Origin: Xylophilus sp. GW821-FHT01B05
GTDB taxonomy: Bacteria > Pseudomonadota > Gammaproteobacteria > Burkholderiales > Burkholderiaceae_C
Reading direction: 5' to 3'
Assembly (NCBI GenBank): GCA_038961845.1
Contig: CP152408.1
Span: 4,216,001 to 4,280,000, forward strand
Length of the DNA: 64,000 nucleotides
Shown here: piece by piece, positions 1 through 64,000 of the stretch
How positions within the stretch are numbered: the first letter of the stretch is position 1
Layout: each line of letters begins with the position of its first letter
Translations under genes and position numbers: made by a program
Notes under the pieces: generated by a model
Database searches by the model: none
What the model was told of the DNA's origin: nothing
The model's input: only the letters and a program-made list of their open reading frames with translations

Positions 1-535
1 GCAGGCGCTGCAGGCTGCGCGCGACGGGCGCGGCCCACTGCGCGCACTTCCAGCCAAAGCTGATGACCGAAGCCGGCTGGCCGAGCGTGCGTGCCAGCAT
101 GGGCGTGGCGGCGTGGCGCTCGGCCAGGTCCAGCAGCGCCTCGACCACTTTGCGGCCATCAGCGGTGATCAGCTCCAGCACATCGCGGGTGACCAGCGCG
201 GTGGCGGTGTCGATCACGTCCTGGCTGGTGCTGCCAAAGTGGGTGGAGGCGACTGCGTCCTTGTTGAACAGCAGCACCGTCTCTTTCAGCGCCTTGACCA
301 GCGGGATGGCCAGGCTGCCGGCGCGCGCGCTCTCACGCACGATCTTGGAGACATCAAACAGGTCGACCTTGCAGGTGTCGGCAATGGACTTGGCCGCGGT
401 CTCCGGGATCAGCCCGACCTGCGCCTGGGCACGCGCCAGCGCGGCCTCGAAGCGCAGCATGGCGTCGACAAAGCTGCGCTCGCCGAAGGCCTCCAGCGCT
501 TCAGGGGTGGAAAGAAAGCCTTCGAAGATGGTCAT
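1..535 (-). CDS. pcaB: 3-carboxy-cis,cis-muconate cycloisomerase, N-terminal part
   Basis: Only the first 178 codons are inside the window; the gene runs off the left edge. The protein belongs to the fumarase/aspartase superfamily: the loop GSTSQDVIDTA at residues 101-111 is the family's substrate loop, and the opening residues resemble PcaB rather than adenylosuccinate lyase. PcaB lactonises 3-carboxymuconate in the protocatechuate branch of the beta-ketoadipate pathway (family knowledge). The ATG at 533-535 is the first in frame. It lies downstream of the TRAP transporter genes on the same strand, after a 171-nt spacer holding a dispersed repeat, which suggests the transporter brings in an aromatic acid. 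Argininosuccinate or adenylosuccinate lyase cannot be fully excluded without the C-terminal half. Confidence 0.8.
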   Translation of the reverse strand, partial: MTIFEGFLSTPEALEAFGERSFVDAMLRFEAALARAQAQVGLIPETAAKSIADTCKVDLFDVSKIVRESARAGSLAIPLVKALKETVLLFNKDAVASTHFGSTSQDVIDTATALVTRDVLELITADGRKVVEALLDLAERHAATPMLARTLGQPASVISFGWKCAQWAAPVARSLQRL

Positions 536-545
536 TCGGTTTTGT

Positions 546-601
546 GAGTGTTTTTGGCACTTAGTCCAGGTAGCTCCTGGACCTTTAGCTATGAATACAG
601 T
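546..601 (-). repeat. Dispersed palindromic repeat, copy 1
   Basis: Read on the minus strand it has the block order of the family seen elsewhere in the window: CATAGCT, then an inverted CCAGG/CCTGG pair, then GCCAAAAA. It fills most of the spacer between dctP and pcaB. Confidence 0.6.
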
Positions 602-706
602 AGCGACGTGGCGCCATGTCAAAAGCCCGGCCCCGCAGGCGCAGTGCATGCGGGGCCGGGCGGTCGAGGATACCGCGATGGTGCGGCGCTAGTACGGCAG
701 CAAGGC

Positions 707-1714
707 CTACCGGCGCACCTTGGCAATCTCGGCCATCAGCTCCTTCACCGTGCCCTCGCCCACCGCGGCGGTCTGCTTGTCGATCACCGGCTTGACCTTG
801 TCGCGCAGCCGCGCCATGTCGGCCGCAGAGAACTCAGTCACCTGCATGCCAGCCTGCTTGAGCTTGTCCAGCGCCTCGTCAGCCTGGGCGCGCGACACCT
901 CGCGCTGGAAGCGCGTGGCCTCGGCCGCAGCTTCCTGTACCAGGCGCTTTTCATCCGCAGACAGGCTGTCCCAGAACTTCTTGCCAACGATCAGCGCCTG
1001 CGGGTTGTAGATGTGGCGCGTGAGGGTGAGGTACTTCTGCACCTCGCCAAACTTGGAGGCCAGGATGGTGGTGTTGGGGTTCTCCTGGCCATCAACCGCC
1101 TTCTGGTCCAGCGCGCTGTACAGCTCGGGGAAGGGCATGGGCGTGGCCGATGCACCCAGGGTGTTGAACAGGTCGATGTAGATCGGCGACTGGATCACGC
1201 GGATCTTCAGGCCGGCGATGTCCTCGGGCTTGTGCAAGGGCCGCTTGCTGTTGGTGACATTGCGAAAGCCCAGGTCCCAGTAGCCCAGGCCGATCAGGCC
1301 CTTGTCGGCCAGCTTGGAGAACAGGCCGCGGCCAAAGGGGCCGTCGGTCACGGCGTCGGCCTCTTGCGGGTTGGCGAACAGGAAGGGGAAGTCATAGACC
1401 GCGAACTCCTTCACCTGCGCGGTCAGGATGCCGGCGTTGAGCACCGTCATCTCCATGGTGCCGCCCTGCAGCGCCGATACCGTCTGCAGGTCGCCGCCCA
1501 GCACTCCGCCCGGGAACAGCTTGACCTGCAGCTTGCCGCCGGATTTTTGCGCCAGCAGGTCGGCGAACTTCTGCGCGCCCAGGGCCTGCGGGTGGCCGGT
1601 CTGGTTCTGGAACGCAAACTTGATGCTGCGCGGCTTGATGTCCTGGGCGGCTGCGCCCCCGGCAGCGGCCAGCGCCACGGCGGCCAGCACGGTCTTGAGG
1701 AAGAAACGCTTCAT
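707..1714 (-). CDS. dctP: TRAP transporter solute-binding protein (DctP family)
   Basis: The 335-residue protein is the periplasmic substrate-binding subunit of a tripartite ATP-independent transporter. Residues 1-23 form a signal peptide (positive start, Ala-rich core, cut near AAAQD). The body has DctP family features such as the segment around GLKIRVIQSPIY and the helix SALDQKAVDGQENP. A strong AAGGAG lies just before the ATG at 1712-1714. It is the third gene after dctQ and dctM on the minus strand. The substrate is not visible in the sequence; the neighbouring pcaB and IclR regulator point to an aromatic or related carboxylic acid (inference). Confidence 0.9.
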   Translation of the reverse strand: MKRFFLKTVLAAVALAAAGGAAAQDIKPRSIKFAFQNQTGHPQALGAQKFADLLAQKSGGKLQVKLFPGGVLGGDLQTVSALQGGTMEMTVLNAGILTAQVKEFAVYDFPFLFANPQEADAVTDGPFGRGLFSKLADKGLIGLGYWDLGFRNVTNSKRPLHKPEDIAGLKIRVIQSPIYIDLFNTLGASATPMPFPELYSALDQKAVDGQENPNTTILASKFGEVQKYLTLTRHIYNPQALIVGKKFWDSLSADEKRLVQEAAAEATRFQREVSRAQADEALDKLKQAGMQVTEFSAADMARLRDKVKPVIDKQTAAVGEGTVKELMAEIAKVRR

Positions 1715-1760
1715 GAAAGTCTCCTTGGGTTTTGTATTGAGCGAGGGGCGGCCGTGAGCA

Positions 1761-3041
1761 TCAGCCGTACAGGAACTTGGCGGGCCACATGATCAGCGGC
1801 GGGAACAGCACCATGAGGAACATCATCCCGAACTCCGCATAGGCAAAAGGGATCACGCCGCGGATGACGTCATCCATCTTCATGCGGCCCACGCCGGCCA
1901 CCACGTTGAGCACCGTGCCCACCGGCGGCGTGATCAGCCCGATCGAGTTGTTGATGATGAACAGCACACCGAAGTACACCGGGTCAATGCCCGCGGCCTT
2001 GACCACCGGCATCAGCACCGGCGTCAGGATCAGGATGGTGGGCGTCATGTCCATGGCCGTGCCCACCGCCATCACCAGCACCATGATCACCACCATCAGC
2101 AGCGTCGGGCTGTCGATCAGCGGCTGAAGCAACGCCACCAGCTTGCCCGGCAAATCAGCCACGGTGATCAGCCAGGCGCTGACCATGGCGGCGGCCACCA
2201 GGAACATCACCACCGCACTGGTCTTGGCGGCCGACACCAGCACGCCATAGAGCTGCGAGGGCTTCAGCTCGCGGTAGACCACGGTGGCGACGAAGGTTGC
2301 GTAGACCGCCGCCACCACCGCGGCCTCGGTCGGCGTGAAGACGCCAAAGCGCAGGCCCACCAGGATGATCAAAGGCAGCATCAACGCCCAGGTTGCCTCG
2401 CGCAGCGCCTGCAGCACATCGCGCGTGCTGCGGCGCGGTGGCGGCTCGACCTTCTCCTTGCGCACCAGCCACCACCAGGTGATCCAGAGCGACAAGCCGA
2501 TCAAAATGCCCGGGAAGATGCCGGCCAAAAACAACTTGGAGATCGACACATTGGCCGCCACGCCAAAGATCACAAAGCCGATCGATGGCGGGATGATCGG
2601 CCCGATCACGCCGGCCGCCGCAATCAGGCCGCCCGAGCGCGCCTTGTCATGGCCGGCGGCCACCATCATCGGTATCAGCAGCGCCGACAGCGCCGCCGCA
2701 TCGGCCACCGCCGAGCCCGACAGCGCCGACAGCACGCAGGCCGCGATGATGGCCACATAGCCCAGGCCGCCGCGCACATGGCCGACCACCGCCAGCGCCA
2801 GGTTGACGATGCGCCTGGACAAGCCGCCCTGGTTCATCGCCTCGCCCGCCAGCATGAAGAAAGGCACGGCCAGCAGCGGAAAACTGTCGGCGCCGTTGAT
2901 CACGTTCTGCGCCAGGATCTGCGCGTCGAACAGGTCCAGGTGCCACATCAGCGCCACGCCGCACAGCAGCAGCGCGAAGGCAATCGGCACACCAATGGCC
3001 ATGGCACCCAGCAGCGAGCCGAGGAAGATCGCAATGGTCAT
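1761..3041 (-). CDS. dctM: TRAP transporter large permease (DctM family)
   Basis: This 426-residue integral membrane protein has about twelve hydrophobic segments and is of normal DctM length. It carries family segments such as the GGLSRRIVNLA region near residue 75 and PPSIGFVIFG near residue 152. It forms the ion-coupled translocation channel and works with DctQ and DctP. Its ATG overlaps the TGA of dctQ by four bases (ATGA at 3038-3041), so the two permease subunits are probably translationally coupled. A 46-nt gap with the binding protein's ribosome site separates it from dctP. Confidence 0.92.
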   Translation of the reverse strand: MTIAIFLGSLLGAMAIGVPIAFALLLCGVALMWHLDLFDAQILAQNVINGADSFPLLAVPFFMLAGEAMNQGGLSRRIVNLALAVVGHVRGGLGYVAIIAACVLSALSGSAVADAAALSALLIPMMVAAGHDKARSGGLIAAAGVIGPIIPPSIGFVIFGVAANVSISKLFLAGIFPGILIGLSLWITWWWLVRKEKVEPPPRRSTRDVLQALREATWALMLPLIILVGLRFGVFTPTEAAVVAAVYATFVATVVYRELKPSQLYGVLVSAAKTSAVVMFLVAAAMVSAWLITVADLPGKLVALLQPLIDSPTLLMVVIMVLVMAVGTAMDMTPTILILTPVLMPVVKAAGIDPVYFGVLFIINNSIGLITPPVGTVLNVVAGVGRMKMDDVIRGVIPFAYAEFGMMFLMVLFPPLIMWPAKFLYG

Positions 3042-3631
3042 GGCTCAGTCCCCTTGCGCGCAGCTGCGCTGCCCTGGGCGTCGCGCTGGGCCAGCTCGGC
3101 GTTGATGCGGTCGATGTCGGCCTGCTCTTCTGACTCATGCACCTGCACCAGCTCGTCATCGCGCAGCTGGCCGCTCAGGGCGCGCCACAGGCCGTGCAGC
3201 AGAAACGCCAGCGCCGACACGCCAAACACCACGCCCACGCCATAGAACAGCGCCACCGATGCGCCGGTGGTAGGCGCGCTCACGTCCCAGTTGATCAGCA
3301 TCTGCTGCCAGCTGCCGGCAAGCAGCAGCCAGCAGGCCCACAGCATCAGCAGGTGCGCCACCACCAGGCACAGCTTCTTGCCCCACACCGGCAGGCGGCT
3401 GATCAGCATGTCGGTGCCCAGGTGCCCGTGCTCGCGCACTGCGACGATGGCGCCCAGGAAGGTCATCCACACAAACAGCCAGCGCGACACCTCCTCCGAC
3501 ACCGAGATGCCCGAATTGAAGCCATAGCGCAGCACCACATTGCCAAACACCATCAGCACCATGACGGCCAGGCAGGCAGCCATGACCGCCTCCAGCAGCC
3601 GGCAGTAGCCGTCAAAAATCTTTGCCGTCAC
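3038..3631 (-). CDS. dctQ: TRAP transporter small permease (DctQ family)
   Basis: This 197-residue membrane protein has four hydrophobic segments, including the conserved stretch around FVWMTFLGAIVAVREHGHLGTD, typical of DctQ. A charged cytoplasmic tail follows (about residues 135-197), longer than in many homologues. The start is a GTG at 3629-3631 with GGAG about ten bases upstream. It is the promoter-proximal gene of dctQMP and is divergent from the IclR regulator across a 201-nt spacer. Confidence 0.88.
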   Translation of the reverse strand: MTAKIFDGYCRLLEAVMAACLAVMVLMVFGNVVLRYGFNSGISVSEEVSRWLFVWMTFLGAIVAVREHGHLGTDMLISRLPVWGKKLCLVVAHLLMLWACWLLLAGSWQQMLINWDVSAPTTGASVALFYGVGVVFGVSALAFLLHGLWRALSGQLRDDELVQVHESEEQADIDRINAELAQRDAQGSAAARKGTEP

Positions 3632-3757
3632 CTTGTTTGTCTCCCGCGCGCCGGGCGCTGTTGGAATGGCTTCTGGTCGTTGATCGTTCGCCTTGAGGCT
3701 TCAGGCGCGAATTTTGCGGGCCTCGCTCCCATTCAAGAGCAAGCGCCTTGGCCTTTC

Positions 3758-3793
3758 GTACGATGATTGAACGCCTCTGTGCGATGATCATCT
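3758..3793 (+). promoter_or_regulatory. Candidate IclR-type operator: paired GTRCGATGAT boxes
   Basis: Two similar boxes, GTACGATGATTGAAC (3758-3772) and GTGCGATGATCATCT (3779-3793), are spaced 21 bp start to start, two helical turns. They lie in the spacer between dctQ and the IclR gene. The reverse complement of the first differs at three of fifteen bases from the PcaR-type site that I recall as GTTCGATAATCGCAC. A related box stands upstream of the MHS transporter at 15764. Binding is inferred only. Confidence 0.45.
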
Positions 3794-3832
3794 GTAACTC
3801 GCGTTACTCCTAAGCTCACCTCCAGGCGCCCC

Positions 3833-4603
3833 ATGACCACCCCCTCCCCGCTCGACAAGCGCGACTGGATCGCCGGCATAGAAAAAGGCCTGCGCATCCT
3901 CGAAGCCTTCGACACCGCGCATGCGCGCCTGAACGCATCCGACGCCGGCAAGCTCACCGGCCTGACGCGCACCGCCGCGCGGCGCCATCTGTTGACGCTG
4001 GCGCACATGGGCTATGTCGGCACCGACGGCAAGCTGTTCTGGCTCACGCCGCGCGTGCTGCGCCTGGGGCAGGCGTACCTGGATTCGTCGCGGCTGGCGC
4101 GCATCGTCCAGCCCTTTCTGCAGCGCATCACCACCGGCACGCAAGAGGTCGCCTACCTGAGCGTGATGGACGACGACGACGTGGTCTTCATCGCCCGCAG
4201 CGGCGCCAACCGCGCGATGAACACCGGCTTTGTGCTGGGCGCGCGCATGCCGGCACAGGTGACAGCCGCCGGCATGCTGCTGCTGGCGCAGCGCGAGCCG
4301 GAAGACATCTCTGCCTGGCTGGAGACACACCCGCTGAAAGCCTTCACCTCCTACACCGTGGCCAGCAAGGAGCGCCTGCACGTGGAGCTGATGCGCATCC
4401 GCCACCTGGGCTACGCCATGTCAGAGCAGCAGATCGACCTGCACTACCGCGGCGTAGCCGTGGCCCTGCGCGACGGCAAGGGCCATGTGGTGGGCGCGGT
4501 GAATGTCACCATGCCGATGGGGCAGGAAAGCAGCGAGGATGCGGTGGCAAGGGTGCTGCCGGTACTGCGCGAGACTACGCAGGCGATGCGGAACTTGCTC
4601 TAG
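3833..4603 (+). CDS. IclR-family transcriptional regulator (PcaR/PobR-like)
   Basis: The 256-residue protein has an N-terminal winged helix-turn-helix (about residues 12-75, with LTGLTRTAARRHLLTLAHMGY as the recognition region) and a C-terminal IclR effector domain (about 85-250). Its beginning, DWIAGIEKGLRILEAFD, is typical of the PcaR/PcaU/PobR branch that responds to aromatic acids. It is divergent from the TRAP-pcaB genes and probably controls them through the paired boxes at 3758-3793. The effector cannot be read from the sequence. The stop codon overlaps the first base of the inverted-repeat element that follows. Confidence 0.88.
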   Translation: MTTPSPLDKRDWIAGIEKGLRILEAFDTAHARLNASDAGKLTGLTRTAARRHLLTLAHMGYVGTDGKLFWLTPRVLRLGQAYLDSSRLARIVQPFLQRITTGTQEVAYLSVMDDDDVVFIARSGANRAMNTGFVLGARMPAQVTAAGMLLLAQREPEDISAWLETHPLKAFTSYTVASKERLHVELMRIRHLGYAMSEQQIDLHYRGVAVALRDGKGHVVGAVNVTMPMGQESSEDAVARVLPVLRETTQAMRNLL

Positions 4604-4761
4604 TGTCGCGTCAAGCGTGATCTGCCGGTGCGCGCTTGCCCTCGCCGCGCATTGCTGCGTTGCAGCCCTTGACCAGGCGTAAAGCCTGGGCTGCGGCCCG
4701 CGCCTTGCACTGCACGCCGATGTCTTCGCGCCCATCCGTCACCTCACGCTTGACGCGACAC
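4603..4761. repeat. Small element bounded by 18-bp perfect inverted repeats
   Basis: GTGTCGCGTCAAGCGTGA at 4603-4620 recurs as an exact reverse complement at 4744-4761. Outside these, CTTGCT and AGCAAG extend the symmetry. The 123-bp interior has no gene. It sits between the convergent IclR and amiR genes. It could be a MITE or REP-type element, or a long hairpin at the meeting point of two transcripts. Confidence 0.6.
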
Positions 4762-4772
4762 CAGCAAGAAAA

Positions 4773-5390
4773 TCAAACGCCCGACGCGCGGCCCAGCCCC
4801 AACTTCTCCATGGCCTCGTGTGCCTCCACCACCATCGTCGCCACTTCGGCCACGGTCACGCGCAAGGCCGTGGCGCGCGAGCGCATGTGCTCGTAGGCCT
4901 TGCTCTCCGACAGGTTCTGCGTTTCAGTGAGCAGGCGCACCGCCTTCTCGATCTGCCGGCGCGAGCGGATGGTGTCTTCCAGCTTGTTCACCTTGCTCTG
5001 CAACCGCTCCTGATAGCCGCGCGACGAGCGCGCCAGCACCAGAGTACTCAGCACGCCCGACGAACGAAACGGCCGTGTGATGACGCCGTGGGCGCTGGTG
5101 TCGAGCAGCAGCTTCAGGGTCGTCGGACTCTCGTAGTCCGACAGCGCCACAAGCGTGGCTTCGACCGCGCTGGCGCTCCAGCTTGCGCTGCCCTGCAGCT
5201 CCTGCGACACCTGGAAGAAGATCACGTCACAGCCCGTCGGTGGCTCAGCCGGGAACGGCCAGATCACCTTGAGGCGGCAGCCGATGCGCTTGAGCTGGTC
5301 GAGCAGCACGTCCCGGTCTTCGCCCGGCGGGTACACCACCGCAACGCAGATGCTGCGAAGGTCGTCGTAGAGGCGGCGCAGGCTGCTCAT
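4773..5390 (-). CDS. amiR: AmiR-like ANTAR-domain transcription antiterminator
   Basis: The 205-residue protein has an N-terminal receiver-like domain without the usual phosphorylation pattern (about residues 10-125), a predicted coiled coil (about 128-150) and a C-terminal ANTAR domain (about 145-200, with RRQIEKAVRLLTE and the conserved Ala-rich helices). AmiR proteins bind leader RNA and prevent termination; AmiC holds them inactive until an amide is bound (known for the Pseudomonas ami operon). It starts four bases after amiC and is the last gene of the operon. Its likely target is the leader terminator at 13039-13086, so the operon should be positively autoregulated. Confidence 0.88.
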   Translation of the reverse strand: MSSLRRLYDDLRSICVAVVYPPGEDRDVLLDQLKRIGCRLKVIWPFPAEPPTGCDVIFFQVSQELQGSASWSASAVEATLVALSDYESPTTLKLLLDTSAHGVITRPFRSSGVLSTLVLARSSRGYQERLQSKVNKLEDTIRSRRQIEKAVRLLTETQNLSESKAYEHMRSRATALRVTVAEVATMVVEAHEAMEKLGLGRASGV

Positions 5391-5394
5391 CCTG

Positions 5395-6558
5395 TCAGCT
5401 CAGCCAGAAGTCGGAGAAACCGAAGGTCGACAGGTAGGGGTCAGGCTTCACCGGCTCCGCGCCCTGCCACACGATATCGAACTGCCCATCGGCGCGGCAC
5501 ACGCCGATGCGCGGGGTCAGCATGCAGTGGTTGTTTTCGGGATCGACCGAGAGCGGGCCTTCGGGCGACTCGAAACGCACGCTGTGCGAGGCCTTCACCA
5601 GCTTGCGCGTGTCCAGGCTGCCGGTGCGCTCCAGCGTGCGCGCGAACAGGTGTACCTGGCTGTACGCCATCTCCGACCAGGTGCTGGTGGGCCGGTCGCC
5701 GAAACGCGCGCGCCAGCGCTCGACGAAGCGTGCATTGCTCGCGTTCTGCAGCGAGCCGAAATACGTTGCGGCCGTAATGTGGCCTTCGCAGATACCGGCA
5801 CCGGTGAGGCGCACTTCCTCCTCGGCCATCGACAGGCTTGCGATCGGCATGCGCGCCGGGTCCAGGCCGTGCTCGCGGTAGATCTGATAAAAGCGCCGCG
5901 CCGACTCGCCCACCATGGTGGAGAACACCACGTCAGGCTGCGCTGCCACGATGTCGCGTATCACCTCTTGCAGTTCGGGCTCGGTGGCTTCGAGCGGCAG
6001 GTAGATCTCGTCGAGAATCTCGCCGCCGTGCTGCTCCACCATCTCTCGCATGACGCGGTTGGATTCGCGCGGATAGATGTAGTCCGCCCCCAGCAGGAAG
6101 AAGCGCGTGCCCCGGTTCTTCAGCAGGTAGGCCGCAAGCTGTGCACTGTTCTGGTTGGGCACGGCGCCGGTATAGATCACGTTGGGCGAATATTCGAAGC
6201 CTTCGTAGAACGAGCAATACCAGAGCAAGGCGTTGCTGCGCTCGATCACCGGCAGCACGGCTTTGCGGCTCGACGAGCGCGAGCAGCCGAACACCACGTT
6301 GACTTCGTCTTCGAGCAGCAGCCGCGTGGCCAGCCGGCGGTATTCGCCAGAGTCGCCTTTTGGATCGTAGGCGATGGGCAGCAGCGGCCGGTCGAGTACG
6401 CCGCCCAGGCTGTTGATCTCCTCGATCGCCAGCGCCGTGCCAAAGAAGTGCTCCGACTCGGTCACGCCCGTGGCGCCTGAGCGCGAGTACAGCACGCCAA
6501 TGCGCCAGCCGTCTTCGGCAGAGGTATCTGTGTCAGTGACCATCGGCGTGTCCTTCAT
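5395..6558 (-). CDS. amiC: AmiC-like amide sensor (periplasmic-binding fold, cytoplasmic)
   Basis: The 387-residue protein follows Pseudomonas AmiC closely along its length, including the YEGFEYSPNVIYTGAVPNQ region, DYIYPRESN and a PDPY segment near the end. It has no signal peptide, as expected for a cytoplasmic sensor that captures AmiR. The ATG at 6556-6558 overlaps the asparaginase stop (ATGA), which decides the start; an inner ATG at 6541-6543 is possible. It shares a SFYEG motif with the operon's exported binding protein, so sensor and transporter may recognise the same ligand (inference). The exact amide is unknown. Confidence 0.88.
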   Translation of the reverse strand: MKDTPMVTDTDTSAEDGWRIGVLYSRSGATGVTESEHFFGTALAIEEINSLGGVLDRPLLPIAYDPKGDSGEYRRLATRLLLEDEVNVVFGCSRSSSRKAVLPVIERSNALLWYCSFYEGFEYSPNVIYTGAVPNQNSAQLAAYLLKNRGTRFFLLGADYIYPRESNRVMREMVEQHGGEILDEIYLPLEATEPELQEVIRDIVAAQPDVVFSTMVGESARRFYQIYREHGLDPARMPIASLSMAEEEVRLTGAGICEGHITAATYFGSLQNASNARFVERWRARFGDRPTSTWSEMAYSQVHLFARTLERTGSLDTRKLVKASHSVRFESPEGPLSVDPENNHCMLTPRIGVCRADGQFDIVWQGAEPVKPDPYLSTFGFSDFWLS

Positions 6559-7538
6559 CGGTCGAACAGGGTTTGCAGAGAGAGCGCGTCGCGATCCTCC
6601 TGCAGTGCCAGTATGAGCAGGATACGTGCCTTCTGCGGGCTCAGATTGTCGGCAAAGACCGCGCCCGCGTCCTTGAGCGTACTCCCGCCGCCGACAAAAC
6701 CGTAGCTGGGGCGCACGCGGCCGTTGGGTACGCGGGTCGATATCACCACCGCAACGCCATGGGTGATGGCCCATTCAATGGCCTCGAACATCGCGGTGTT
6801 GACGTTGCCCAGGCCCAGTGCCTGTACCACGATGCCGCGCGCGCCCTGCGCCACGGCGGCGCGCAACATCGCGCCGCTGGCACCGCCGTACATGGCAACG
6901 ATTTCGATCGGGGGCAGAACGCCACCGCGCAACGGCAGATGCTGACGCCGCAGGGGCGAGCGCGAGAACACCACGCGGTCATCGTCGATTGAACCGAGCA
7001 GGCCGAAATCGCCTGACTTGAATGACTCGACATCGGCCGTATGGGTCTTGCTGACTTCGCGCGCAGCGTGGATCTGGTTGTTCATCGCAACCATCACGCC
7101 GCGGCCTCGTGCCTCGGGCGCAAGGCAGACGCGCACAGCATTACGCAGGTTGCGCGGGCCATCGAAATCCGACGCCGAAGCGTTGCGCTGCGCACCGGCC
7201 AGCACCACGGGCTTGACGGCGTCCAGCGTCAAGTCAAGGAACCAGGCCGCCTCCTCCAGCGTGTCGGTGCCGTGCGAGACGATCACGCCGGCCACGTCGT
7301 CACGCGCGAGCGCAGTCTTGACGGCACAGTTCAACAGCGCCCAGTCGTCAGGGCCCATGTGATCCGAGGGCTTGTTGCAGAGATCGATCACCTCCAGCCG
7401 TGCCAACTCGGCAAGGCCTGGCACCACGGCCAGCAGGTCTTCGCCCGACAGGGCCGGCAGAGGCACCTGGCGCACCGGATCGATCTTCATCGCGATGGTG
7501 CCGCCGGTGGCGATAAGCACACAGGTGGGTAGCGTCAT
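6555..7538 (-). CDS. L-asparaginase/glutaminase-type amidohydrolase
   Basis: The 327-residue enzyme hydrolyses asparagine or a related amide to acid and ammonia. Both catalytic signatures are present: TGGTIA at residues 11-16 and HGTDT at 89-93, with the Ser-Asp pair of NKPSDH near 58-59. It resembles the type II family but lacks a signal peptide, so it should act in the cytoplasm. It overlaps livF upstream and amiC downstream by four bases each (ATGA), placing it firmly inside the amide-inducible operon. Its true substrate may be the product or substrate of the nitrilase-family enzyme rather than asparagine. Confidence 0.88.
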   Translation of the reverse strand: MTLPTCVLIATGGTIAMKIDPVRQVPLPALSGEDLLAVVPGLAELARLEVIDLCNKPSDHMGPDDWALLNCAVKTALARDDVAGVIVSHGTDTLEEAAWFLDLTLDAVKPVVLAGAQRNASASDFDGPRNLRNAVRVCLAPEARGRGVMVAMNNQIHAAREVSKTHTADVESFKSGDFGLLGSIDDDRVVFSRSPLRRQHLPLRGGVLPPIEIVAMYGGASGAMLRAAVAQGARGIVVQALGLGNVNTAMFEAIEWAITHGVAVVISTRVPNGRVRPSYGFVGGGSTLKDAGAVFADNLSPQKARILLILALQEDRDALSLQTLFDR

Positions 7539-8242
7539 ACGCGCAAGTGCTCAAACACATGCTCGGCCGCGCCGGCAGCCTTCGCATCGCCCTCGTCAAT
7601 CAGGTCGCCCTGCTTCAGCACCACGTAGCGGTCGGCCACCTGCAGCGCAAAAGGCACGTTCTGCTCAATCACCAATAGCGTGGTGCCGCGCTGCGCACGC
7701 TCGTTCACCAACGCATTGGCGAGTCGGTCGATCACCGACGGCTGCAGCCCTTCGGTGATCTCGTCGAGAAGAATCAATGCCGGCCGCATCATGAGCGCAC
7801 GCGCCAGCAGCAGCATCTTCTGCTCGCCGCCCGACAGCGTGCCGGCGTACTGCGGCAGCCGGCTCTTGAACACCGGGAACAGCGGCTCGATCGCGTCGAA
7901 GCGCTCGTCAAAATCGGATTCCTTCGCCAGGCCCAGCCGCAGGTTGTCGCGAATGCTGAGGTCGGCAAACAGCGCATGCTCCTGCGCCGCATACGCGATG
8001 CCCTGGCGTGCGATGCGGTGCGGTGGCATGCGAGTGATGTCCTTGCCGCCCAGATGGATGCTGCCGGCTTTCTTCGGCAGGTAGCCCATCACGGTCTTGA
8101 GCAAGGTGCTCTTGCCCATGCCGTTCTTGCCCAGCAGCGCAACCGCTTCGCCCGCTCCCACGCTCAGCGACAGCCCGCGCAGCACCACCGACTCGCGGTA
8201 GCCGCTGGTGATGCCGTCGAGCTTCAATGCGGCCTGTGTCAT
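7535..8242 (-). CDS. livF: LIV-type ABC transporter ATP-binding protein (LivF)
   Basis: A complete ABC ATPase of 235 residues: Walker A GKNGMGKST at 38-46, signature LSGGE at 136-140, Walker B LILLDE at 156-161, and the LivF-type sequence EGLQPSV after Walker B. It is the second ATPase of the branched-chain amino acid/amide importer. It overlaps the fused permease-ATPase upstream and the asparaginase downstream by four bases each, so the products are probably made in fixed proportion. Confidence 0.93.
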   Translation of the reverse strand: MTQAALKLDGITSGYRESVVLRGLSLSVGAGEAVALLGKNGMGKSTLLKTVMGYLPKKAGSIHLGGKDITRMPPHRIARQGIAYAAQEHALFADLSIRDNLRLGLAKESDFDERFDAIEPLFPVFKSRLPQYAGTLSGGEQKMLLLARALMMRPALILLDEITEGLQPSVIDRLANALVNERAQRGTTLLVIEQNVPFALQVADRYVVLKQGDLIDEGDAKAAGAAEHVFEHLRV

Positions 8243-10050
8243 GCGGCCTCCTTCACTGCATGGGCGCTGCCCGAATAGATGGTCTTCACCAGCGGCGAAT
8301 TCACCACCTCGCGAAAGCTGCCCTGCATGACGATCGCGCCCTGGTGCAGCACTACGATGCGGGTGGCAACTTCCTCGACGAAATCGAGGTCATGCTCCAC
8401 CAGCAGGCAACACAACTGGTAGCGGTGCGCCAACGACGACAGAATCTCGCCAACCTGCGTGCGCTCGGTCTTGGTCAGGCCCGCGGTCGGTTCGTCGAGC
8501 AGCACGATGCGCGGCTTCAGCGCCAGCACCATAGCCAGCTCCAGCGCCTGCTGCTCGCCGTGCGACAGGTCACGCGCCACGGTCGAGAGCTTTGCCTCGA
8601 GGCCTGTGGTGCGCACCACCTCCAGCGCGTAGGGCGGCAGCTTGAGCGTTCCGCTTCGCCGCATCAGCGACGGCCATTCGAGCAAAGTGCCAGCAATGCG
8701 CAGGCACTCGGCGACCGTCAGAGACTCGAAGATATTGGCGTTCTGGAACTTGCGACCCAGGCCGAAGCGCACACAGTCCTCGGGTGGCAACTGGCGAATG
8801 TCCTTGCCGCACAGCGTCACCGTGCCCGAGCTGCGATCCGCGCCGTCGCTCATGCAGCGCATCAGCGTGGTCTTGCCAGCCCCGTTGGGGCCTATGAGGC
8901 CGACCAGCTCACCTGCACGCGCTTCCAGGTCTATGCCCTGCAGCACCTTGAGCGAGCCAAAGTTGCGCGTGACCTGGTGCATCTGCAGTGCGGGCACTGC
9001 GTCCTGCGTGCCCACTGCATCGAGTGGGCGCTCAGCCAGCGCCGGTACACGCGCACCGATTCGTCCCAGACCGAAAGGCTTGAGCAGCAAAGGCACCAGC
9101 CCTTGCGGCAGCAGCACGATCACCAGCACGAAGGCCACGCCCAGAATCAACTGCCACGCAAACGGCATGCTGCTGCTCAGGTAGGCCGTGGCCACGTTGA
9201 TGAGCACCGCACCGATCAGCGGCCCCCACAGCGTGCCGCGCCCGCCCAGCGCCACCCAGATCACCAGCTCGGTGCCAAGCGCGAAGCCTGTCAGCTCTGG
9301 CGCCACCACGCCGCTGAAGGCGCCGTAGCCGAAGCCCGCCAGGCCTGCCACTACGGCCATGACCACCAGCAGCGCGATCTTCACCAGCGCGGTGGAGATA
9401 CCAAGATAGGTACAGCGCGATTCGTTGTCGCGGATGGCGGCCAACACTCGGCCCGCATCACTGCGCACCAGCAACCAGCCCAGCACGCCGAACAGCAGCA
9501 GCATCGCGCCCGAAATCCAATACCACGCTTCCATCGACAGATCGAAGCTGTCATAACCCGTGAGGCCCGAGCTGGAACCCGTCCATTCGCCGCCCGACAG
9601 CAGCAACTGTGTCAGCACAATGGGCAGCACAAGCGAAATCACGGTCGCGAAGAAGGGCGACGCGCCGCGATAGAAGGAGAGCCATCCGACCAGCGCCCCC
9701 ACCGCCGCGCACGCCAGCACGGCCGCGCCAAAAGCCAGCAACACCATCGGTGTGCTGAAGCCGCCGTGTGTGAAGACCAGGCCCGCCGCATACGCGCCGA
9801 TGCCGAAGAATGCCGACTGGCCAAAGGTGAGATAGCCCGTGTAGCCCCACAGCACATCGACCGTGATGGCCGCGATCGCGAAGAAGAAGGCCTTGATCAG
9901 GACATTCAACAGATAGGTGTCGAACAGCCACGGCCCGGCAACGAGCAGGGCCACACCGATCGCACCGAGCACCGCGATGCCACGGCCCGATTGCAATTTT
10001 TTACGCACGGAAGAAGAAGGCGATCCCGCCACGGTGACAGCCTCAGCCAC
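8239..10050 (-). CDS. livMG: Fused LIV-type ABC permease and ATPase (LivM-LivG)
   Basis: One 603-residue chain joins an inner-membrane permease (about residues 25-330, many hydrophobic segments) to an ABC ATPase (about 350-600) with Walker A GPNGAGKTT, signature LSHGEQ and Walker B IVLLDEPTAG. The signature carries His in place of the usual Gly. I chose the GTG at 10048-10050, which has AAGGGG seven bases upstream; a TTG six bases earlier has poor spacing. The start overlaps the end of livH. LivM-LivG fusions are known in Burkholderiales. It supplies half of the permease and half of the ATPase of this importer. Confidence 0.9.
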   Translation of the reverse strand: MAEAVTVAGSPSSSVRKKLQSGRGIAVLGAIGVALLVAGPWLFDTYLLNVLIKAFFFAIAAITVDVLWGYTGYLTFGQSAFFGIGAYAAGLVFTHGGFSTPMVLLAFGAAVLACAAVGALVGWLSFYRGASPFFATVISLVLPIVLTQLLLSGGEWTGSSSGLTGYDSFDLSMEAWYWISGAMLLLFGVLGWLLVRSDAGRVLAAIRDNESRCTYLGISTALVKIALLVVMAVVAGLAGFGYGAFSGVVAPELTGFALGTELVIWVALGGRGTLWGPLIGAVLINVATAYLSSSMPFAWQLILGVAFVLVIVLLPQGLVPLLLKPFGLGRIGARVPALAERPLDAVGTQDAVPALQMHQVTRNFGSLKVLQGIDLEARAGELVGLIGPNGAGKTTLMRCMSDGADRSSGTVTLCGKDIRQLPPEDCVRFGLGRKFQNANIFESLTVAECLRIAGTLLEWPSLMRRSGTLKLPPYALEVVRTTGLEAKLSTVARDLSHGEQQALELAMVLALKPRIVLLDEPTAGLTKTERTQVGEILSSLAHRYQLCCLLVEHDLDFVEEVATRIVVLHQGAIVMQGSFREVVNSPLVKTIYSGSAHAVKEAA

Positions 10051-10876
10051 GTGCAAACCCCTTGGGACGGATGCGCAGCGTCACGGCCGCCAACACTGCA
10101 ATCGTCAAGCCACCGAGCACCGGGTTCGCATAGGTGCTCACCAATACCTGGCAGGCGCCAAAGACAAGGCAGGTGGCCAGCAGGCTCAGCATTGAATGGC
10201 CCGACACCATCACCAGCATGAAGGCGCTCACCAGCCAGGGCAGCCCCATGTTCGGGTCTACGCTCGACAGCGGCGTGATCATCGTGCCGGCCAGTGTGCC
10301 TAGCCCGGCCCCCAGGCTGAAGGTGACGAAGCGCACGCCGCCCGAATGAATGCCCAGCCCGCTCGCCAGCTCCTCGTTCATGATCACGGCGCGCGTGCGA
10401 ATGCCAAAGCGCGTTCCGTTCAACAAGCCCGTGAGCAGCAGGCACAGCGCAATGGCAATCGGCACCAGCAGCAGCCGGTAGGCCGAGTAGTCCACGCCAA
10501 GCACCGCCCATGTGCCGGCCAGCGGCGCATCAACAAACTGCACCTCGCGCCCGAAGCCCATCACGATGAGCTGCCCGATGATGATGCCCAGGCCCCAGGT
10601 CGCAAGGATGGCGTCTAGCGGCCGCTTGTAGAGCGGCCTCACGATCAGCCACTCCACCAGCATGCCCACCAGCACGCCGGCCACGAACGCGAGCGGCCAG
10701 CTCAACCACGGGTCCAGCTTCAGCTGTGTGACCACGTAGCTCGCGTAGCCACCGAGCGTGAGCAAGGCGCCATGCGCAAAGTTCACGATCTTCATGACCC
10801 CGAAGATCATCAGTAGCCCCGCAGTGACGACGAACAACATCGCCGCCGTCGTGAGCAAGTCCAGCAATAGCACCAT
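10043..10876 (-). CDS. livH: LIV-type ABC transporter permease (LivH)
   Basis: The 277-residue protein has about eight hydrophobic segments and the LivH family stretch GLLMIFGVMKIVNFAHGAL near residues 21-40. It pairs with the LivM half of the fusion to form the channel. It begins 40 bases after the binding-protein gene and overlaps the fusion gene at its 3' end. Confidence 0.92.
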   Translation of the reverse strand: MVLLLDLLTTAAMLFVVTAGLLMIFGVMKIVNFAHGALLTLGGYASYVVTQLKLDPWLSWPLAFVAGVLVGMLVEWLIVRPLYKRPLDAILATWGLGIIIGQLIVMGFGREVQFVDAPLAGTWAVLGVDYSAYRLLLVPIAIALCLLLTGLLNGTRFGIRTRAVIMNEELASGLGIHSGGVRFVTFSLGAGLGTLAGTMITPLSSVDPNMGLPWLVSAFMLVMVSGHSMLSLLATCLVFGACQVLVSTYANPVLGGLTIAVLAAVTLRIRPKGFARG

Positions 10877-10916
10877 GAGAGTTTCCGGGTTCTTCTTCAG
10901 CGAGCGCGGGCCGTTC

Positions 10917-12083
10917 TTAGTTGAGCTTGGGGCACTGTGCGCCCGGGCTTACATTGGCAAAGGTCTCCAGGATCTTGATCGATCCGTCACCCTGCACCTG
11001 GCCCAGACGCATCGACAGCGGCGTGTGGCGGCTGCTGTTCATGGACACCGCACCACGCGGGCCGGTGTATGAGACCTCGCTCAGCGCCTGGTTCACCTTG
11101 GCTGCATCCGTAGAGCCGGCCTTCTCGACCGCCGCCTTGTAGAGGAAGAAGGCTTCGTACTGCGGCTCGGAGAGTTCATTGGGTGTCTTGAGTTCAGCAC
11201 CAAATTTCTTCGTCAGGGCGTCGATGAAGGCCTTGTTCTGCGGCGAGTCGATGCTGGTGAGATAGGACGCCGACATGTACAAACCCGTGGCCACATCGCC
11301 CATGGTCTTGGCTGTGCCTTCGTCGATGGCCAGGTTGCCGTAGGGCAGCGACAGCCCAGCACCCTTGAGCTGTTTGGCGAGCGAGACATTGGGCGCGCCG
11401 CCCGCCGTGGCGCTGATCAGTGCGTCTGGCTTGGCGGCACGGATTTTTGACACCACCGAGGTCCAGTCACTGCCATCGATGGGCAGGTATTCTTCGCCAA
11501 TCACCTTGCCGCCCTGCTTCTCGATGTACTTCTTGGTGAAGTCGAGCATGCCGCGGCCAAAGGCGTAATCGTTGCCGACCAGGAAGAAGGTCTTCGCGTT
11601 CTTGCTCTTGGCAAAGTAGTCGACCACCGGGGCCACCTGCTGCTCGGGCACCCAGCCGTTCACGTGCATCCAGTTGTTGCACGAACGGCCTTCATAGAAC
11701 GAGGTGTAGATGTAGGGCACCTTGCCCTTGCTGATCACGGGTAGCGCAGCATTGCGTGCGGCGCTGGTCTCCATGGCGATGATGGCCTGGACCTTCTTCT
11801 GGAACACCAGCGTGTCAAAGGCTTTCTGCGCCCCAACCGCACCGGAGGCGTCGTCGGCAATTTCCAGCTCCACCTGGCGACCCAGGATGCCGCCAGCCGC
11901 ATTGATCTGCTCGACCGCAAGCTGCGACGACTGCACGACGGCCGGCGCGACCACGCTGTTGGCCCCCGACAGGCCCACAGCCACACCGATGCGGATCGGA
12001 TCGGCAGCATGGGCGCCGGCAGCTAGCAAGGCCACGGCGGCGCAGGCACCGATACGCGTGAAGGATGACAAAAATCTTTTCAT
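10917..12083 (-). CDS. Periplasmic amide/amino-acid-binding protein of the LIV-type importer
   Basis: The 388-residue protein has a signal peptide (residues 1-26, ending AGAHA) and a type I periplasmic-binding fold. The motif YTSFYEGRSCNN near residue 130 parallels the SFYEG segment of the AmiC-like sensor in the same operon, and the family is closer to amide/urea binders than to leucine binders. It delivers substrate to LivH/LivMG/LivF. GAGGAC precedes the ATG. The ligand is unknown; a short-chain amide, nitrile or asparagine-like compound fits the neighbouring hydrolases. Confidence 0.88.
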   Translation of the reverse strand: MKRFLSSFTRIGACAAVALLAAGAHAADPIRIGVAVGLSGANSVVAPAVVQSSQLAVEQINAAGGILGRQVELEIADDASGAVGAQKAFDTLVFQKKVQAIIAMETSAARNAALPVISKGKVPYIYTSFYEGRSCNNWMHVNGWVPEQQVAPVVDYFAKSKNAKTFFLVGNDYAFGRGMLDFTKKYIEKQGGKVIGEEYLPIDGSDWTSVVSKIRAAKPDALISATAGGAPNVSLAKQLKGAGLSLPYGNLAIDEGTAKTMGDVATGLYMSASYLTSIDSPQNKAFIDALTKKFGAELKTPNELSEPQYEAFFLYKAAVEKAGSTDAAKVNQALSEVSYTGPRGAVSMNSSRHTPLSMRLGQVQGDGSIKILETFANVSPGAQCPKLN

Positions 12084-12129
12084 GGCGAAGTCCTCAGGTG
12101 GGTTGATGGGAGCAGAAAAAAGAAGGCGC

Positions 12130-13029
12130 TCAGTGCCTCGGCAACGGCCAGCCGGTGCCCAGCATCGGGTCGTAGACGTCGTCGCGGCGATCCCTCAGCA
12201 CATGGTTGAAGCTGTTGAGATGACGCCCCTGGCGCGAAGCCTTGAGGTTGATGCGTGCGTACAAAATCTCTTCGCGGTCGGGCGACGCAGGCCCGGCCAG
12301 CGGCCATCCCTGCGCGCCCACGATCAGGCTCTGCCCGATGAAGGGCTGGCCGCGTTCGGTGCCGATGCGGTTGGCGCAGACGATGCTCAGGCCATTGCCG
12401 TGCGCGCTCGCCATCGCCAGCGTGACGGCCATCGCAGGCTGGTCGGCCGGCTGGCCCGGCATGGGCACCCAATTGGTTGGCATGCACACGATGTCCGCGC
12501 CCTGCATGGCAAGCAGGCGGTACATCTCCGGGAACCAGCCGTCGTAACAGATCAGCACGCCCAGGCGGCCGTGTTCGGTGTGGAACACGGGCACGCCCTT
12601 GTCGCCGTGTTCGAAGATCAGGTGCTCGTCACCCCACAGGTGCAGCTTGCGGTAGGTGCCGAGCCATCCCTGCGGCCCGATGACCACGGCCGCGTTGTAG
12701 AGGCGATCGCCTTCACGCTCCGCAATGCCCGCGACCACGTGTACCTTGCAGCGCCGCGCCACCTCGATCCAGGCTTGCGTGCTCGGGCCATCAGGTACGG
12801 CCTCGGCGAGTGCAAAGGCCTCGGCGCGGCTCTCGAAGACGTAGCCGCTATTGGCCAGCTCGGGCAGCACCACGATCGATGCGCCCTGAGCGGCAGCCTC
12901 CTCGATGCTCTTGATCGAATGCGCGACGTTGTTGTCCTTGCGGCCCACGCGCGGCTCCATTTGCACGCTGGCTACGACCAGATCAGGGAAGGCCCGGCCT
13001 GTCGAAAAGACCTCGTCGGTCGATGTCAT
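12130..13029 (-). CDS. Nitrilase-superfamily carbon-nitrogen hydrolase (probable amidase)
   Basis: The 299-residue enzyme has the full Glu-Lys-Cys triad of the nitrilase superfamily: Glu57 in VVLPELANSGY, Lys128 in YRKLHLW and Cys161 in ICYDGWFPE. The family hydrolyses amides, nitriles or carbamoyl compounds; KLHLWGDE and the sensor context favour an amidase. I chose the ATG at 13027-13029, which has GGAG at 13035-13038. A longer frame reaches 13128 but would put the leader terminator inside the coding region. It is the first gene of the operon that ends with amiC-amiR. Confidence 0.87.
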   Translation of the reverse strand: MTSTDEVFSTGRAFPDLVVASVQMEPRVGRKDNNVAHSIKSIEEAAAQGASIVVLPELANSGYVFESRAEAFALAEAVPDGPSTQAWIEVARRCKVHVVAGIAEREGDRLYNAAVVIGPQGWLGTYRKLHLWGDEHLIFEHGDKGVPVFHTEHGRLGVLICYDGWFPEMYRLLAMQGADIVCMPTNWVPMPGQPADQPAMAVTLAMASAHGNGLSIVCANRIGTERGQPFIGQSLIVGAQGWPLAGPASPDREEILYARINLKASRQGRHLNSFNHVLRDRRDDVYDPMLGTGWPLPRH

Positions 13030-13038
13030 TGAAGCTCC

Positions 13039-13086
13039 AAAAACAAAAAAGCCCTCGACCACGCTTGCGCGTAATTCGAGGGCTTT
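13039..13086 (-). terminator. Leader terminator (attenuator) of the amidase operon
   Basis: On the minus strand an 11-bp perfect stem (AAAGCCCTCGA with TCGAGGGCTTT, 13076-13086 and 13048-13058) is capped by an inner ACGC-GCAA-GCGT hairpin and followed by TTTTTTGTTTTT. It lies between the promoter and the first gene, 9 bases before the start codon, so transcription must read through it. The operon encodes an AmiR-type antiterminator, which explains how. Confidence 0.85.
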
Positions 13087-13149
13087 CATAGCCGGTATGT
13101 AAAACAGCAATGTTGCTGTCCGAAGCAACCAATGCGGGTGCTGTCGTGG
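13083..13149 (-). promoter_or_regulatory. Probable AmiR-responsive leader RNA
   Basis: The leader ahead of the terminator can form GUUGCU-UCGGAC-AGCAAC, a 6-bp stem with a six-base loop, and a weaker hairpin around loop ACCGGCU whose 3' arm runs into the terminator's 5' arm. Neither gives a clean pair of A1/G4 hexaloops like those in the two nas leaders, so the exact AmiR target is unsettled. Confidence 0.5.
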
Positions 13150-13155
13150 GGCCGG

Positions 13156-13184
13156 AGAATAGGGGAACTATTTTCGCGTGTCAA
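13156..13184 (-). promoter_or_regulatory. Sigma70 promoter of the amidase operon
   Basis: On the minus strand TTGACA (13179-13184) is followed by a 17-base spacer and TATTCT (13156-13161), five of six matches to the -10 consensus. Transcription should start near 13149, giving a leader of about 120 nt. Confidence 0.8.
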
Positions 13185-13255
13185 ATTAAATTCGACTTCT
13201 TGCGCCCCTTCGGCTCAATGCCTATCAATGCTGAGTCAGTGGCAAGAAGATGCGC

Positions 13256-14086
13256 TCACTCCAGCCGCGCAACCTCACGCAAGTCCTCCGGCGTAGCGGT
13301 GCCAAAACCAAAAAACTCCAGGTAGGCCGGAATCATCTCGAACAGCATGTCGGTCCCCACCTGCACCGGGCAGCCCTTGGCACGGGCGGCCTGCAGCAGT
13401 GGCGTCCAGGTGGACTTCATCACCACCTCGCCCACGAAAGTCGTGGGCGCGATGCGGTCAATGTCGAAAGGCAGCGGGTCGCCCTCGCGCATGCCTAGCG
13501 GCGTGCCGTTAACCACGATGTCAAAGCCGGCGGGATCATTGGAGCCGGTGCTCACGCGCAACTGCGGGTAGTGCTCGCGCAGGCGCGCGGCCAGGCCTTC
13601 GCAAGAGGCTGTGTTCAAGTCGAACAAAGCCAGCTCCGCCACGCCCGCCGCCGCCAACGAGGCCGCGATGGCCGAGCCCACGCCGCCGCTGCCCGACACC
13701 AGCGCCCGTGCACCGCTCAGCTTGAAGCCCTTGCGCAGCACGCCGCGCACAAAGCCCGCGCCGTCGAACTGGTCGCCCAGCAGCGTGCCGTCGGGCCGCA
13801 GCAGGATGGCATTGGCCGCGCCGGCGATCAGCGCGGTGGGCGTGGCCTCGTCCACCAGCGCCATGGTGGTGGTCTTGTGCGGCATGGTCACCAGCGCGCC
13901 GCGGATATTGCTCATGCGGAACAACAGCGGCAGAAAGCTGCGGTAGTCCTCGGGCTTGACGCCCATGGGCACGACCACTGCGTCTATGCCCTGGCGCTCG
14001 AACCAGGGGTTGTAGATCATCGGCGCCTTGAAGCTCTCGGTCGGCCAGCCCAGGTGGGCGATGAGGGTGGTCTTGCCACTGATCAT
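13256..14086 (-). CDS. Shikimate/quinate dehydrogenase-like oxidoreductase
   Basis: The 276-residue protein has the AroE fold: catalytic Lys71 in MPHK, Asn92 in GAANAI, Asp108 in DQFDGAG, and a Rossmann loop GSGGVGSA at 132-139. The genuine biosynthetic AroE usually has NTDG where this has QFDG, so this is more likely a catabolic or YdiB-type paralogue. The ATG at 14084-14086 opens the conserved part; frames further upstream look non-coding. It follows an MHS-family transporter on the same strand, which fits uptake and oxidation of shikimate or quinate toward protocatechuate (inference). Confidence 0.82.
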   Translation of the reverse strand: MISGKTTLIAHLGWPTESFKAPMIYNPWFERQGIDAVVVPMGVKPEDYRSFLPLLFRMSNIRGALVTMPHKTTTMALVDEATPTALIAGAANAILLRPDGTLLGDQFDGAGFVRGVLRKGFKLSGARALVSGSGGVGSAIAASLAAAGVAELALFDLNTASCEGLAARLREHYPQLRVSTGSNDPAGFDIVVNGTPLGMREGDPLPFDIDRIAPTTFVGEVVMKSTWTPLLQAARAKGCPVQVGTDMLFEMIPAYLEFFGFGTATPEDLREVARLE

Positions 14087-14287
14087 GGGAAACGCTTGCT
14101 CACGGACAACTCCGCCATCAATGGTGTTACGCGCCGCCCGCGACGCACGAAACAGGAAGACACAAGAGGTCGCGGAGCAGACCATGCGCGGACATCCGCG
14201 GAACTGGCTTTGCCAGGCCGCTGGATGTGTCCCCTGCAAGGGGGTTGGCGAAGACGCGAAGCGCGAAACCTGGGGGTGAGCTTCATT
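14087..14287. other. Spacer with probable repeat DNA
   Basis: The 201 bases between the transporter and the dehydrogenase hold no gene that I can support. The part at about 14200-14280 (GGATGTGTCCCC..., then ...CCTGGGGGTG) resembles a repeat that I recall from Comamonadaceae genomes; this is memory, not a search. Confidence 0.3.
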
Positions 14288-15610
14288 TCAGGGACGGCCC
14301 AGTTGCTCCATCGGCACCTTGTAGGTTTCACGCGCGGAGAAAGCCGCGAGCGCCGAGACAATGGAAGCTGCCGCCGTAAACACCGCCACCGGCACCCAGC
14401 CGTTGGGGCCGTCGCCGATGATGGCGGCGCTAATGGTGGGCGCGAAGCCGCCCAGCGCAAAGCCGATCTGCGTGCCGATGGCCATGCCCGACAGCCGCAC
14501 GCGGGTGCTGAACATCTCGCCATAAAACGCCGGCCACACGCCATTGGCCGCGCTGTAGACCACGCCTGACAGCAGCAGGCCCAGCACAAAGATCATGGGC
14601 AGGTTGACCGTGCTGATCGCCCACATATAGGGCCAGATCAGCGCCGCCGAGCCGAGCGAGCCCAGGATGAACACCGGCTTGCGCCCGATGCGGTCCGACA
14701 GCGTGGCCCACAGCGGGATCGCGCCCAGCGCCACCACATTGGCCAGCACCAGCACCGTGAGCATGGTGGCGCGCGGGATGTGCATGGTGTTGACCGCATA
14801 AGACAGCGTGAACACGCTGAAGATGGTGCTCACCACCGACACCAGCGCGGCAAACACCACGCGCAGCACATCAGGCGTGTGCGAGCGGAACAGGTCCACC
14901 ACCGGCATGCGGTTCTTGTCATTTGCCTTCTTGTCTTCCTGCTGGAAAGCTGGCGTCTCCGGCAGCGTGCGCCGCACCCAGAAGCCCACCGCCACCACGA
15001 TGGCGCTCAGGAAGAAGGGAATGCGCCAGCCCCAGGACAGCAGTTGGTCCTCTGGCAAGGCCGAGATCGGGATGAACACCAGCGTCGCCAAAATCAGCCC
15101 GGCCTGCGTGCCCGACAGCGTGAAGCTGGTGAAGAAGGCGCGGCGGTGCGCCGGCGAATGCTCCAGCGTCATCGAGTTGGCACCCGCCTGCTCACCCGCG
15201 GCAGAGATGCCCTGCAGCAAACGCAGCAACACCAGCAGCAGCGGCGCGGCAATGCCGATCTGGTGGTAGGTCGGCAAGAGCCCGATGCCGAAGGTAGAGA
15301 TGCCCATCAACAGCAGCGTGAAGGTCAGCACCTTCTTGCGGCCGAACTTGTCGCCCACGTGGCCCAGGATCAGCGCGCCAAAGGGGCGCGTGATGTAGGC
15401 CACGCCAAAGGTGGCAAAGGCGGCGATGCTGCCCAGCTTGGGATCGAACGAGGGGAAGAAGATCTTGCCGAACACCAGCGCCGCCGCCGTGCCGTAGATG
15501 AAGAAGTCGTAGTACTCGACGGCGCTGCCGATCCAGCTGGCAAACGCGGCCTTGCGCGGCGATTTGCCGCGGTCGGCCTGTGCCGCAGCGTTCTGCGTGG
15601 CGGTGGACAT
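14288..15610 (-). CDS. MFS transporter, metabolite:H+ symporter (MHS) family
   Basis: The 440-residue protein has twelve predicted membrane segments and the MHS hallmarks: WIGSAVEYYDFFIYGTAAAL near residue 26, the loop GHVGDKFGRKK and its second-half counterpart SDRIGRKP. ShiA, KgtP and ProP belong to this family. The neighbouring dehydrogenase suggests shikimate, quinate or a related acid. The ATG at 15608-15610 has GGAG upstream; extending the frame adds sequence unlike the family. Operator-like repeats lie 70-185 bases upstream. Confidence 0.88.
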   Translation of the reverse strand: MSTATQNAAAQADRGKSPRKAAFASWIGSAVEYYDFFIYGTAAALVFGKIFFPSFDPKLGSIAAFATFGVAYITRPFGALILGHVGDKFGRKKVLTFTLLLMGISTFGIGLLPTYHQIGIAAPLLLVLLRLLQGISAAGEQAGANSMTLEHSPAHRRAFFTSFTLSGTQAGLILATLVFIPISALPEDQLLSWGWRIPFFLSAIVVAVGFWVRRTLPETPAFQQEDKKANDKNRMPVVDLFRSHTPDVLRVVFAALVSVVSTIFSVFTLSYAVNTMHIPRATMLTVLVLANVVALGAIPLWATLSDRIGRKPVFILGSLGSAALIWPYMWAISTVNLPMIFVLGLLLSGVVYSAANGVWPAFYGEMFSTRVRLSGMAIGTQIGFALGGFAPTISAAIIGDGPNGWVPVAVFTAAASIVSALAAFSARETYKVPMEQLGRP

Positions 15611-15678
15611 GGGGTGTCTCCTGTGGGGCTGAACGAAGAAAAAGATGGACGAGCCTCTGGTGGCCTGGCGGCGATCCG

Positions 15679-15700
15679 CGATCAGTCCGTGCACTGATCG
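15679..15700. promoter_or_regulatory. Palindrome upstream of the MHS transporter
   Basis: CGATCAGT and ACTGATCG form a perfect 8-bp inverted repeat around a 6-base centre, 69 bases before the transporter start. Its size and place suit a repressor or activator site. Confidence 0.45.
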
Positions 15701-15763
15701 TCCATAACATCTGGCGAATGTAGTGATTCAGCACCACGCAAGAAAGAAGGCCCACGCCAATCA

Positions 15764-15796
15764 GTACGATCATCGATCACCACAGTTCAATGATCG
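15764..15796. promoter_or_regulatory. IclR-type box and wider inverted repeat
   Basis: GTACGATCATCGATC (15764-15778) matches the box at 3758-3772 in 12 of 15 positions. CGATCAT (15767-15773) and ATGATCG (15790-15796) also form an inverted repeat. It lies about 155 bases upstream of the transporter start. A shared IclR-family regulator is a possibility. Confidence 0.4.
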
Positions 15797-15875
15797 GCTG
15801 GAAATAGGGTTAGACCTAGGAAGCGCCTGTGGCGCTCAAACACCTCGTGGCCCTCCCCCACGAACCGTACAGACG

Positions 15876-15905
15876 AAAAAAAAGAGCGTTCAACAGAACG
15901 CTCTT
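15876..15905 (-). terminator. Rho-independent terminator after the Tyr/Pro-rich protein
   Basis: On the minus strand AAGAGCGTT and AACGCTCTT (9-bp stem, 6-base loop) are followed by eight T. It ends transcription of the gene at 16016-16381. Confidence 0.85.
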
Positions 15906-15925
15906 CAACGAGGAGTCAGCCAGCA

Positions 15926-15995
15926 CTTTCGTGCCATTTAACCCCGAAGCCAAGGCCACACCTTGGCTTTAAGCTACAGAGTCTGTAGCACTCGC
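15926..15995 (-). repeat. Dispersed palindromic repeat, copy 2
   Basis: On the minus strand: GTAGCTT, then AGCCAAGG with CCTTGGCT, then GGCAC. It is a diverged member of the family, with CCAAGG replacing CCCAGG on both arms, so the pairing is kept. Confidence 0.5.
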
Positions 15996-16015
15996 AGGAA
16001 AAATCAGCTGCTCAA

Positions 16016-16381
16016 TTAGCGCCAGTCACGGCGGCCGCCGCCGTGCCAGTGCGGGCCACCGCCCCAGTAACCGCGTGGGCCGTAGCCGCCACCGCCGTAA
16101 TAGACGGGGCGCGGTGCGTAGTACACCGGCGGCGGCGCGTAGTACACCGGGCGCGGTGCCACATACACGGGCGCCGGGTTGTAGTAGACCGGTGCCGGGT
16201 TGTAGTAGACGGGCGGCGGCGGTGCGTAGTAGCCGGGGGCCGTGGCGCCGATGGCCACGCCAGGTACCGATACGCCAACCGACCAGGCCACATTGCCTGC
16301 ATGCGCCACGCCCACGGTACCGAGCGATGCTGCCAGTACGGCTGCGCCAAGGGCGAGCCGGGTCGAGAGTTGCTTGATCAT
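16016..16381 (-). CDS. Small secreted Tyr/Pro-rich repeat protein
   Basis: The 121-residue protein has a clear signal peptide (residues 1-28, ending GVAHA) and then a low-complexity body in which PVYY recurs about six times with PAP, APP and APR spacers. The end is rich in Gly, His and Arg. The start is an ATG at 16379-16381 with AAGGAAA upstream; the same frame stays open far into the antisense strand of glnS but has no coding character there. Function is unknown; a periplasmic or surface-associated role is possible. A good terminator follows. Confidence 0.75.
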   Translation of the reverse strand: MIKQLSTRLALGAAVLAASLGTVGVAHAGNVAWSVGVSVPGVAIGATAPGYYAPPPPVYYNPAPVYYNPAPVYVAPRPVYYAPPPVYYAPRPVYYGGGGYGPRGYWGGGPHWHGGGRRDWR

Positions 16382-16627
16382 GATGGGATTTCCTTTCAAC
16401 TGCGCAGTGAGAACCACGCCGTGGTGTAAGTAACGCATGAAACCCAGCCCCGGATGGCAGACCGGGCCACGGACTCGTGTCCAGTGGTAACGCTGCCGGC
16501 CAGCGCCCCCTCGGCGTCGCCCCCCGCGCCACAGGGGCAGGCCTGCCGCGCCACCGAATGGCGCCGTACCTTCGGTAACCGTCGTTGCAGTCCGGCGCAA
16601 TGCGGCGGCGCCACCTAAAATCAGAGG

Positions 16628-18493
<1,866 letters not shown>

Positions 18494-18513
18494 GGCGCCC
18501 AGCCCCACACGCC

Positions 18514-20355
18514 ATGGCCACCACGACCAGCGCCGGCAGCAGGCCGGCAACCGCATCGACCGCCGGCCGCCGGCGCCGCATGGCGACCTTCCTGCAGCCC
18601 TACCGCTGGCAGATCGCGCTGGCGCTGCTGCTGCTGGCGCTGGCCGCGGGCACCACGCTGGTGTTTCCGGTGGCGCTGCGCAGCCTGGTCGACGGCGGCC
18701 TGGGCGCCGCCCAACCGGGCGACGGTCGCATGCAGGCGCTGCGCCAGCACTTCTTTGTGCTGTTTGGCGTGGTGGTGGCGCTGGGCGTGTTCTCGGCCGG
18801 GCGCTTCTATATGGTGAGCTGGCTGGGCGAGCGCGTGACCATGGACGTGCGCAACGCCGTCTACCGCCACGTGCTGCGCCAAAGCCCGCAGTTCTTCGAG
18901 ACCACGCAAACCGGCGAGGTGCTGTCGCGCCTCACCGCCGACACCACCCTGGTGCAGACGGTGGTCGGCTCGTCGCTCAGCATGGGCCTGCGCAATGGCG
19001 TGATGGCCCTGGGCGCGCTGGCCATGCTGGTCTGGAGCCACCCCATGCTGATGCTGGCGGTGATCGGCATGCTGGCGCTGGTGATCATCCCCAGCGCCTG
19101 GTTTGGCCGGCGCGTACGCCAGCTCTCGCGCGCCAGCCAGGACCGCATTGCCGACGCCAGCGCCATCGCCGCCGAGGTGCTCAATGCCGTGCCGCTGGTG
19201 CAGGGCTACACCGCCGAAGAGCGGGAATCACAGCGCTTCACCCACTCCAACGAACGCGCATTTGCCACCGCCGTGCGGCGCAGCAAGGCGCGCTCCTTGC
19301 TGGTCGCCTTCGTCATCATCGCCACCAGCGCCGGCCTGCTGTGGGGCCTGTATGCCGGCACGCAAGCCGTGTTGCTGGGCCACATGACTGCCGGCGAACT
19401 GGGCCAGACCGTGGTCTACGCGCTGATCCTGGGCAGCGCCTCGGCCGTGCTGGGCGAGGTCTATGGCGATCTGCTGCGCGCCGCCGGCGCCGCAGAGCGG
19501 CTGATGGAGCTGCTGGAAAGCCGCTCGCCCATCCAGTCGCCGGCCGCGCCCGAAATGCCAAAATCATGGCAAAAAGTGCCCGAAGCCCAGGATACACGCC
19601 GGGGTATAGCTATTGATTTAGTAGCAGTTGATTTCCATTACCCGTCGCGCCCCACGCAGGCAGCGCTGCGTGCACTCACGCTGCACATAGCGCCCGGCGA
19701 AACCGTGGCCCTGGTCGGCCCGAGCGGCGCCGGCAAGACAACCGTGTTCCAGCTGCTGCAGCGCTTCTACGACCCGGACGCTGGCGCCGGCCGCGTCGAG
19801 CTCGACGGCATGGACGTGCGCCAGATGGACCTGCACACGCTGCGCAGCCGCATTGGCGTGGTGCCGCAAGACGCGGCGGTGTTCTCTGCCTCCGCGCGTG
19901 AAAACATCCGCTACGGCCGGCCCGAGGCGACCGACGCCGAGGTCGAGGCCGCCGCCCGCGCCGCCTTCGCACACGATTTTCTGAGTGCCCTGCCTGAGGG
20001 CTACGACACCTTCCTGGGCGAGCGCGGCGTGCGCCTGTCAGGCGGTCAGCGCCAGCGCATCGCCATCGCCCGGGCGTTGCTGAAAGACCCGCCCCTGCTG
20101 CTGCTGGACGAAGCCACCAGCGCGCTGGACGCCGAGAGCGAACGCATGGTGCAGGCCGCGCTGGACGCCGCCCTGCAGCGCGGCACCGGCCGCCGCACCA
20201 CGCTGGTCATCGCCCACCGGCTGGCGACGGTGCAGAAGTCAGACCGCATCCTAGTGCTGGAGCACGGCCGCATCGTGGAAGAAGGCACGCATGCCACGCT
20301 GGTGGCGGCGGGTGGGGTGTATGCGCGCCTGGCGGCGCTGCAGTTCGAGGCCTGA
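18514..20355 (+). CDS. ABC exporter, fused permease and ATPase (MsbA/multidrug type)
   Basis: The 613-residue half-transporter has a six-helix membrane domain (about residues 25-320) and a C-terminal ATPase with Walker A GPSGAGKTT at 402-410, signature LSGGQ at 508-512 and Walker B LLLLDEATSALD near 528-539. Such proteins work as homodimers exporting lipids or drugs. A dispersed palindromic repeat lies in frame inside the gene at 19570-19630 and encodes the linker PKSWQKVPEAQDTRRGIAID between the domains. This is tolerated because the reading frame stays open and both domains are intact. The substrate is unknown. Confidence 0.9.
   Translation: MATTTSAGSRPATASTAGRRRRMATFLQPYRWQIALALLLLALAAGTTLVFPVALRSLVDGGLGAAQPGDGRMQALRQHFFVLFGVVVALGVFSAGRFYMVSWLGERVTMDVRNAVYRHVLRQSPQFFETTQTGEVLSRLTADTTLVQTVVGSSLSMGLRNGVMALGALAMLVWSHPMLMLAVIGMLALVIIPSAWFGRRVRQLSRASQDRIADASAIAAEVLNAVPLVQGYTAEERESQRFTHSNERAFATAVRRSKARSLLVAFVIIATSAGLLWGLYAGTQAVLLGHMTAGELGQTVVYALILGSASAVLGEVYGDLLRAAGAAERLMELLESRSPIQSPAAPEMPKSWQKVPEAQDTRRGIAIDLVAVDFHYPSRPTQAALRALTLHIAPGETVALVGPSGAGKTTVFQLLQRFYDPDAGAGRVELDGMDVRQMDLHTLRSRIGVVPQDAAVFSASARENIRYGRPEATDAEVEAAARAAFAHDFLSALPEGYDTFLGERGVRLSGGQRQRIAIARALLKDPPLLLLDEATSALDAESERMVQAALDAALQRGTGRRTTLVIAHRLATVQKSDRILVLEHGRIVEEGTHATLVAAGGVYARLAALQFEA
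19570..19630 (-). repeat. Dispersed palindromic repeat, copy 3, inside the ABC exporter gene
   Basis: Read on the minus strand: AATAGCTAT, CCCCGG...CCTGGGCT, GGCACTTTTT, the family order. It falls exactly in the interdomain linker of the exporter. Confidence 0.65.
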
Positions 20356-20381
20356 TCGGGGTCTTGCGCTCAAAGAGGAAA

Positions 20382-20443
20382 CCGTTCGCCCTGAGCCTGT
20401 CGAAGGGCTCCCCTGGAGCTTCGACAAGCTAAGCCCGAACGGC
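20382..20443. repeat. Long hairpin repeat downstream of the ABC exporter
   Basis: CCGTTCGCCCTGAGCCTGTC at the left and its near reverse complement ending CCCGAACGG at the right form imperfect 24-base arms around about 13 bases. I recall this type of repeat (GAGCCTGTCGAAGG) from many proteobacterial genomes. It could also end the exporter transcript, though no T run follows. Confidence 0.65.
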
Positions 20444-20449
20444 CCAACA

Positions 20450-20510
20450 ATACTATTAAATAGATAGCTATCAGCCCAGGCCACATAAGGGCTAGAGGCA
20501 TATTTAACCC
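20450..20510 (+). repeat. Dispersed palindromic repeat, copy 4
   Basis: AGATAGCTAT, AGCCCAGG, AGGGCT, AGAGGCATATTT in family order. It lies between the exporter (+) and the small membrane protein (-), directly after the long hairpin repeat. Confidence 0.7.
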
Positions 20511-20529
20511 CTAAAACCCCTTGATAGAC

Positions 20530-20709
20530 CTAGCGCTGCTTGCGCGCCCGCTCTTGCGCACGCCGCACCTGCCGGCTCGGCGCTGGCTGGCGCGCCAGCC
20601 ATTGGGCCTGGCGGCGGCGCTCGATCCGGCGGCGGATAAAGCGCACCACCACGGCCGTGACCACCAAGGCCACCGCGCCCAAGACCATGCCACCCCATTG
20701 CTCGTTCAT
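20530..20709 (-). CDS. 59-residue single-span membrane protein
   Basis: A short reading frame encodes 59 residues: one hydrophobic segment (about residues 8-23, GMVLGAVALVVTAVVV) followed by a very basic tail with runs of Arg. The ATG overlaps the stop of the DUF1178 gene (ATGA at 20706-20709), which supports translation. Two other frames are open here but lack this coupling and the hydrophobic-then-basic pattern. It is the last gene of the nuo block. Function is unknown. Confidence 0.6.
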   Translation of the reverse strand: MNEQWGGMVLGAVALVVTAVVVRFIRRRIERRRQAQWLARQPAPSRQVRRAQERARKQR

Positions 20710-21185
20710 TGCAGTGTCTCGTTGAAAGCAGCGGGCACTGGCATCACGGTAATGCCCTCTTCCAGCAAGGCGCGGGCTTCGTCGGGCGAGGCCTTGCCGC
20801 GAATGCCGCGCTCGGCGGCTTCACCATGGTGGATGCGCCGTGCCTCGTCGGCAAAACGGTCGCCCACGTCCTCGGCATTGCGTACTGCCTGGCGCGCCTG
20901 CTTCCACCAGGCGGCCCGTAGCGCGGCGACTTCGGCAGAGGGTTCTGCCGAGACTTCGGTCGAAGCCGGCGCCGCAGCCGGCTTGGCGGAGTGCGCGGGT
21001 GCCGCCTCGATGCGGGAGGTAACCAGATTGAGCCTGGGCGCGCTCGGCAGCTTGGCGACTTCGCCATCGCCGCACACCGGGCAGGTGACCAGGCCACGGC
21101 CGCGCTGGTCCTGGTAGTCCTGCTCGGAGCCGAACCAGCCCTCAAAGCCATGCCCGTGCCCGCACTGCAGGCTCAGGACCTTCAT
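20706..21185 (-). CDS. DUF1178 family protein
   Basis: The 159-residue protein has the DUF1178 start MKVLSLQCGHGHGFEGWF and a CPVCG motif near residue 35, with Cys8 as another possible metal ligand. The middle is a low-complexity Ala/Ser/Pro stretch. The C-terminal part (AERGIRGKASPDEARALLEEGITVMPVP) is typical of the family. Function is not known. It overlaps the NUDIX gene upstream and the 59-residue gene downstream by four bases each. Confidence 0.85.
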   Translation of the reverse strand: MKVLSLQCGHGHGFEGWFGSEQDYQDQRGRGLVTCPVCGDGEVAKLPSAPRLNLVTSRIEAAPAHSAKPAAAPASTEVSAEPSAEVAALRAAWWKQARQAVRNAEDVGDRFADEARRIHHGEAAERGIRGKASPDEARALLEEGITVMPVPAAFNETLQ

Positions 21186-21775
21186 GGAACGTCGCCTTCA
21201 GGCACCGGCTGCCAATCCAGCGTCCAGGCGCCGGACAGCAGGTTTTGCAGATGGACCACGCAGGCCAGCGTCTTGGCGTCGGTCACGCGGCCGTCGCGGC
21301 ACCACTGCAGCAGTTCTTCGGGCGTGGCGGCAAAGACGTCAAGGAACTCGCCCGCATCCAGCGCCTGCTTGCCGGCCACCAGGCCGCGCGCAAAGTAGAT
21401 GTGGATGATTTCGGTCGAATAGGCGATCGCCAGGTGCATGGCCCCGGCCCGTGCCCATTCACGCGCGGTGTAGCCGGTTTCTTCCAGCAGCTCGCGCCGG
21501 CCGCAGGCAAACGGGTCTTCACCCGCATCCAGCTTGCCGGCCGGGAACTCGACCATCACCTGGCCTATGGGGTAGCGAAACTGGCGCTCCAGCACCACCC
21601 GACCGTCGTCCAGCAGCGGGACGACGACAACAGCACCCGGGTGCACCACATATTCACGGGTGGCCGAGCCGCCATCAGGCAGGCGCACGGTATCGCGCCG
21701 GGCTTTCAGGAAGCGGCCCTCGAACAGCGACTCGCGGTCGAGCAAGCTCTCGGTCAGGTGAGATTCGTCTTGCAT
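21182..21775 (-). CDS. NUDIX hydrolase, ADP-ribose pyrophosphatase type
   Basis: The 197-residue protein contains the Nudix box GRRELLEETGYTA preceded by FPAGKLDAGEDPFACG, fitting the GX5EX7REUXEEXGU pattern. ADP-ribose pyrophosphatases of this length (NudF type) split ADP-ribose to AMP and ribose phosphate. It follows the DUF2818 gene by ten bases and overlaps DUF1178. Close association with nuo genes is a betaproteobacterial pattern; a functional link is not shown. Confidence 0.88.
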   Translation of the reverse strand: MQDESHLTESLLDRESLFEGRFLKARRDTVRLPDGGSATREYVVHPGAVVVVPLLDDGRVVLERQFRYPIGQVMVEFPAGKLDAGEDPFACGRRELLEETGYTAREWARAGAMHLAIAYSTEIIHIYFARGLVAGKQALDAGEFLDVFAATPEELLQWCRDGRVTDAKTLACVVHLQNLLSGAWTLDWQPVPEGDVP

Positions 21776-21785
21776 CGAGAGGGCC

Positions 21786-22091
21786 TTAGTCGCGTGTGCG
21801 CAAAAGATAGCGGTAGACGAAACCAGGGAAGGCCAGCGTCAGAAACAGCGCGCCGGTGACGGCATAGAACTCCCAGCCCTGCGGCGCGATCTGCCCTGCC
21901 CGCTTCTCCAGCAGCAGGGCCAGTGCACCCACCAGGAAGTAGCACAGCACCAGTTCGGCCAGGCGCAGCGCCAGCGTCTTCTTGCCGCGCGGCAGGGCCA
22001 CCAGGCCCAGCACGCGCTGACTTGCAAACGGCAGGTTGGCCGCCACGAAGGCCAGCAGCAAAACCAGCCAGACCGAGAGCGTCAGCGACAT
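21786..22091 (-). CDS. DUF2818 family membrane protein
   Basis: The 101-residue protein has three hydrophobic segments (about residues 4-22, 45-62, 75-93) and a short basic end. Its place directly after nuoN, with a 16-base gap, is typical of DUF2818 proteins in Burkholderiales. It may be an accessory protein of complex I, which is inference from position only. Confidence 0.8.
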   Translation of the reverse strand: MSLTLSVWLVLLLAFVAANLPFASQRVLGLVALPRGKKTLALRLAELVLCYFLVGALALLLEKRAGQIAPQGWEFYAVTGALFLTLAFPGFVYRYLLRTRD

Positions 22092-22107
22092 GCGGCGAAA
22101 AAGCCCC

Positions 22108-23592
22108 TCAGGTGCCCAGCGTCTTGACGATGGCCTGGGCGCACAGCGCCATCAGGCCGCCCGGCAGCAGGCCCAGCGCCAGCACCAGCGCACCGTTAAG
22201 CGCCAGCACCACGCGGGCATCGGCGCCGGCGACGATGGGCGAGGTATCCACCGGCGCATCGAAGTACATGACCTTGACCACGCGGATGTAATAGAACGCG
22301 CCCACCAGCGACATCACCACGGCGAAGGCAGCCAGGCCAATATAGAGCGGCAGGCCCGAGGTGATCAGCGCCTGCAGCACTGCCAGCTTGGCGTAGAAGC
22401 CGACCATGGGCGGCACACCGGCCATGGAGAACATGCACACCGCCATCACGGCCGCGTACAGCGGGCTGCGCTGGTTCAGGCCAGCCAGGTCAGAGATCTC
22501 GTCGCTCTCGAAGCCCTTGCGCGACAGCAGCAGGATCACGCCGAAGGCGGCCAGCGTGGTGAGCACGTAGCTGACGATGTAGAACATGGCCGAGCTGTAG
22601 GCGTTGTAGGCCGAGGCGGCATCGCCGTGCACCACGCCCGACATCATGCCCAGCAGCACAAAGCCCATCTGCGAGATGGTCGAGTAGGCCAGCATGCGCT
22701 TGAGATTGCTCTGCGCAATGGCGGCCAGATTCCCCACCAGCAGCGAGGACACCGCCAGCACCGCCAGCATCTGCTGCCAGTCGATGGCCAGCGGCAGCAA
22801 GCCTTCCACCAGCAGGCGCATGGCCATGGCAAAAGCCGCGAACTTGGTCGCGCCGCCAATGATCAGCGTGATCGCCGTAGGCGCGCCCTGATAGACGTCG
22901 GGCACCCACATGTGGAACGGCGCCACGCCGAGCTTGAAGGCAATGCCGGCCACGATGAAGACCACGCCAAACACCAGGACCTGGTGGCGGATCTGGCCGC
23001 TGCTGATGGCCTTGAGCACCTGGCCCAGGTCCAGCGAGCCGGTCGCACCGTAGAGCATGGACAGGCCGTACAGCAGGAAGCCGCTGGCCATGGCGCCCAG
23101 TACGAAGTACTTCATCGCGGCTTCGGTAGCCGTGGTGTCGTCACGGCGCAGCGCCACCAGGGCGTAGCTGGAGAGCGTGAGCAACTCCAGGCCCAGGTAG
23201 ATCACCAGGAAGTTGTTGCCGCCGATCATGACGAACATGCCCAGCAACGAGAACATGCCCAGGATGAACAGCTCGCCGCCGCGCATCATGTCGCGCTCGC
23301 TGGCGTAAGCGCGGGCATAGACCAGCGTGACCATCATGGCCACCGCGGCAAAGCACTTGAGCCAGTTGCCCATCGGGTCGCTGACGACCATGTTGGAGAA
23401 ACCGTAGGCAGTCCCGCCTTGCGTCGCCTGCCAGCCGGCAATCAGCGCGGTGGCGGCCAGGGTCAGCAGCGTCAGGGTGTAGGTGAGCGTGCGGCGGGTG
23501 CCGGTCACGTTCAGATCGACCAGCGCGATCACGCAGGCCATCACCAGCAGCAGGATCTCCGGGGTCAGGGTGGCCCAGCCGAATGTGTCCAT
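22108..23592 (-). CDS. nuoN: NADH-quinone oxidoreductase subunit N
   Basis: The 494-residue protein has about fourteen membrane helices and is one of the three antiporter-like proton-pumping subunits of complex I. The stretch around LTLSSYALVALRRDD and the helix with AGIAFKLGVAPFHMWVPDVYQGAP are characteristic of NuoN. It is the last structural nuo gene, 24 bases after nuoM. Confidence 0.96.
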   Translation of the reverse strand: MDTFGWATLTPEILLLVMACVIALVDLNVTGTRRTLTYTLTLLTLAATALIAGWQATQGGTAYGFSNMVVSDPMGNWLKCFAAVAMMVTLVYARAYASERDMMRGGELFILGMFSLLGMFVMIGGNNFLVIYLGLELLTLSSYALVALRRDDTTATEAAMKYFVLGAMASGFLLYGLSMLYGATGSLDLGQVLKAISSGQIRHQVLVFGVVFIVAGIAFKLGVAPFHMWVPDVYQGAPTAITLIIGGATKFAAFAMAMRLLVEGLLPLAIDWQQMLAVLAVSSLLVGNLAAIAQSNLKRMLAYSTISQMGFVLLGMMSGVVHGDAASAYNAYSSAMFYIVSYVLTTLAAFGVILLLSRKGFESDEISDLAGLNQRSPLYAAVMAVCMFSMAGVPPMVGFYAKLAVLQALITSGLPLYIGLAAFAVVMSLVGAFYYIRVVKVMYFDAPVDTSPIVAGADARVVLALNGALVLALGLLPGGLMALCAQAIVKTLGT

Positions 23593-23616
23593 ATCTCTTC
23601 TAGTCTCGTTCGTGGG

Positions 23617-25092
23617 TCAGGGCAGTTTCGACACTGCGACGTGGCGCAGCAGCTCGGCCACCGAGGCGTCCATCACGTCAGTGAAGGGCTTGGGATAGAT
23701 CCCCATGTACAGCACGGCAATCGCCAGCAGCGACATGATGAGGAATTCGCGTCCGTTGATGTCGGTCAGCTCGCGCACGTGATCGTTGGCCACCGGGCCC
23801 AGGTAGACGCGCTTGAACATCCACAGCGTGTAGGCCGCGCCAAAGATCAGCGCCGTGGCCGCCAGCAAACCAACCCAGAAGTTGGCCTGCACCGCACCCA
23901 GGATCACCATCCATTCGCCAACAAAGCCCGCAGTGCCCGGCAGGCCGCAATTGGCCATGGCGAACAGCAGCGCAAACGCGGTGAAGCGCGGCATCACGTT
24001 GACCACGCCGCCGTAGGCCGCGATGTCACGCGAGTGCATGCGGTCGTACAGCACGCCGATCGACAGGAACATCGCGCCCGACACAAAGCCGTGGGCAATC
24101 ATCTGCACAATGCCGCCGGCCATGCCCACGTCATTGAAGATGAAGAAGCCCAGCGTGACAAAACCCATGTGCGCCACGGACGAATACGCCACCAGCTTCT
24201 TCATGTCCTTCTGCACCATCGCCACCAGGCCCACGTAGACCACGGCCACCAGCGACAGCGTGATCATCAGCCAGGCCCATTGGTGGGCAGCATCCGGTGC
24301 GATCGGCAGCGAGAAGCGCAGGAAGCCGTAGGCGCCCAGCTTCAGCATGATGGCCGCCAGTACGGCCGAGCCGCCGGTAGGCGCCTCGACGTGCACGTCG
24401 GGCAGCCAGGTGTGCACCGGCCACATCGGCACCTTCACCGCGAAGGCCGCGAAGAAGGCGAAGAAGATCAGCGTCTGCGCCGTCGACGACAGCGGCAGGC
24501 GCTGCCAGGTGGCGATGTCGAAGCTGCCACCCGACTGGGTGTAGAGGTAGATCAGCGCCACCAGCATCAGCAGCGAGCCGAGCAAGGTGTACAGGAAGAA
24601 CTTGAAGGCCGCGTAGATCTTGTTCGGGCCGCCCCAGATGCCGATGATCAGGTACATCGGGATCAGCGTGGCTTCGAAGAACACGTAGAACAGGATGCCG
24701 TCCAACGCGCTGAACACGCCGATCATGAGCCCGGAGAGGATCAGGAAGGCGCCCATGTACTGGTTCACGCGCTCGGTGATGACCTCCCAGGCGGCAATCA
24801 CCACGATCACCGTGATGAAGGCCGTCAGCGGCACAAACCAGAACGACAGGCCGTCCAGCCCCACGTGGTAGTGGATGTTGAAACGCTCAACCCAGGTGTG
24901 GCGCTCCACGAACTGCATTGCGGCCGTACCCAGGCGAAAGCCCTGGTACAGCGGCACCGTTACCAGCAGGCTCAGGATGGAACCTGCGAGCGCCAACCAG
25001 CGCACCAGCCCTTCCTGGCCTTGCTTGCCCAGCGCCAGCAGTACGGCGCCGAACGCGATCGGCGTCCAGATGGCGAGACTCAGCCAACCCAT
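23617..25092 (-). CDS. nuoM: NADH-quinone oxidoreductase subunit M
   Basis: The 491-residue antiporter-like membrane subunit has about fourteen helices. The conserved AFAVKVPMWPVHTWLPDVHVEAPTGGS region near residue 222 carries the charged residues of the proton path, and MAHGFVSGAMFLSIG is a second marker. It starts 18 bases after nuoL. Confidence 0.96.
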   Translation of the reverse strand: MGWLSLAIWTPIAFGAVLLALGKQGQEGLVRWLALAGSILSLLVTVPLYQGFRLGTAAMQFVERHTWVERFNIHYHVGLDGLSFWFVPLTAFITVIVVIAAWEVITERVNQYMGAFLILSGLMIGVFSALDGILFYVFFEATLIPMYLIIGIWGGPNKIYAAFKFFLYTLLGSLLMLVALIYLYTQSGGSFDIATWQRLPLSSTAQTLIFFAFFAAFAVKVPMWPVHTWLPDVHVEAPTGGSAVLAAIMLKLGAYGFLRFSLPIAPDAAHQWAWLMITLSLVAVVYVGLVAMVQKDMKKLVAYSSVAHMGFVTLGFFIFNDVGMAGGIVQMIAHGFVSGAMFLSIGVLYDRMHSRDIAAYGGVVNVMPRFTAFALLFAMANCGLPGTAGFVGEWMVILGAVQANFWVGLLAATALIFGAAYTLWMFKRVYLGPVANDHVRELTDINGREFLIMSLLAIAVLYMGIYPKPFTDVMDASVAELLRHVAVSKLP

Positions 25093-25110
25093 GTGTCGTT
25101 TTCCTTGTTG

Positions 25111-27171
25111 TTATTTGAAGAGCGCAACGATCTGGTCGTGCCAGACGAAGTACGTCATCAGCACGAAGACGCCGACGATCATCACGAGTGCATAGTGGTA
25201 GATGAAGCCGGTCTGCATCTGGCGCACAGCCGCCGCGATGCGACCAATCAGCTTCCACGAGCCATTGACCAGCGTGCCGTCGATCACGGCCTGGTCGCCG
25301 CCCTTCCAGAGGCCGGTGCCGAGCGCGCGCGCGCCACGGGCCAGGATGTTCTCGTTGATCCAGTCGAGGTAGTACTTGTTCTCCAGCAGGCGGTAGACCG
25401 GCTGGAAAGTACGCTTGATCGCCGCCGGCAGCGCCGGGTTGACCATGTACATGTAGAACGAAACCGCCACACCCGCCAGCGCCAGCCAGAACGGCAGGGT
25501 CGTCAGACCATGGATTGCCATCTGCAGCGGGCCATGGAAGGCCTCGGACAGCTCGGCCATGGCGTGGTGCTTGCTGCCATCCACAAAGACCACGTTCTTG
25601 AAGAAATCACCGAACAGCATCGGCTGGATCGTCAGGTAGCCAATCAGCACCGAGGGGATCGCCAGCAGCACCAGCGGCACCGTCACCACCCAGGGCGACT
25701 CGTGCGGCTTGGCATCGTGGCCATGGCCGTGGTGGTCATCGTGCGCATGGTGGTCGTCATGGGCGTCGTGGTGCGCATCCGGGTTCTGGTCATAGCGCTC
25801 CTTGCCGTGGAACACCAGGAAGTACAGGCGGAACGAATAGAAAGCCGTGATGAACACACCTGCCAGCACCGCAAAGGAGGCAAAGCCCGCCGCCGGCAGA
25901 TGGCTCTCATGCACGGCTTCAATGATGCTGTCCTTGGAATAGAAGCCAGAGAACAGCGGCGTGCCAATCAGTGCCAGCGAACCCAGCAGGAAGGTGATCC
26001 AGGTGATGGGCATGTACTTGCGCACGCCGCCCATCCAGCGGATGTCCTGGTTGTGGTGCAGGCCCATGATGACCGAGCCGGCCGCCAGGAACAACAGCGC
26101 CTTGAAGAAGGCATGGGTCATCAGGTGGAACACCGCGACCGAGTAGGACGAAGCGCCCAGCGCCACCGTCATGTAGCCCAGTTGCGACAGCGTGGAATAG
26201 GCCACCACGCGCTTGATGTCGTTCTGGATGATGCCCAGGAAGCCCATGAACAGCGCCGTGATGGAACCGATCACCAGGATGAAGTTGAGCGCGGTGTCCG
26301 ACAGCTCGAACAGCGGCGACATGCGCGCCACCATGAAGATGCCGGCCGTCACCATCGTCGCGGCGTGGATCAGCGCCGAGATAGGCGTCGGGCCTTCCAT
26401 CGAGTCCGGCAGCCACACATGCAGCGGGAACTGCGCGGACTTGCCCATGGCGCCAATGAACAGGCAGATGCAGATCACGGTCACCAGCATCCAGTCGGTG
26501 CCAGGGAAGCCGAGCTTGGACAGCTCGCCGGTCTTGGAGAAGATCTCGGCGTAGTTGAGCGTGCCGGTGTAGGCCACGATCAGGCCAATGCCCAGGATGA
26601 AGCCGAAGTCACCCACGCGGTTGACCAGGAAGGCCTTCATGTTGGCGAAGATGGCCGTCGGCTTGTTGAACCAGAAGCCGATCAGCAGGTACGACACCAG
26701 GCCCACTGCTTCCCAGCCAAAGAACAGCTGCAGCAGGTTGTTGCTCATCACCAGCATCAGCATGGAGAAGGTGAAGAGCGAGATGTAGGCGAAGAAGCGG
26801 TCGTAGCCTTCGTCATCCGCCATGTAGCCCACGGTGTAGAGGTGGACCATCAGCGAGACAAAGGTCACCACGCACATCATCATGGCGGTGAGGCTGTCGA
26901 CCATGAAGCCGACTTCCATCTTCAGCGAGCCCACCGTCATCCAGGTGTAGATGGTCTGGTCGAAGCGCGCGCCCTCGGTCACCACGCTCCACAGCGTCAT
27001 GGCCGACAGCACGAAGGCCACCAGCACGCCCAGGATGGTGAGGGTGTGGCTGGCGCGGCGGCCCAGCAGGTTGCCGCCAAACAGGGTGCCGGGAATGCCG
27101 GCCAGCAGTGCACCGGCCAACGGCGCCAGCGGGATCGCCAGCAGCGTGGCAGCAGATAGGGTTGCGCTCAT
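25111..27171 (-). CDS. nuoL: NADH-quinone oxidoreductase subunit L
   Basis: The 686-residue protein is the distal proton-pumping subunit, with the antiporter-like core and the long C-terminal lateral helix. The marker MGKSAQFPLHVWLPDSMEGPTPISALIHAATMV is intact. An unusual hydrophilic loop at about residues 457-489 is nearly all His, Asp, Ala and Gly and should face the cytoplasm or periplasm between late helices. It starts 35 bases after nuoK. Confidence 0.96.
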   Translation of the reverse strand: MSATLSAATLLAIPLAPLAGALLAGIPGTLFGGNLLGRRASHTLTILGVLVAFVLSAMTLWSVVTEGARFDQTIYTWMTVGSLKMEVGFMVDSLTAMMMCVVTFVSLMVHLYTVGYMADDEGYDRFFAYISLFTFSMLMLVMSNNLLQLFFGWEAVGLVSYLLIGFWFNKPTAIFANMKAFLVNRVGDFGFILGIGLIVAYTGTLNYAEIFSKTGELSKLGFPGTDWMLVTVICICLFIGAMGKSAQFPLHVWLPDSMEGPTPISALIHAATMVTAGIFMVARMSPLFELSDTALNFILVIGSITALFMGFLGIIQNDIKRVVAYSTLSQLGYMTVALGASSYSVAVFHLMTHAFFKALLFLAAGSVIMGLHHNQDIRWMGGVRKYMPITWITFLLGSLALIGTPLFSGFYSKDSIIEAVHESHLPAAGFASFAVLAGVFITAFYSFRLYFLVFHGKERYDQNPDAHHDAHDDHHAHDDHHGHGHDAKPHESPWVVTVPLVLLAIPSVLIGYLTIQPMLFGDFFKNVVFVDGSKHHAMAELSEAFHGPLQMAIHGLTTLPFWLALAGVAVSFYMYMVNPALPAAIKRTFQPVYRLLENKYYLDWINENILARGARALGTGLWKGGDQAVIDGTLVNGSWKLIGRIAAAVRQMQTGFIYHYALVMIVGVFVLMTYFVWHDQIVALFK

Positions 27172-27206
27172 CGTTCTCTAGTCTTTCTCTTCTTCGCGTC
27201 AGCCCA

Positions 27207-27515
27207 TCAGCCCTTGAGCGTGTCGAGGTCGTCGACACTGATGCTGGACTTGTTGCGGAACAGCAGCACCAGAATGGCCAGGCCAATCGCGGATTCGGCC
27301 GCTGCCACCGTCAGGATGAAGAACACGAACACCTGGCCGTGCATGTCCCCCAGGTAGTGGGAGAAGGCCACGAAGTTCATGTTGACCGCAAGCAGCATCA
27401 GCTCGATCGCCATCAGCAGCACGATCAGGTTCTTGCGGTTCAGGAAGATGCCGATCACCGACAGCGCGAACAGGATCGCACCGAGCGAGAGGTAATGTCC
27501 AAGAGTGAGCGTCAT
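27207..27515 (-). CDS. nuoK: NADH-quinone oxidoreductase subunit K
   Basis: The 102-residue protein has three membrane helices and conserved Glu residues in [12 protein letters not shown] and [15 protein letters not shown], which lie on the proton path. It overlaps the end of nuoJ by four bases (ATGA at 27512-27515). Confidence 0.96.
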
Positions 27516-28159
27516 GCCTTCTTCTCCACGGCGGCAGGTGCTGCCGGGGCCGCAGCCACCGGAGCGCGCGTTGCCTCGACCTTGACCAGCGAGACACGGT
27601 CTTGCGCCCGCACCCGGACCTGAGAGGCCACGTCAATGAACTTGCTGTCCTTGCGGCGGCGCAGCGTGAGCGCGATGGCGGCAACGATGGCCACCAGCAG
27701 GATCACCGCGGCGATTTCCAGCGGGTACAGATACTCGGTGTAGAGCAGAACGCCCAGCGCCTTGGTGTTGGACAACTGCTCCAGCGCCGGCATGGCCTTG
27801 GGGCCGCCGATGTTGCGGAAGCCGCCCATCAGCACATAGGCCATCTCGAGTGCGATCACCACACCAATCAGCGCCGCCAGCGGGAAGTGCTTCCAGAAGC
27901 CCTGGCGCACGCCATCCATGTTGATGTTGATCATCATCACCACGAACAGGAACAGCACCATCACCGCGCCCAGATAGACGAGCACCAGCGTGATGGCCAA
28001 AAATTCCGCCTGCAGCAGCAGCCAGACGGCCGAGGCCTGCGAGAAGGCAAGCATGAGGTAGAGCACCGCATGCACGGGGTTGCGTGCCGTGATCACCCGG
28101 AATGCTGCAAACAGCAGCACGAGCGAAAACAGGTAGAAGAAGCCGGTCTTGACGTCCAT
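27512..28159 (-). CDS. nuoJ: NADH-quinone oxidoreductase subunit J
   Basis: The 215-residue membrane subunit has five hydrophobic segments and the NuoJ marker [18 protein letters not shown] near residue 60. An Ala/Pro-rich tail closes the protein. It lies 26 bases after nuoI and overlaps nuoK. Confidence 0.95.
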
Positions 28160-28185
28160 GGATTGGGTTCTCTGGCGGGCTGCGC

Positions 28186-28695
28186 TCAGCGGTAAGGGGC
28201 GTCGGCCGCCTTGGCTGCCGCGATTTCCGGCTCGTAGCGATCGCCCACGGCCAGCAGCATGTCCTTGGTGAAGTACAGGTCACCGCGTTTTTCGCCGTGG
28301 TACTCAAGGATGTGGGTCTCGACGATGGAGTCCACCGGGCAGCTTTCTTCGCAGAAGCCGCAGAAGATGCACTTGGTCAGGTCGATGTCGTAGCGCGTGG
28401 TGCGGCGGCTGCCGTCATCACGCACTTCGGACTCGATGGTGATCGCCACCGCAGGGCAGACGGCTTCGCACAGCTTGCAGGCAATGCAACGCTCTTCGCC
28501 GTTCTCGTAGCGGCGCAATGCATGCAGCCCGCGGAAACGCGGCGACAGCGGCGTCTTCTCCTCGGGGAACTGCACCGTGATCTTGCGGCGAAAGGTGTAG
28601 CGACCAGTCAGGGCCATGCCCTTGAACAACTCCACGAGCATGAAGCTCTTGAAGAAGTCCTTGATCGAAAAGGCGGATACAGCAGCGGCTGTCAT
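28186..28695 (-). CDS. nuoI: NADH-quinone oxidoreductase subunit I
   Basis: The 169-residue peripheral-arm subunit carries two [4Fe-4S] clusters (N6a and N6b): Cys70, 73, 76, 80 and Cys109, 112, 115, 119 in two CxxCxxCxxxCP motifs. Two ATG codons stand in tandem; I prefer the second, at 28693-28695, because GGAG ends six bases before it, while the first leaves only three. The frame also opens one codon earlier at a TTG. Confidence 0.94.
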
Positions 28696-28707
28696 CATCA
28701 ACTCCGT

Positions 28708-29784
28708 TTACTTCCAGATGTTCCAGGAGGTCTGCATCCATCCACCGACGATCAGCAGCCAAACCAGAGTCACAGGAATAAAAATCTTCCAGCCCAGACG
28801 CATGATCTGGTCGTAGCGGAACCGTGGGAACGTGCCCCGGATCCAGATGAAGAGCGACACCACGAAGAAGGTCTTCAGGCCCAGCCAGATCCAGCCCGGA
28901 ATGAAGTCCAGGAAACCCACCGGCGACAGCCAGCCGCCCAGGAACATCAGTGCCGCCAGGATGGCGATCAGCCACATGCTTGCGTATTCAGCCAGGAAGA
29001 AGATCGCGAAGCCCATGCCCGAGTACTCGACCATGTGACCGGCCACGATCTCGGCCTCGCCTTCGACCACGTCGAACGGGTGGCGGTTGGTTTCGGCCAC
29101 GCCCGAAATGATGTAGACCACGAAGATCGGCAGCAGCGGCAGCCAGTTCCAGGACAGGACGCCCAGACCCTTGTCGGCGAACATGCCCTTGGCCTGCGCC
29201 GCAACCACGTCGCCCAGGTTCAGGCTGCCGGTGACCATGATCACCACCACCAGGCAGAAGCCCATGGCGATTTCATAGCTCACCATCTGTGCCGAGGCAC
29301 GCAGCGCGCCCAGGAAGGCGTACTTGGAGTTGGAAGCCCAGCCGGCAATGATCACGCCATAGACCTCAACCGAGGTGATGGCCATGATCAGCAGCAAGCC
29401 GGCGTTGATATTGGCCAGCACCACATCCGGGCCGAACGGGATCGCGACCCAGGCCGCGAGCGCAGGCATGATGGCCATGATCGGGCCGAGCCGGAACAGG
29501 CCGCCACTGGCCGCCGACGGGTTGATCAGCTCCTTGGTCAGCAGCTTGAGCGCATCAGCGATAGGCTGCAGCAGGCCGAACGGACCCACGCGGTTGGGAC
29601 CATGGCGCACCTGAATCCAGCCCAGCAGCTTGCGCTCCCACAGCGTCAGGTACGCCACCGCACCCAGCAGCGGCAAAAGCACGCAAATGATCTTGATCAG
29701 GGTCCAGATGACCGGCCAGGCGCCGCTGGTCCACCAGCCGGCGCCGACCAACCCATGGCCGAAGCCGTACAAAGCGTCGATCAT
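28708..29784 (-). CDS. nuoH: NADH-quinone oxidoreductase subunit H
   Basis: The 358-residue membrane subunit joins the peripheral arm to the membrane arm and forms part of the quinone chamber. Markers include [20 protein letters not shown] near residue 49 and [20 protein letters not shown] near 216. The start overlaps the nuoG stop by four bases. Confidence 0.96.
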
Positions 29785-31931
29785 GCTGCGGCTCCCTCAA
29801 GGGCTGCGGCCCTCGTCTGGCGCGCATCCGCCGTAAGCTGCAGCGATGCAGCGCGGCGCACGATGCCGTCCAGTTCGTAGATGGCAGCGACCACCGGGGC
29901 CGGGCCACCGACGGTAGCGGCGCGCACAGCGGATGCCGGCACATTCGACAGGCATTCGGCCGGCAGATGGCTTGCATCCGCAGGCAGTGCGCCCCGCACT
30001 GCCGCCAGCACGTCTTGCGAAGATTCGAAGTCAAAGCCGGGCAAGCCGAGCAGGTTGCCCAACACGCGCAGCACCTTCCAGCCCGGACGCGCTTCGCCCT
30101 GTGGCTTGACCACGGCGTGGAAGCCCTGGAGACGGCCTTCGGCATTGACGAAGCTGCCCGAGGTTTCGGTGAACGGTGCGATCGGCAGCAGCACATCGCT
30201 GCAGTCGAGGTTGGCCTTGAACGGGCTCAGCGTGACAACCATTTGGGCCTGCGCCAGCGCCTTGACGGCGGCGGCACCGGCAGCGGAGTCAAACGCCGGT
30301 TCGGTGTTGAACAGCAGTGCAGCCTTGAGGCCGCCTTGCAGCATCTGCCCGGCGTGCAAGCCGCCGGCCTGCGGCACGGCGCCGACAAACTGCGCGCCAA
30401 CGGTATTGGCGGCTTCGGTCAGGTAGCCGGCGCTGGCGCCGGTCTGCTCAGCGATCCAGTGGGCCAGTGCCAGCAGCACCGACGCATCAGCGTGATGCGC
30501 TGCGGCATTGCCCAGGAGGATGGCCTTGCGCTCGCCGCCCAGCAGCGAACGGGCGATGGCGGAGGAGGCCTCATCAGCCTGACCGGCGGCAGGCGCGGCA
30601 ACGCCCTTCTCGGCCGCCACGGCAGCAGCGATGTTGGACAGGCTGGCCACCCAGTCGTCATGCCCGACCACCAAGGAGGTGGCCAGCGGCATCGCCCAGT
30701 CGTCATCGGCCGAGCGGATCGCGCTGACCGCAGCGCCCTTGCGCACAGCCTGGCGGATGCGCTGGGCAAACAGCGGATGCTCCTTGCGCAGGTTGGAGCC
30801 CACCACCAGCACGCGCTGCAAGGTCGACAGCGAGGCAATGGAGGTGCCCAGCCAGCGCACGGCACCGGCTTGCGGCGCGGCGAATTCAGCGTTGCGCAGG
30901 CGGTAGTCGATGTTGTCGCTGCCCAGGCCGCGCACCAGTGCGCCGGCCAGATAGAGCTCTTCCAGCGTGCTGTGCGGGCTTACCAGAGCGCCGACAGAGG
31001 CCGCGCCATGGTCAGCCTTGATCTGGCGCAGGCCGTTGGCCACGTATTCGAGCGCGGTCTGCCAATCGACGGTCTTCCACTCGCCGCCCTGCTTGAGCAT
31101 GGGCTGGGTCAGGCGCTCTTCGCCGTTCAGTGCTTCGTAAGAGAAGCGGTCGCGGTCGGCAATCCAGCATTCGTTGACCGCTTCGTTCTCGAGCGGCACG
31201 ACGCGCAACACCTTGTTGTTCTTGACCTGGACCACCAGGTTGGCACCGGTGGAGTCATGCGGGCTGACCGACTTGCGGCGCGACAGCTCCCAGGTGCGGG
31301 CGCTGTAGCGGAAAGGCTTGCTGGTGAGCGCGCCGACCGGGCAGATGTCGATCATGTTGCCCGACAGCTCGGAGTCCACCGTGTCGCCGACCACCGTGGT
31401 GATCTCGGAATGCTCGCCGCGATGGATCATGCCCAGCTCCATCACGCCGGCCACTTCCTGGCCAAAGCGCACGCAGCGGGTGCAGTGGATGCAGCGGCTC
31501 ATCTCTTCCATCGAGATCAGCGGGCCGACGTCCTTGTGGAACACCACGCGCTTTTCCTCGGCGTAGCGCGAGGCAGAGCCACCGTAGCCAACCGCGATGT
31601 CCTGCAACTGGCATTCGCCGCCCTGGTCGCAGATCGGGCAGTCCAGCGGGTGGTTGATGAGCAAAAACTCCATCACCGACTGCTGGGCCTTGATCGCCTT
31701 GTCGCTCTTGGTGCGCACGATCATGCCTTGCGTCACCGGCGTGGCGCAGGCCGGCATCGGCTTGGGGGCCTTCTCCACATCCACCAGGCACATGCGGCAA
31801 TTGGCCGCAATGGACAGCTTCTTGTGATAGCAGAAGTGCGGAATGTAAGTGCCTGCCTTCTCGGCCGCATGCATCACCATGCAGCCTTCGGCGACTTCGA
31901 CCTTCTGGCCGTCGAGTTCGATTTCAACCAT
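29781..31931 (-). CDS. nuoG: NADH-quinone oxidoreductase subunit G
   Basis: The 716-residue subunit holds the [2Fe-2S] ligands Cys34, 45, 48 and 62 at the N-terminus, then the His-Cys3 cluster region ([18 protein letters not shown]) and the [10 protein letters not shown] cluster, followed by a molybdopterin-oxidoreductase-like domain without the cofactor. It carries electrons from NuoF/E toward NuoI. It starts 16 bases after nuoF. Confidence 0.95.
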
Positions 31932-31947
31932 GTCGTGTATCTCCGCG

Positions 31948-33303
31948 TCAGGCGTGGGCCGGTTTCGCGGAATTCCTGTTCTGCTGGATCAGCGCCTCGA
32001 ACTCGGGGCGGAAGTGCTTGATCATGGCGCGCACCGGCATTGCGGCGGCATCGCCCAATGCGCAGATGGTGCGGCCCTGGATGTTGTCGGCAACCGAATT
32101 GAGCAGGTCAAGGTCACCGGCGCGGCCTTGCTCATGCTGGATGCGGTCGATCACGCGCCACATCCAGCCCGTGCCTTCGCGGCAGGGCGTGCACTGGCCG
32201 CAGGACTCGTGCGAGTAGAAGTAGGACAGGCGCAGCAGCGACTCGACCATGGAGCGCGAATCGTCCATCACGATCACCGCACCCGAGCCCAGCATGGAGC
32301 CGGCCTTGGCGATGGAGTCGTAGTCCATCGTGCATTCCATCATGATGGCCGCCGGCAGCACCGGCGACGACGATCCACCGGGGATCACGGCCTTGAGCTG
32401 GCGCCCCTTGCGCACACCGCCCGCCAATTCAAGCAGCTTGGCGAAGGGCGTGCCCATCGGCACTTCGTAGTTGCCTGGCTTTTCCACATCGCCCGAGACC
32501 GAGAAGATCTTGGTGCCGCCGTTGTTCGGCTTGCCGATCTCCAGGTAGGCCGCGCCGCCATTGCGGATGATCCACGGCACAGCCGCAAAGGTCTCGGTGT
32601 TGTTGATCGTGGTCGGCTTGCCGTACAGGCCAAAGCTGGCCGGGAACGGCGGCTTGAAGCGCGGCTGGCCCTTCTTGCCTTCGAGCGATTCGAGCAGCGC
32701 GGTTTCTTCACCGCAGATGTAGGCGCCAAAACCATGCGCCGCATGCAACTGGAAGCTGAAACCGCTGCCCAGGATCTTGTCGCCCAGGTAGCCAGCGGCA
32801 CGGGCTTCTTCCAGCGCTTCCTCGAAGCGGTCGTAGGTCTGGAAGATCTCGCCGTGGATGTAGTTGTAGCCCACCGAGATGCCCATCGCGTAGGCCGCGA
32901 TGATCATGCCTTCGATGACGATGTGCGGGTTGAACTGCAGGATGTCGCGATCCTTGCAAGTGCCCGGCTCGCCTTCGTCCGAATTGCAGACGAGGTACTT
33001 CTGGCCCGGGAACTGGCGAGGCATGAAGCTCCACTTGAGCCCGGTCGGGAAACCCGCACCGCCGCGGCCGCGCAGGCCGGATTCCTTGACCGTGGCGATC
33101 ACCTGGTCCTGGGTCAGGCCTTCGCCCTCCCCTGCCGCGAGGATCTTGCGCAGGGCCGCATAGCCGCCGCGTGCCTCGTAGTCCTTCAGGCGCCAGTTGG
33201 TACCGTCCAGGCCGGCATAGATCTGCGGCTCGATGTGGCGGTCGTGGAAGCAGGTCTGGACCCCGGTGGCCTGGAACTGAGAGAGAACCTGGGTTGCGTT
33301 CAT
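31948..33303 (-). CDS. nuoF: NADH-quinone oxidoreductase subunit F
   Basis: The 451-residue subunit binds NADH and FMN. The NADH site [13 protein letters not shown] lies near residue 75, and the [4Fe-4S] motif [14 protein letters not shown] at about 364-377. The start ATG at 33301-33303 shares one base with the nuoE stop (TGATG), which rules out a longer open frame upstream. Confidence 0.96.
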
Positions 33304-33806
33304 CACACCCCCTCCTTGGCACCGGATTCGGTGGCGCGCAGGCCATCGATCAACTGGTCGAGCTTCTCGTTGCTCATGAAGCTGCACATGGTGCGGTCGT
33401 TGACCAGCATCACCGGCGAATCGGCGCAGGCGCCCAGGCATTCGCTCTGCTGCAGCGTGAACAGGCCATCGGCCGTGGTCTCACCCATCTTGACACCGAG
33501 CTTGTGCTCCAGGTGGTGCAAGGCCTTCTGGCCGTCGCGCAGCTGGCACGGCAGGTTGGTGCAGACGTTGAGCTTGAAGCGGCCCGTGGGCTGCTGGTTG
33601 TACATGTTGTAGAAGGTCGTGACTTCACGCACGGCGATCTCTGGCATGTCGAGGTGGGCAGCTATCACCGCCTCACTCTCCTGGCTGACATAGCCTTGTT
33701 CTTGCTGCACGATGGCCAGGCAGGCCATCACCGCCGACTGCTTTTGGTCGGCGGGGTATTTGGCGACTTCCTTGTCGAAACGGGCTCGGGTGGTGTCGGA
33801 GATCAT
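33303..33806 (-). CDS. nuoE: NADH-quinone oxidoreductase subunit E
   Basis: The 167-residue subunit carries the thioredoxin-like [2Fe-2S] centre N1a: Cys82, Cys87, Cys123 and Cys127 are all present in VCTNLPCQL and ECLGACADS. It overlaps nuoD upstream by four bases and nuoF downstream by one. Confidence 0.96.
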
Positions 33807-35056
33807 CGGTCAATCTCTCCAAAAACGATGTCCAGCGTACCGATCACGGCAACCGCGTCGGCAATCATGTGGCCGCGCGCCATTTCATCCATGGCGGCGA
33901 GGTGAACGAAGCCGGGGGCTCGGATCTTCAGGCGGTAGGGCTTGTTGGCGCCATCGCTCACCAGATAGATACCGAACTCGCCCTTGGGGTGCTCGACGGC
34001 CGCATAGGCCTCGCCTTCGGGCACGTGGAAACCTTCGGTGAAGAGCTTGAAGTGGTGGATCAGCTCTTCCATGTTGGCCTTCATCGACTCACGCGAAGGT
34101 GCTGCCACCTTGTGGTTGTCGGTGATGACCGGGCCCGGGTTGACGCGCAGCCAGTCCACGCACTGCTTGATGATGCGGTTGGACTGGCGCATTTCTTCCA
34201 TGCGCACCAGGTAGCGGTCATAGCAGTCGCCGGTCTTGCCCACCGGGATGTCGAAATCCATGCGGTCGTAGGCGTCGTAGGGCTGCTGCTTGCGCAGGTC
34301 CCAGGCAATGCCGGAGCCGCGCAGCATCGGGCCGGTCAGGCCCAGGTTCAGTGCGCGCTCGGGCGTCATGACGCCGATGCCGACGGTGCGCTGTTTCCAG
34401 ATGCGGTTGTCGGTCAGCAGCGTGTGGTACTCGCCCAGGTTCTTCTCGAAGCGCTGCGTGAAGTCGTCGATGAAGTCCAGCAGCGAGCCCTGGCGGTTCT
34501 CGTTCATGCGCGCCAGTGCGCGGGCATTCTTGATCTTGCTGACCGTGTACTGCGGCATGCTGTCGGGCAGGTCGCGGTAGACACCGCCCGGGCGGAAATA
34601 GGCCGCATGCATGCGCGCGCCGGAGACCGCCTCGTACATGTCGAACAGGTCTTCGCGCTCGCGGAAGGCGTAGATCAGGATGGTCGAGCTGCCGCAATCG
34701 TTACCGTGCGAACCCAGCCACATGAGGTGGTTCAGCAGGCGCGTGATCTCGGAAAACATCACGCGGATGTACTGCGCGCGGATCGGCACTTCCAGGTCCA
34801 GCAGCTTCTCGATGGCCAGGCAGTAGGCGTGCTCGTTGCACATCATCGAGACGTAGTCCAGCCGGTCCATGTAGGGCAGCGACTGGATGAAGGTCTTGTG
34901 CTCGGCCAGCTTTTCGGTGGCGCGGTGCAGCAGGCCGATGTGCGGGTCGGCGCGTTGCACGACTTCGCCGTCGAGCTCCAGCACCAGGCGCAGCACGCCG
35001 TGGGCCGCAGGATGCTGCGGCCCGAAGTTCAGGGTGTAGTTCTTGATTTCAGCCAT
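33803..35056 (-). CDS. nuoD: NADH-quinone oxidoreductase subunit D
   Basis: The 417-residue subunit is related to the large subunit of [NiFe]-hydrogenases and forms the quinone site with Nuo[21 protein letters not shown] at the N-terminus, HRATEKLAE and [12 protein letters not shown] are NuoD markers. It is separate from nuoC here, unlike the fused E. coli protein. Confidence 0.97.
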
Positions 35057-35079
35057 GGGGATACCGTCGCCGCGGGCGC

Positions 35080-35712
35080 CTAGTGCAAGCCGCCGTAGTT
35101 GTCTTCGCGGATGATGCGCGGCGTGACTTCGCGCGGTTCAATCGTGACCGGCTGGTAGACCACGCGGCGCAACTCGGAGTCGTAGCGCATCTCGACATGG
35201 CCCGACAGCGGGAAGTCCTTGCGGAAGGGATGGCCGATAAAGCCGTAGTCGGTCAGGATGCGGCGCAGGTCCTCATGGCCTTCGAAGACGATGCCAAACA
35301 GATCGAAGGCTTCGCGCTCGAACCAGTTGGCCGAGTTCCAGAGCACATTGACCGAGGGCAGCACCGGCAGGTTGTCATCAGCGCAGAAAGCCTTGACGCG
35401 CACGCGCTGGTTCAGGCTCACCGACAGCAGGTGGGTGACCACTGCATAGCGCGAGCCCTCCCACAGACCGTCGCGGTAGGTCGAGTAGTCGACGCCGCAG
35501 AGGTCGATCAGCTGCTCGAACTGGCAACCCGGCGCGTCGCGCAGGATCTGCATGGCTTCGAGGTAGTGCGCAGGGGCGACGATGACCGTCACCTCACCCA
35601 GCCGCACGACAAAACGCAAGGCCTTGTCGCCAAGAGCGGCAGCGAGCACGTCTTTGAGCGCCTCGGGAGCGATGGCAACAGCCGGGGAAGAAGTCATGGC
35701 GGCTTCGCTCAT
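35080..35712 (-). CDS. nuoC: NADH-quinone oxidoreductase subunit C
   Basis: The 210-residue subunit has the 30-kDa complex I signature [27 protein letters not shown], with [14 protein letters not shown] after it. The start overlaps the nuoB stop (ATGA); an internal ATG five codons later is an alternative. Usual length for a separate NuoC. Confidence 0.95.
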
Positions 35713-36191
35713 ACGCGGGCAATCGTGTTGGTGCGGCGCACCTTTTGCTGCAGCTGGATGATCCCGTAGATCAAGGCTTCCGCCGTGGGCGGGCAGCCGG
35801 GCACGTAGACGTCAACCGGCACGATGCGGTCGCAGCCGCGCACGACCGAATAGCTGTAGTGGTAGTAGCCACCGCCATTGGCGCACGAGCCCATGGACAG
35901 CACCCAGCGCGGCTCGGCCATCTGGTCGTAGACCTTGCGCAGCGCCGGCGCCATCTTGTTGCACAGCGTACCGGCCACGATCATCAGATCGGACTGGCGC
36001 GGGCTGGCGCGGAACACTTCCGCGCCGAAGCGGCCGATGTCATAGCGTGCCGCAGCGGCATGCATCATCTCGACCGCACAACAGGCCAGGCCGAACGTCA
36101 TCGGCCACAGCGAGCCGGTCTTGGCCCAGTTCACCACCGAGTCATACGACGTAGTGATGAAACCTTCCTTGAAAACACCTTCGATTGCCAT
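35709..36191 (-). CDS. nuoB: NADH-quinone oxidoreductase subunit B
   Basis: The 160-residue subunit binds the terminal [4Fe-4S] cluster N2 through the tandem Cys37-Cys38 with Cys103 and Cys133. [17 protein letters not shown] is the family signature. It lies 24 bases after nuoA. Confidence 0.97.
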
Positions 36192-36215
36192 ATCTGACTC
36201 CTTGGCCGAAACCGA

Positions 36216-36575
36216 TCATTCCCAGTCGAGCGCGCCCTTTTTCCATTCGTAGGCAAAGCCCACGACAAGGATGCCCAGAAAGATCACGGCCGCCCAGAAC
36301 CCGGTAGCGCCAATGTCCTTGAGTGCCACGGCCCAGGGAAACAGGAACGCGATTTCCAGGTCGAACAGGATGAAAAGAATGGCAACGAGGTAGTAGCGCA
36401 CGTCGAACTGCATGCGCGCGTCTTCGAACGCTTCGAAGCCACACTCGTAAGGGGAATTCTTGGCCGCATCGGGCCGATTGGGCCCGAGCAGATAGCCGAG
36501 CGCCTGGGGCGCGATACCTACCCCTATGGCGACCAGAATGAACAGGAGGACAGGAAGGTACTGGTCGAGGTTCAT
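36216..36575 (-). CDS. nuoA: NADH-quinone oxidoreductase subunit A
   Basis: The 119-residue subunit has three membrane helices and the markers [23 protein letters not shown] and [12 protein letters not shown]. It is the first gene of the fourteen-gene nuo operon and follows the tRNA-Leu on the same strand by about 60 bases. Confidence 0.96.
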
Positions 36576-36634
36576 CTTGGGGGGTCAGCTTATCGCGTGA
36601 GCCTGCCCGGAGGTAGACCCGGACAGGCTGTATA

Positions 36635-36719
36635 TGGTGCCGTCGGCGAGACTCGAACTCGCACAGCTTTCGCCACTACCCCCTCAAGATAGCGTGTCTA
36701 CCAATTTCACCACGACGGC
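36635..36719 (-). tRNA. tRNA-Leu (anticodon GAG)
   Basis: The 85-nt molecule, including an encoded CCA, has a 7-bp acceptor stem (GCCGUCG/CGACGGC), an anticodon stem CUAUC/GGUAG with loop UUGAGGG, a long class II variable arm and the T loop UUCGAGU. The anticodon GAG reads CUC and CUU. It stands between secG and nuoA on the same strand. Confidence 0.95.
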
Positions 36720-36781
36720 GGTTTTGCGCTGCTCGGATGGCATGAGGACCTTGCGGTTGTTGGCTTTCCAAGCAGACTCAG

Positions 36782-36787
36782 ATTCTA
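36782..36787 (-). promoter_or_regulatory. Possible -10 box upstream of tRNA-Leu and nuoA
   Basis: TAGAAT on the minus strand lies 63 bases before the tRNA 5' end. The -35 region at 17 bases (ATGAAA) is weak. It is the best sigma70-like site in the secG-tRNA spacer, but uncertain. Confidence 0.35.
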
Positions 36788-36868
36788 CTCCGGATTTGTA
36801 TCGCTTTCATTCGCGCACCGGAGTTTTGGAGTCCTGATTCCTGTAAACAGGAAGTAGCAGAAACCCGA

Positions 36869-37294
36869 TCAGGGTTTGGACTTGGGTGCCTCTGCCGGCG
36901 CAGGCACCGGAACAGCTGCCGCGCCGGTGGCCGCAGGTGCGGCAGGCGCCGTGGCATTGCCCGGGATCTGCGCTGCGGGGCTGGTGTCCACCGGTGCTGG
37001 CGTCACGGGCAGGTTCACGCCGGCGCGGTCCAGCACGCTGCCCGAATCGACCGGGCGCAGGTTACCGAAATAGGCCAGTGCCAGCGTGCAGACAAAGAAC
37101 ACTGCGGCCAGCACGGCCGTGGTGCGCGAGAGGAAATTGGCACTGCCACTGGCGCCGAACAGGCTGCCAGAGCCGCCGCTGCCAAAAGCCGCGCCCATGT
37201 CGGCACCCTTGCCGTGCTGGACCAGGATCAGGCCGATCATGCCCAGCGCAGACAGCATCTGCAGGGCCAGGACGATGTTGAGGACGATGTTCAT
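36869..37294 (-). CDS. secG: Preprotein translocase subunit SecG
   Basis: The 141-residue protein has two membrane segments (about residues 4-22 and 54-74) joined by the SecG loop LVQHGKGADMGAAFGSGGSGSLFG. It assists the SecYE channel. The C-terminal half is an Ala/Pro/Val-rich tail of about 55 residues, longer than in E. coli. It lies 37 bases after tpiA. Confidence 0.93.
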   Translation of the reverse strand: MNIVLNIVLALQMLSALGMIGLILVQHGKGADMGAAFGSGGSGSLFGASGSANFLSRTTAVLAAVFFVCTLALAYFGNLRPVDSGSVLDRAGVNLPVTPAPVDTSPAAQIPGNATAPAAPAATGAAAVPVPAPAEAPKSKP

Positions 37295-37331
37295 CGAATT
37301 ACTCCAAAAATTCTTTAGCGGTGGCCGGCGC

Positions 37332-38078
37332 TTACTGCGCCGCAGCCACGATGGTCAGGAAATCAGGCGCCTTGAGCGACGCGCCGCCGATCAGGCCGCC
37401 GTCGATATCGGGCTGGGCCAGCAGCTCGGCTGCATTGGCCGCATTCATGCTGCCGCCGTACAGGATGCGCACACCCGCAGCGGCCGGGGACACGGCTTGC
37501 AGCCGCGCGCGCAGGCCGGCATGCACCGCCTGCGCCTGCTCGGGCGTGGCTGTCTTGCCGGTACCAATGGCCCAGACCGGCTCATAGGCCAGCACGATGC
37601 CACCGAGCTTGTCGCCCAAGGCCTGAGCCACCGCCGCGAACTGCGCGCCGACGACGGCCTCGGTCTGGCCCGCCTCGCGCTGCGCCAGCGATTCGCCGAT
37701 GCAGACGACCGGCACGATACCTGCGGCCAATGCGGCCAGCGCCTTGGCGGCCACGGCCGCATCGGTTTCGCCGTGGTACTGGCGCCGCTCGGAATGACCG
37801 ACCAGCGCATAGCGCGCGCCGAAGTCCTGCAGCATGGCTGCCGATACCTCGCCGGTGTAGGCGCCCTGGGCATGGGCCGACACATCCTGCGCGCCCAGCG
37901 CGATCGGCGCCCCCTGCAGGCGAGCACCCACCTGCGCCAGATAAGGCGCCGGCACGCAGACCGCGACATCGGCAGCACCTGCACCGACGCCGGCCAGCAG
38001 GCCATCGAGCAGCGCGGCATTGGCCGCCAGGCTGCCGTTCATCTTCCAGTTGCCCGCGATGAGCTTCCTGTTCTTCAT
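37332..38078 (-). CDS. tpiA: Triose-phosphate isomerase
   Basis: The 248-residue TIM barrel interconverts dihydroxyacetone phosphate and glyceraldehyde 3-phosphate. Active-site residues are in place: Asn10/Lys12 in GNWKMNG, His95 in GHSERR and Glu166 in [12 protein letters not shown]. Normal length. Confidence 0.97.
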
Positions 38079-38120
38079 GGATTGCGTCTTCGTTCTCTTC
38101 TTTTTATGGAATAGCCACGC

Positions 38121-39107
38121 CTACCAGGTGAGCACGATCTTGCCGACGTGCGTACCGGACTCCATCAGCGCATGCGCCTCGGCTGCATGCGCCGCCTCGA
38201 AGGTGGCATGGATGACGGGCTTGATACGGCCCGTGGACAACAGCGGCCAGACCTGCTCGCGCAGCTCGCGCGCCACCGAGGCCTTGAAGGCCACTGGCCG
38301 CGGCCGCAGCGTGCTGCCGGTAATGGTGAGCCGGCGCCGCAGCACCAGGCCCGCATTGAAGCCCGCATTGATGCCGCCCTGCACCGCAATGATGACGATG
38401 CGGCCATCCTCGGCCAGGCATTCGACTTCGCGCGCAACATAGTCACCAGCAACCATGTCGAGCACCACGTCCACGCCCTTGCCTGCGGTGAGCGTCCGGA
38501 CTTCTGCCACAAAGTCCTGCGACTTGTAGTTGATGGCATGGTCCGCACCCAACTGCAGGCAGGCGGCGCATTTCTCGTCGCTGCCGGCGGTGACGATGAC
38601 CGTCGCGCCCATGGCCTTGGCGACCAGGATGGCGGTGACGCCGATGCCGCTGGTGCCGCCCTGCACCAGCAGGGTTTCACCACGCTGCAGGCGGCCGCGC
38701 ATGAAGACGTTGCTCCACACGGTGAAGAAGGTCTCGGGCAGCGAAGCCGCCTCGATATCGCTCAGGCCGTCCGGCACCGGCAGGCACTGCCCGACCGGGG
38801 CAACGGCGTACTCCGCATAGCCGCCACCGGCCAGCAAGGCGCAGACACGGTCGCCCACCTTGAAGCCGGCCTCGGCCATGGCGGCGGCATCACCGCTTTC
38901 GATAACACCGGCGACCTCCAGGCCCGGCACATCGGACGCACCCGGCGGCACCGGGTAGTTGCCGGTGCGCTGCAGCACGTCGGGCCGGTTGATGCCGCTG
39001 GCCGCAACGCGGATCAGCAGCTCACCGGCGCCGGCAACCGGCTGCGGCCGCTCGCGCAACTGCAGAACCTCGGGCGGCCCATAGGAAGTGATGTCGACAG
39101 CACGCAT
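38121..39107 (-). CDS. NAD(P)H-quinone oxidoreductase, zeta-crystallin/PIG3 type
   Basis: The 328-residue protein belongs to the zinc-independent medium-chain dehydrogenases. It has the N-terminal catalytic domain (RVAASGINRPDVLQRTGNYP) and a Rossmann domain with LVQGGTSGIGVTAILVAKAMG near residue 147. Zinc ligands of the alcohol dehydrogenase branch are absent. These enzymes reduce quinones or enones using NADPH. It lies between pnp and tpiA on the same strand. Confidence 0.9.
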   Translation of the reverse strand: MRAVDITSYGPPEVLQLRERPQPVAGAGELLIRVAASGINRPDVLQRTGNYPVPPGASDVPGLEVAGVIESGDAAAMAEAGFKVGDRVCALLAGGGYAEYAVAPVGQCLPVPDGLSDIEAASLPETFFTVWSNVFMRGRLQRGETLLVQGGTSGIGVTAILVAKAMGATVIVTAGSDEKCAACLQLGADHAINYKSQDFVAEVRTLTAGKGVDVVLDMVAGDYVAREVECLAEDGRIVIIAVQGGINAGFNAGLVLRRRLTITGSTLRPRPVAFKASVARELREQVWPLLSTGRIKPVIHATFEAAHAAEAHALMESGTHVGKIVLTW

Positions 39108-39138
39108 GGCGTTTCTCGCAGTGAATTCGGTTTTCAGA

Positions 39139-39197
39139 AAGAAATCAGGCCCTAGCCCTTACCAGGCAAGGGCTAGTAGCTATGATTTCAATAGCAA
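39139..39197 (-). repeat. Dispersed palindromic repeat, copy 5
   Basis: On the minus strand: TTGCTATTGAAATCATAGCT, then an imperfect AGCCCTT/AAGGGCT pair. It fills the spacer between pnp and the quinone oxidoreductase. Confidence 0.6.
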
Positions 39198-39206
39198 CCC
39201 GACAAC

Positions 39207-41342
39207 TCAGCCGTGCTGTTGCTGGCCGTCGCCGTAACCGTTACCGGCCGGGCGATCCAGCAAAGCCTTCATAGACAGCTTGACGCGGCCCTTTTCGTCG
39301 GTCTCAAGCACCTTGACCTTGACGATCTGGCCTTCGGTCAGGAAGTCGGTGACCTTCTCGACGCGCTGGTGGGCGATCTGGCTGATGTGCAGCAGGCCGT
39401 CCTTGCCAGGCAGCAGGTTGATGAGTGCGCCGAAGTCCAGGATCTTGACGACCGGGCCTTCGTAGACCTTGCCGATTTCCACTTCTGCAGTGATCTGCTC
39501 GATGCGGCGCTTGGCTTCGTCGGCCTTGGCTGCGTCGGTGGAGGCGATGGTGATGGTGCCGTCTTCGGAGATGTTGATCTGCGTGCCGGTTTCTTCGGTC
39601 AGCGCACGGATCACAGAGCCGCCCTTGCCGATCACGTCACGGATTTTTTCCGGATTGATCTTCATGGTGTAGAGCTTGGGCGCGAAGTTGGAGACCTCGG
39701 TCTTGGCTTCGCCCATGGCTTCCTGCATCTTGCCCAGGATGTGCAGGCGTGCTTCCTTGGCTTGCGCCAGCGCCACTTGCATGATTTCCTTGGTGATGCC
39801 CTGGATCTTGATGTCCATTTGCAGCGCGGTGATGCCGGCGTTGGTGCCTGCTACCTTGAAGTCCATGTCACCCAGGTGATCTTCGTCGCCCAGGATGTCG
39901 GTCAGCACGGCAAAGCGGTTGGCGTCCTTGATCAGGCCCATGGCGATACCGGCCACGTGCGCCTTCATGGGCACGCCGGCGTCCATCAGCGACAGGCAGC
40001 CGCCGCAGACCGAAGCCATCGACGAAGAGCCATTGGACTCGGTGATTTCCGACACCACACGCATGGTGTAGGGGAACTCGTCCTTGGGCGGCAGCACGGC
40101 AGCCAGTGCGCGCTTGGCCAGGCGGCCGTGGCCGATTTCGCGGCGCTTGGTCGAGCCCATGCGGCCCACTTCGCCGGTGGCGAAGGGAGGCATGTTGTAG
40201 TGCAGCATGAAGCGGTCTTCGTACTCGCCGGCCAGTGCGTCGATGCGCTGGGCATCTCGCTCGGTGCCCAGCGTGGTCACGACCAGCGCCTGGGTTTCAC
40301 CACGGGTGAACAGGGCCGAGCCGTGGGTGCGCGGCAGCACGGAGTTGCGGATTTCGATCGGGCGCACGGTGCGCGTGTCGCGGCCGTCGATGCGCGGCTC
40401 GCCGGCCAGGATCTGGCTGCGCACGATGCGGGCTTCGATGTCGAACAGCAGGCCTTCGACCTTGACGCTGTCGAATGCGGCGCCGTCAGCCTTGAGGGCT
40501 TCCATCACCGAAGCGGTGGCTTCGCGCAGGGCTTGCGTACGGGCTTGCTTGTTGCGCAGCTGGTAGGCGGCGCGCAGCTTTTCTTCGGCCAGGGCATTGA
40601 CCTTGGCGATCAGCGGCTCGTCCTTGGCCGGCGGCTGCCAGTCCCAGACCGGCTTGCCAGCGTCGCGCACCAGGTCATGGATGGCGTTGATGGCGATGTT
40701 GCCTTGCTCATGGCCGAACACCACGGCGCCGAGCATCACGTCTTCAGACAGCTGCTGGGCTTCGGACTCGACCATCAGCACGGCGGATTCGGTACCGGCC
40801 ACCACCAGGTCCAGCTGCGAGTTCTTGCGCGCGGTCTGGCCCGGGTTGAGCACGTATTCGTTGTTGATGTAGCCCACGCGCGCGGCGCCGATCGGGCCGG
40901 AGAACGGGATGCCAGAGATGGCCAGCGCGGCGCTGACCGCGATCAGGGCGGCGATGTCGGCGTCGACTTCAGGGTTCAGCGACACGGTGTGGATGACCAC
41001 ATGCACGTCGTTGAAGAAACCTTCGGGGAACAGCGGGCGGATCGGGCGGTCGATCAAGCGGCTGGTCAGGGTTTCGTGTTCGCTGGGCTTGGCTTCACGC
41101 TTGAAGAAGCTGCCGGGGATCTTGCCTGCGGCGTAGGTCTTCTCGATGTAGTCGACGGTCAGCGGGAAGAAATCCTGGCCGGACTTGGCGGTCTTGGAGG
41201 CGACCACAGTGGCGAGCACCACGGTGTCTTCGATGTCCACCAGCACCGCGCCGCCGGCTTGGCGGGCGATTTCGCCGGTTTCCATGCGGACCGTGTGCTG
41301 GCCCCATTGGAAGGTCTTGGTGACTTTGTTGAAAATGCTCAT
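39207..41342 (-). CDS. pnp: Polyribonucleotide nucleotidyltransferase (PNPase)
   Basis: The 711-residue enzyme degrades RNA 3' to 5' by phosphorolysis. It has two RNase PH domains (about residues 10-215 and 310-545), a KH domain with [17 protein letters not shown] near 560-577 and an S1 domain (about 622-690). The ATG at 41340-41342 gives the conserved start [14 protein letters not shown]; a longer frame adds seven atypical residues. rpsO-pnp order is conserved in bacteria. Confidence 0.97.
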
Positions 41343-41358
41343 GGTGTTCCTTTTGCTC

Positions 41359-41410
41359 TTCAATTAATAGCTAAATACCCAGGCCCGGCCTGGGCTAGAG
41401 CCAGATTCAG
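41359..41410 (+). repeat. Dispersed palindromic repeat, copy 6
   Basis: TTCAATTAATAGCT, CCCAGG, CCTGGGCT, AGAG in family order, just upstream of the pnp start. Inverted CCCAGGCC/GGCCTGGG arms form a stem. Confidence 0.7.
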
Positions 41411-41491
41411 AACACGATGCCATTCCAGCAGGCCTGCACGGCAGGCTTCCTGGAATGACACAGCTTCGCTCTGTTTCTGGGCTCCGGAAGT

Positions 41492-41531
41492 AAAAAACGC
41501 CTGAGCTAGCGCGCTAACCCAGGCGTTTTTT
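41492..41531. terminator. Bidirectional terminator between rpsO and pnp
   Basis: AAAAAACGCCTG and CAGGCGTTTTTT (12-bp perfect arms) enclose a 16-base centre that can pair further. A T run follows on both strands. On the minus strand it can attenuate read-through from rpsO into pnp. Confidence 0.85.
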
Positions 41532-41544
41532 CATGCTGTACGAC

Positions 41545-41811
41545 TTACTTGCGCAGGCCCAGCTTGGCGATCAGCGCGGTGTAGCGTTCTGCGTCCTTGG
41601 ACTTGAGGTAGTCCAGCAGCTTGCGGCGGCGGCTCACCATGCGCAGCAGACCGCGACGACCATGGTGGTCCTTGGCGTGGGTCTTGAAGTGGGGGGTGAG
41701 CTCGTTGATACGGGCGGTCAGGATGGCGACCTGGACTTCCGGGCTACCGGTGTCGTTGGCGGCGCGGGCGTTGTCCTTGACGATCTCGGACTTGATGGAG
41801 GATGCGATCAT
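41545..41811 (-). CDS. rpsO: 30S ribosomal protein S15
   Basis: The 88-residue protein has the S15 pattern throughout, including [19 protein letters not shown] and [22 protein letters not shown]. The ATG at 41809-41811 gives the normal start. It binds 16S rRNA early in subunit assembly. Confidence 0.97.
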
Positions 41812-41957
41812 TTCTGGGTTTTCCGGTGATGTTTGACTTGCGAGGCGGGCTGGAAATGCCTGCCACGTGCGCCTTGCGAAATGCAAAGCCCGTCGATTAT
41901 AACGTGGGGCCGTCCGGCGACCGCCCTCAACCCCTGCAAGCCCCTTTCGGAGCCCTT

Positions 41958-42218
41958 ATGACGACTGTCCCGCGCGCCCTCCTCCCGCTGCTCATGGCCG
42001 TACTGCTGACAGGCCCGCTACCGGCAGCGGCCGCCAAGGAGACCAAAGCCACCCAGGCCGATGGCAGCACCCAAAGCAAGGCCAAGCGCCAGCGGGTGGT
42101 GCGGCCCAAGGTGGTTCCGGGCGGCTCGGGCGAGAACGCTGCCGAGCGCGACCGTCGGCTGCAGCGCGAATGCCGGAACATGCGCAATGCGGGCGCCTGC
42201 CTGGGCTACGGCATCTGA
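41958..42218 (+). CDS. Small secreted basic protein of unknown function
   Basis: The 86-residue protein begins with a signal peptide (residues 1-25, ending PAAAAK) and continues as a basic Lys/Arg/Gln-rich chain. The end CRNMRNAGACLGYGI has two Cys that could pair. GGAG lies just before the ATG at 41958-41960. I do not recognise a family. It stands alone, divergent from rpsO, and a MITE-like element follows it. Confidence 0.6.
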   Translation: MTTVPRALLPLLMAVLLTGPLPAAAAKETKATQADGSTQSKAKRQRVVRPKVVPGGSGENAAERDRRLQRECRNMRNAGACLGYGI

Positions 42219-42221
42219 CGC

Positions 42222-42759
42222 CTGCTTAGAACCATCCCTTTCCAGGACTTTGAGATATCCCTTGGCGGCTTACCTTGCAGGCGGCGGGTGCCGGGAGTTC
42301 GCCCCGGCGGGCGAGTAACTTTCTTTCGCTTCGCCGAAAGAAAGTCACCAAAGAAAGGGCGACCCCACTGTGGCGGTCCGGCTTTGCCGGACTGCTTTGC
42401 GGTGCTCGGAGTCGGCAGGCGGCTGCGGAACTCGCTGCGCTCAAACAGTCCTCGCCGTCCCTTCGCTGCGCTACGGGCAACCTGCCGATTCCTGCGCTCC
42501 TCAACGCCACAGAGGGGACCCGGGACAGCCACACGGGCCATCGCTGTGCTCGGCCCGGTATTGGTATACGGCTGTTGGTTGTTCGGCTGCCCCACGCCGT
42601 TGATGGAGCCGAGCGGCGCAGGGTACCCGCGCAGCGGGCTCCAGCTCCGGCTCGCCTTCTCTTTGACTGCCCGCCGGGGCGAGTCCGGCTCCGGAACTCA
42701 GCAAGACACCAGAACTACCGAACAGATCACAAGCCCTTGAAAGGGATGCTGCTTAGAAC
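42222..42759. mobile_element. MITE-like non-autonomous element with 11-bp target duplication
   Basis: The direct repeat CTGCTTAGAAC occurs at 42222-42232 and 42749-42759. Just inside are terminal inverted repeats: CATCCCTTTC at 42233-42242 and its exact complement at 42739-42748, extending to 16 matches in 18. The 516-bp interior has no credible gene; it contains a CTTTC-type hairpin repeat at about 42310-42360. The right-hand copy of the direct repeat contains the stop codon of the binding-protein gene. This explains the whole 534-bp gap. Confidence 0.7.
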
Positions 42760-44060
42760 GGCCGCTGCATGCGGCAGCTGGTTGGCATCTCTGCCTGAGC
42801 CGCCGGGATGGTGCGGATCACGCGAAAACCGTAGCCAGAGCCTTCCACGTCGAACTTCACGCCCGGGGCGCCCTGGCGCTCCATCAGGCCGACCGACAGA
42901 TCCTGCTGGAACTGGTGATCGGCCGCGCGCATGTAGCCGCGCTGGCCCTGCAGGCTGACGCTGGCCGTTTCCAATTGGCGCGCAACAGCCACGGCATCGG
43001 TGCTGCCGGCACGCTCCAGCGCCTGGGCCAGGGATTCAATCATCAGTTGCATGCGCATGTGCACGTAGTCATCGGCCGGCTTGGGGTAGCGCTGGCGGAA
43101 GGATTGGTAGAAGGCCTCGCTCTGCGCACCCGGCACATTGGGCAGCCAGTCGGCCACGGCCAGCACGCGGCCGACGCCGGCGTCGCCCAGCGCCGCTGGC
43201 GCACCCAGCGCGTTGCCGTAGAAGGTGTAGAACTTGCCGTCGAAGCCGCTCTCACGTGCGGCCTTCACCAGCAGCGTGAGGTCGTTGCCCCAGTTGCCGG
43301 TGATCACCGCCTGCGCGCCGCTGGCGCGGATCTTGGCGGCGTAGGGAGCGAAATCCTTCACGCGGCCCATGGGGTGCAGCTCTTCACCGACGATCTGCAC
43401 ATCTGGCCGGTCGGTGCCCAATTGGCGCTTGGCTTCGCGCAGCACCGACTGGCCAAAGCTGTAGTCCTGGCCGATCAGGTAGACGCGCTGCAGCGCCTTG
43501 TCCTCGCGCAGCACCGACATCAGCGCGGTCATGCGCATGTCGGCGTGGGCATCAAAGCGGAAGTGCCAGAAGCTGCACTTCTCGTTGGTCAGCGCCGGGT
43601 CTACCGCCGCGTAGTTCAGGAACAGCACGCGCCGCGCCGGGTCGCGCTGGTTGTGCTTGTCCAGCGCATCGACCAGTGCGGCGGCCACGGCCGACGAATT
43701 GCCCTGCATCACCACGCGCACGCCGTCGTCGATGGCCGCACGCAGGGCCGACAGCGCCTCTTCGTTCTGGCCCTTGCTGTCGTAGCGCAGCAGCGCCAGC
43801 GGATGCATGCCATCGGCCAGCTTGATGCCGCCGCGCGCATTCACGCGGTCCACCGCCCACAGCAGATTGCGGAAGACCGCTTCGCCCGTATTGGCGAATG
43901 GGCCGGACAGGCTCTCGATCATGGCGATGCGGATCGGCGCCAGCGCAGGGCTTGCCGGCTGTGCGCTGAGCGTGCCCGTGAACGCCAAGGCGCCCACAAA
44001 TAGCGCTGCTGCACGCCGTTTCAAGCCTGTTTTGAATAGATTTTTCATGCCTTGCGCCAT
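42753..44060 (-). CDS. Orphan LIV-type substrate-binding protein
   Basis: The 435-residue protein has a type I periplasmic-binding fold: IRIAMIESLSGPFANTGEAVFRNLLWAVDRVNARGGI starts the mature part after a signal peptide (about residues 5-33). It should bind an amino acid or similar solute outside the membrane. No permease or ATPase gene is adjacent. I take the ATG at 44058-44060; the ATG four codons later (44046-44048) is also reasonable. The stop codon lies inside a direct repeat of the MITE-like element. Confidence 0.82.
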   Translation of the reverse strand: MAQGMKNLFKTGLKRRAAALFVGALAFTGTLSAQPASPALAPIRIAMIESLSGPFANTGEAVFRNLLWAVDRVNARGGIKLADGMHPLALLRYDSKGQNEEALSALRAAIDDGVRVVMQGNSSAVAAALVDALDKHNQRDPARRVLFLNYAAVDPALTNEKCSFWHFRFDAHADMRMTALMSVLREDKALQRVYLIGQDYSFGQSVLREAKRQLGTDRPDVQIVGEELHPMGRVKDFAPYAAKIRASGAQAVITGNWGNDLTLLVKAARESGFDGKFYTFYGNALGAPAALGDAGVGRVLAVADWLPNVPGAQSEAFYQSFRQRYPKPADDYVHMRMQLMIESLAQALERAGSTDAVAVARQLETASVSLQGQRGYMRAADHQFQQDLSVGLMERQGAPGVKFDVEGSGYGFRVIRTIPAAQAEMPTSCRMQRPF

Positions 44061-44147
44061 CCCTTGAAAACCTTCGCGCAGGGGCGCAGATGTGCTCCAT
44101 GCGGCCCTCACGGTTGAAGGCCGCGCAGTGTAACCAAGGAGCTTTTC

Positions 44148-44540
44148 ATGTTCTTCACCCCCGTGATCCGTCGTGCCGCCTATGGCCCCGCGCTGCGCGC
44201 CGTCGACCGTGGCTTCGAGCGCTTCGTCAACGAAGCCATCGTCTCCCCGGCCGCCCAACTGCGCGCCCGTGCCGCTACCGCAGACCAGAACGACACCCAC
44301 TGGACCTTGCAGATCGACGTGCCCGGCCTGTCGCGCGAGCAGTTGTCCGTTGCCATCGAAGGCGCCGTGGTGCGCATTGAAAGCGTCCAGGACGCTCCGC
44401 GCAGCTTCAAGGCCGCCTACGAGCTGCCGCAAGAGATCGACACCGCCACCAGCAGCGCCAAGCAGGAGAACGGTGTGTTGACGCTGACGCTGGGCAAGAA
44501 ACAGCCGGTCAGCAATGTGACGCAGTTGCCGATTGCTTGA
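44148..44540 (+). CDS. Hsp20/alpha-crystallin family small heat-shock protein
   Basis: The 130-residue protein has an alpha-crystallin domain (about residues 48-115): WTLQIDVPGLSREQLSVAIEG and the closing ENGVLTLTLGKKQ motif. Such proteins hold unfolding proteins for refolding. AAGGAG precedes the ATG. The N-terminal arm is short. No ROSE-type thermosensor is evident in the spacer. Confidence 0.88.
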   Translation: MFFTPVIRRAAYGPALRAVDRGFERFVNEAIVSPAAQLRARAATADQNDTHWTLQIDVPGLSREQLSVAIEGAVVRIESVQDAPRSFKAAYELPQEIDTATSSAKQENGVLTLTLGKKQPVSNVTQLPIA

Positions 44541-44558
44541 GAGGCGCCGGGCGCGCCT

Positions 44559-44981
44559 TCATCTCAGCAGATCTGCAGCGGCCGGGGAATGAAGCAGGAC
44601 AAAGCCTGCAACATTGATAACCACCGTGCCCCAGAACGCTGCCCTGAATGAAGCCTTGCTGGACTTGTGGCGAAGCAGTTGCTGCGCCAGCAGGCCGCCC
44701 GGCCAACCACCCACAAGACCCAGGAGCAGCAACGTTCGCTCTGGCGTGCGCCACTTGCCCGCGACTGCGGCGGATTTGTCGAAGGCATATGCGACGAAAG
44801 TCACAAGGCTGAGCACGCCATAGACGGCGCTCGCTTGCCACGGCACTGACCAAGTCAGGGCGACGGCGATATAGAGGACGACGAAGGCGGGGATTGCCAG
44901 GCGTGCGGCAGCGCCCGAAGGCGCTGGCGTCTCTGGCCGCCGAGTTCGCGCGCCGCCCCCTGCTCTACCCCGCCAACGCAT
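44559..44981 (-). CDS. DUF1294 family membrane protein
   Basis: The 140-residue protein has three to four hydrophobic segments and the DUF1294 core [48 protein letters not shown]. The first 20 residues are basic. Its start overlaps the end of tsaD by 17 bases. Function is unknown. Confidence 0.85.
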
Positions 44982-45999
44982 CCAGCGGCCAGCGCGGCTT
45001 CACATCAAAGCTGTAGGCGCGGCTGGGTTCGGCGATGCCGGCTTGCAGGCGCATGGCCGCAGCCATGGCGATCATGGCGCCGTTGTCAGTGCACAGGTGC
45101 AGCTCGGGGTAGTGCACGCGCACGCCCTGCCTGGCACAGGCAGCGTTAAGCTGCTCGCGCAGTTGCCGGTTGGCGCCGACGCCGCCGGCCACCACCAGGC
45201 GGCGCAGGCCGGTCTGGCGCAGTGCGGCGAGGGATTTCTTCAGCAGCACGTCGACGATGGCGGCCTGGGTACTGGCGGCCAGGTCGGCTTTGCGGGCTTG
45301 CAGCTCGTCGCCCAGCTTCTTGGCTTGGGTCATGACGGCAGTCTTGAGGCCGGCAAAGGAGAAGTCGAGGTCGCCGCTGTGCAGCAGCGGGCGCGGCAGC
45401 TTGAAGGCGGCCGGGTCGCCCTGCTCGGCCAGGCGCGACAGCGCGGGGCCGCCGGGGTAGCCCAGGCCCATGAGCTTGGCGGATTTGTCGAAGGCTTCGC
45501 CGGCGGCGTCATCTATGGTTTCGCCCAGCATCTGGTACTGGCCGACGGCATCGACGCGCATCAGCTGCGTGTGGCCCCCCGACACCAGCAGCGCGACAAA
45601 AGGGAATTCCGGCGGATCGGCACTGAGGAAAGGCGACAGCAAATGCCCCTCAAGATGGTGAATGCCCAGCACCGGCACGCCCAGCGCGGCACCCATGGCG
45701 CAGGCCGCGCCGGCGCCCACCAGCAGCGCCCCGGCCAGGCCCGGGCCGCGGGTGTAGGCGACGATGTCGGTTTGCTGCAGCACGCGGCCGGCGCTGTGCA
45801 ACACCTCGTCGGTCAGCGGCAATACACGGCGGATGTGGTCGCGGCTGGCCAGCTCGGGCACCACGCCGCCATAGGCCTGGTGCATTTCGATCTGGCTGTG
45901 CAACGCGTGCGCCAGCAGGCGCGGCGCGGCGCCCTCGAGGTTTTCGACCAGGGCCACGCCCGTTTCATCGCAAGAAGATTCAATACCCAGTACCAGCAT
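44965..45999 (-). CDS. tsaD: tRNA N6-adenosine threonylcarbamoyltransferase
   Basis: The 344-residue enzyme transfers the threonylcarbamoyl group to A37 of ANN-decoding tRNAs. Metal ligands His115 and His119 are in [12 protein letters not shown], and the ASKHA ATPase fold motifs are present ([10 protein letters not shown] at the N-terminus, [12 protein letters not shown] near 270). Normal length. Confidence 0.96.
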
Positions 46000-46070
46000 G
46001 CGGCGAGTGTACGGGGGCCGTCTTCGGCACGAGGCTTGCGGGATACTGGTGCCGTGACACTACCTACACG

Positions 46071-47324
46071 ATGAAATCAGGACTGAACTTCTTAGCCGCA
46101 GCCAAGCAGTGCGAAATCCGCGAGCTTGAGCAGCTCACACTGACCAGCGAGCTGGTGCAGCGCACCGGGGAACTGGTGCATGCGCTGCAGAAGGAGCGCG
46201 GCCTTTGCAACCTTTACCTGGGCTCGGGCGGCGCGCAATTTGGCGCGCTGCGGCGCCAGCAGACGGCGCAGTGCCTGCAGGTGGAGAGCGACCTGCACGG
46301 CGCCTTCGACCGGCTGGATACCGATGGCGCGCGCATTGGCAACGGTGCGCGGCTGTTCAGCCGCATGGCCTATGTGCTGCATGGGCTGGAGGCGCTACCC
46401 GCACTGCGCGAACGCATAGAGGCGCGCAGCCTGACGCCGGCCGAGGCCACGCAGGCCTTCGTCAAACTGGTCGCCGGGCTGCTGGCCGTAGTCTTTGAGG
46501 CGGCCGATAGCGCCACCGACCCGGAGATTTCACGCCTGCTGGTGGCGATGTTCCATTTCATGCAGGGCAAGGAGTTCTCGGGCCAGGAGCGTGCCACCGG
46601 CGCCGCTGCCTTCACCAGCGGCCAGACCGAGGCTGCGCGCCAGCAGCAATGGCTGCACCTGATCGACTCGCAAGAGCGCTGCTTCAAGGTGTTTACCGAC
46701 TTTGCCGAGGCCGGCCCGGTGGCGCTGTGGCGGCATTGCCAGGCCGGTGCCGCACTGGCCGAGCTGGAGCGGCTGCGGCGCGTGGCCTGCACCGCGCCGG
46801 TGGGCAGCACGCTGGACCGCGCGCTGGGCCAGGTGTGGTTCGACTGCTGCACCGAGCGCATCGACGCGATGCAGGCGGTAGAGGCGCGCCTGGCGGCCGA
46901 CCTGCTGGCGCTGTGCGAGCGCAAGATCAGCCAGGCGCACATCGACCTGCAGGCCTACCAGGTGCTGCTGGACACGGCGCCCGCCACCGGCCTGCCGCCG
47001 GGCGCTTTCTTTGATGCCCCGGCCACCGATGGCCAGGTGCCGGCGCTGGGCCCGCACCTGGAGCGCTCGGTGCTGGAGATGGTGCAAGAGCAGTCGCACC
47101 GGCTGCAGGCCATGGGCGACGAGCTGGCCACCGTGCGCGCCACGCTCAACGAGCGCAAGCTGGTCGAGCGCGCCAAGGGCGTGCTGATGGCGCACCGCCA
47201 GCTCAGCGAGGAAGACGCCTACAAGATGCTGCGCCAGACCGCCATGAGCCAGAGCCGCCGGCTGGTGGACGTGGCCGAGGCGGTGCTGTCCATGGCCGAC
47301 TTCCTGCCGACCCGGCCGCGCTGA
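46071..47324 (+). CDS. nasR: NasR-type nitrate/nitrite sensor and ANTAR antiterminator
   Basis: The 417-residue protein has an N-terminal nitrate- and nitrite-sensing (NIT) domain (about residues 30-300; QKERGLCNLYLGSGG is the family's start) and a C-terminal ANTAR domain (about 345-408; LNERKLVERAKGVLMAHRQLSEEDAY). In Klebsiella NasR frees the nas leader from termination when nitrate or nitrite binds. Two leaders in this window, at 47448-47550 and 51881-51974, carry matching two-hairpin targets. The first lies directly downstream of this gene. It is divergent from tsaD with only a 71-base spacer. Confidence 0.92.
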   Translation: MKSGLNFLAAAKQCEIRELEQLTLTSELVQRTGELVHALQKERGLCNLYLGSGGAQFGALRRQQTAQCLQVESDLHGAFDRLDTDGARIGNGARLFSRMAYVLHGLEALPALRERIEARSLTPAEATQAFVKLVAGLLAVVFEAADSATDPEISRLLVAMFHFMQGKEFSGQERATGAAAFTSGQTEAARQQQWLHLIDSQERCFKVFTDFAEAGPVALWRHCQAGAALAELERLRRVACTAPVGSTLDRALGQVWFDCCTERIDAMQAVEARLAADLLALCERKISQAHIDLQAYQVLLDTAPATGLPPGAFFDAPATDGQVPALGPHLERSVLEMVQEQSHRLQAMGDELATVRATLNERKLVERAKGVLMAHRQLSEEDAYKMLRQTAMSQSRRLVDVAEAVLSMADFLPTRPR

Positions 47325-47329
47325 ACATG

Positions 47330-47346
47330 ATGGTGCGCCGCACCAT
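47330..47346. promoter_or_regulatory. Palindrome 80 bp upstream of the nrt sigma54 promoter
   Basis: ATGGTGC-GCC-GCACCAT is a perfect 7-bp inverted repeat just after the nasR stop. It uses the half-site GCACCA known from NtrC sites but in the everted order, so an enhancer role is a guess supported mainly by position. Confidence 0.4.
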
Positions 47347-47417
47347 GGCGCGGCCCCATTCTGGTGAACCACGGGCAGTCATCGCCCTGTTTTGCCTGCT
47401 GCCAGGGCGGTTTTCGC

Positions 47418-47433
47418 TGGCACGCTTCCTGCG
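47418..47433 (+). promoter_or_regulatory. Sigma54 promoter of the nrt operon
   Basis: TGGCACGCTTCCTGCG matches the -24/-12 pattern TGGCACG-N4-TTGC, with GG and GC ten bases apart. Transcription should start around 47443-47446, directly before the first ANTAR hairpin. Confidence 0.75.
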
Positions 47434-47447
47434 TTAGCTCTAGCGAT

Positions 47448-47507
47448 ACCGGGCCAATGGCGGTCTGGTTCACGGTTAACCCCACGATTTCTGGACAACG
47501 GCGTCCA
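47448..47507 (+). promoter_or_regulatory. NasR (ANTAR) target RNA in the nrt leader
   Basis: Hairpin P1 (47448-47469) has an 8-bp stem with two GU pairs and loop AAUGGC. Hairpin P2 (47492-47507) has stem UGGAC/GUCCA and loop AACGGC. Both loops are six bases with A at position 1 and G at position 4, the ANTAR consensus. P2 uses bases of the terminator's 5' arm, so the two structures exclude each other. Confidence 0.85.
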
Positions 47508-47550
47508 TTCCCCGCTTGCACGTGCGTGCATGGGGAATGGACGCCGTTTT
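47497..47550 (+). terminator. Leader terminator (attenuator) of the nrt operon
   Basis: A 17-bp perfect stem (47497-47513 with 47532-47548) encloses an 18-base loop that pairs further, and ends in GTTTT. It stands 45 bases before nrtA and should stop transcription unless NasR stabilises P2. Confidence 0.85.
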
Positions 47551-47594
47551 GCTTCCCGGCCCCGTTTTTTGTCCCCACGCACAGGAGTTTGAAT

Positions 47595-48881
47595 ATGGCG
47601 CAATCCCCCACCGCAAGCCCCGTCCCCTCGCAGCCGGCCGCCACGCCGGCAGACGCGTCGCGCCGCGACTTCGTGCGCAAGGGCGCCGCCTTGGGCACGG
47701 CCACGCTGTTCTCCACGCTGGGCCACCACGGCGTGTGGGCTGCGGGCTCGGACAAGCCGGAGAAGGAAGAGGTCAAGATCGGCTTCATCCCGCTGACCGA
47801 CTGCGCCAGCGTGGTGATGGCCTCGGTGCTGGGCATCGACAAGAAGTACGGCGTGAAGATCATCCCCAGCAAGGAAGCCAGCTGGCCCGGCGTGCGCGAC
47901 AAGCTGGTCAATGGCGAGCTGGACCTGGCCCACGTGCTGTACGGCCTGGTCTACGGCGTGCACCTGGGCGTGAGCGGCCCGAAGAAGGACATGGCCGTGC
48001 TGATGAACCTGAACCAGAACGGCCAGGCCATCACGCTGTCGAAGAAGCTGGCCGACAAGGGCGCGGTGGACGGCCCATCGCTGGCCAAGCTGATGGCCAC
48101 CGACAAGCGCGAATACACCTTTGCCCAGACCTTCCCCACCGGCACGCACGCGATGTGGCTGTACTACTGGATGGCGACCTACGGCATCAACCCGCTGAAG
48201 GACAGCAAGATCATCACCGTGCCGCCGCCGCAGATGGTGGCCAACATGCGCATTGGCAACATGGACGGCTACTGCGTGGGCGAGCCCTGGGGCCACCGCG
48301 CCATCATGGACGGCATCGGCATCACCGGTGTGACCACGCAGGACATCTGGAAGGACCACCCCGAGAAGGTGCTGGGCACCACGGCCGAGTTCGTCAAGAA
48401 GTACCCCAACACCTCGCGCGCGGTAACGGCGGCCATCCTGGAGGCCGGCCAGTGGATTGACGCCAGCCTGTCCAACAAGCTGAAGATGGCCGACACCATT
48501 GCCGACAAGTCCTACGTGAACACCAGCGTGGACGCGATCAACCAGCGCATCCTGGGCCGCTACCAGAACGGCCTGGGCAAGACCTGGGACGACCCCAATT
48601 ACATGAAGTTCTACAACGACGGCACGGCCAACTTCCCGTACCTGTCGGACGGCATGTGGTTCCTGACGCAGCACAAGCGCTGGGGCTTGCTGAAAGAGCA
48701 CCCCAACTACCTGGCCGTGGCCCAGCAGATCAACCAGATCGGGCTGTTCAAGGACGCTGCCGCCGCCAGCAAGACGGCTGTGCCCAAAGAGACGATGCGC
48801 ACCAGCAAGCTGATCGACGGCACGGTCTGGGACGGCAAGGACCCGGCCAAGTACGCCGACAGTTTCAAGATCCACGCCTAG
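47595..48881 (+). CDS. nrtA: Nitrate ABC transporter substrate-binding protein
   Basis: The 428-residue protein binds nitrate (or nitrite) in the periplasm. A twin-arginine signal, SRRDFVRKGAALGTATL, lies near residues 20-36, so it is probably exported folded by Tat. The body has NrtA/NasF features: KIGFIPLTDCASVVMA and GYCVGEPWGHRA. GGAG precedes the ATG at 47595-47597. A longer open frame upstream would include the leader terminator and is rejected. First gene of nrtABD. Confidence 0.92.
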   Translation: MAQSPTASPVPSQPAATPADASRRDFVRKGAALGTATLFSTLGHHGVWAAGSDKPEKEEVKIGFIPLTDCASVVMASVLGIDKKYGVKIIPSKEASWPGVRDKLVNGELDLAHVLYGLVYGVHLGVSGPKKDMAVLMNLNQNGQAITLSKKLADKGAVDGPSLAKLMATDKREYTFAQTFPTGTHAMWLYYWMATYGINPLKDSKIITVPPPQMVANMRIGNMDGYCVGEPWGHRAIMDGIGITGVTTQDIWKDHPEKVLGTTAEFVKKYPNTSRAVTAAILEAGQWIDASLSNKLKMADTIADKSYVNTSVDAINQRILGRYQNGLGKTWDDPNYMKFYNDGTANFPYLSDGMWFLTQHKRWGLLKEHPNYLAVAQQINQIGLFKDAAAASKTAVPKETMRTSKLIDGTVWDGKDPAKYADSFKIHA

Positions 48882-48890
48882 GAGCTCGCC

Positions 48891-49832
48891 ATGGTCAGCG
48901 CGGTATTCCATCCCCCGTACCCCGACGCCGCGCCGACTGCGGCAAGCACTCCCAAAACAATAGCTACAAGCCCAGACACAGCAATGGCTACAGCCGTTAT
49001 TTCCTCTGAAAACCCCGCGCCTGCAGCGCGCCCCGGCCGCCCCAACCGCGATTGGCGCGGGCTTTGGCTGCGGGTGCTGCCGCCCTTCTTTGGCCTGGGC
49101 CTGCTGGTGGCGGTGTGGGAGCTGGTGTCGGTACTGACCGCTGCCAGCATTCCCTCGCCGCGCGACACCTGGGCGCAGGCGGTGGACGTGTTCAGCAACC
49201 CCTTCTATAGCAACGGCCCGAACGACCAGGGCGTGGGCTGGAACGTGCTGTCATCGCTCAAGCGCGTGGCCATGGGCTTCGGGCTGGCGGCGGTAGTCGG
49301 CATTCCGGCGGGCTTCCTGATCGGGCGCTTTACCTTCTTGTCGCGCATGTTCAACCCGCTGATCAGCCTGCTGCGGCCGGTGTCGCCGCTGGCCTGGCTG
49401 CCGATCGGGCTGCTGGTGTTCAAGGGCGCCAACCCGGCGGCGATCTGGACCATCTTCATCTGCTCGATCTGGCCCATGATCATCAACACCGCCGTGGGTG
49501 TGCAGCGCGTGCCGCAGGACTACATGAACGTGGCCCGCGTGCTGAACCTGTCAGAGCTCAAGATCATGACCAAGATCCTGTTCCCCGCCGTGCTGCCCTA
49601 CATGCTGACCGGCGTGCGCCTGGCGGTGGGCACGGCCTGGCTGGTGATCGTCGCGGCCGAGATGCTCACCGGCGGCGTGGGCATTGGCTTCTGGGTCTGG
49701 GACGAGTGGAACAACCTCAACGTCAAGAACATCATCATCGCCATCTTCGTGATCGGCATCGTCGGCCTGCTGCTGGAGATGGCGCTGATCAAGCTGGCCA
49801 CCGCGTTCACGTATGAAGAGGTGAAGTCATGA
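48891..49832 (+). CDS. nrtB: Nitrate ABC transporter permease
   Basis: The 313-residue protein has about six membrane segments and the binding-protein-dependent permease motif in VGVQRVPQDYMNVARVLNLSELKIMTKILFPAVLPYML. The N-terminal 45 residues are a Ser/Thr/Ala/Pro-rich tail, part of which (about residues 22-40) is encoded by a dispersed palindromic repeat. It starts nine bases after nrtA with GGAG and overlaps the ATPase gene. Confidence 0.92.
   Translation: MVSAVFHPPYPDAAPTAASTPKTIATSPDTAMATAVISSENPAPAARPGRPNRDWRGLWLRVLPPFFGLGLLVAVWELVSVLTAASIPSPRDTWAQAVDVFSNPFYSNGPNDQGVGWNVLSSLKRVAMGFGLAAVVGIPAGFLIGRFTFLSRMFNPLISLLRPVSPLAWLPIGLLVFKGANPAAIWTIFICSIWPMIINTAVGVQRVPQDYMNVARVLNLSELKIMTKILFPAVLPYMLTGVRLAVGTAWLVIVAAEMLTGGVGIGFWVWDEWNNLNVKNIIIAIFVIGIVGLLLEMALIKLATAFTYEEVKS
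48954..49010 (+). repeat. Dispersed palindromic repeat, copy 7, inside nrtB
   Basis: AACAATAGCTAC, AAGCCCAG, CAATGGCTAC, TTATTTCCTCTGAA in family order. It is in frame near the 5' end of nrtB and codes for part of its extra N-terminal tail. Confidence 0.55.
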
Positions 49833-50641
49833 GTTCCACTGGTTCAAAGTTCATCGAAGTCCAGAACGTCGAGCAGACCTTCCGCACGCCCAAGGGCAGC
49901 TTCCCGGCGCTGCGCGACATCCAGCTGACCGTGGCCAAGGGCGAATTCATTGCGCTGATCGGCCACTCGGGCTGCGGCAAGTCCACGCTGCTGAACCTGC
50001 TGGCTGGCCTGACCACGCCCACCGCCGGCACGCTGATCTGCGCCAACCGCGAGATCAAGGGCCCTGGCCCCGAGCGCGCGGTGGTGTTCCAGAACCATTC
50101 GCTGCTGCCCTGGCTGACCTGCTTTGAGAACGTCTACCTGGCAGTGGAGCGGGTGTTCTCGGCCACCGAATCCAAGGCACAGCTCAAGGCCCGCACCGAA
50201 GCCGCGCTGGCGCTGGTGGGCCTGGTCGCCGCCGCGCAAAAGCGCCCCGGCGAAATCTCCGGCGGCATGAAGCAGCGCGTGGGCATTGCCCGCGCCCTGT
50301 CGATGGAGCCGCAGGTGCTGCTGATGGACGAGCCCTTTGGCGCACTAGACGCCCTCACCCGCGCCAAGCTGCAGGACGAGCTGCTGGCCATCGTCGCCAA
50401 GACCCACAGCACCGTGGTCATGGTGACCCACGACGTGGACGAGGCGGTGCTGCTGTCCGACCGCATCGTGATGATGACCAATGGGCCCGCCGCCACCATT
50501 GGCGAGATCCTGACGGTAGACCTGCCACGCCCGCGCAGCCGCGTGACGCTGGCCGAAGACCCGCGCTACCTGCAGGCGCGCAAGGCGGTGATCGACTTCC
50601 TCTACACGCGGCAGGCGCATGTGGAGAAGACCGCGGCCTGA
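49829..50641 (+). CDS. nrtD: Nitrate ABC transporter ATP-binding protein
   Basis: The 270-residue ATPase has Walker A GHSGCGKST (about residues 45-53), signature ISGGMKQRVGIARAL and Walker B VLLMDEPFGALD. It has a single ATPase domain, as in NrtD, without the extra binding-protein-like domain of cyanobacterial NrtC. It overlaps nrtB by four bases and ends the operon; a terminator follows at 50748. Confidence 0.9.
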   Translation: MSSTGSKFIEVQNVEQTFRTPKGSFPALRDIQLTVAKGEFIALIGHSGCGKSTLLNLLAGLTTPTAGTLICANREIKGPGPERAVVFQNHSLLPWLTCFENVYLAVERVFSATESKAQLKARTEAALALVGLVAAAQKRPGEISGGMKQRVGIARALSMEPQVLLMDEPFGALDALTRAKLQDELLAIVAKTHSTVVMVTHDVDEAVLLSDRIVMMTNGPAATIGEILTVDLPRPRSRVTLAEDPRYLQARKAVIDFLYTRQAHVEKTAA

Positions 50642-50651
50642 AGCATTGACA

Positions 50652-50712
50652 CTACAAATTAGATAGCTAATAGCCCAGGCGCAGCCTGGGTTAAAGGCAC
50701 TTTTCCTTTAAA
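50652..50712 (+). repeat. Dispersed palindromic repeat, copy 8
   Basis: TTAGATAGCTAATAGCCCAG, GCAGCCTGGG, AAAGGCACTTTT in family order, just after nrtD. CCCAGGC/GCCTGGG arms pair. Confidence 0.75.
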
Positions 50713-50747
50713 TTCAAAAAACCGAGAGCGCTACACCAGCCCACTCC

Positions 50748-50771
50748 AGCCCGGCTCTGCCGGGCTTTTTT
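50748..50771 (+). terminator. Rho-independent terminator of the nrt operon
   Basis: AGCCCGGC, loop TCT, GCCGGGCT, then six T. It separates nrtABD from pdxY. Confidence 0.9.
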
Positions 50772-50837
50772 GTGGGCGCGCGGCAGCGCCGCCGTTCTGC
50801 ATACTTGGCGCTCTTCGCCTTCCAGAACCACACCGCC

Positions 50838-51740
50838 ATGACCTCGCCCCTGCCCCCGGCCGAATCGCCGCTCGTCCTCACCATCCAGTCGCACGTGGCC
50901 TATGGGCACGTGGGCAATGCGGCGGCGGTGCTGCCGCTGCAGTTGCTGGGCATTACGCCGGTGGTGGTGAACACGGTGCAGTTCTCCAACCACACGGGCT
51001 ATGGCGAATTCAAGGGCCAGGTGTTCACCCCCGCGCACATCGAGGACGTGCTGAACGGCCTGCGCGCACGCGGCGTGCTGGCGCGCTGCACGGCGGTGTT
51101 GTCGGGCTACCTGGGCGACGCCGGCGTGGGTGAGGCCATCCTGGCTGCCGTGCAGGAGATCCGCGCCAGCCAGCCGGGCCTGCACTACCTGTGCGACCCG
51201 GTGATGGGCGACGTGGGCCGTGGCGTGTTCGTGCGGCCGGGCATTCCTGAATTTTTGCGGCGCCGCGCACTGGCGCAGGCCAGCATCGTCACGCCCAACC
51301 AGTATGAGTTTGAGCTGCTGCTGGGCGCACCGGTTGCCTCGGTGGACGGCGCCGTGGCGGCGGCGCGCAGCCTGCTGGGCAGCGCGCCCGGCACCGGGCC
51401 ATCGCTGGTGGTGGTCACCAGCCTGCGCACGCCAGACCTGCCCGCCCAGCGCCTGGCCACGCTGGCCGTGACCGCCACCGAGGCCTGGCTGGTGCGGACG
51501 CCCTTCATCGACCTGCAGCCCCTGCCCAATGGCATGGGCGATGTGTTCTCGGCCATCTTGCTGGGCCACTTGCTGGGCGGTGCGGCCATATCCACGGCGG
51601 TGTCGGGCGCGGTCAGCAGCCTGTATGCGCTGGTGGCACGCACCACGCCCGGCCGGCGCGACCTGCCGCTGGTGGCTTGCCGCACGCAGATCGTGCAGCC
51701 CAGCGAACACTTCACGGCCGAGGCCTGGCCGCCGCGCTAG
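50838..51740 (+). CDS. pdxY: Pyridoxal kinase PdxY
   Basis: The 300-residue ribokinase-like enzyme phosphorylates pyridoxal in the B6 salvage pathway. Markers: LTIQSHVAYGHVGNAAAVLPLQ at the N-terminus, YLCDPVMGDVGRGVFV near 115-130, TPNQYEFELL and the anion-hole region NGMGDVFSA. The ATG at 50838-50840 gives the usual start. It stands between the two nitrate operons, with no visible link to nitrogen metabolism. Confidence 0.92.
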   Translation: MTSPLPPAESPLVLTIQSHVAYGHVGNAAAVLPLQLLGITPVVVNTVQFSNHTGYGEFKGQVFTPAHIEDVLNGLRARGVLARCTAVLSGYLGDAGVGEAILAAVQEIRASQPGLHYLCDPVMGDVGRGVFVRPGIPEFLRRRALAQASIVTPNQYEFELLLGAPVASVDGAVAAARSLLGSAPGTGPSLVVVTSLRTPDLPAQRLATLAVTATEAWLVRTPFIDLQPLPNGMGDVFSAILLGHLLGGAAISTAVSGAVSSLYALVARTTPGRRDLPLVACRTQIVQPSEHFTAEAWPPR

Positions 51741-51747
51741 CCGCAGC

Positions 51748-51777
51748 GCGCACCATCTTCAGACGACCAGCGCACCA
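51748..51777 (+). promoter_or_regulatory. Direct repeats GCGCACCA upstream of the nir sigma54 promoter
   Basis: GCGCACCA occurs at 51748-51755 and 51770-51777, 22 bp apart (two turns), 70-100 bp before the -24 element. The position suits an enhancer-binding activator such as NtrC, but the sites are direct rather than inverted. Confidence 0.4.
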
Positions 51778-51846
51778 AGGGCAAGCAACCACTGAGGCCA
51801 CGCGCCCCACTCCAGCGAAAACCCGCGCCCATCGGGCTTGTTTCAC

Positions 51847-51862
51847 TGGCACAACTTTTGCA
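51847..51862 (+). promoter_or_regulatory. Sigma54 promoter of the nirBD-nasA operon
   Basis: TGGCACAACTTTTGCA is an almost perfect -24/-12 element (TGGCAC-N5-TTGCA; GG and GC ten bases apart). The predicted start near 51873 leaves eight bases before the first ANTAR hairpin. Confidence 0.88.
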
Positions 51863-51880
51863 TGACTGCCCGCATGGGTT

Positions 51881-51925
51881 TCCCGCTGCAATGGCGCGGT
51901 GGGAAGCCCCAGGACAAAGGCGTCC
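51881..51925 (+). promoter_or_regulatory. NasR (ANTAR) target RNA in the nir leader
   Basis: P1 (51881-51904) has a 9-bp stem with two GU pairs and loop AAUGGC, identical to the nrt P1 loop. P2 (51912-51925) has stem GGAC/GUCC and loop AAAGGC, again A1 and G4. The P2 3' strand is part of the terminator's 5' arm. Confidence 0.87.
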
Positions 51926-51974
51926 GCATGCCGCACCGGCTTTTAGCTGGTGTTGGGACATGCGGACGCCTTTT
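51916..51974 (+). terminator. Leader terminator (attenuator) of the nir operon
   Basis: A 15-bp perfect stem (51916-51930 with 51959-51973) holds an inner CACCGGC/GCTGGTG hairpin and runs into TTTT. It stands 34 bases before nirB. Confidence 0.85.
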
Positions 51975-52008
51975 CTCGTTTCTGGATGCCCCCACGGAGA
52001 AAACCGCC

Positions 52009-54474
52009 ATGGACATGCGCGTGAAAAAGCAAAAGCTGGTGCTGATCGGCAACGGAATGGCCGGCGTGCGCACGCTCGAAGAACTGCTCAAGATCGACCC
52101 GGACCTGTACGACATCACCGTCTTCGGTGCCGAGCCGCATCCCAACTACAACCGCATCCTGCTGTCGCCGGTGCTGGCGGGCGAGCAGACAGTGGACGAG
52201 ATCATCCTCAACCCCTGGAGCTGGTACGAAGAGAACCACATCACGCTGCACACCGGCAAGAAGGTGGTCGAGGTGGACCGCGTGCGCCGCACCGTGCGTA
52301 CCGACGACGGCACCGAGGCGCCCTACGACCGCCTGCTGCTGTGCACCGGCTCCAACCCCTTCATGCTGCCGGTGCCGGGCAAAGACCTGGCTGGCGTGAT
52401 CGCCTACCGCGACATTGCCGACACCAACGCCATGATCGAGACCGCCAAGACGCACAAGCATGCGGTGGTGATCGGCGGCGGCCTGCTGGGCCTGGAGGCC
52501 GCCAACGGCCTGATGCTGCGCGGCATGAGCGTGACCGTGGTGCATGTGGGCGACTGGCTGATGGAGCGCCAGTTGGACGACGTGGCCGGCGGCATGCTGC
52601 GCAAGTCGCTGGAGGAGCGCGGCCTGAAGTTTCTGCTCAAGGCGCATACGCAAGAGCTGCTGGGCAATGCCGAGGGCCGCGTGCAGGCCGTGCGCTTCAA
52701 GGACGGCAGCGAGGTGCCGGCCGACCTGGTGGTGATGGCCGTGGGCATACGCCCCAACGTAGAGCTGGCCGAGAAGATGCGCCTGCACTGCAACCGCGGC
52801 ATCGTCGTCACCGACACCTTGCAGACCGTGACTGACGCGCGCATCTATTCAGTGGGCGAATGCGCGGCGCACCGTGGCATTGCCTACGGCCTGGTAGCGC
52901 CCTTGTTCGAGCAGGCCAAGGTGGCGGCCAACCACCTGGCGCAGATGGGCATTGGCCGCTACCTGGGCTCGCTCACCTCGACCAAGCTCAAGGTCACCGG
53001 CATCGACCTGTTCAGCGCCGGCGACTTCATGGGCGGCGAAGGCACGGAAGAGATCGTCATGAGCGACCCCTTCGGCGGCGTCTACAAGAAGCTGGTGATC
53101 AAGGACGACAAGCTGGTGGGCGCCTGCCTGTATGGCGACACGGTGGACGGCAGCTGGTACTTCAAGCTGCTGCGCGACGGCCGCAGCGTGCACGACATCC
53201 GCGACAAGCTGATGTTTGGCGAATCCAACCTGGGCGACGCCGGCCACCAGGGCCAGAGCAAGGCCGCCGCCATGGCCGACACGGACGAGGTCTGCGGCTG
53301 CAACGGCGTGACCAAGGGCACGATCTGCAAGGCCATTCAAGAGAAAGGCCTGTTCACGCTGGACGAGGTGAAAAAGCACACCAAGGCCAGCGCCAGCTGC
53401 GGCTCTTGCACCGGGCTGGTGGAGCAGATCCTGATGTTCACCGCCGGTGGCGACTACTCCGCCACGCCCAAGAAGAAAGCGCTGTGCGGCTGCACCGACC
53501 ACAGCCACCAGGAGGTGCGCGACGCCATCCGCACCCAGCACCTGACCAAGATCGCAGACGTCTACACCACGCTTGGATGGAAGACGCCCAATGGCTGCGC
53601 CACCTGCCGCCCGGCGCTCAACTACTACCTGATCAGCACCTGGCCCAAAGAGGCGCAGGACGACCCGCAGAGCCGCTTCATCAACGAGCGCAGCCACGCC
53701 AATATCCAGAAAGACGGCACCTACTCCGTCATCCCGCGCATGTGGGGCGGCACCACCACGCCGGCCGACCTGCGCCGCATCGCCGACGTGGCCGACAAAT
53801 ACGCCATCCCCACCGTCAAGGTCACGGGCGGCCAGCGCATCGACCTGCTGGGCGTGAAGAAGGAAGACCTGCAGGCCGTCTGGAAAGACCTGGACATGCC
53901 CAGCGGCTTTGCCTATGCCAAGTCGCTGCGCACGGTAAAGACCTGCGTCGGCAGCGAGTGGTGCCGCTTTGGCACGCAAGACAGCACGCAGATGGGCAAG
54001 GACCTGGAGCGCGCGCTGTGGGCCATGTACGCGCCGCACAAGGTCAAGCTCGCCGTCAGCGGCTGCCCGCGCAACTGCGCGGAATCCGGCATCAAGGACG
54101 TCGGCATCATCGGCGTCGATTCGGGCTGGGAGATTTATGTCGGCGGCAACGGCGGCATCAAGACCGAGGTGGCGCACTTCTTCGTCAAGGTGAAGACGGC
54201 CGAAGAGGTGATGGAGTACGCAGGCGCCTTCCTGCAGCTCTACCGCGAAGAGGGCTGGTACCTGGAGCGCACCGTGCACTACATCGGCCGCGTGGGCCTG
54301 GACTACGTGAAGAAGAAGGTCCTGGAAGACGAAGCCGGCCGCAAGGCGCTGTGGGAGCGGCTGCAGTTCTCGCTCGACGGCGCGCCAGACCCTTGGCTGG
54401 AGTCGTCCAGGGCCTCGGTCGATACGCGCCAATTCACGCCGGTGATCCCTATTGCGGTCGCTGCCCACGCCTGA
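52009..54474 (+). CDS. nirB: Assimilatory nitrite reductase (NADH), large subunit
   Basis: The 821-residue enzyme reduces nitrite to ammonium. It has an FAD/NAD(P) domain (about residues 8-300), a BFD-type [2Fe-2S] region (CGCNGVTKGTIC...CGSC, about 425-465), a second Cys-rich segment near 490-540, and a sulfite/nitrite reductase domain with Cys646, Cys652, Cys686 and Cys690 binding the [4Fe-4S]-sirohaem centre. GGAG precedes the ATG at 52009-52011. A longer frame upstream runs through the leader terminator and is rejected. Confidence 0.95.
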   Translation: MDMRVKKQKLVLIGNGMAGVRTLEELLKIDPDLYDITVFGAEPHPNYNRILLSPVLAGEQTVDEIILNPWSWYEENHITLHTGKKVVEVDRVRRTVRTDDGTEAPYDRLLLCTGSNPFMLPVPGKDLAGVIAYRDIADTNAMIETAKTHKHAVVIGGGLLGLEAANGLMLRGMSVTVVHVGDWLMERQLDDVAGGMLRKSLEERGLKFLLKAHTQELLGNAEGRVQAVRFKDGSEVPADLVVMAVGIRPNVELAEKMRLHCNRGIVVTDTLQTVTDARIYSVGECAAHRGIAYGLVAPLFEQAKVAANHLAQMGIGRYLGSLTSTKLKVTGIDLFSAGDFMGGEGTEEIVMSDPFGGVYKKLVIKDDKLVGACLYGDTVDGSWYFKLLRDGRSVHDIRDKLMFGESNLGDAGHQGQSKAAAMADTDEVCGCNGVTKGTICKAIQEKGLFTLDEVKKHTKASASCGSCTGLVEQILMFTAGGDYSATPKKKALCGCTDHSHQEVRDAIRTQHLTKIADVYTTLGWKTPNGCATCRPALNYYLISTWPKEAQDDPQSRFINERSHANIQKDGTYSVIPRMWGGTTTPADLRRIADVADKYAIPTVKVTGGQRIDLLGVKKEDLQAVWKDLDMPSGFAYAKSLRTVKTCVGSEWCRFGTQDSTQMGKDLERALWAMYAPHKVKLAVSGCPRNCAESGIKDVGIIGVDSGWEIYVGGNGGIKTEVAHFFVKVKTAEEVMEYAGAFLQLYREEGWYLERTVHYIGRVGLDYVKKKVLEDEAGRKALWERLQFSLDGAPDPWLESSRASVDTRQFTPVIPIAVAAHA

Positions 54475-54484
54475 GAGAGAAACC

Positions 54485-54874
54485 ATGAACCACTGGATCG
54501 CCATTTGCCGTGTTGAGGACATTCCTGTTCTTGGCTCCCGTCGTGTTGCCCGCCCGCAGGGGGTGGATGTGGCTGTGTTTCGCAATGACCAGGATCAGGT
54601 GTTTGCTCTGCTGGATCGGTGTCCTCACAAGGGGGGGCCGTTGAGTCAGGGGATTGTGTTTGGGACTAGCGTGGCTTGTCCGTTGCATAACTGGACTATT
54701 GGGTTGGAGGATGGGGGGGCCAAGTCTCCTGACGAGGGGTGCACGCCTCGGTTTTCTGTTTTGGTTTCTGAGGGGGTGGTGCATTTGGATTCTGTTGAGC
54801 TTGCCTCTCTCGCGGTGGATCTTGTGAGGCCTGTGGCGGGGCCTGGGGTTCGGGTGGTTGTTGTGGCTGCTTGA
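54485..54874 (+). CDS. nirD: Nitrite reductase small subunit, Rieske type
   Basis: The 129-residue protein has a Rieske-like fold with both ligand pairs: Cys46/His48 in CPHKGG and Cys65/His68 in CPLHNW, so it may hold a [2Fe-2S] cluster, unlike E. coli NirD. It starts ten bases after nirB. From about codon 15 on, its codon use shifts to T- and G-ending codons (many GGG, GTT, TCT), unlike nirB, although the protein itself looks normal. Confidence 0.9.
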   Translation: MNHWIAICRVEDIPVLGSRRVARPQGVDVAVFRNDQDQVFALLDRCPHKGGPLSQGIVFGTSVACPLHNWTIGLEDGGAKSPDEGCTPRFSVLVSEGVVHLDSVELASLAVDLVRPVAGPGVRVVVVAA

Positions 54875-55431
54875 GCTGTGCGCTTTATGGGGTTCTTTTC
54901 TTTGCTGAGGGCGGATGTGGGGCTTACGCCGCCCCACACCGGCGGTAACTTTCTTTCCGCTGAAAGAAAGTCACCAAAGAAAAGCGTGAAGGCGGGAGAA
55001 TTTTTCGGGCTGTCGCTGCGCTCAGCCCTGGGACGGAAAGAGGTATCGAGGGCCTGTGCCAGGCGACGATTTGGGCGTGCGTCATTTCAGCGCCATGCTC
55101 CCAGTTCTTTCTCTGGCGGGCGCTTGCCTGATGCAAAACCAGGCCGTCGTTTTGGGGTGCAGCCTGATGTCTTTGGTCTTCCTGCCTCTTGGGAGCGGTG
55201 CGGTGACCTCAAGCATGACCAAATCGTCGCCCCCAGAGCACTCGATGACATATTCCCCCGGCTGAGCAACGCGACAGCCCGAAATATTCTCCCGACCCCT
55301 AGGCAACTTTCTTTGGTGACTTTCTTTTTTGCCAGAAAAGAAAGTTACCGCCCCCCGCGCAGGGGATCACCCCTCAGGATGAGTAGAAGAAACCAGCAAA
55401 GAACCAAGCACGCCCAGCATCGGAGCCCCCG
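54875..55431. repeat. Foldback element between nirD and nasA
   Basis: The 557-bp spacer has no gene. Long imperfect inverted arms, about 54941-55027 and 55260-55352, share GCGGTAACTTTCTTT, GAAAGAAAGTCACCAAAGAAA-type blocks, GGGAGAAT, TTCGGGCTGTCGC and CTCAGCC. Each arm holds its own CTTTC/GAAAG hairpin. A related single copy lies inside the MITE-like element at about 42310-42360. About 230 bases of unique-looking sequence lie between the arms. Confidence 0.7.
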
Positions 55432-58242
55432 ATGAACCAAACCAAATCCACCTGCCCCTACTGCGGCGTAGGCTGCGGCGTAATCATCGAATCCCAAGGC
55501 TCCCAGATCACGGGCGTAAGAGGCGACCCAGAACACCCAGCCAACTTCGGCCGCCTCTGCACCAAAGGCTCCACCCTCCACCGCACAGCAACAGCAGAAG
55601 TCACCCTGCAAACAAGGCTGCTAAACCCCATGCTGCGCGCAAACCGTGGCGAAGCACCGCAGCCAGTGGCATGGGACACAGCACTGAACCTGACGGCAGA
55701 CCGCTTCGCCCACATCATCCAAACCCACGGCCCAGACGCCGTCGGCTTCTACCTCTCAGGCCAGCTCCTGACCGAGGACTACTACGTCTTCAACAAACTG
55801 GCCAAAGGCCTGATCGGCACCAACAACGTAGACACCAACTCACGCCTCTGCATGAGCAGCGCCGTAGCCGGCTACAAGCAAACGCTGGGCGCCGACGCGC
55901 CCCCCGCCTGCTACGACGACGTGAACCACGCCCAGTGCCTGTTCATCACCGGCAGCAACACCGCCTGGGCGCACCCGATCCTGTTCCGCCGCATCGAAGA
56001 CGCGCGCGCCGCCAACCCGGCCATGAAGATCGTGGTGGTGGACCCGCGCCGCACCGACACCGCCAGCGTGGCCGACCTGCACCTCGCCATCCAGCCCGGC
56101 ACCGATGTGCTGCTCTACCACGGCATGCTGCACCTGATGCTGTGGGAGGGCTGGACCAACCCCGCCTACATCGCCGCCCACACCAGCGGCTTCGACGCGC
56201 TGAAGGCGCTGGTGCGCGACGCCACGCCTGATGCGGTGGCGCAAACCTGCGGCATCCCCAAGGAGCAGCTCATTGAAGCGGCGCGGCTGTTTGCCACATC
56301 TGCGGCCACGCTCAGCCTCTACTGCATGGGCCAGAACCAGTCCAGCAGCGGCACGGCCAAGAACACGGCGCTGATAGGGCTGCACCTGGCCACGGGCCAG
56401 ATTGGCCGGCCGGGCGCGGGGCCGTTCTCACTCACCGGCCAGCCCAATGCCATGGGCGGGCGCGAGGTCGGCGGCATGGCCAACCTGCTGTCGGCGCACC
56501 GCGACCTGGGCAACCCGCAGCACCGCGCCGAGGTCGCCGCGCTGTGGGGCGTGGCCGATGTGCCGGCTGCGCCGGGCAAGACCGCGATCGACATGTTCCA
56601 GGCGGCGGCCGATGGCCAGATCCGTGCGCTGTGGATCTCTTGCACCAACCCCGCGCAGTCCATGCCGGATCAGGCCACGGTACGCCGCGCGCTGGAGCGC
56701 TGCGAATTTGTGGTGCTGCAAGAGGCCTTCGCCACCACCGCCACCTGCGCCTATGCCGACCTGCTGCTGCCCGCCAGCACCTGGGGCGAGAAGGTGGGCA
56801 CCGTCACCAACAGCGAGCGCCGCATCAGCCGCGTGCGCCCGGCCGTGCCCGCACCCGGCGCGGCGCGCCATGACTGGGCCGCCGCCACCGACTTTGCCCA
56901 GCGCCTGGCCACGCGCCTGCCCGGCGCGCCGCAGCACCTGTTCCCCTATGCGCTGGACGTGGACGCCGGCGCCGAGGCGATCTGGACCGAGCACCGCGAC
57001 AGCACCCGTGGCCGCGACCTGGACATCACCGGCCTCAGCTGGCCGCTGCTCGACAGCGCCGGGCCGCAGCAATGGCCCTTCCCCGCCGCCGGCGCGCCCA
57101 AGGCCCGGCTGTATGAAGACGGCGTGTTTGCCACGCCCGACGGCCGCGCCCGCTTTATGGCCGTGCCCTACCGCCCGGTGGCCGAGCCGCGCGACGCACG
57201 CTACCCCTTTGCGCTGACCACCGGCCGCCTGCGCGACCAGTGGCACGGCATGAGCCGCACCGGCACGCTGGGCCGGCTGTTCGGCCACGTGGCCGAGCCC
57301 GCAGTGCAGATGCACCCGACCGACATGGCGCGCCGCCAGATCGAGGCCGGCGACCTGGTGCACCTGACATCGCGCCGTGGCTCCATCGTGCTGCCGGTGC
57401 AGGCTTCAGAAGAGGTCGGCGTGACGCAGGCCTTTGTCGCCATGCACTGGGGCGAGGAATTCCTGTCCGGCCAATCGACCACCGGCGAGCGGCTGGCCGG
57501 CATCAATGCGCTGACGCTGCCCACCTACTGCCCGGACTCGAAGCAGCCCGAGCTCAAGCACACGGCCGTGAAGATCCTCAAGGCCGAGCTGCCCTGGACG
57601 CTGCTGGCCATGGCCTGGCTGCCAGACGACCAGGCCCAGGCTACGCGCGAAGCGCTGCGCGGGCTGATGGCGCAACTGCCCTTCGCCAGTTGCGTGCCCT
57701 TCTCCAACAACGCGCCGCTGGCCGCGCCGCAAGACGAGCGCAGCGGCCTGCTGTTTCGCGCCGCCGCGCACGAGGCACCGCCCGATGCATTGCTGGCCCA
57801 GATCGAAGCCCTGCTGGGCCTGGCCACACCCGAGGTGCTGCGCTACGCCGACCGCCGCCGTGGCCAGCGCCGCGCCGTGCGCCTGCGCCGGGTCGATGCC
57901 GACACCCGGGTCGACGGCTTCCTGCTGGCCGGCGACACCCGCGCCGAGGCCTGGCTGCGCACCCTGCTGCAAGAAGAGCTGCCGGCACAAAGTTACGGCC
58001 GCCTGCTGCTGGTGCCCGGCGCCACGGCGCCGGTGGCGGTGGCCGCGCGCGGCAAGCAGGTGTGCACCTGCTTCAACGTGGCAGAGCCGGCCATCCAAGG
58101 CTTCCTGGGCGGCTGCGCCGGCAGCGACGACACGCGCCTGGCGGCCCTGCAGGGCGCGCTGAAGTGCGGCACCAACTGCGGCTCTTGCATCCCGGCGCTG
58201 CGGCGCATGGTGCAGGCCACGCCTGTCGCGGCGCTGGCGTAA
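55432..58242 (+). CDS. nasA: Assimilatory nitrate reductase, catalytic subunit
   Basis: The 936-residue molybdoenzyme reduces nitrate to nitrite in the cytoplasm. It has an N-terminal [4Fe-4S] site (Cys8, 11, 15, 43), a likely molybdenum-ligand Cys140 in NSRLCMSSAV, bis-MGD domains through about residue 690, and a C-terminal BFD-like [2Fe-2S] domain (Cys878, 880, 912, 916 or 919), as in NasA-type enzymes that take electrons directly. The first 130 codons prefer A- and C-ending codons, the mirror image of nirD; later codon use is normal for the window. Confidence 0.95.
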   Translation: MNQTKSTCPYCGVGCGVIIESQGSQITGVRGDPEHPANFGRLCTKGSTLHRTATAEVTLQTRLLNPMLRANRGEAPQPVAWDTALNLTADRFAHIIQTHGPDAVGFYLSGQLLTEDYYVFNKLAKGLIGTNNVDTNSRLCMSSAVAGYKQTLGADAPPACYDDVNHAQCLFITGSNTAWAHPILFRRIEDARAANPAMKIVVVDPRRTDTASVADLHLAIQPGTDVLLYHGMLHLMLWEGWTNPAYIAAHTSGFDALKALVRDATPDAVAQTCGIPKEQLIEAARLFATSAATLSLYCMGQNQSSSGTAKNTALIGLHLATGQIGRPGAGPFSLTGQPNAMGGREVGGMANLLSAHRDLGNPQHRAEVAALWGVADVPAAPGKTAIDMFQAAADGQIRALWISCTNPAQSMPDQATVRRALERCEFVVLQEAFATTATCAYADLLLPASTWGEKVGTVTNSERRISRVRPAVPAPGAARHDWAAATDFAQRLATRLPGAPQHLFPYALDVDAGAEAIWTEHRDSTRGRDLDITGLSWPLLDSAGPQQWPFPAAGAPKARLYEDGVFATPDGRARFMAVPYRPVAEPRDARYPFALTTGRLRDQWHGMSRTGTLGRLFGHVAEPAVQMHPTDMARRQIEAGDLVHLTSRRGSIVLPVQASEEVGVTQAFVAMHWGEEFLSGQSTTGERLAGINALTLPTYCPDSKQPELKHTAVKILKAELPWTLLAMAWLPDDQAQATREALRGLMAQLPFASCVPFSNNAPLAAPQDERSGLLFRAAAHEAPPDALLAQIEALLGLATPEVLRYADRRRGQRRAVRLRRVDADTRVDGFLLAGDTRAEAWLRTLLQEELPAQSYGRLLLVPGATAPVAVAARGKQVCTCFNVAEPAIQGFLGGCAGSDDTRLAALQGALKCGTNCGSCIPALRRMVQATPVAALA

Positions 58243-58320
58243 TTCACCATATAGCCGGAAGTGGGAAGCGATCTTCGACAATCGGGGGTTCCCCACATCA
58301 GATCACCAGAACGAACCGGC

Positions 58321-59262
58321 ATGGGCATCAGCCACTACATTAAGGAAATCGGCCGCGGCCCGCGTGGCGCCAAGCCGCTGGACCGCGCGCAGGCGGCCGA
58401 CCTGTTCGGCCAGGTGCTGGATGGCAGCGTGACCGACCTGGAGGTGGGCGCCTTCTGCCTGGCCATGCGCATCAAGGGCGAAACGCCCGAGGAGCTGGCC
58501 GGCTTTCTGGACGCCACCGCTGCGCGCAGCACGCGCCTGCCGGCCAGCAGCCAGCCGGTGGTCGCCCTGCCCAGCTACAACGGCGCGCGCCGCCTGCCGG
58601 TGCTGACACCGCTGCTGGCCCTGCTGCTGGCGCGCGAGGGCCTGCCGGTGCTGGTGCACGGCGCGGCCACCGAATCCAGCCGCGTGCTGGCCTCTGATGT
58701 GCTGGCGGCGCTGGGCATTGCACCGCTGGCCGCCGTACGCGCGCTGGCGCCGGGCGAGGTTGCCTTTACGCCCACCGCCCTGCTCTGCCCCGGCCTGCAG
58801 CGCCTGCTGGACGTGCGCCGCGTGGTCGGCCTGCGCAACCCGGCGCACAGCGTGGTGAAGATCATGAACCCCTGCAACGGCCCGGCCGTGCTGGTCAGCA
58901 GCTACACCCACGCGCCCTATGCGGAGTCCATGGGCGCGGTGTTCGAGTTGATGGGCGCCACCGCCCTGCTGTCGCGCGGCATGGAGGGCGAAGTCGTCGC
59001 CGACCCGCGCCGCACGCCCGAGATGATTGGCTTTGTCAGCGGCCAGCGCCAGACGCTGCAAGAGCAGCAGCCCGGCACCCTGGCCACACTGCCCGGCCTG
59101 CCCGAAGACATAGGCGTGGACGCCACCGCCGCCTACACCCGCGCCGTGCTGGATGGCACCTACCCGGTGCCGGATGCGATTGCGCGGCAGGTGGCCTATA
59201 TCCGGCAACTGGCAGAGGCGCAGTCCTCGCAAGTGGCCCCTGCCCTGCGGCGCAGCGCCTGA
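58321..59262 (+). CDS. ybiB: YbiB family protein (TrpD2-like)
   Basis: The 313-residue protein has the anthranilate phosphoribosyltransferase fold (LDRAQAADLFGQVLDGSVTDLEVGAFCLAMRIKGET at the start; VLVHGAATESSRV in the middle). The YbiB/TrpD2 branch lacks TrpD catalysis and binds nucleic acid in E. coli. I chose the ATG at 58321-58323, which begins the conserved part; the ribosome site is weak. Its place between nasA and cobA implies cotranscription, with no obvious metabolic reason. Confidence 0.85.
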   Translation: MGISHYIKEIGRGPRGAKPLDRAQAADLFGQVLDGSVTDLEVGAFCLAMRIKGETPEELAGFLDATAARSTRLPASSQPVVALPSYNGARRLPVLTPLLALLLAREGLPVLVHGAATESSRVLASDVLAALGIAPLAAVRALAPGEVAFTPTALLCPGLQRLLDVRRVVGLRNPAHSVVKIMNPCNGPAVLVSSYTHAPYAESMGAVFELMGATALLSRGMEGEVVADPRRTPEMIGFVSGQRQTLQEQQPGTLATLPGLPEDIGVDATAAYTRAVLDGTYPVPDAIARQVAYIRQLAEAQSSQVAPALRRSA

Positions 59263-59284
59263 GATTTCCAGAATAGAGAACACG

Positions 59285-60094
59285 ATGAACACCCAAGCCC
59301 CCACCACCGCCCTGCCCGGCCTGGCGCCAGGCAGTTGCACCCTCGTCGGCGCCGGCCCGGGCGACCCGGAGCTGCTCACCATCAAGGCCATGAAGGCGAT
59401 CCAGGCCGCCACCGTGCTGCTGGTGGACGACCTGGTGAGCGATGCCATCGTGGCCTACGCCGCGCCCGGCGCGCGCATCGTGCATGTGGGCAAGCGCGGC
59501 GGCTGCAAGAGCACGCCGCAGGCCTTCATCGAGAAGCTGATGCTGATGGCCGTGCGCGACGGCGAGCGCGTGGTGCGCCTGAAGGGCGGCGACCCCTTCA
59601 TCTTTGGCCGTGGCGGCGAAGAGGTAGAGCACCTGCGCGCCGCCGGCGTACAGGTCGAGGTCATCAACGGCATCACCTCGGGCCTCGCGGCCGTCACCTC
59701 GCTCGGCGTGCCGCTGACGCACCGCGAACACGCCCACGGCGTGGTCTTTGTCACCGGCCACGCCAAGCCCGGCAGCAGCGGCACCGACTGGCGCGCCCTG
59801 GCCGCCACCGCGCGCGACGCCAAGCTCACGCTGGTGATCTACATGGGCGTATCGGGCGCCGAGCGCATCCAGCAAGAGCTGCTCACCGGCCTGCCCGCCC
59901 ACACGCCTGTCGCCATCATCCAGAACGCCAGCCTGCCCACGCAACGCCACGCCGTGGCCACGCTGGGCCGCCTGCATGCCAGCATCGCCGAACACGGGCT
60001 GGCCAGCCCCTCGGTGGTGGTGGTGGGCGATGTGCTGCAGGGCGTGGCAGCGGCCGCGCAACAGCCTGCGCAGGCCGAGGCGCGCAGCGCCTGA
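59285..60094 (+). CDS. cobA: Uroporphyrinogen-III C-methyltransferase
   Basis: The 269-residue SAM-dependent enzyme makes precorrin-2, the precursor of sirohaem needed by NirB. Family signatures are LVGAGPGDPELLTIKA at residues 20-35 and RLKGGDPFIFGRGGEE near 98-113. It is the single-domain type, without the dehydrogenase/ferrochelatase part of CysG. It begins 22 bases after ybiB and closes the nir-nas gene set. Confidence 0.94.
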   Translation: MNTQAPTTALPGLAPGSCTLVGAGPGDPELLTIKAMKAIQAATVLLVDDLVSDAIVAYAAPGARIVHVGKRGGCKSTPQAFIEKLMLMAVRDGERVVRLKGGDPFIFGRGGEEVEHLRAAGVQVEVINGITSGLAAVTSLGVPLTHREHAHGVVFVTGHAKPGSSGTDWRALAATARDAKLTLVIYMGVSGAERIQQELLTGLPAHTPVAIIQNASLPTQRHAVATLGRLHASIAEHGLASPSVVVVGDVLQGVAAAAQQPAQAEARSA

Positions 60095-60194
60095 AGTGGC
60101 GCCAATCTGCGGCAGCCTGGGGCGGCGGATCGGCCAGGAGCGGGGCCGGCGACAGCGCTAGACTCGCCCGTCCTCACCTGCAGCCACGCCCGCC

Positions 60195-61319
60195 ATGCTC
60201 GACAAACTCAACGATTTCACCCAGAGCCACGGCGCGCTGCCGCGCGGCAAGGGCCTGGTCACCGGCACCATCGCGCTGTCGCTGGCCATCCTGAGCTTTC
60301 TGGGCGTGCTGGCCTTTTTGTTCCCGCAGTACCTGACCACGCCCGAGCTGCGCAAGTCCTACAACGTGGACCTGATGCGGCAGATATTGCTGGTGGCGCT
60401 GACTGCGGCTGGTGGCTTGAGCCTGGTCAACATCCTGTTCAACCGCTCGCGCTGGCTGTCGGCGGCGGCCTTCTTGCTGGTGACCTCGGCGGCGCTGCTG
60501 GGCGGGCACAAGGTGCCGGTGCATGACTTCGCCGACAACACGCCCTATATCGGGCTCGACTGGTTCATCCTGGATCTGCTGGGCTCCTCGCTGATCTTCA
60601 TCTTCATCGAGAAGCTGTTTGCCCACCGCAAGGAGCAGCCGGTGTTCCGCGCCGAGTGGCAGACCGATTTCCACCACTTCATCGTCAACCACATGGTGGT
60701 GGGCTTTGTGCTGCTGGCCACCAACCTGCTGGTGCACAAGCTGTTTGGCTGGGCCGCCAGCGACGGCATTCGCGGCTGGGTGCAGGGCCTTAACTTCTGG
60801 GTGGCGCTGTTCCTGATCGTGCTGGTGGCCGACATGGTCCAGTACTGGACACACCGCGCCTACCACGAGGTGCCCATGCTCTGGCGCCTGCACGCGGTGC
60901 ACCACAGTGTCAAAAGCATGGACTGGCTGGCCGGCTCGCGCCAGCACATCCTCGAGCTGCTCATCACCCGCACCCTAGTGCTGGCGCCCATTTACGTGCT
61001 GGGCTTTAGCAAGGAAGTGATCGATGCCTACATCGTCATCGTCGGCTTCCAGGCGGTGTTCAACCACGCCAATGTGAGCGTGCGCCTGGGCCCGCTGCGC
61101 TATTTGATCGTCACGCCCAACTTCCACCACTGGCACCACAGCCAGGACGACGCCGCGCTGGACCGCAACTACGCGGCGCACTTCGCGTTTCTGGATTACC
61201 TGTTTGGCACCGCCGTGAAGAGCAAGCAGCTCTGGCCGGTGGACTACGGCGTGAAGGGCGACTACGTGCCCAACGGCTTCCTTGCGCAGTTCAAGTTCCC
61301 GTTTACCTGGAAGGGCTGA
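60195..61319 (+). CDS. Sterol desaturase/fatty acid hydroxylase family membrane protein
   Basis: The 374-residue protein has about six hydrophobic segments and the di-iron histidine motifs of the superfamily: HRAYHE, HAVHHS and HWHHS, at about residues 220-320. Such enzymes hydroxylate or desaturate lipids in the membrane. The substrate is unknown. It has its own spacer of 100 bases after cobA. Confidence 0.87.
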   Translation: MLDKLNDFTQSHGALPRGKGLVTGTIALSLAILSFLGVLAFLFPQYLTTPELRKSYNVDLMRQILLVALTAAGGLSLVNILFNRSRWLSAAAFLLVTSAALLGGHKVPVHDFADNTPYIGLDWFILDLLGSSLIFIFIEKLFAHRKEQPVFRAEWQTDFHHFIVNHMVVGFVLLATNLLVHKLFGWAASDGIRGWVQGLNFWVALFLIVLVADMVQYWTHRAYHEVPMLWRLHAVHHSVKSMDWLAGSRQHILELLITRTLVLAPIYVLGFSKEVIDAYIVIVGFQAVFNHANVSVRLGPLRYLIVTPNFHHWHHSQDDAALDRNYAAHFAFLDYLFGTAVKSKQLWPVDYGVKGDYVPNGFLAQFKFPFTWKG

Positions 61320-61338
61320 GGCGGCGCAGCGCGCGTTG

Positions 61339-61395
61339 CTTCAATTTTCATAGCTATATCCCCAGGCGCATCCTGGGCTGCAGGCATATTTCTTG
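61339..61395 (+). repeat. Dispersed palindromic repeat, copy 9, at the start of the flavoprotein gene
   Basis: TTCAATTTTCATAGCTAT, CCCCAGG, CCTGGGCT, CAGGCATATTTCTTG in family order. The TTG start of the next gene is at the end of this copy. Confidence 0.75.
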
Positions 61396-62622
61396 CAAAA
61401 CTTCGATGCCATCATTGCCGGCGCGGGCGCGGCCGGTCTTTTCTGTGCCGGCGTGGCCGCGCAGCGCGGCCTGCGCGTACTGCTGATCGACCACGCCGAC
61501 AAGCTGGCCGAAAAGATCCGCATCTCTGGCGGCGGCCGCTGCAACTTCACCAACCGCGAGCTGGACCCGGCCGCGCCGCAGCGCCACTTCCTGGGGCAGA
61601 ACCCGCACTTCTGCCGCTCGGCACTGGCGCGCTACACGCCGCAAGACTTCATTGGCCTGCTGCAGCGCCACGGCATTGCTTTCCACGAGAAGCACAAGGG
61701 CCAGCTGTTCTGCGACCGCTCGGCCGAAGACGTCATCAATATGCTGCTGGCCGAGTGCGCCGGCGGTGCCAGCGGCGGCAGCGTCGAGCGCTGGCAGCCC
61801 TGCCGCATCGCGGGCGTGCGCTTCTCCGATGTTGATGGCGGCCATTACGAGCTCGACACCGATCGCGGCCCGGTGCGCGCGCCGCAACTGGTGCTGGCCA
61901 CCGGCGGGCTGTCCATCCCCAAGATCGGCGCCAGCGACTTCGGCACGCGGCTGGCGCGCCAGTTTGGCCTGCGCACGGTAGAGCAGCGCCCGGGCCTGGT
62001 GCCGCTCACCTTCGACGGCGCGGCCTGGGCGCCTTACGCCGCCTTGGCCGGCCTGGCGCTGCCAGTGCGGGTAGAGACCGGCGCCAAGAAGGCGCGCATG
62101 GAATTCCACGAAGACCTGCTGTTTACCCACCGCGGCCTGTCGGGCCCGGCGGTGCTGCAAATATCGAGCTACTGGCAAGACGGCGCCGCACTGCAGCTGG
62201 ACTTTGCCCCCGGCACCGACGTGGCGGCCTGGCTCACCGACGCCAAGGCCCGCTCGCGCAAGCGTGTCGACAACGAACTCGCCGCCCTGGTGCCATCACG
62301 CCTGGCCGACGCCTGGACCGCGAGCGACGCCGCGCTGCAGCGCCCGGTCAACGAGGCCACGGACAAAGCCCTGGCCGCGCTGGCCGAGCGCATCCAGCGC
62401 TGGCAGATCGTGCCCACCGGCAGCGAGGGCTACCGCAAGGCCGAAGTCACCCTGGGCGGCGTCGACACGCGCGACCTGTCGCAGCAAACCATGGAATCCA
62501 AACACCCCGGCCTCTACTGCATAGGCGAGGTGGTGGACGTCACCGGCTGGCTCGGCGGCTACAACTTCCAGTGGGCCTGGGCCAGCGCGCACGCCTGCGG
62601 GCAGGCGCTACGTAAATCATAG
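61393..62622 (+). CDS. HI0933-family FAD-dependent oxidoreductase
   Basis: The 409-residue flavoprotein has an N-terminal FAD-binding GAGAAGLFCAGVAAQRG and the HI0933 signature ISGGGRCNFTN near residue 50, and ends with GEVVDVTGWLGGYNFQWAWASAHACG. Reactions in this family are mostly unassigned. No ATG is near the conserved start; TTG at 61393-61395, inside a dispersed repeat, gives MQNFDAIIAGAG, and AGG lies about eight bases before it. The TAG stop comes from another repeat copy. Confidence 0.87.
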   Translation: MQNFDAIIAGAGAAGLFCAGVAAQRGLRVLLIDHADKLAEKIRISGGGRCNFTNRELDPAAPQRHFLGQNPHFCRSALARYTPQDFIGLLQRHGIAFHEKHKGQLFCDRSAEDVINMLLAECAGGASGGSVERWQPCRIAGVRFSDVDGGHYELDTDRGPVRAPQLVLATGGLSIPKIGASDFGTRLARQFGLRTVEQRPGLVPLTFDGAAWAPYAALAGLALPVRVETGAKKARMEFHEDLLFTHRGLSGPAVLQISSYWQDGAALQLDFAPGTDVAAWLTDAKARSRKRVDNELAALVPSRLADAWTASDAALQRPVNEATDKALAALAERIQRWQIVPTGSEGYRKAEVTLGGVDTRDLSQQTMESKHPGLYCIGEVVDVTGWLGGYNFQWAWASAHACGQALRKS

Positions 62623-62676
62623 CTAATAGCCAAGGCCACACCTGGGCTAGAGGCATACTTCCTTCAAATTCTCAAA
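62612..62676 (+). repeat. Dispersed palindromic repeat, copy 10
   Basis: AAATCATAGCTAATAGCC, CACCTGGGCT, AGAGGCATACTTCCTTCAAA in family order. The TAG in its TAGCT block is the stop codon of the flavoprotein gene, and the far end overlaps the metQ stop. Confidence 0.75.
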
Positions 62677-63481
62677 ACGCCGGCACCAGCGCACCCTTGA
62701 ACTGGGTCTGGATGAAATCCCGCACCTCGGGCGACTGGTAGGCCGCCACCAGGCGCTTGACCCAGGGCTTGTCTTTGTCTGCGCGGCGCGTGGCGATCAC
62801 GTTCACGTAGGGGCCGCGCGCCGACTCCTTGATCAGCGCATCGCGATCCAGCACCAGCCCCGCCTGCGAGGCGTAGTTGTTGTTGATCGCGGCCAGGGCC
62901 AGGTCGTCCAGCGAGCGCGGCAGTTGCGCGGCGTCCAGCGCCACCAGCTTGAGCTTCTTCGGGTTGGTGAGCACATCCAGCGACGTGGCGGTGTTGCGCG
63001 CCACCGCCTCGGGCTTGAGCGTGATCAGGCCGGCCGCCTGCAACAACAGCAGCGCCCGGTTGCCATTGGACGGATCGTTCTGGATGCCCACCGTGGCGCC
63101 ATCGGGCAGGTCGGCAATCGACTTGAGCTTGCGCGAGTAAAAGCCCAGCGGCGCAGTGATGGTCAAGCCCACCGGCACGATGTCAAAGCCGCGGCTGCGG
63201 TTCTGGCCATCCAAAAAGGGCTGGTGCTGGAAGGCATTGGCATCCAGGTCGCCCGCCTGCAGCGCGGCGTTGGGCAATTGGTAGTCATTGAAGCTCACCA
63301 CCTGGATGGTCAGCCCATCGCGCGCGGCGACCTTCTTGACCACCTCGAAGATCGCATCGGCATCACCCACCGAGACGCCAACCTTGATGGTCGTTTTGTC
63401 CTGCGCATGGGCGGGCCCGAAGGCCAGAAACACGGCGGCGAGGGCCGCCAGCGAGGCGCGGCGGGCAAGGGATTGCGGCAT
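62672..63481 (-). CDS. metQ: MetQ-type ABC transporter substrate-binding protein
   Basis: The 269-residue protein belongs to the NlpA/MetQ family, which binds D- or L-methionine. Markers: IKVGVSVGDADAIFEVVKKVA, FNDYQLPNAALQAGDLDANAFQHQPFLD and NDPSNGNRALLLLQ. The signal peptide (residues 1-26, ending AHAQD) lacks a lipobox Cys, so it should be a soluble periplasmic protein rather than the usual lipoprotein. No MetN or MetI gene is adjacent on this side of the window. The ATG at 63479-63481 gives a normal start. Confidence 0.88.
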   Translation of the reverse strand: MPQSLARRASLAALAAVFLAFGPAHAQDKTTIKVGVSVGDADAIFEVVKKVAARDGLTIQVVSFNDYQLPNAALQAGDLDANAFQHQPFLDGQNRSRGFDIVPVGLTITAPLGFYSRKLKSIADLPDGATVGIQNDPSNGNRALLLLQAAGLITLKPEAVARNTATSLDVLTNPKKLKLVALDAAQLPRSLDDLALAAINNNYASQAGLVLDRDALIKESARGPYVNVIATRRADKDKPWVKRLVAAYQSPEVRDFIQTQFKGALVPAF

Positions 63482-63590
63482 GAAGAGGCCTTTTCTGCAG
63501 AGTCGGTAAAACGCCCACTCTGGCAGACGCACCCCGCGGCCGGAACGACCAATGGCGCATGTGGATATGCGCAGAATGTGCGCCGCTGCC

Positions 63591-63618
63591 TTGCAGCCCC
63601 GGCTTCAAAGGCTATAAT
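63591..63618 (+). promoter_or_regulatory. Sigma70 promoter of rpsU
   Basis: TTGCAG (63591-63596), 16-base spacer, TATAAT (63613-63618, perfect). Transcription near 63625 gives a leader of about 120 nt before rpsU. Confidence 0.75.
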
Positions 63619-63743
63619 GTTCGGCTTTGCTGGCAAACCTCCGTCGGCCAATACTAGTTATAGACGGGGAATCGCCGCGTACGGTGCCCAGGCTCGATCT
63701 CCTGGACACCCTCTGCCGGCACATATTCGGAAAACATGACGTA

Positions 63744-63956
63744 ATGACGACCATTCGTGTAAAAGAAAACGAGCCCTTTGACGTGGCTCTCCGCCGCTTC
63801 AAGCGCACCATCGAAAAGCTCGGCCTGCTGACCGACCTGCGCGCTCGTGAGTTTTACGAAAAGCCCACCGCTGAACGCAAGCGCAAGAAGGCTGCGGCCG
63901 TCAAGCGCCACTACAAGCGCGTGCGCAGCATGCAGCTTCCCAAGAAGCTGTACTGA
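63744..63956 (+). CDS. rpsU: 30S ribosomal protein S21
   Basis: The 70-residue basic protein has the S21 sequence [24 protein letters not shown] and the Lys/Arg-rich end [23 protein letters not shown]. The ATG at 63744-63746 is the normal start; the longer frame runs into the leader. A GAAGGCC-CCA-GGCCTTC hairpin at 63965-63981 follows without a T run. Confidence 0.95.
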
Positions 63957-64000
63957 TCGCAGACGAAGGCCCCAGGCCTTCCATGCAAAACCCGCGCTCG

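Follow-up and report, generated by a model that had tools for sequence, protein, structure and literature searches.

The leader upstream of nirB in Xylophilus sp. GW821-FHT01B05 is, in all probability, an ANTAR attenuator of the dual-hexaloop type controlled by NasR, with the leader of the nearby nrtABC genes as a second target of the same protein. Both leaders lie in the 64,000-nt stretch of DNA that was analysed (the window), which corresponds to positions 4216001-4280000 of a 5.83-Mb genome assembled as one contig. The computed evidence for this assignment comprises the anatomy of the leaders, the exclusion between the second hairpin (P2) and the terminator, the conservation and covariation of the first hairpin (P1), the finding that these two are the only strong leaders of the genome, and the existence of a single regulator that combines NIT and ANTAR domains. 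The same leader design is common upstream of nitrate genes in related bacteria. If the assignment is true, one nitrate-sensing RNA-binding protein ties together the nitrate uptake and the nitrate reduction of this genome via two matching leaders.

The gene order in this part of the window is nasR, the nrt leader, nrtABC, a phosphomethylpyrimidine-kinase-like gene, the nir leader, nirB, a Rieske nirD-like gene, and a nasA-like molybdopterin oxidoreductase gene. The nasR gene (46071-47324, forward strand) encodes a NIT nitrate/nitrite sensor domain and an ANTAR RNA-binding domain (Pfam, 1.2e-53 and 7.6e-20, respectively); residues 6-409 of its product can be aligned to 4akk, a nitrate regulatory protein of solved structure and a distant relative (E 4.2e-54). 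A search of NCBIfam returned no name for the product. The closest named relative found, Xylophilus sp. ASV27, has a NasR that is 90% identical. The nrtABC-like genes for a nitrate ABC transporter (47595-50641, forward strand) encode a binding protein, a permease, and an ATPase (Pfam NMT1_2, BPD_transp_1, and ABC_tran), and nirB (52009-54474, forward strand) encodes the large subunit of an assimilatory nitrite reductase (Pfam NIR_SIR, NIR_SIR_ferr, Pyr_redox_2, and Fer2_BFD, on the frame 51838-54474). The genome encodes three ANTAR proteins, of which only NasR has a NIT nitrate-sensing domain; the other two are AmiR-type and are encoded beside AmiC-type binding proteins. One of these AmiR/AmiC pairs is located near TRAP transporter genes within the window (4773-6774, reverse strand), and the second, which is accompanied by an amidase gene, is found elsewhere in the genome (locus L024, 7278-10562).

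The nir leader begins with a sigma54 -24/-12 element, TGGCAC-AACTT-TTGC (51847-51861, forward strand). The preliminary description had called this element near-perfect; it is in fact perfect, and it is the only perfect TGGCAC-N5-TTGC found by motif scan in the whole window. Matches with at most one mismatch number 7 in the window against 10.1 expected, which is chance level, and the promoter call for nirB thus rests on position and conservation, a sigma54 element also preceding the related leaders, rather than on the motif alone. The genome contains a sigma54 gene, whose product carries the Sigma54_DBD domain, and together with the perfect element this makes a predicted promoter from which the leader RNA would start at about 51872. 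All of the following elements are on the forward strand. P1 (51876-51909) consists of 14 pairs around the hexaloop AATGGC (51890-51895) and is supported by sequence, folding, and stem covariation in relatives, whereas P2 (51912-51925), with the stem GGAC/GTCC and the hexaloop AAAGGC (51916-51921), is read from sequence and folding, as is the intrinsic terminator (51916-51973), in which 15 perfect outer pairs (51916-51930 with 51959-51973) are followed by a T-rich tract reaching to about 51980. The two loops and the 15-bp terminator are thus exactly as first described; the 7-nt linker that had been given for P1 and P2 is not, since the linker measures 2 nt if P1 is counted at its full 14 bp and 8 nt if it is counted at 8 bp, and 7 nt would need a P1 of 9 bp.

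The 15-bp arm of the nir terminator starts at the P2 loop, so that the loop and 3' arm of P2 double as the foot of the terminator, and P2 and the terminator are therefore mutually exclusive. The predicted folds agree with this arrangement: the full leader folds as P1 plus terminator (z -8.1, with 0 of 200 shuffles as good), and the fragment 51870-51934, which ends before the 3' arm of the terminator, folds as P1 plus P2 (z -2.5, 5 of 200 shuffles as good).

The nrt leader (47418-47548, forward strand) shares this layout, as had been proposed, and its P1 loop is identical to that of the nir leader. It comprises a sigma54-like element found by motif scan, TGGCACGCTTCCTGC (47418-47432, 9 of 10 specified bases); a P1 of 8 pairs (47448-47469) with the loop AATGGC at 47456-47461; a P1-P2 linker (47470-47492) of 22-23 nt, in keeping with the 22 nt originally stated; a P2 (47493-47506) with the stem GGAC/GTCC and the loop AACGGC; and a terminator (47497-47548) with 17 perfect outer pairs (47497-47513 with 47532-47548), the arm of which starts at the P2 loop, like that of the nir terminator. 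P1, P2, and the terminator are again supported by sequence and folding. The whole nrt leader is more stable than its shuffles (z -4.7, 0 of 200 as good), and its P1-P2 fragment, taken by itself, does not surpass the shuffles in stability (z -0.1, with 90 of 200 as good). All four hexaloops of the two leaders have A at position 1 and G at position 4, which is the ANTAR consensus, and both hairpins of each leader are closed by a C:G pair.

For the working of the two leaders, we infer that NasR binds the leader RNA, that this binding responds to nitrate and permits read-through, and that NtrC controls transcription. The sigma54 promoter of nirBD-nasA would fire under nitrogen limitation, presumably through NtrC. 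In the absence of nitrate or nitrite, formation of P1 in the leader RNA would be followed by that of the strong terminator, ending transcription before nirB. NasR would bind nitrate or nitrite through its NIT domain and hold the A1/G4 hexaloops of both hairpins with its ANTAR domain; the closed P2 would then withhold its loop and 3' arm from the terminator, allowing the polymerase to read through into nirB. With the nrtABC leader as a second target of NasR, nitrate uptake and nitrate reduction would be switched together. One protein of the genome scores above the NtrC cut-off, and NtrC-like inverted repeats with a best score of at least 9 of 10 were found upstream of the leaders in 21 of 47 regions against 4.1 expected; at the two leaders of the window, the best scores are only 8, a value that 27.5 of 47 shuffles reach, and no NtrC site is claimed there.

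Attenuators of this kind are already known. ANTAR-responsive two-hairpin attenuators at nitrogen genes, including nitrite reductase, were widely predicted in 2012 (as described in PMC3369931), and NasR of Klebsiella is reported to bind the two-hairpin P1P2 RNA only when nitrate or nitrite is present (PMC7496416). By the accounts in these two sources, the Klebsiella oxytoca nasF/NasR system resembles the present one in having a NIT-ANTAR regulator, a nitrate operon, and a leader with two A1/G4 hexaloop hairpins, a terminal C:G pair, and a terminator overlapping P2 (PMC7496416; PMC3369931). In contrast to K. oxytoca nasF, the window contains two transcription units (nrtABC and nirBD-nasA), each with its own leader.

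Related leaders were collected with a P2 search pattern of 14 bases, GGACAANGGCGTCC, which is present in 156 of 299 genomes of the family and twice in the Xylophilus genome, at the nir and nrt leaders; since the reversed pattern, used as a control, also occurs in many genomes of this set, the number 156 carries no weight on its own. Among the matches listed, 30 loci and 100 further regions were hand-picked rather than drawn at random, and at 113 of the 130 sites so chosen a sigma54 element (8 or more matching bases of 10, with GG and GC fixed) is combined with a downstream match to the window's NrtA, NrtC, NirB, or NasA. Together with the window and the named loci, the sampled places yielded 147 instances of the pattern, 130 of which have a sigma54 element and a nitrate-assimilation gene; the other 17 (14 with neither feature and 3 with the promoter only) were dropped before counting. 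P2 is fixed by the search pattern, so its invariance among the collected leaders is by construction. P1, for its part, was found in 118 of the 130 leaders, whereas 50 sets of mononucleotide shuffles of the upstream 70 nt yielded 1.9 on average and never more than 7. The scan requires A1 and G4 and gives credit for A2, G5, C6, and closure by C-G without demanding them, in the control as well; these leaders are not independent, as several come from one genus and named and other genomes may belong to the same species. The 118 P1 loops have A2 throughout, G5 in 104 cases, and C6 in 110, and a C-G pair closes 117 of them. The scored scan detected no P1 in 12 of the 130 leaders, three of which (L009, L082, and L094) show one with a mismatch. 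Thus the related leaders keep both loop and stem, whereas the loss of both was the outcome that the preliminary description had set as its refutation. Two Comamonas loci (L015 at 13676 and L016 at 13764) have additional leaders 3.3 kb beyond their nrt leaders, in which the P1 loop, read by eye, is AACGAT or AACGGT above a G.G stem mismatch and resembles the consensus loop of the Rfam family P11.

The pairing of P1 was examined in these leaders by locating the loop from its letters alone (AANGGC nearest to P2) and ignoring pairing, which gave 95 distinct stems from the 130 leaders. Counting from the loop, pairs 1 to 8 are formed in 93, 91, 92, 79, 79, 81, 67, and 67 of the 95 stems, respectively, against shuffled-partner means of 89, 50, 43, 38, 41, 42, 35, and 35; pair 1 is uninformative because it is nearly invariant. 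The stems make use of G-C, C-G, A-T, T-A, and wobble pairs. In a structural alignment (A2) that holds 33 of 93 distinct candidates and was limited in advance to sequences with a stem, 85 cells are changed on both sides of a pair, as compared with 31.9 in shuffles (0 of 500 as high) and at most 37 in slid structures, although the number of pairs with any both-side change (6) is not above that of the shuffles. The alignment of related leaders that had been suggested as a check therefore bears out the claim that P1 pairing is kept by compensatory change. The GU wobble pairs described at positions 3 and 5 from the loop are indeed present in both leaders of the window, but their supposed conservation does not extend to relatives: only 4 of the 95 distinct stems have GU at both positions, 2 of these being the window's own, and the close relative ASV27 (L004) has G-C at position 3 of the nrt stem and at position 5 of the nir stem. 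The wobble pairs were accordingly rejected as a conserved feature and look like coincidence.

The length of the linker between P1 and P2 was found to be accompanied by a difference in folding. When linkers are classed by the distance from the P1 loop to P2, folding at or below -2 kcal/mol is seen in 0 of 51 distinct linkers at up to 28 nt, in 1 of 18 at 29-34 nt, in 23 of 28 at 35-42 nt, and in all 13 above 42 nt. Because longer sequences fold more by chance, the comparison with shuffles matters here, and in neither of the two longer classes do any of 300 dinucleotide shuffles reach a summed energy as low (z -6.1 and -9.0, respectively), the class above 42 nt being less clean in that a few of its very long linkers (L026 and L040, for example, by eye) contain a nearer A-N-N-G hexaloop that may be the true P1. 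By linker length, 0 of 25 linkers of 13-17 nt fold, as compared with 25 of 31 at 18-28 nt and 12 of 12 above 28 nt, such that linkers of at least 18 nt usually form a third hairpin (37 of 43). When each of the 43 is compared with its own shuffles, 19 fold better at the 0.05 level and 24 do not. A MAFFT alignment of 26 long-linker leaders analysed with RNAalifold gave no shared linker hairpin; the third hairpin varies in place and sequence between lineages, and the case for it thus rests on single-sequence folding against shuffles instead of column-wise covariation. The nrt linker of the window is an exception among long linkers, as it hardly folds (-0.4 kcal/mol).

To our knowledge, no sigma54 promoter precedes the eut leaders of Enterococcus faecalis. 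Those leaders and their regulator EutV follow the same dual-hexaloop antiterminator logic, and by the published accounts their linkers measure 5-12 nt and longer ones fail or are much reduced in activity (PMC3369931; PMC8934654): a 14-nt linker drastically lowered EutV activity in vivo (PMC3369931), and 20 added linker nucleotides abolished it in vitro (PMC8934654). Set against this range, the nir linker has 2 or 8 nt, depending on how the stem is defined, and the nrt linker, at 22-23 nt, lies outside, while linkers in the collected leaders reach 20-40 nt and then usually fold. A spacer hairpin in the long linkers would reconcile them with the EutV limit. Unfolded linkers of 13-17 nt are frequent, and the spacing limit therefore looks looser here than for EutV. 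A literature search on ANTAR hairpins and linkers showed no three-hairpin form among the papers listed, which is weak evidence of absence.

The regulators that serve these leaders evidently differ between genomes. NasR was detected at E <= 1e-20 in 21 of 73 genomes searched, and among 56 hand-picked genomes an ANTAR hit occurs in 35 of 36 with the P2 pattern versus 13 of 20 without it (2 of these hits being weak). Among 21 leader-bearing genomes that lack NasR, 18 have an ANTAR gene on the same strand within 1 kb upstream of the P2 match; the exceptions are G027, a draft in which no ANTAR gene was found, and G030 and G052, in which it lies elsewhere. Three such proteins (L176, L162, and L165) combine an ANTAR domain with a response-regulator-like N-terminus, and it is this N-terminus that scores above the Pfam cut-off in L176 and below it in the other two. 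We take these three to be NasT-like. Among the genomes whose nrt leader was read, the third base of the P2 loop of this leader is a pyrimidine in all 11 that have NasR and in which no NasT-like gene was seen, including G053 with its weak second ANTAR hit; it is a purine in 19 of the 20 that lack NasR, G030 being the exception. In this count the nrt leader of G027 is labelled by its NrtC match. The count omits G039 (which has a purine, NasR, and another ANTAR gene close to the leader), G085 (with a leader of the nir type only), G052 and G079 (in which nrtA was not matched), and G024, G025, G044, G058, G070, G071, G073, and G077. The nir leaders of the window and of three genomes of the same genus (G020, G148, and G232) have A at this position, so the base is not a strict code for NasR, and the pattern may be explained by lineage. 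With more than 100 members, the leaders form a natural data set on which loop and stem positions are free, on the hairpin spacing allowed for the reading of RNA by ANTAR proteins, and on the passage of one leader family between NasR and a NasT-like protein.

Several other explanations of the nir leader can be weighed against control by NasR. A chance origin was rejected on the folding relative to shuffles, the recurrence of P1, and its covariation. The same observations bear on the idea that the leader is nothing more than a sigma54 promoter of the usual sort with a constitutive terminator or attenuator behind it and incidental hexaloops, an idea to which the strength of the nir terminator on its own and the chance-level frequency of sigma54 motifs with at most one mismatch in the window lend some credit; yet P1 plays no role in the terminator and nevertheless recurs, as an A-A-N-G hexaloop on a covarying stem, closed by C-G in 117 of 118 cases, in 118 of 130 leaders where about 2 would be expected, and we strongly disfavour this explanation as barely credible. 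It is also very improbable, if slightly less so, that an AmiR-type ANTAR protein, or several ANTAR proteins jointly, rather than NasR alone act on the nirB attenuator. Two AmiR-type proteins are encoded in the genome and could in principle bind the leaders too, and relatives evidently use an ANTAR protein of another class on the same leader, as judged from the 18 of 21 NasR-less genomes with an ANTAR gene just upstream. The AmiR-type genes, however, adjoin genes for AmiC-type binding proteins and, in one case, an amidase gene, and the same-genus genomes G020, G148, and G232 yielded one ANTAR hit each, which is NasR (72-90% identity), and yet contain both leaders: each has two exact P2 matches, nrt-type and nir-type by leader sequence. 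A covariance model built on alignment A2 finds two leaders in each of these three genomes and in the Xylophilus genome at E <= 2e-6, with the next hits at E >= 0.08, although 3 of these 8 leaders match by construction, as the alignment contained the window's two and a leader identical to the nir leader of G148; the other five do not. These findings support the proposal of two targets of one NasR, and the nir leader is most likely worked by the NasR encoded nearby.

A further possibility is that the terminated leader RNA, besides its role in cis, also acts as a small RNA in trans, as for Pseudomonas P11. The nir leader aligns along its length to the P11 model (RF00625) with 30.5 bits (E 2e-5; 27.5 bits on a slightly shifted stretch), and a study of worm behaviour describes P11 as regulating the nitrogen assimilation operon of strain PA14 (PMC12080996). 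This score nevertheless falls far short of the gathering threshold of 70, and the biology described comes from another species; we regard an additional trans role as unlikely. The match of the nrt leader to P11 is weak (22.5 bits, E 0.0024) and likewise below gathering. For the nir leader itself, control in cis by NasR remains our reading, and one of its closest counterparts is the Pseudomonas nirBD leader NalA (Romeo 2012), which is reported to have a sigma54 promoter, a terminator-bearing leader, and relief by an ANTAR protein (PMC12830290; PMC3973561). The regulator named in these sources is NasS-NasT, in contrast to the window, where it would be NasR and the other two ANTAR proteins of the genome are AmiR-type. 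Judging from the P11 model, NalA and P11 may well be one RNA.

At the gathering threshold, Rfam detects only a tRNA in the window. The narK RNA model (RF03032) matches the two leaders of the window with 27.5 and 26.7 bits (E 0.001 and 0.0015), below its gathering threshold of 43.2, and the same small searches also gave matches of up to 22.9 bits (E 0.023-0.75) to unrelated models of microRNAs and other hairpins, so that the nir-P11 match and both narK matches stand out more by their letters than by score. Like the leaders of the window, the P11 and narK RNA models have sigma54 boxes, a P1 hexaloop (CAACGAUG / AACGGC), and the P2 motif; Rfam types the former as gene and the latter as cis-regulator, and ANTAR is absent from their names and types. 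The narK RNA reportedly stems from work by Weinberg and colleagues in 2017. With strict filters, narK RNA was found at E <= 0.001 in 12 of 274 genomes of the class, two of the hits being above the cut-off, and the Xylophilus genome is not among the 12. Eight of the 13 hits, including both strong ones, have a sigma54 element, and P1, P2, and a terminator can be read in them by eye (L191-L196, L201, and L203); at the other five (L197-L200 and L202), the promoter filter found no promoter. The frames behind the eight we take to be NarK-like (L191), NrtA-like (L193, L194, and L196), NasA-like (L195), and porin-like (L201 and L203), that of L192 being unclear. An ANTAR protein is encoded in 11 of the 12 genomes with a narK hit, as compared with 4 of 14 hand-picked genomes without one.

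These observations suggest that narK RNA and P11, two Rfam entries, represent one sigma54-ANTAR design, and if the membership of narK RNA in this leader family is true, it gains a mechanism. Neither narK RNA nor RF03032 appeared among the papers listed by our full-text literature search, and a link between narK RNA and ANTAR may have been made before. Relative to the known kind of attenuator, what is less expected here is the spacer hairpin, together with the exchange of regulators. We lean, with some reserve, towards a joint reading in which the three-hairpin form, the exchange between NasR and a NasT-like regulator, and the inclusion of narK RNA and P11 in the same leader family all hold; in its first part, a linker of about 18 nt or more would fold into a spacer that restores a short distance between the hexaloops, and evolution would thereby obey the EutV constraint. 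The same-genus genome G020 has a probable third leader (L213, about 1450-1600) that shows, by eye, a sigma54-like element, a P2 (AGAC-AAAGGC-GTCT), and a terminator, along with a P1 that has a G.G mismatch and the loop AACGAA and a covariance-model E of only 0.087; the gene behind it reads, in our view, like NarK.
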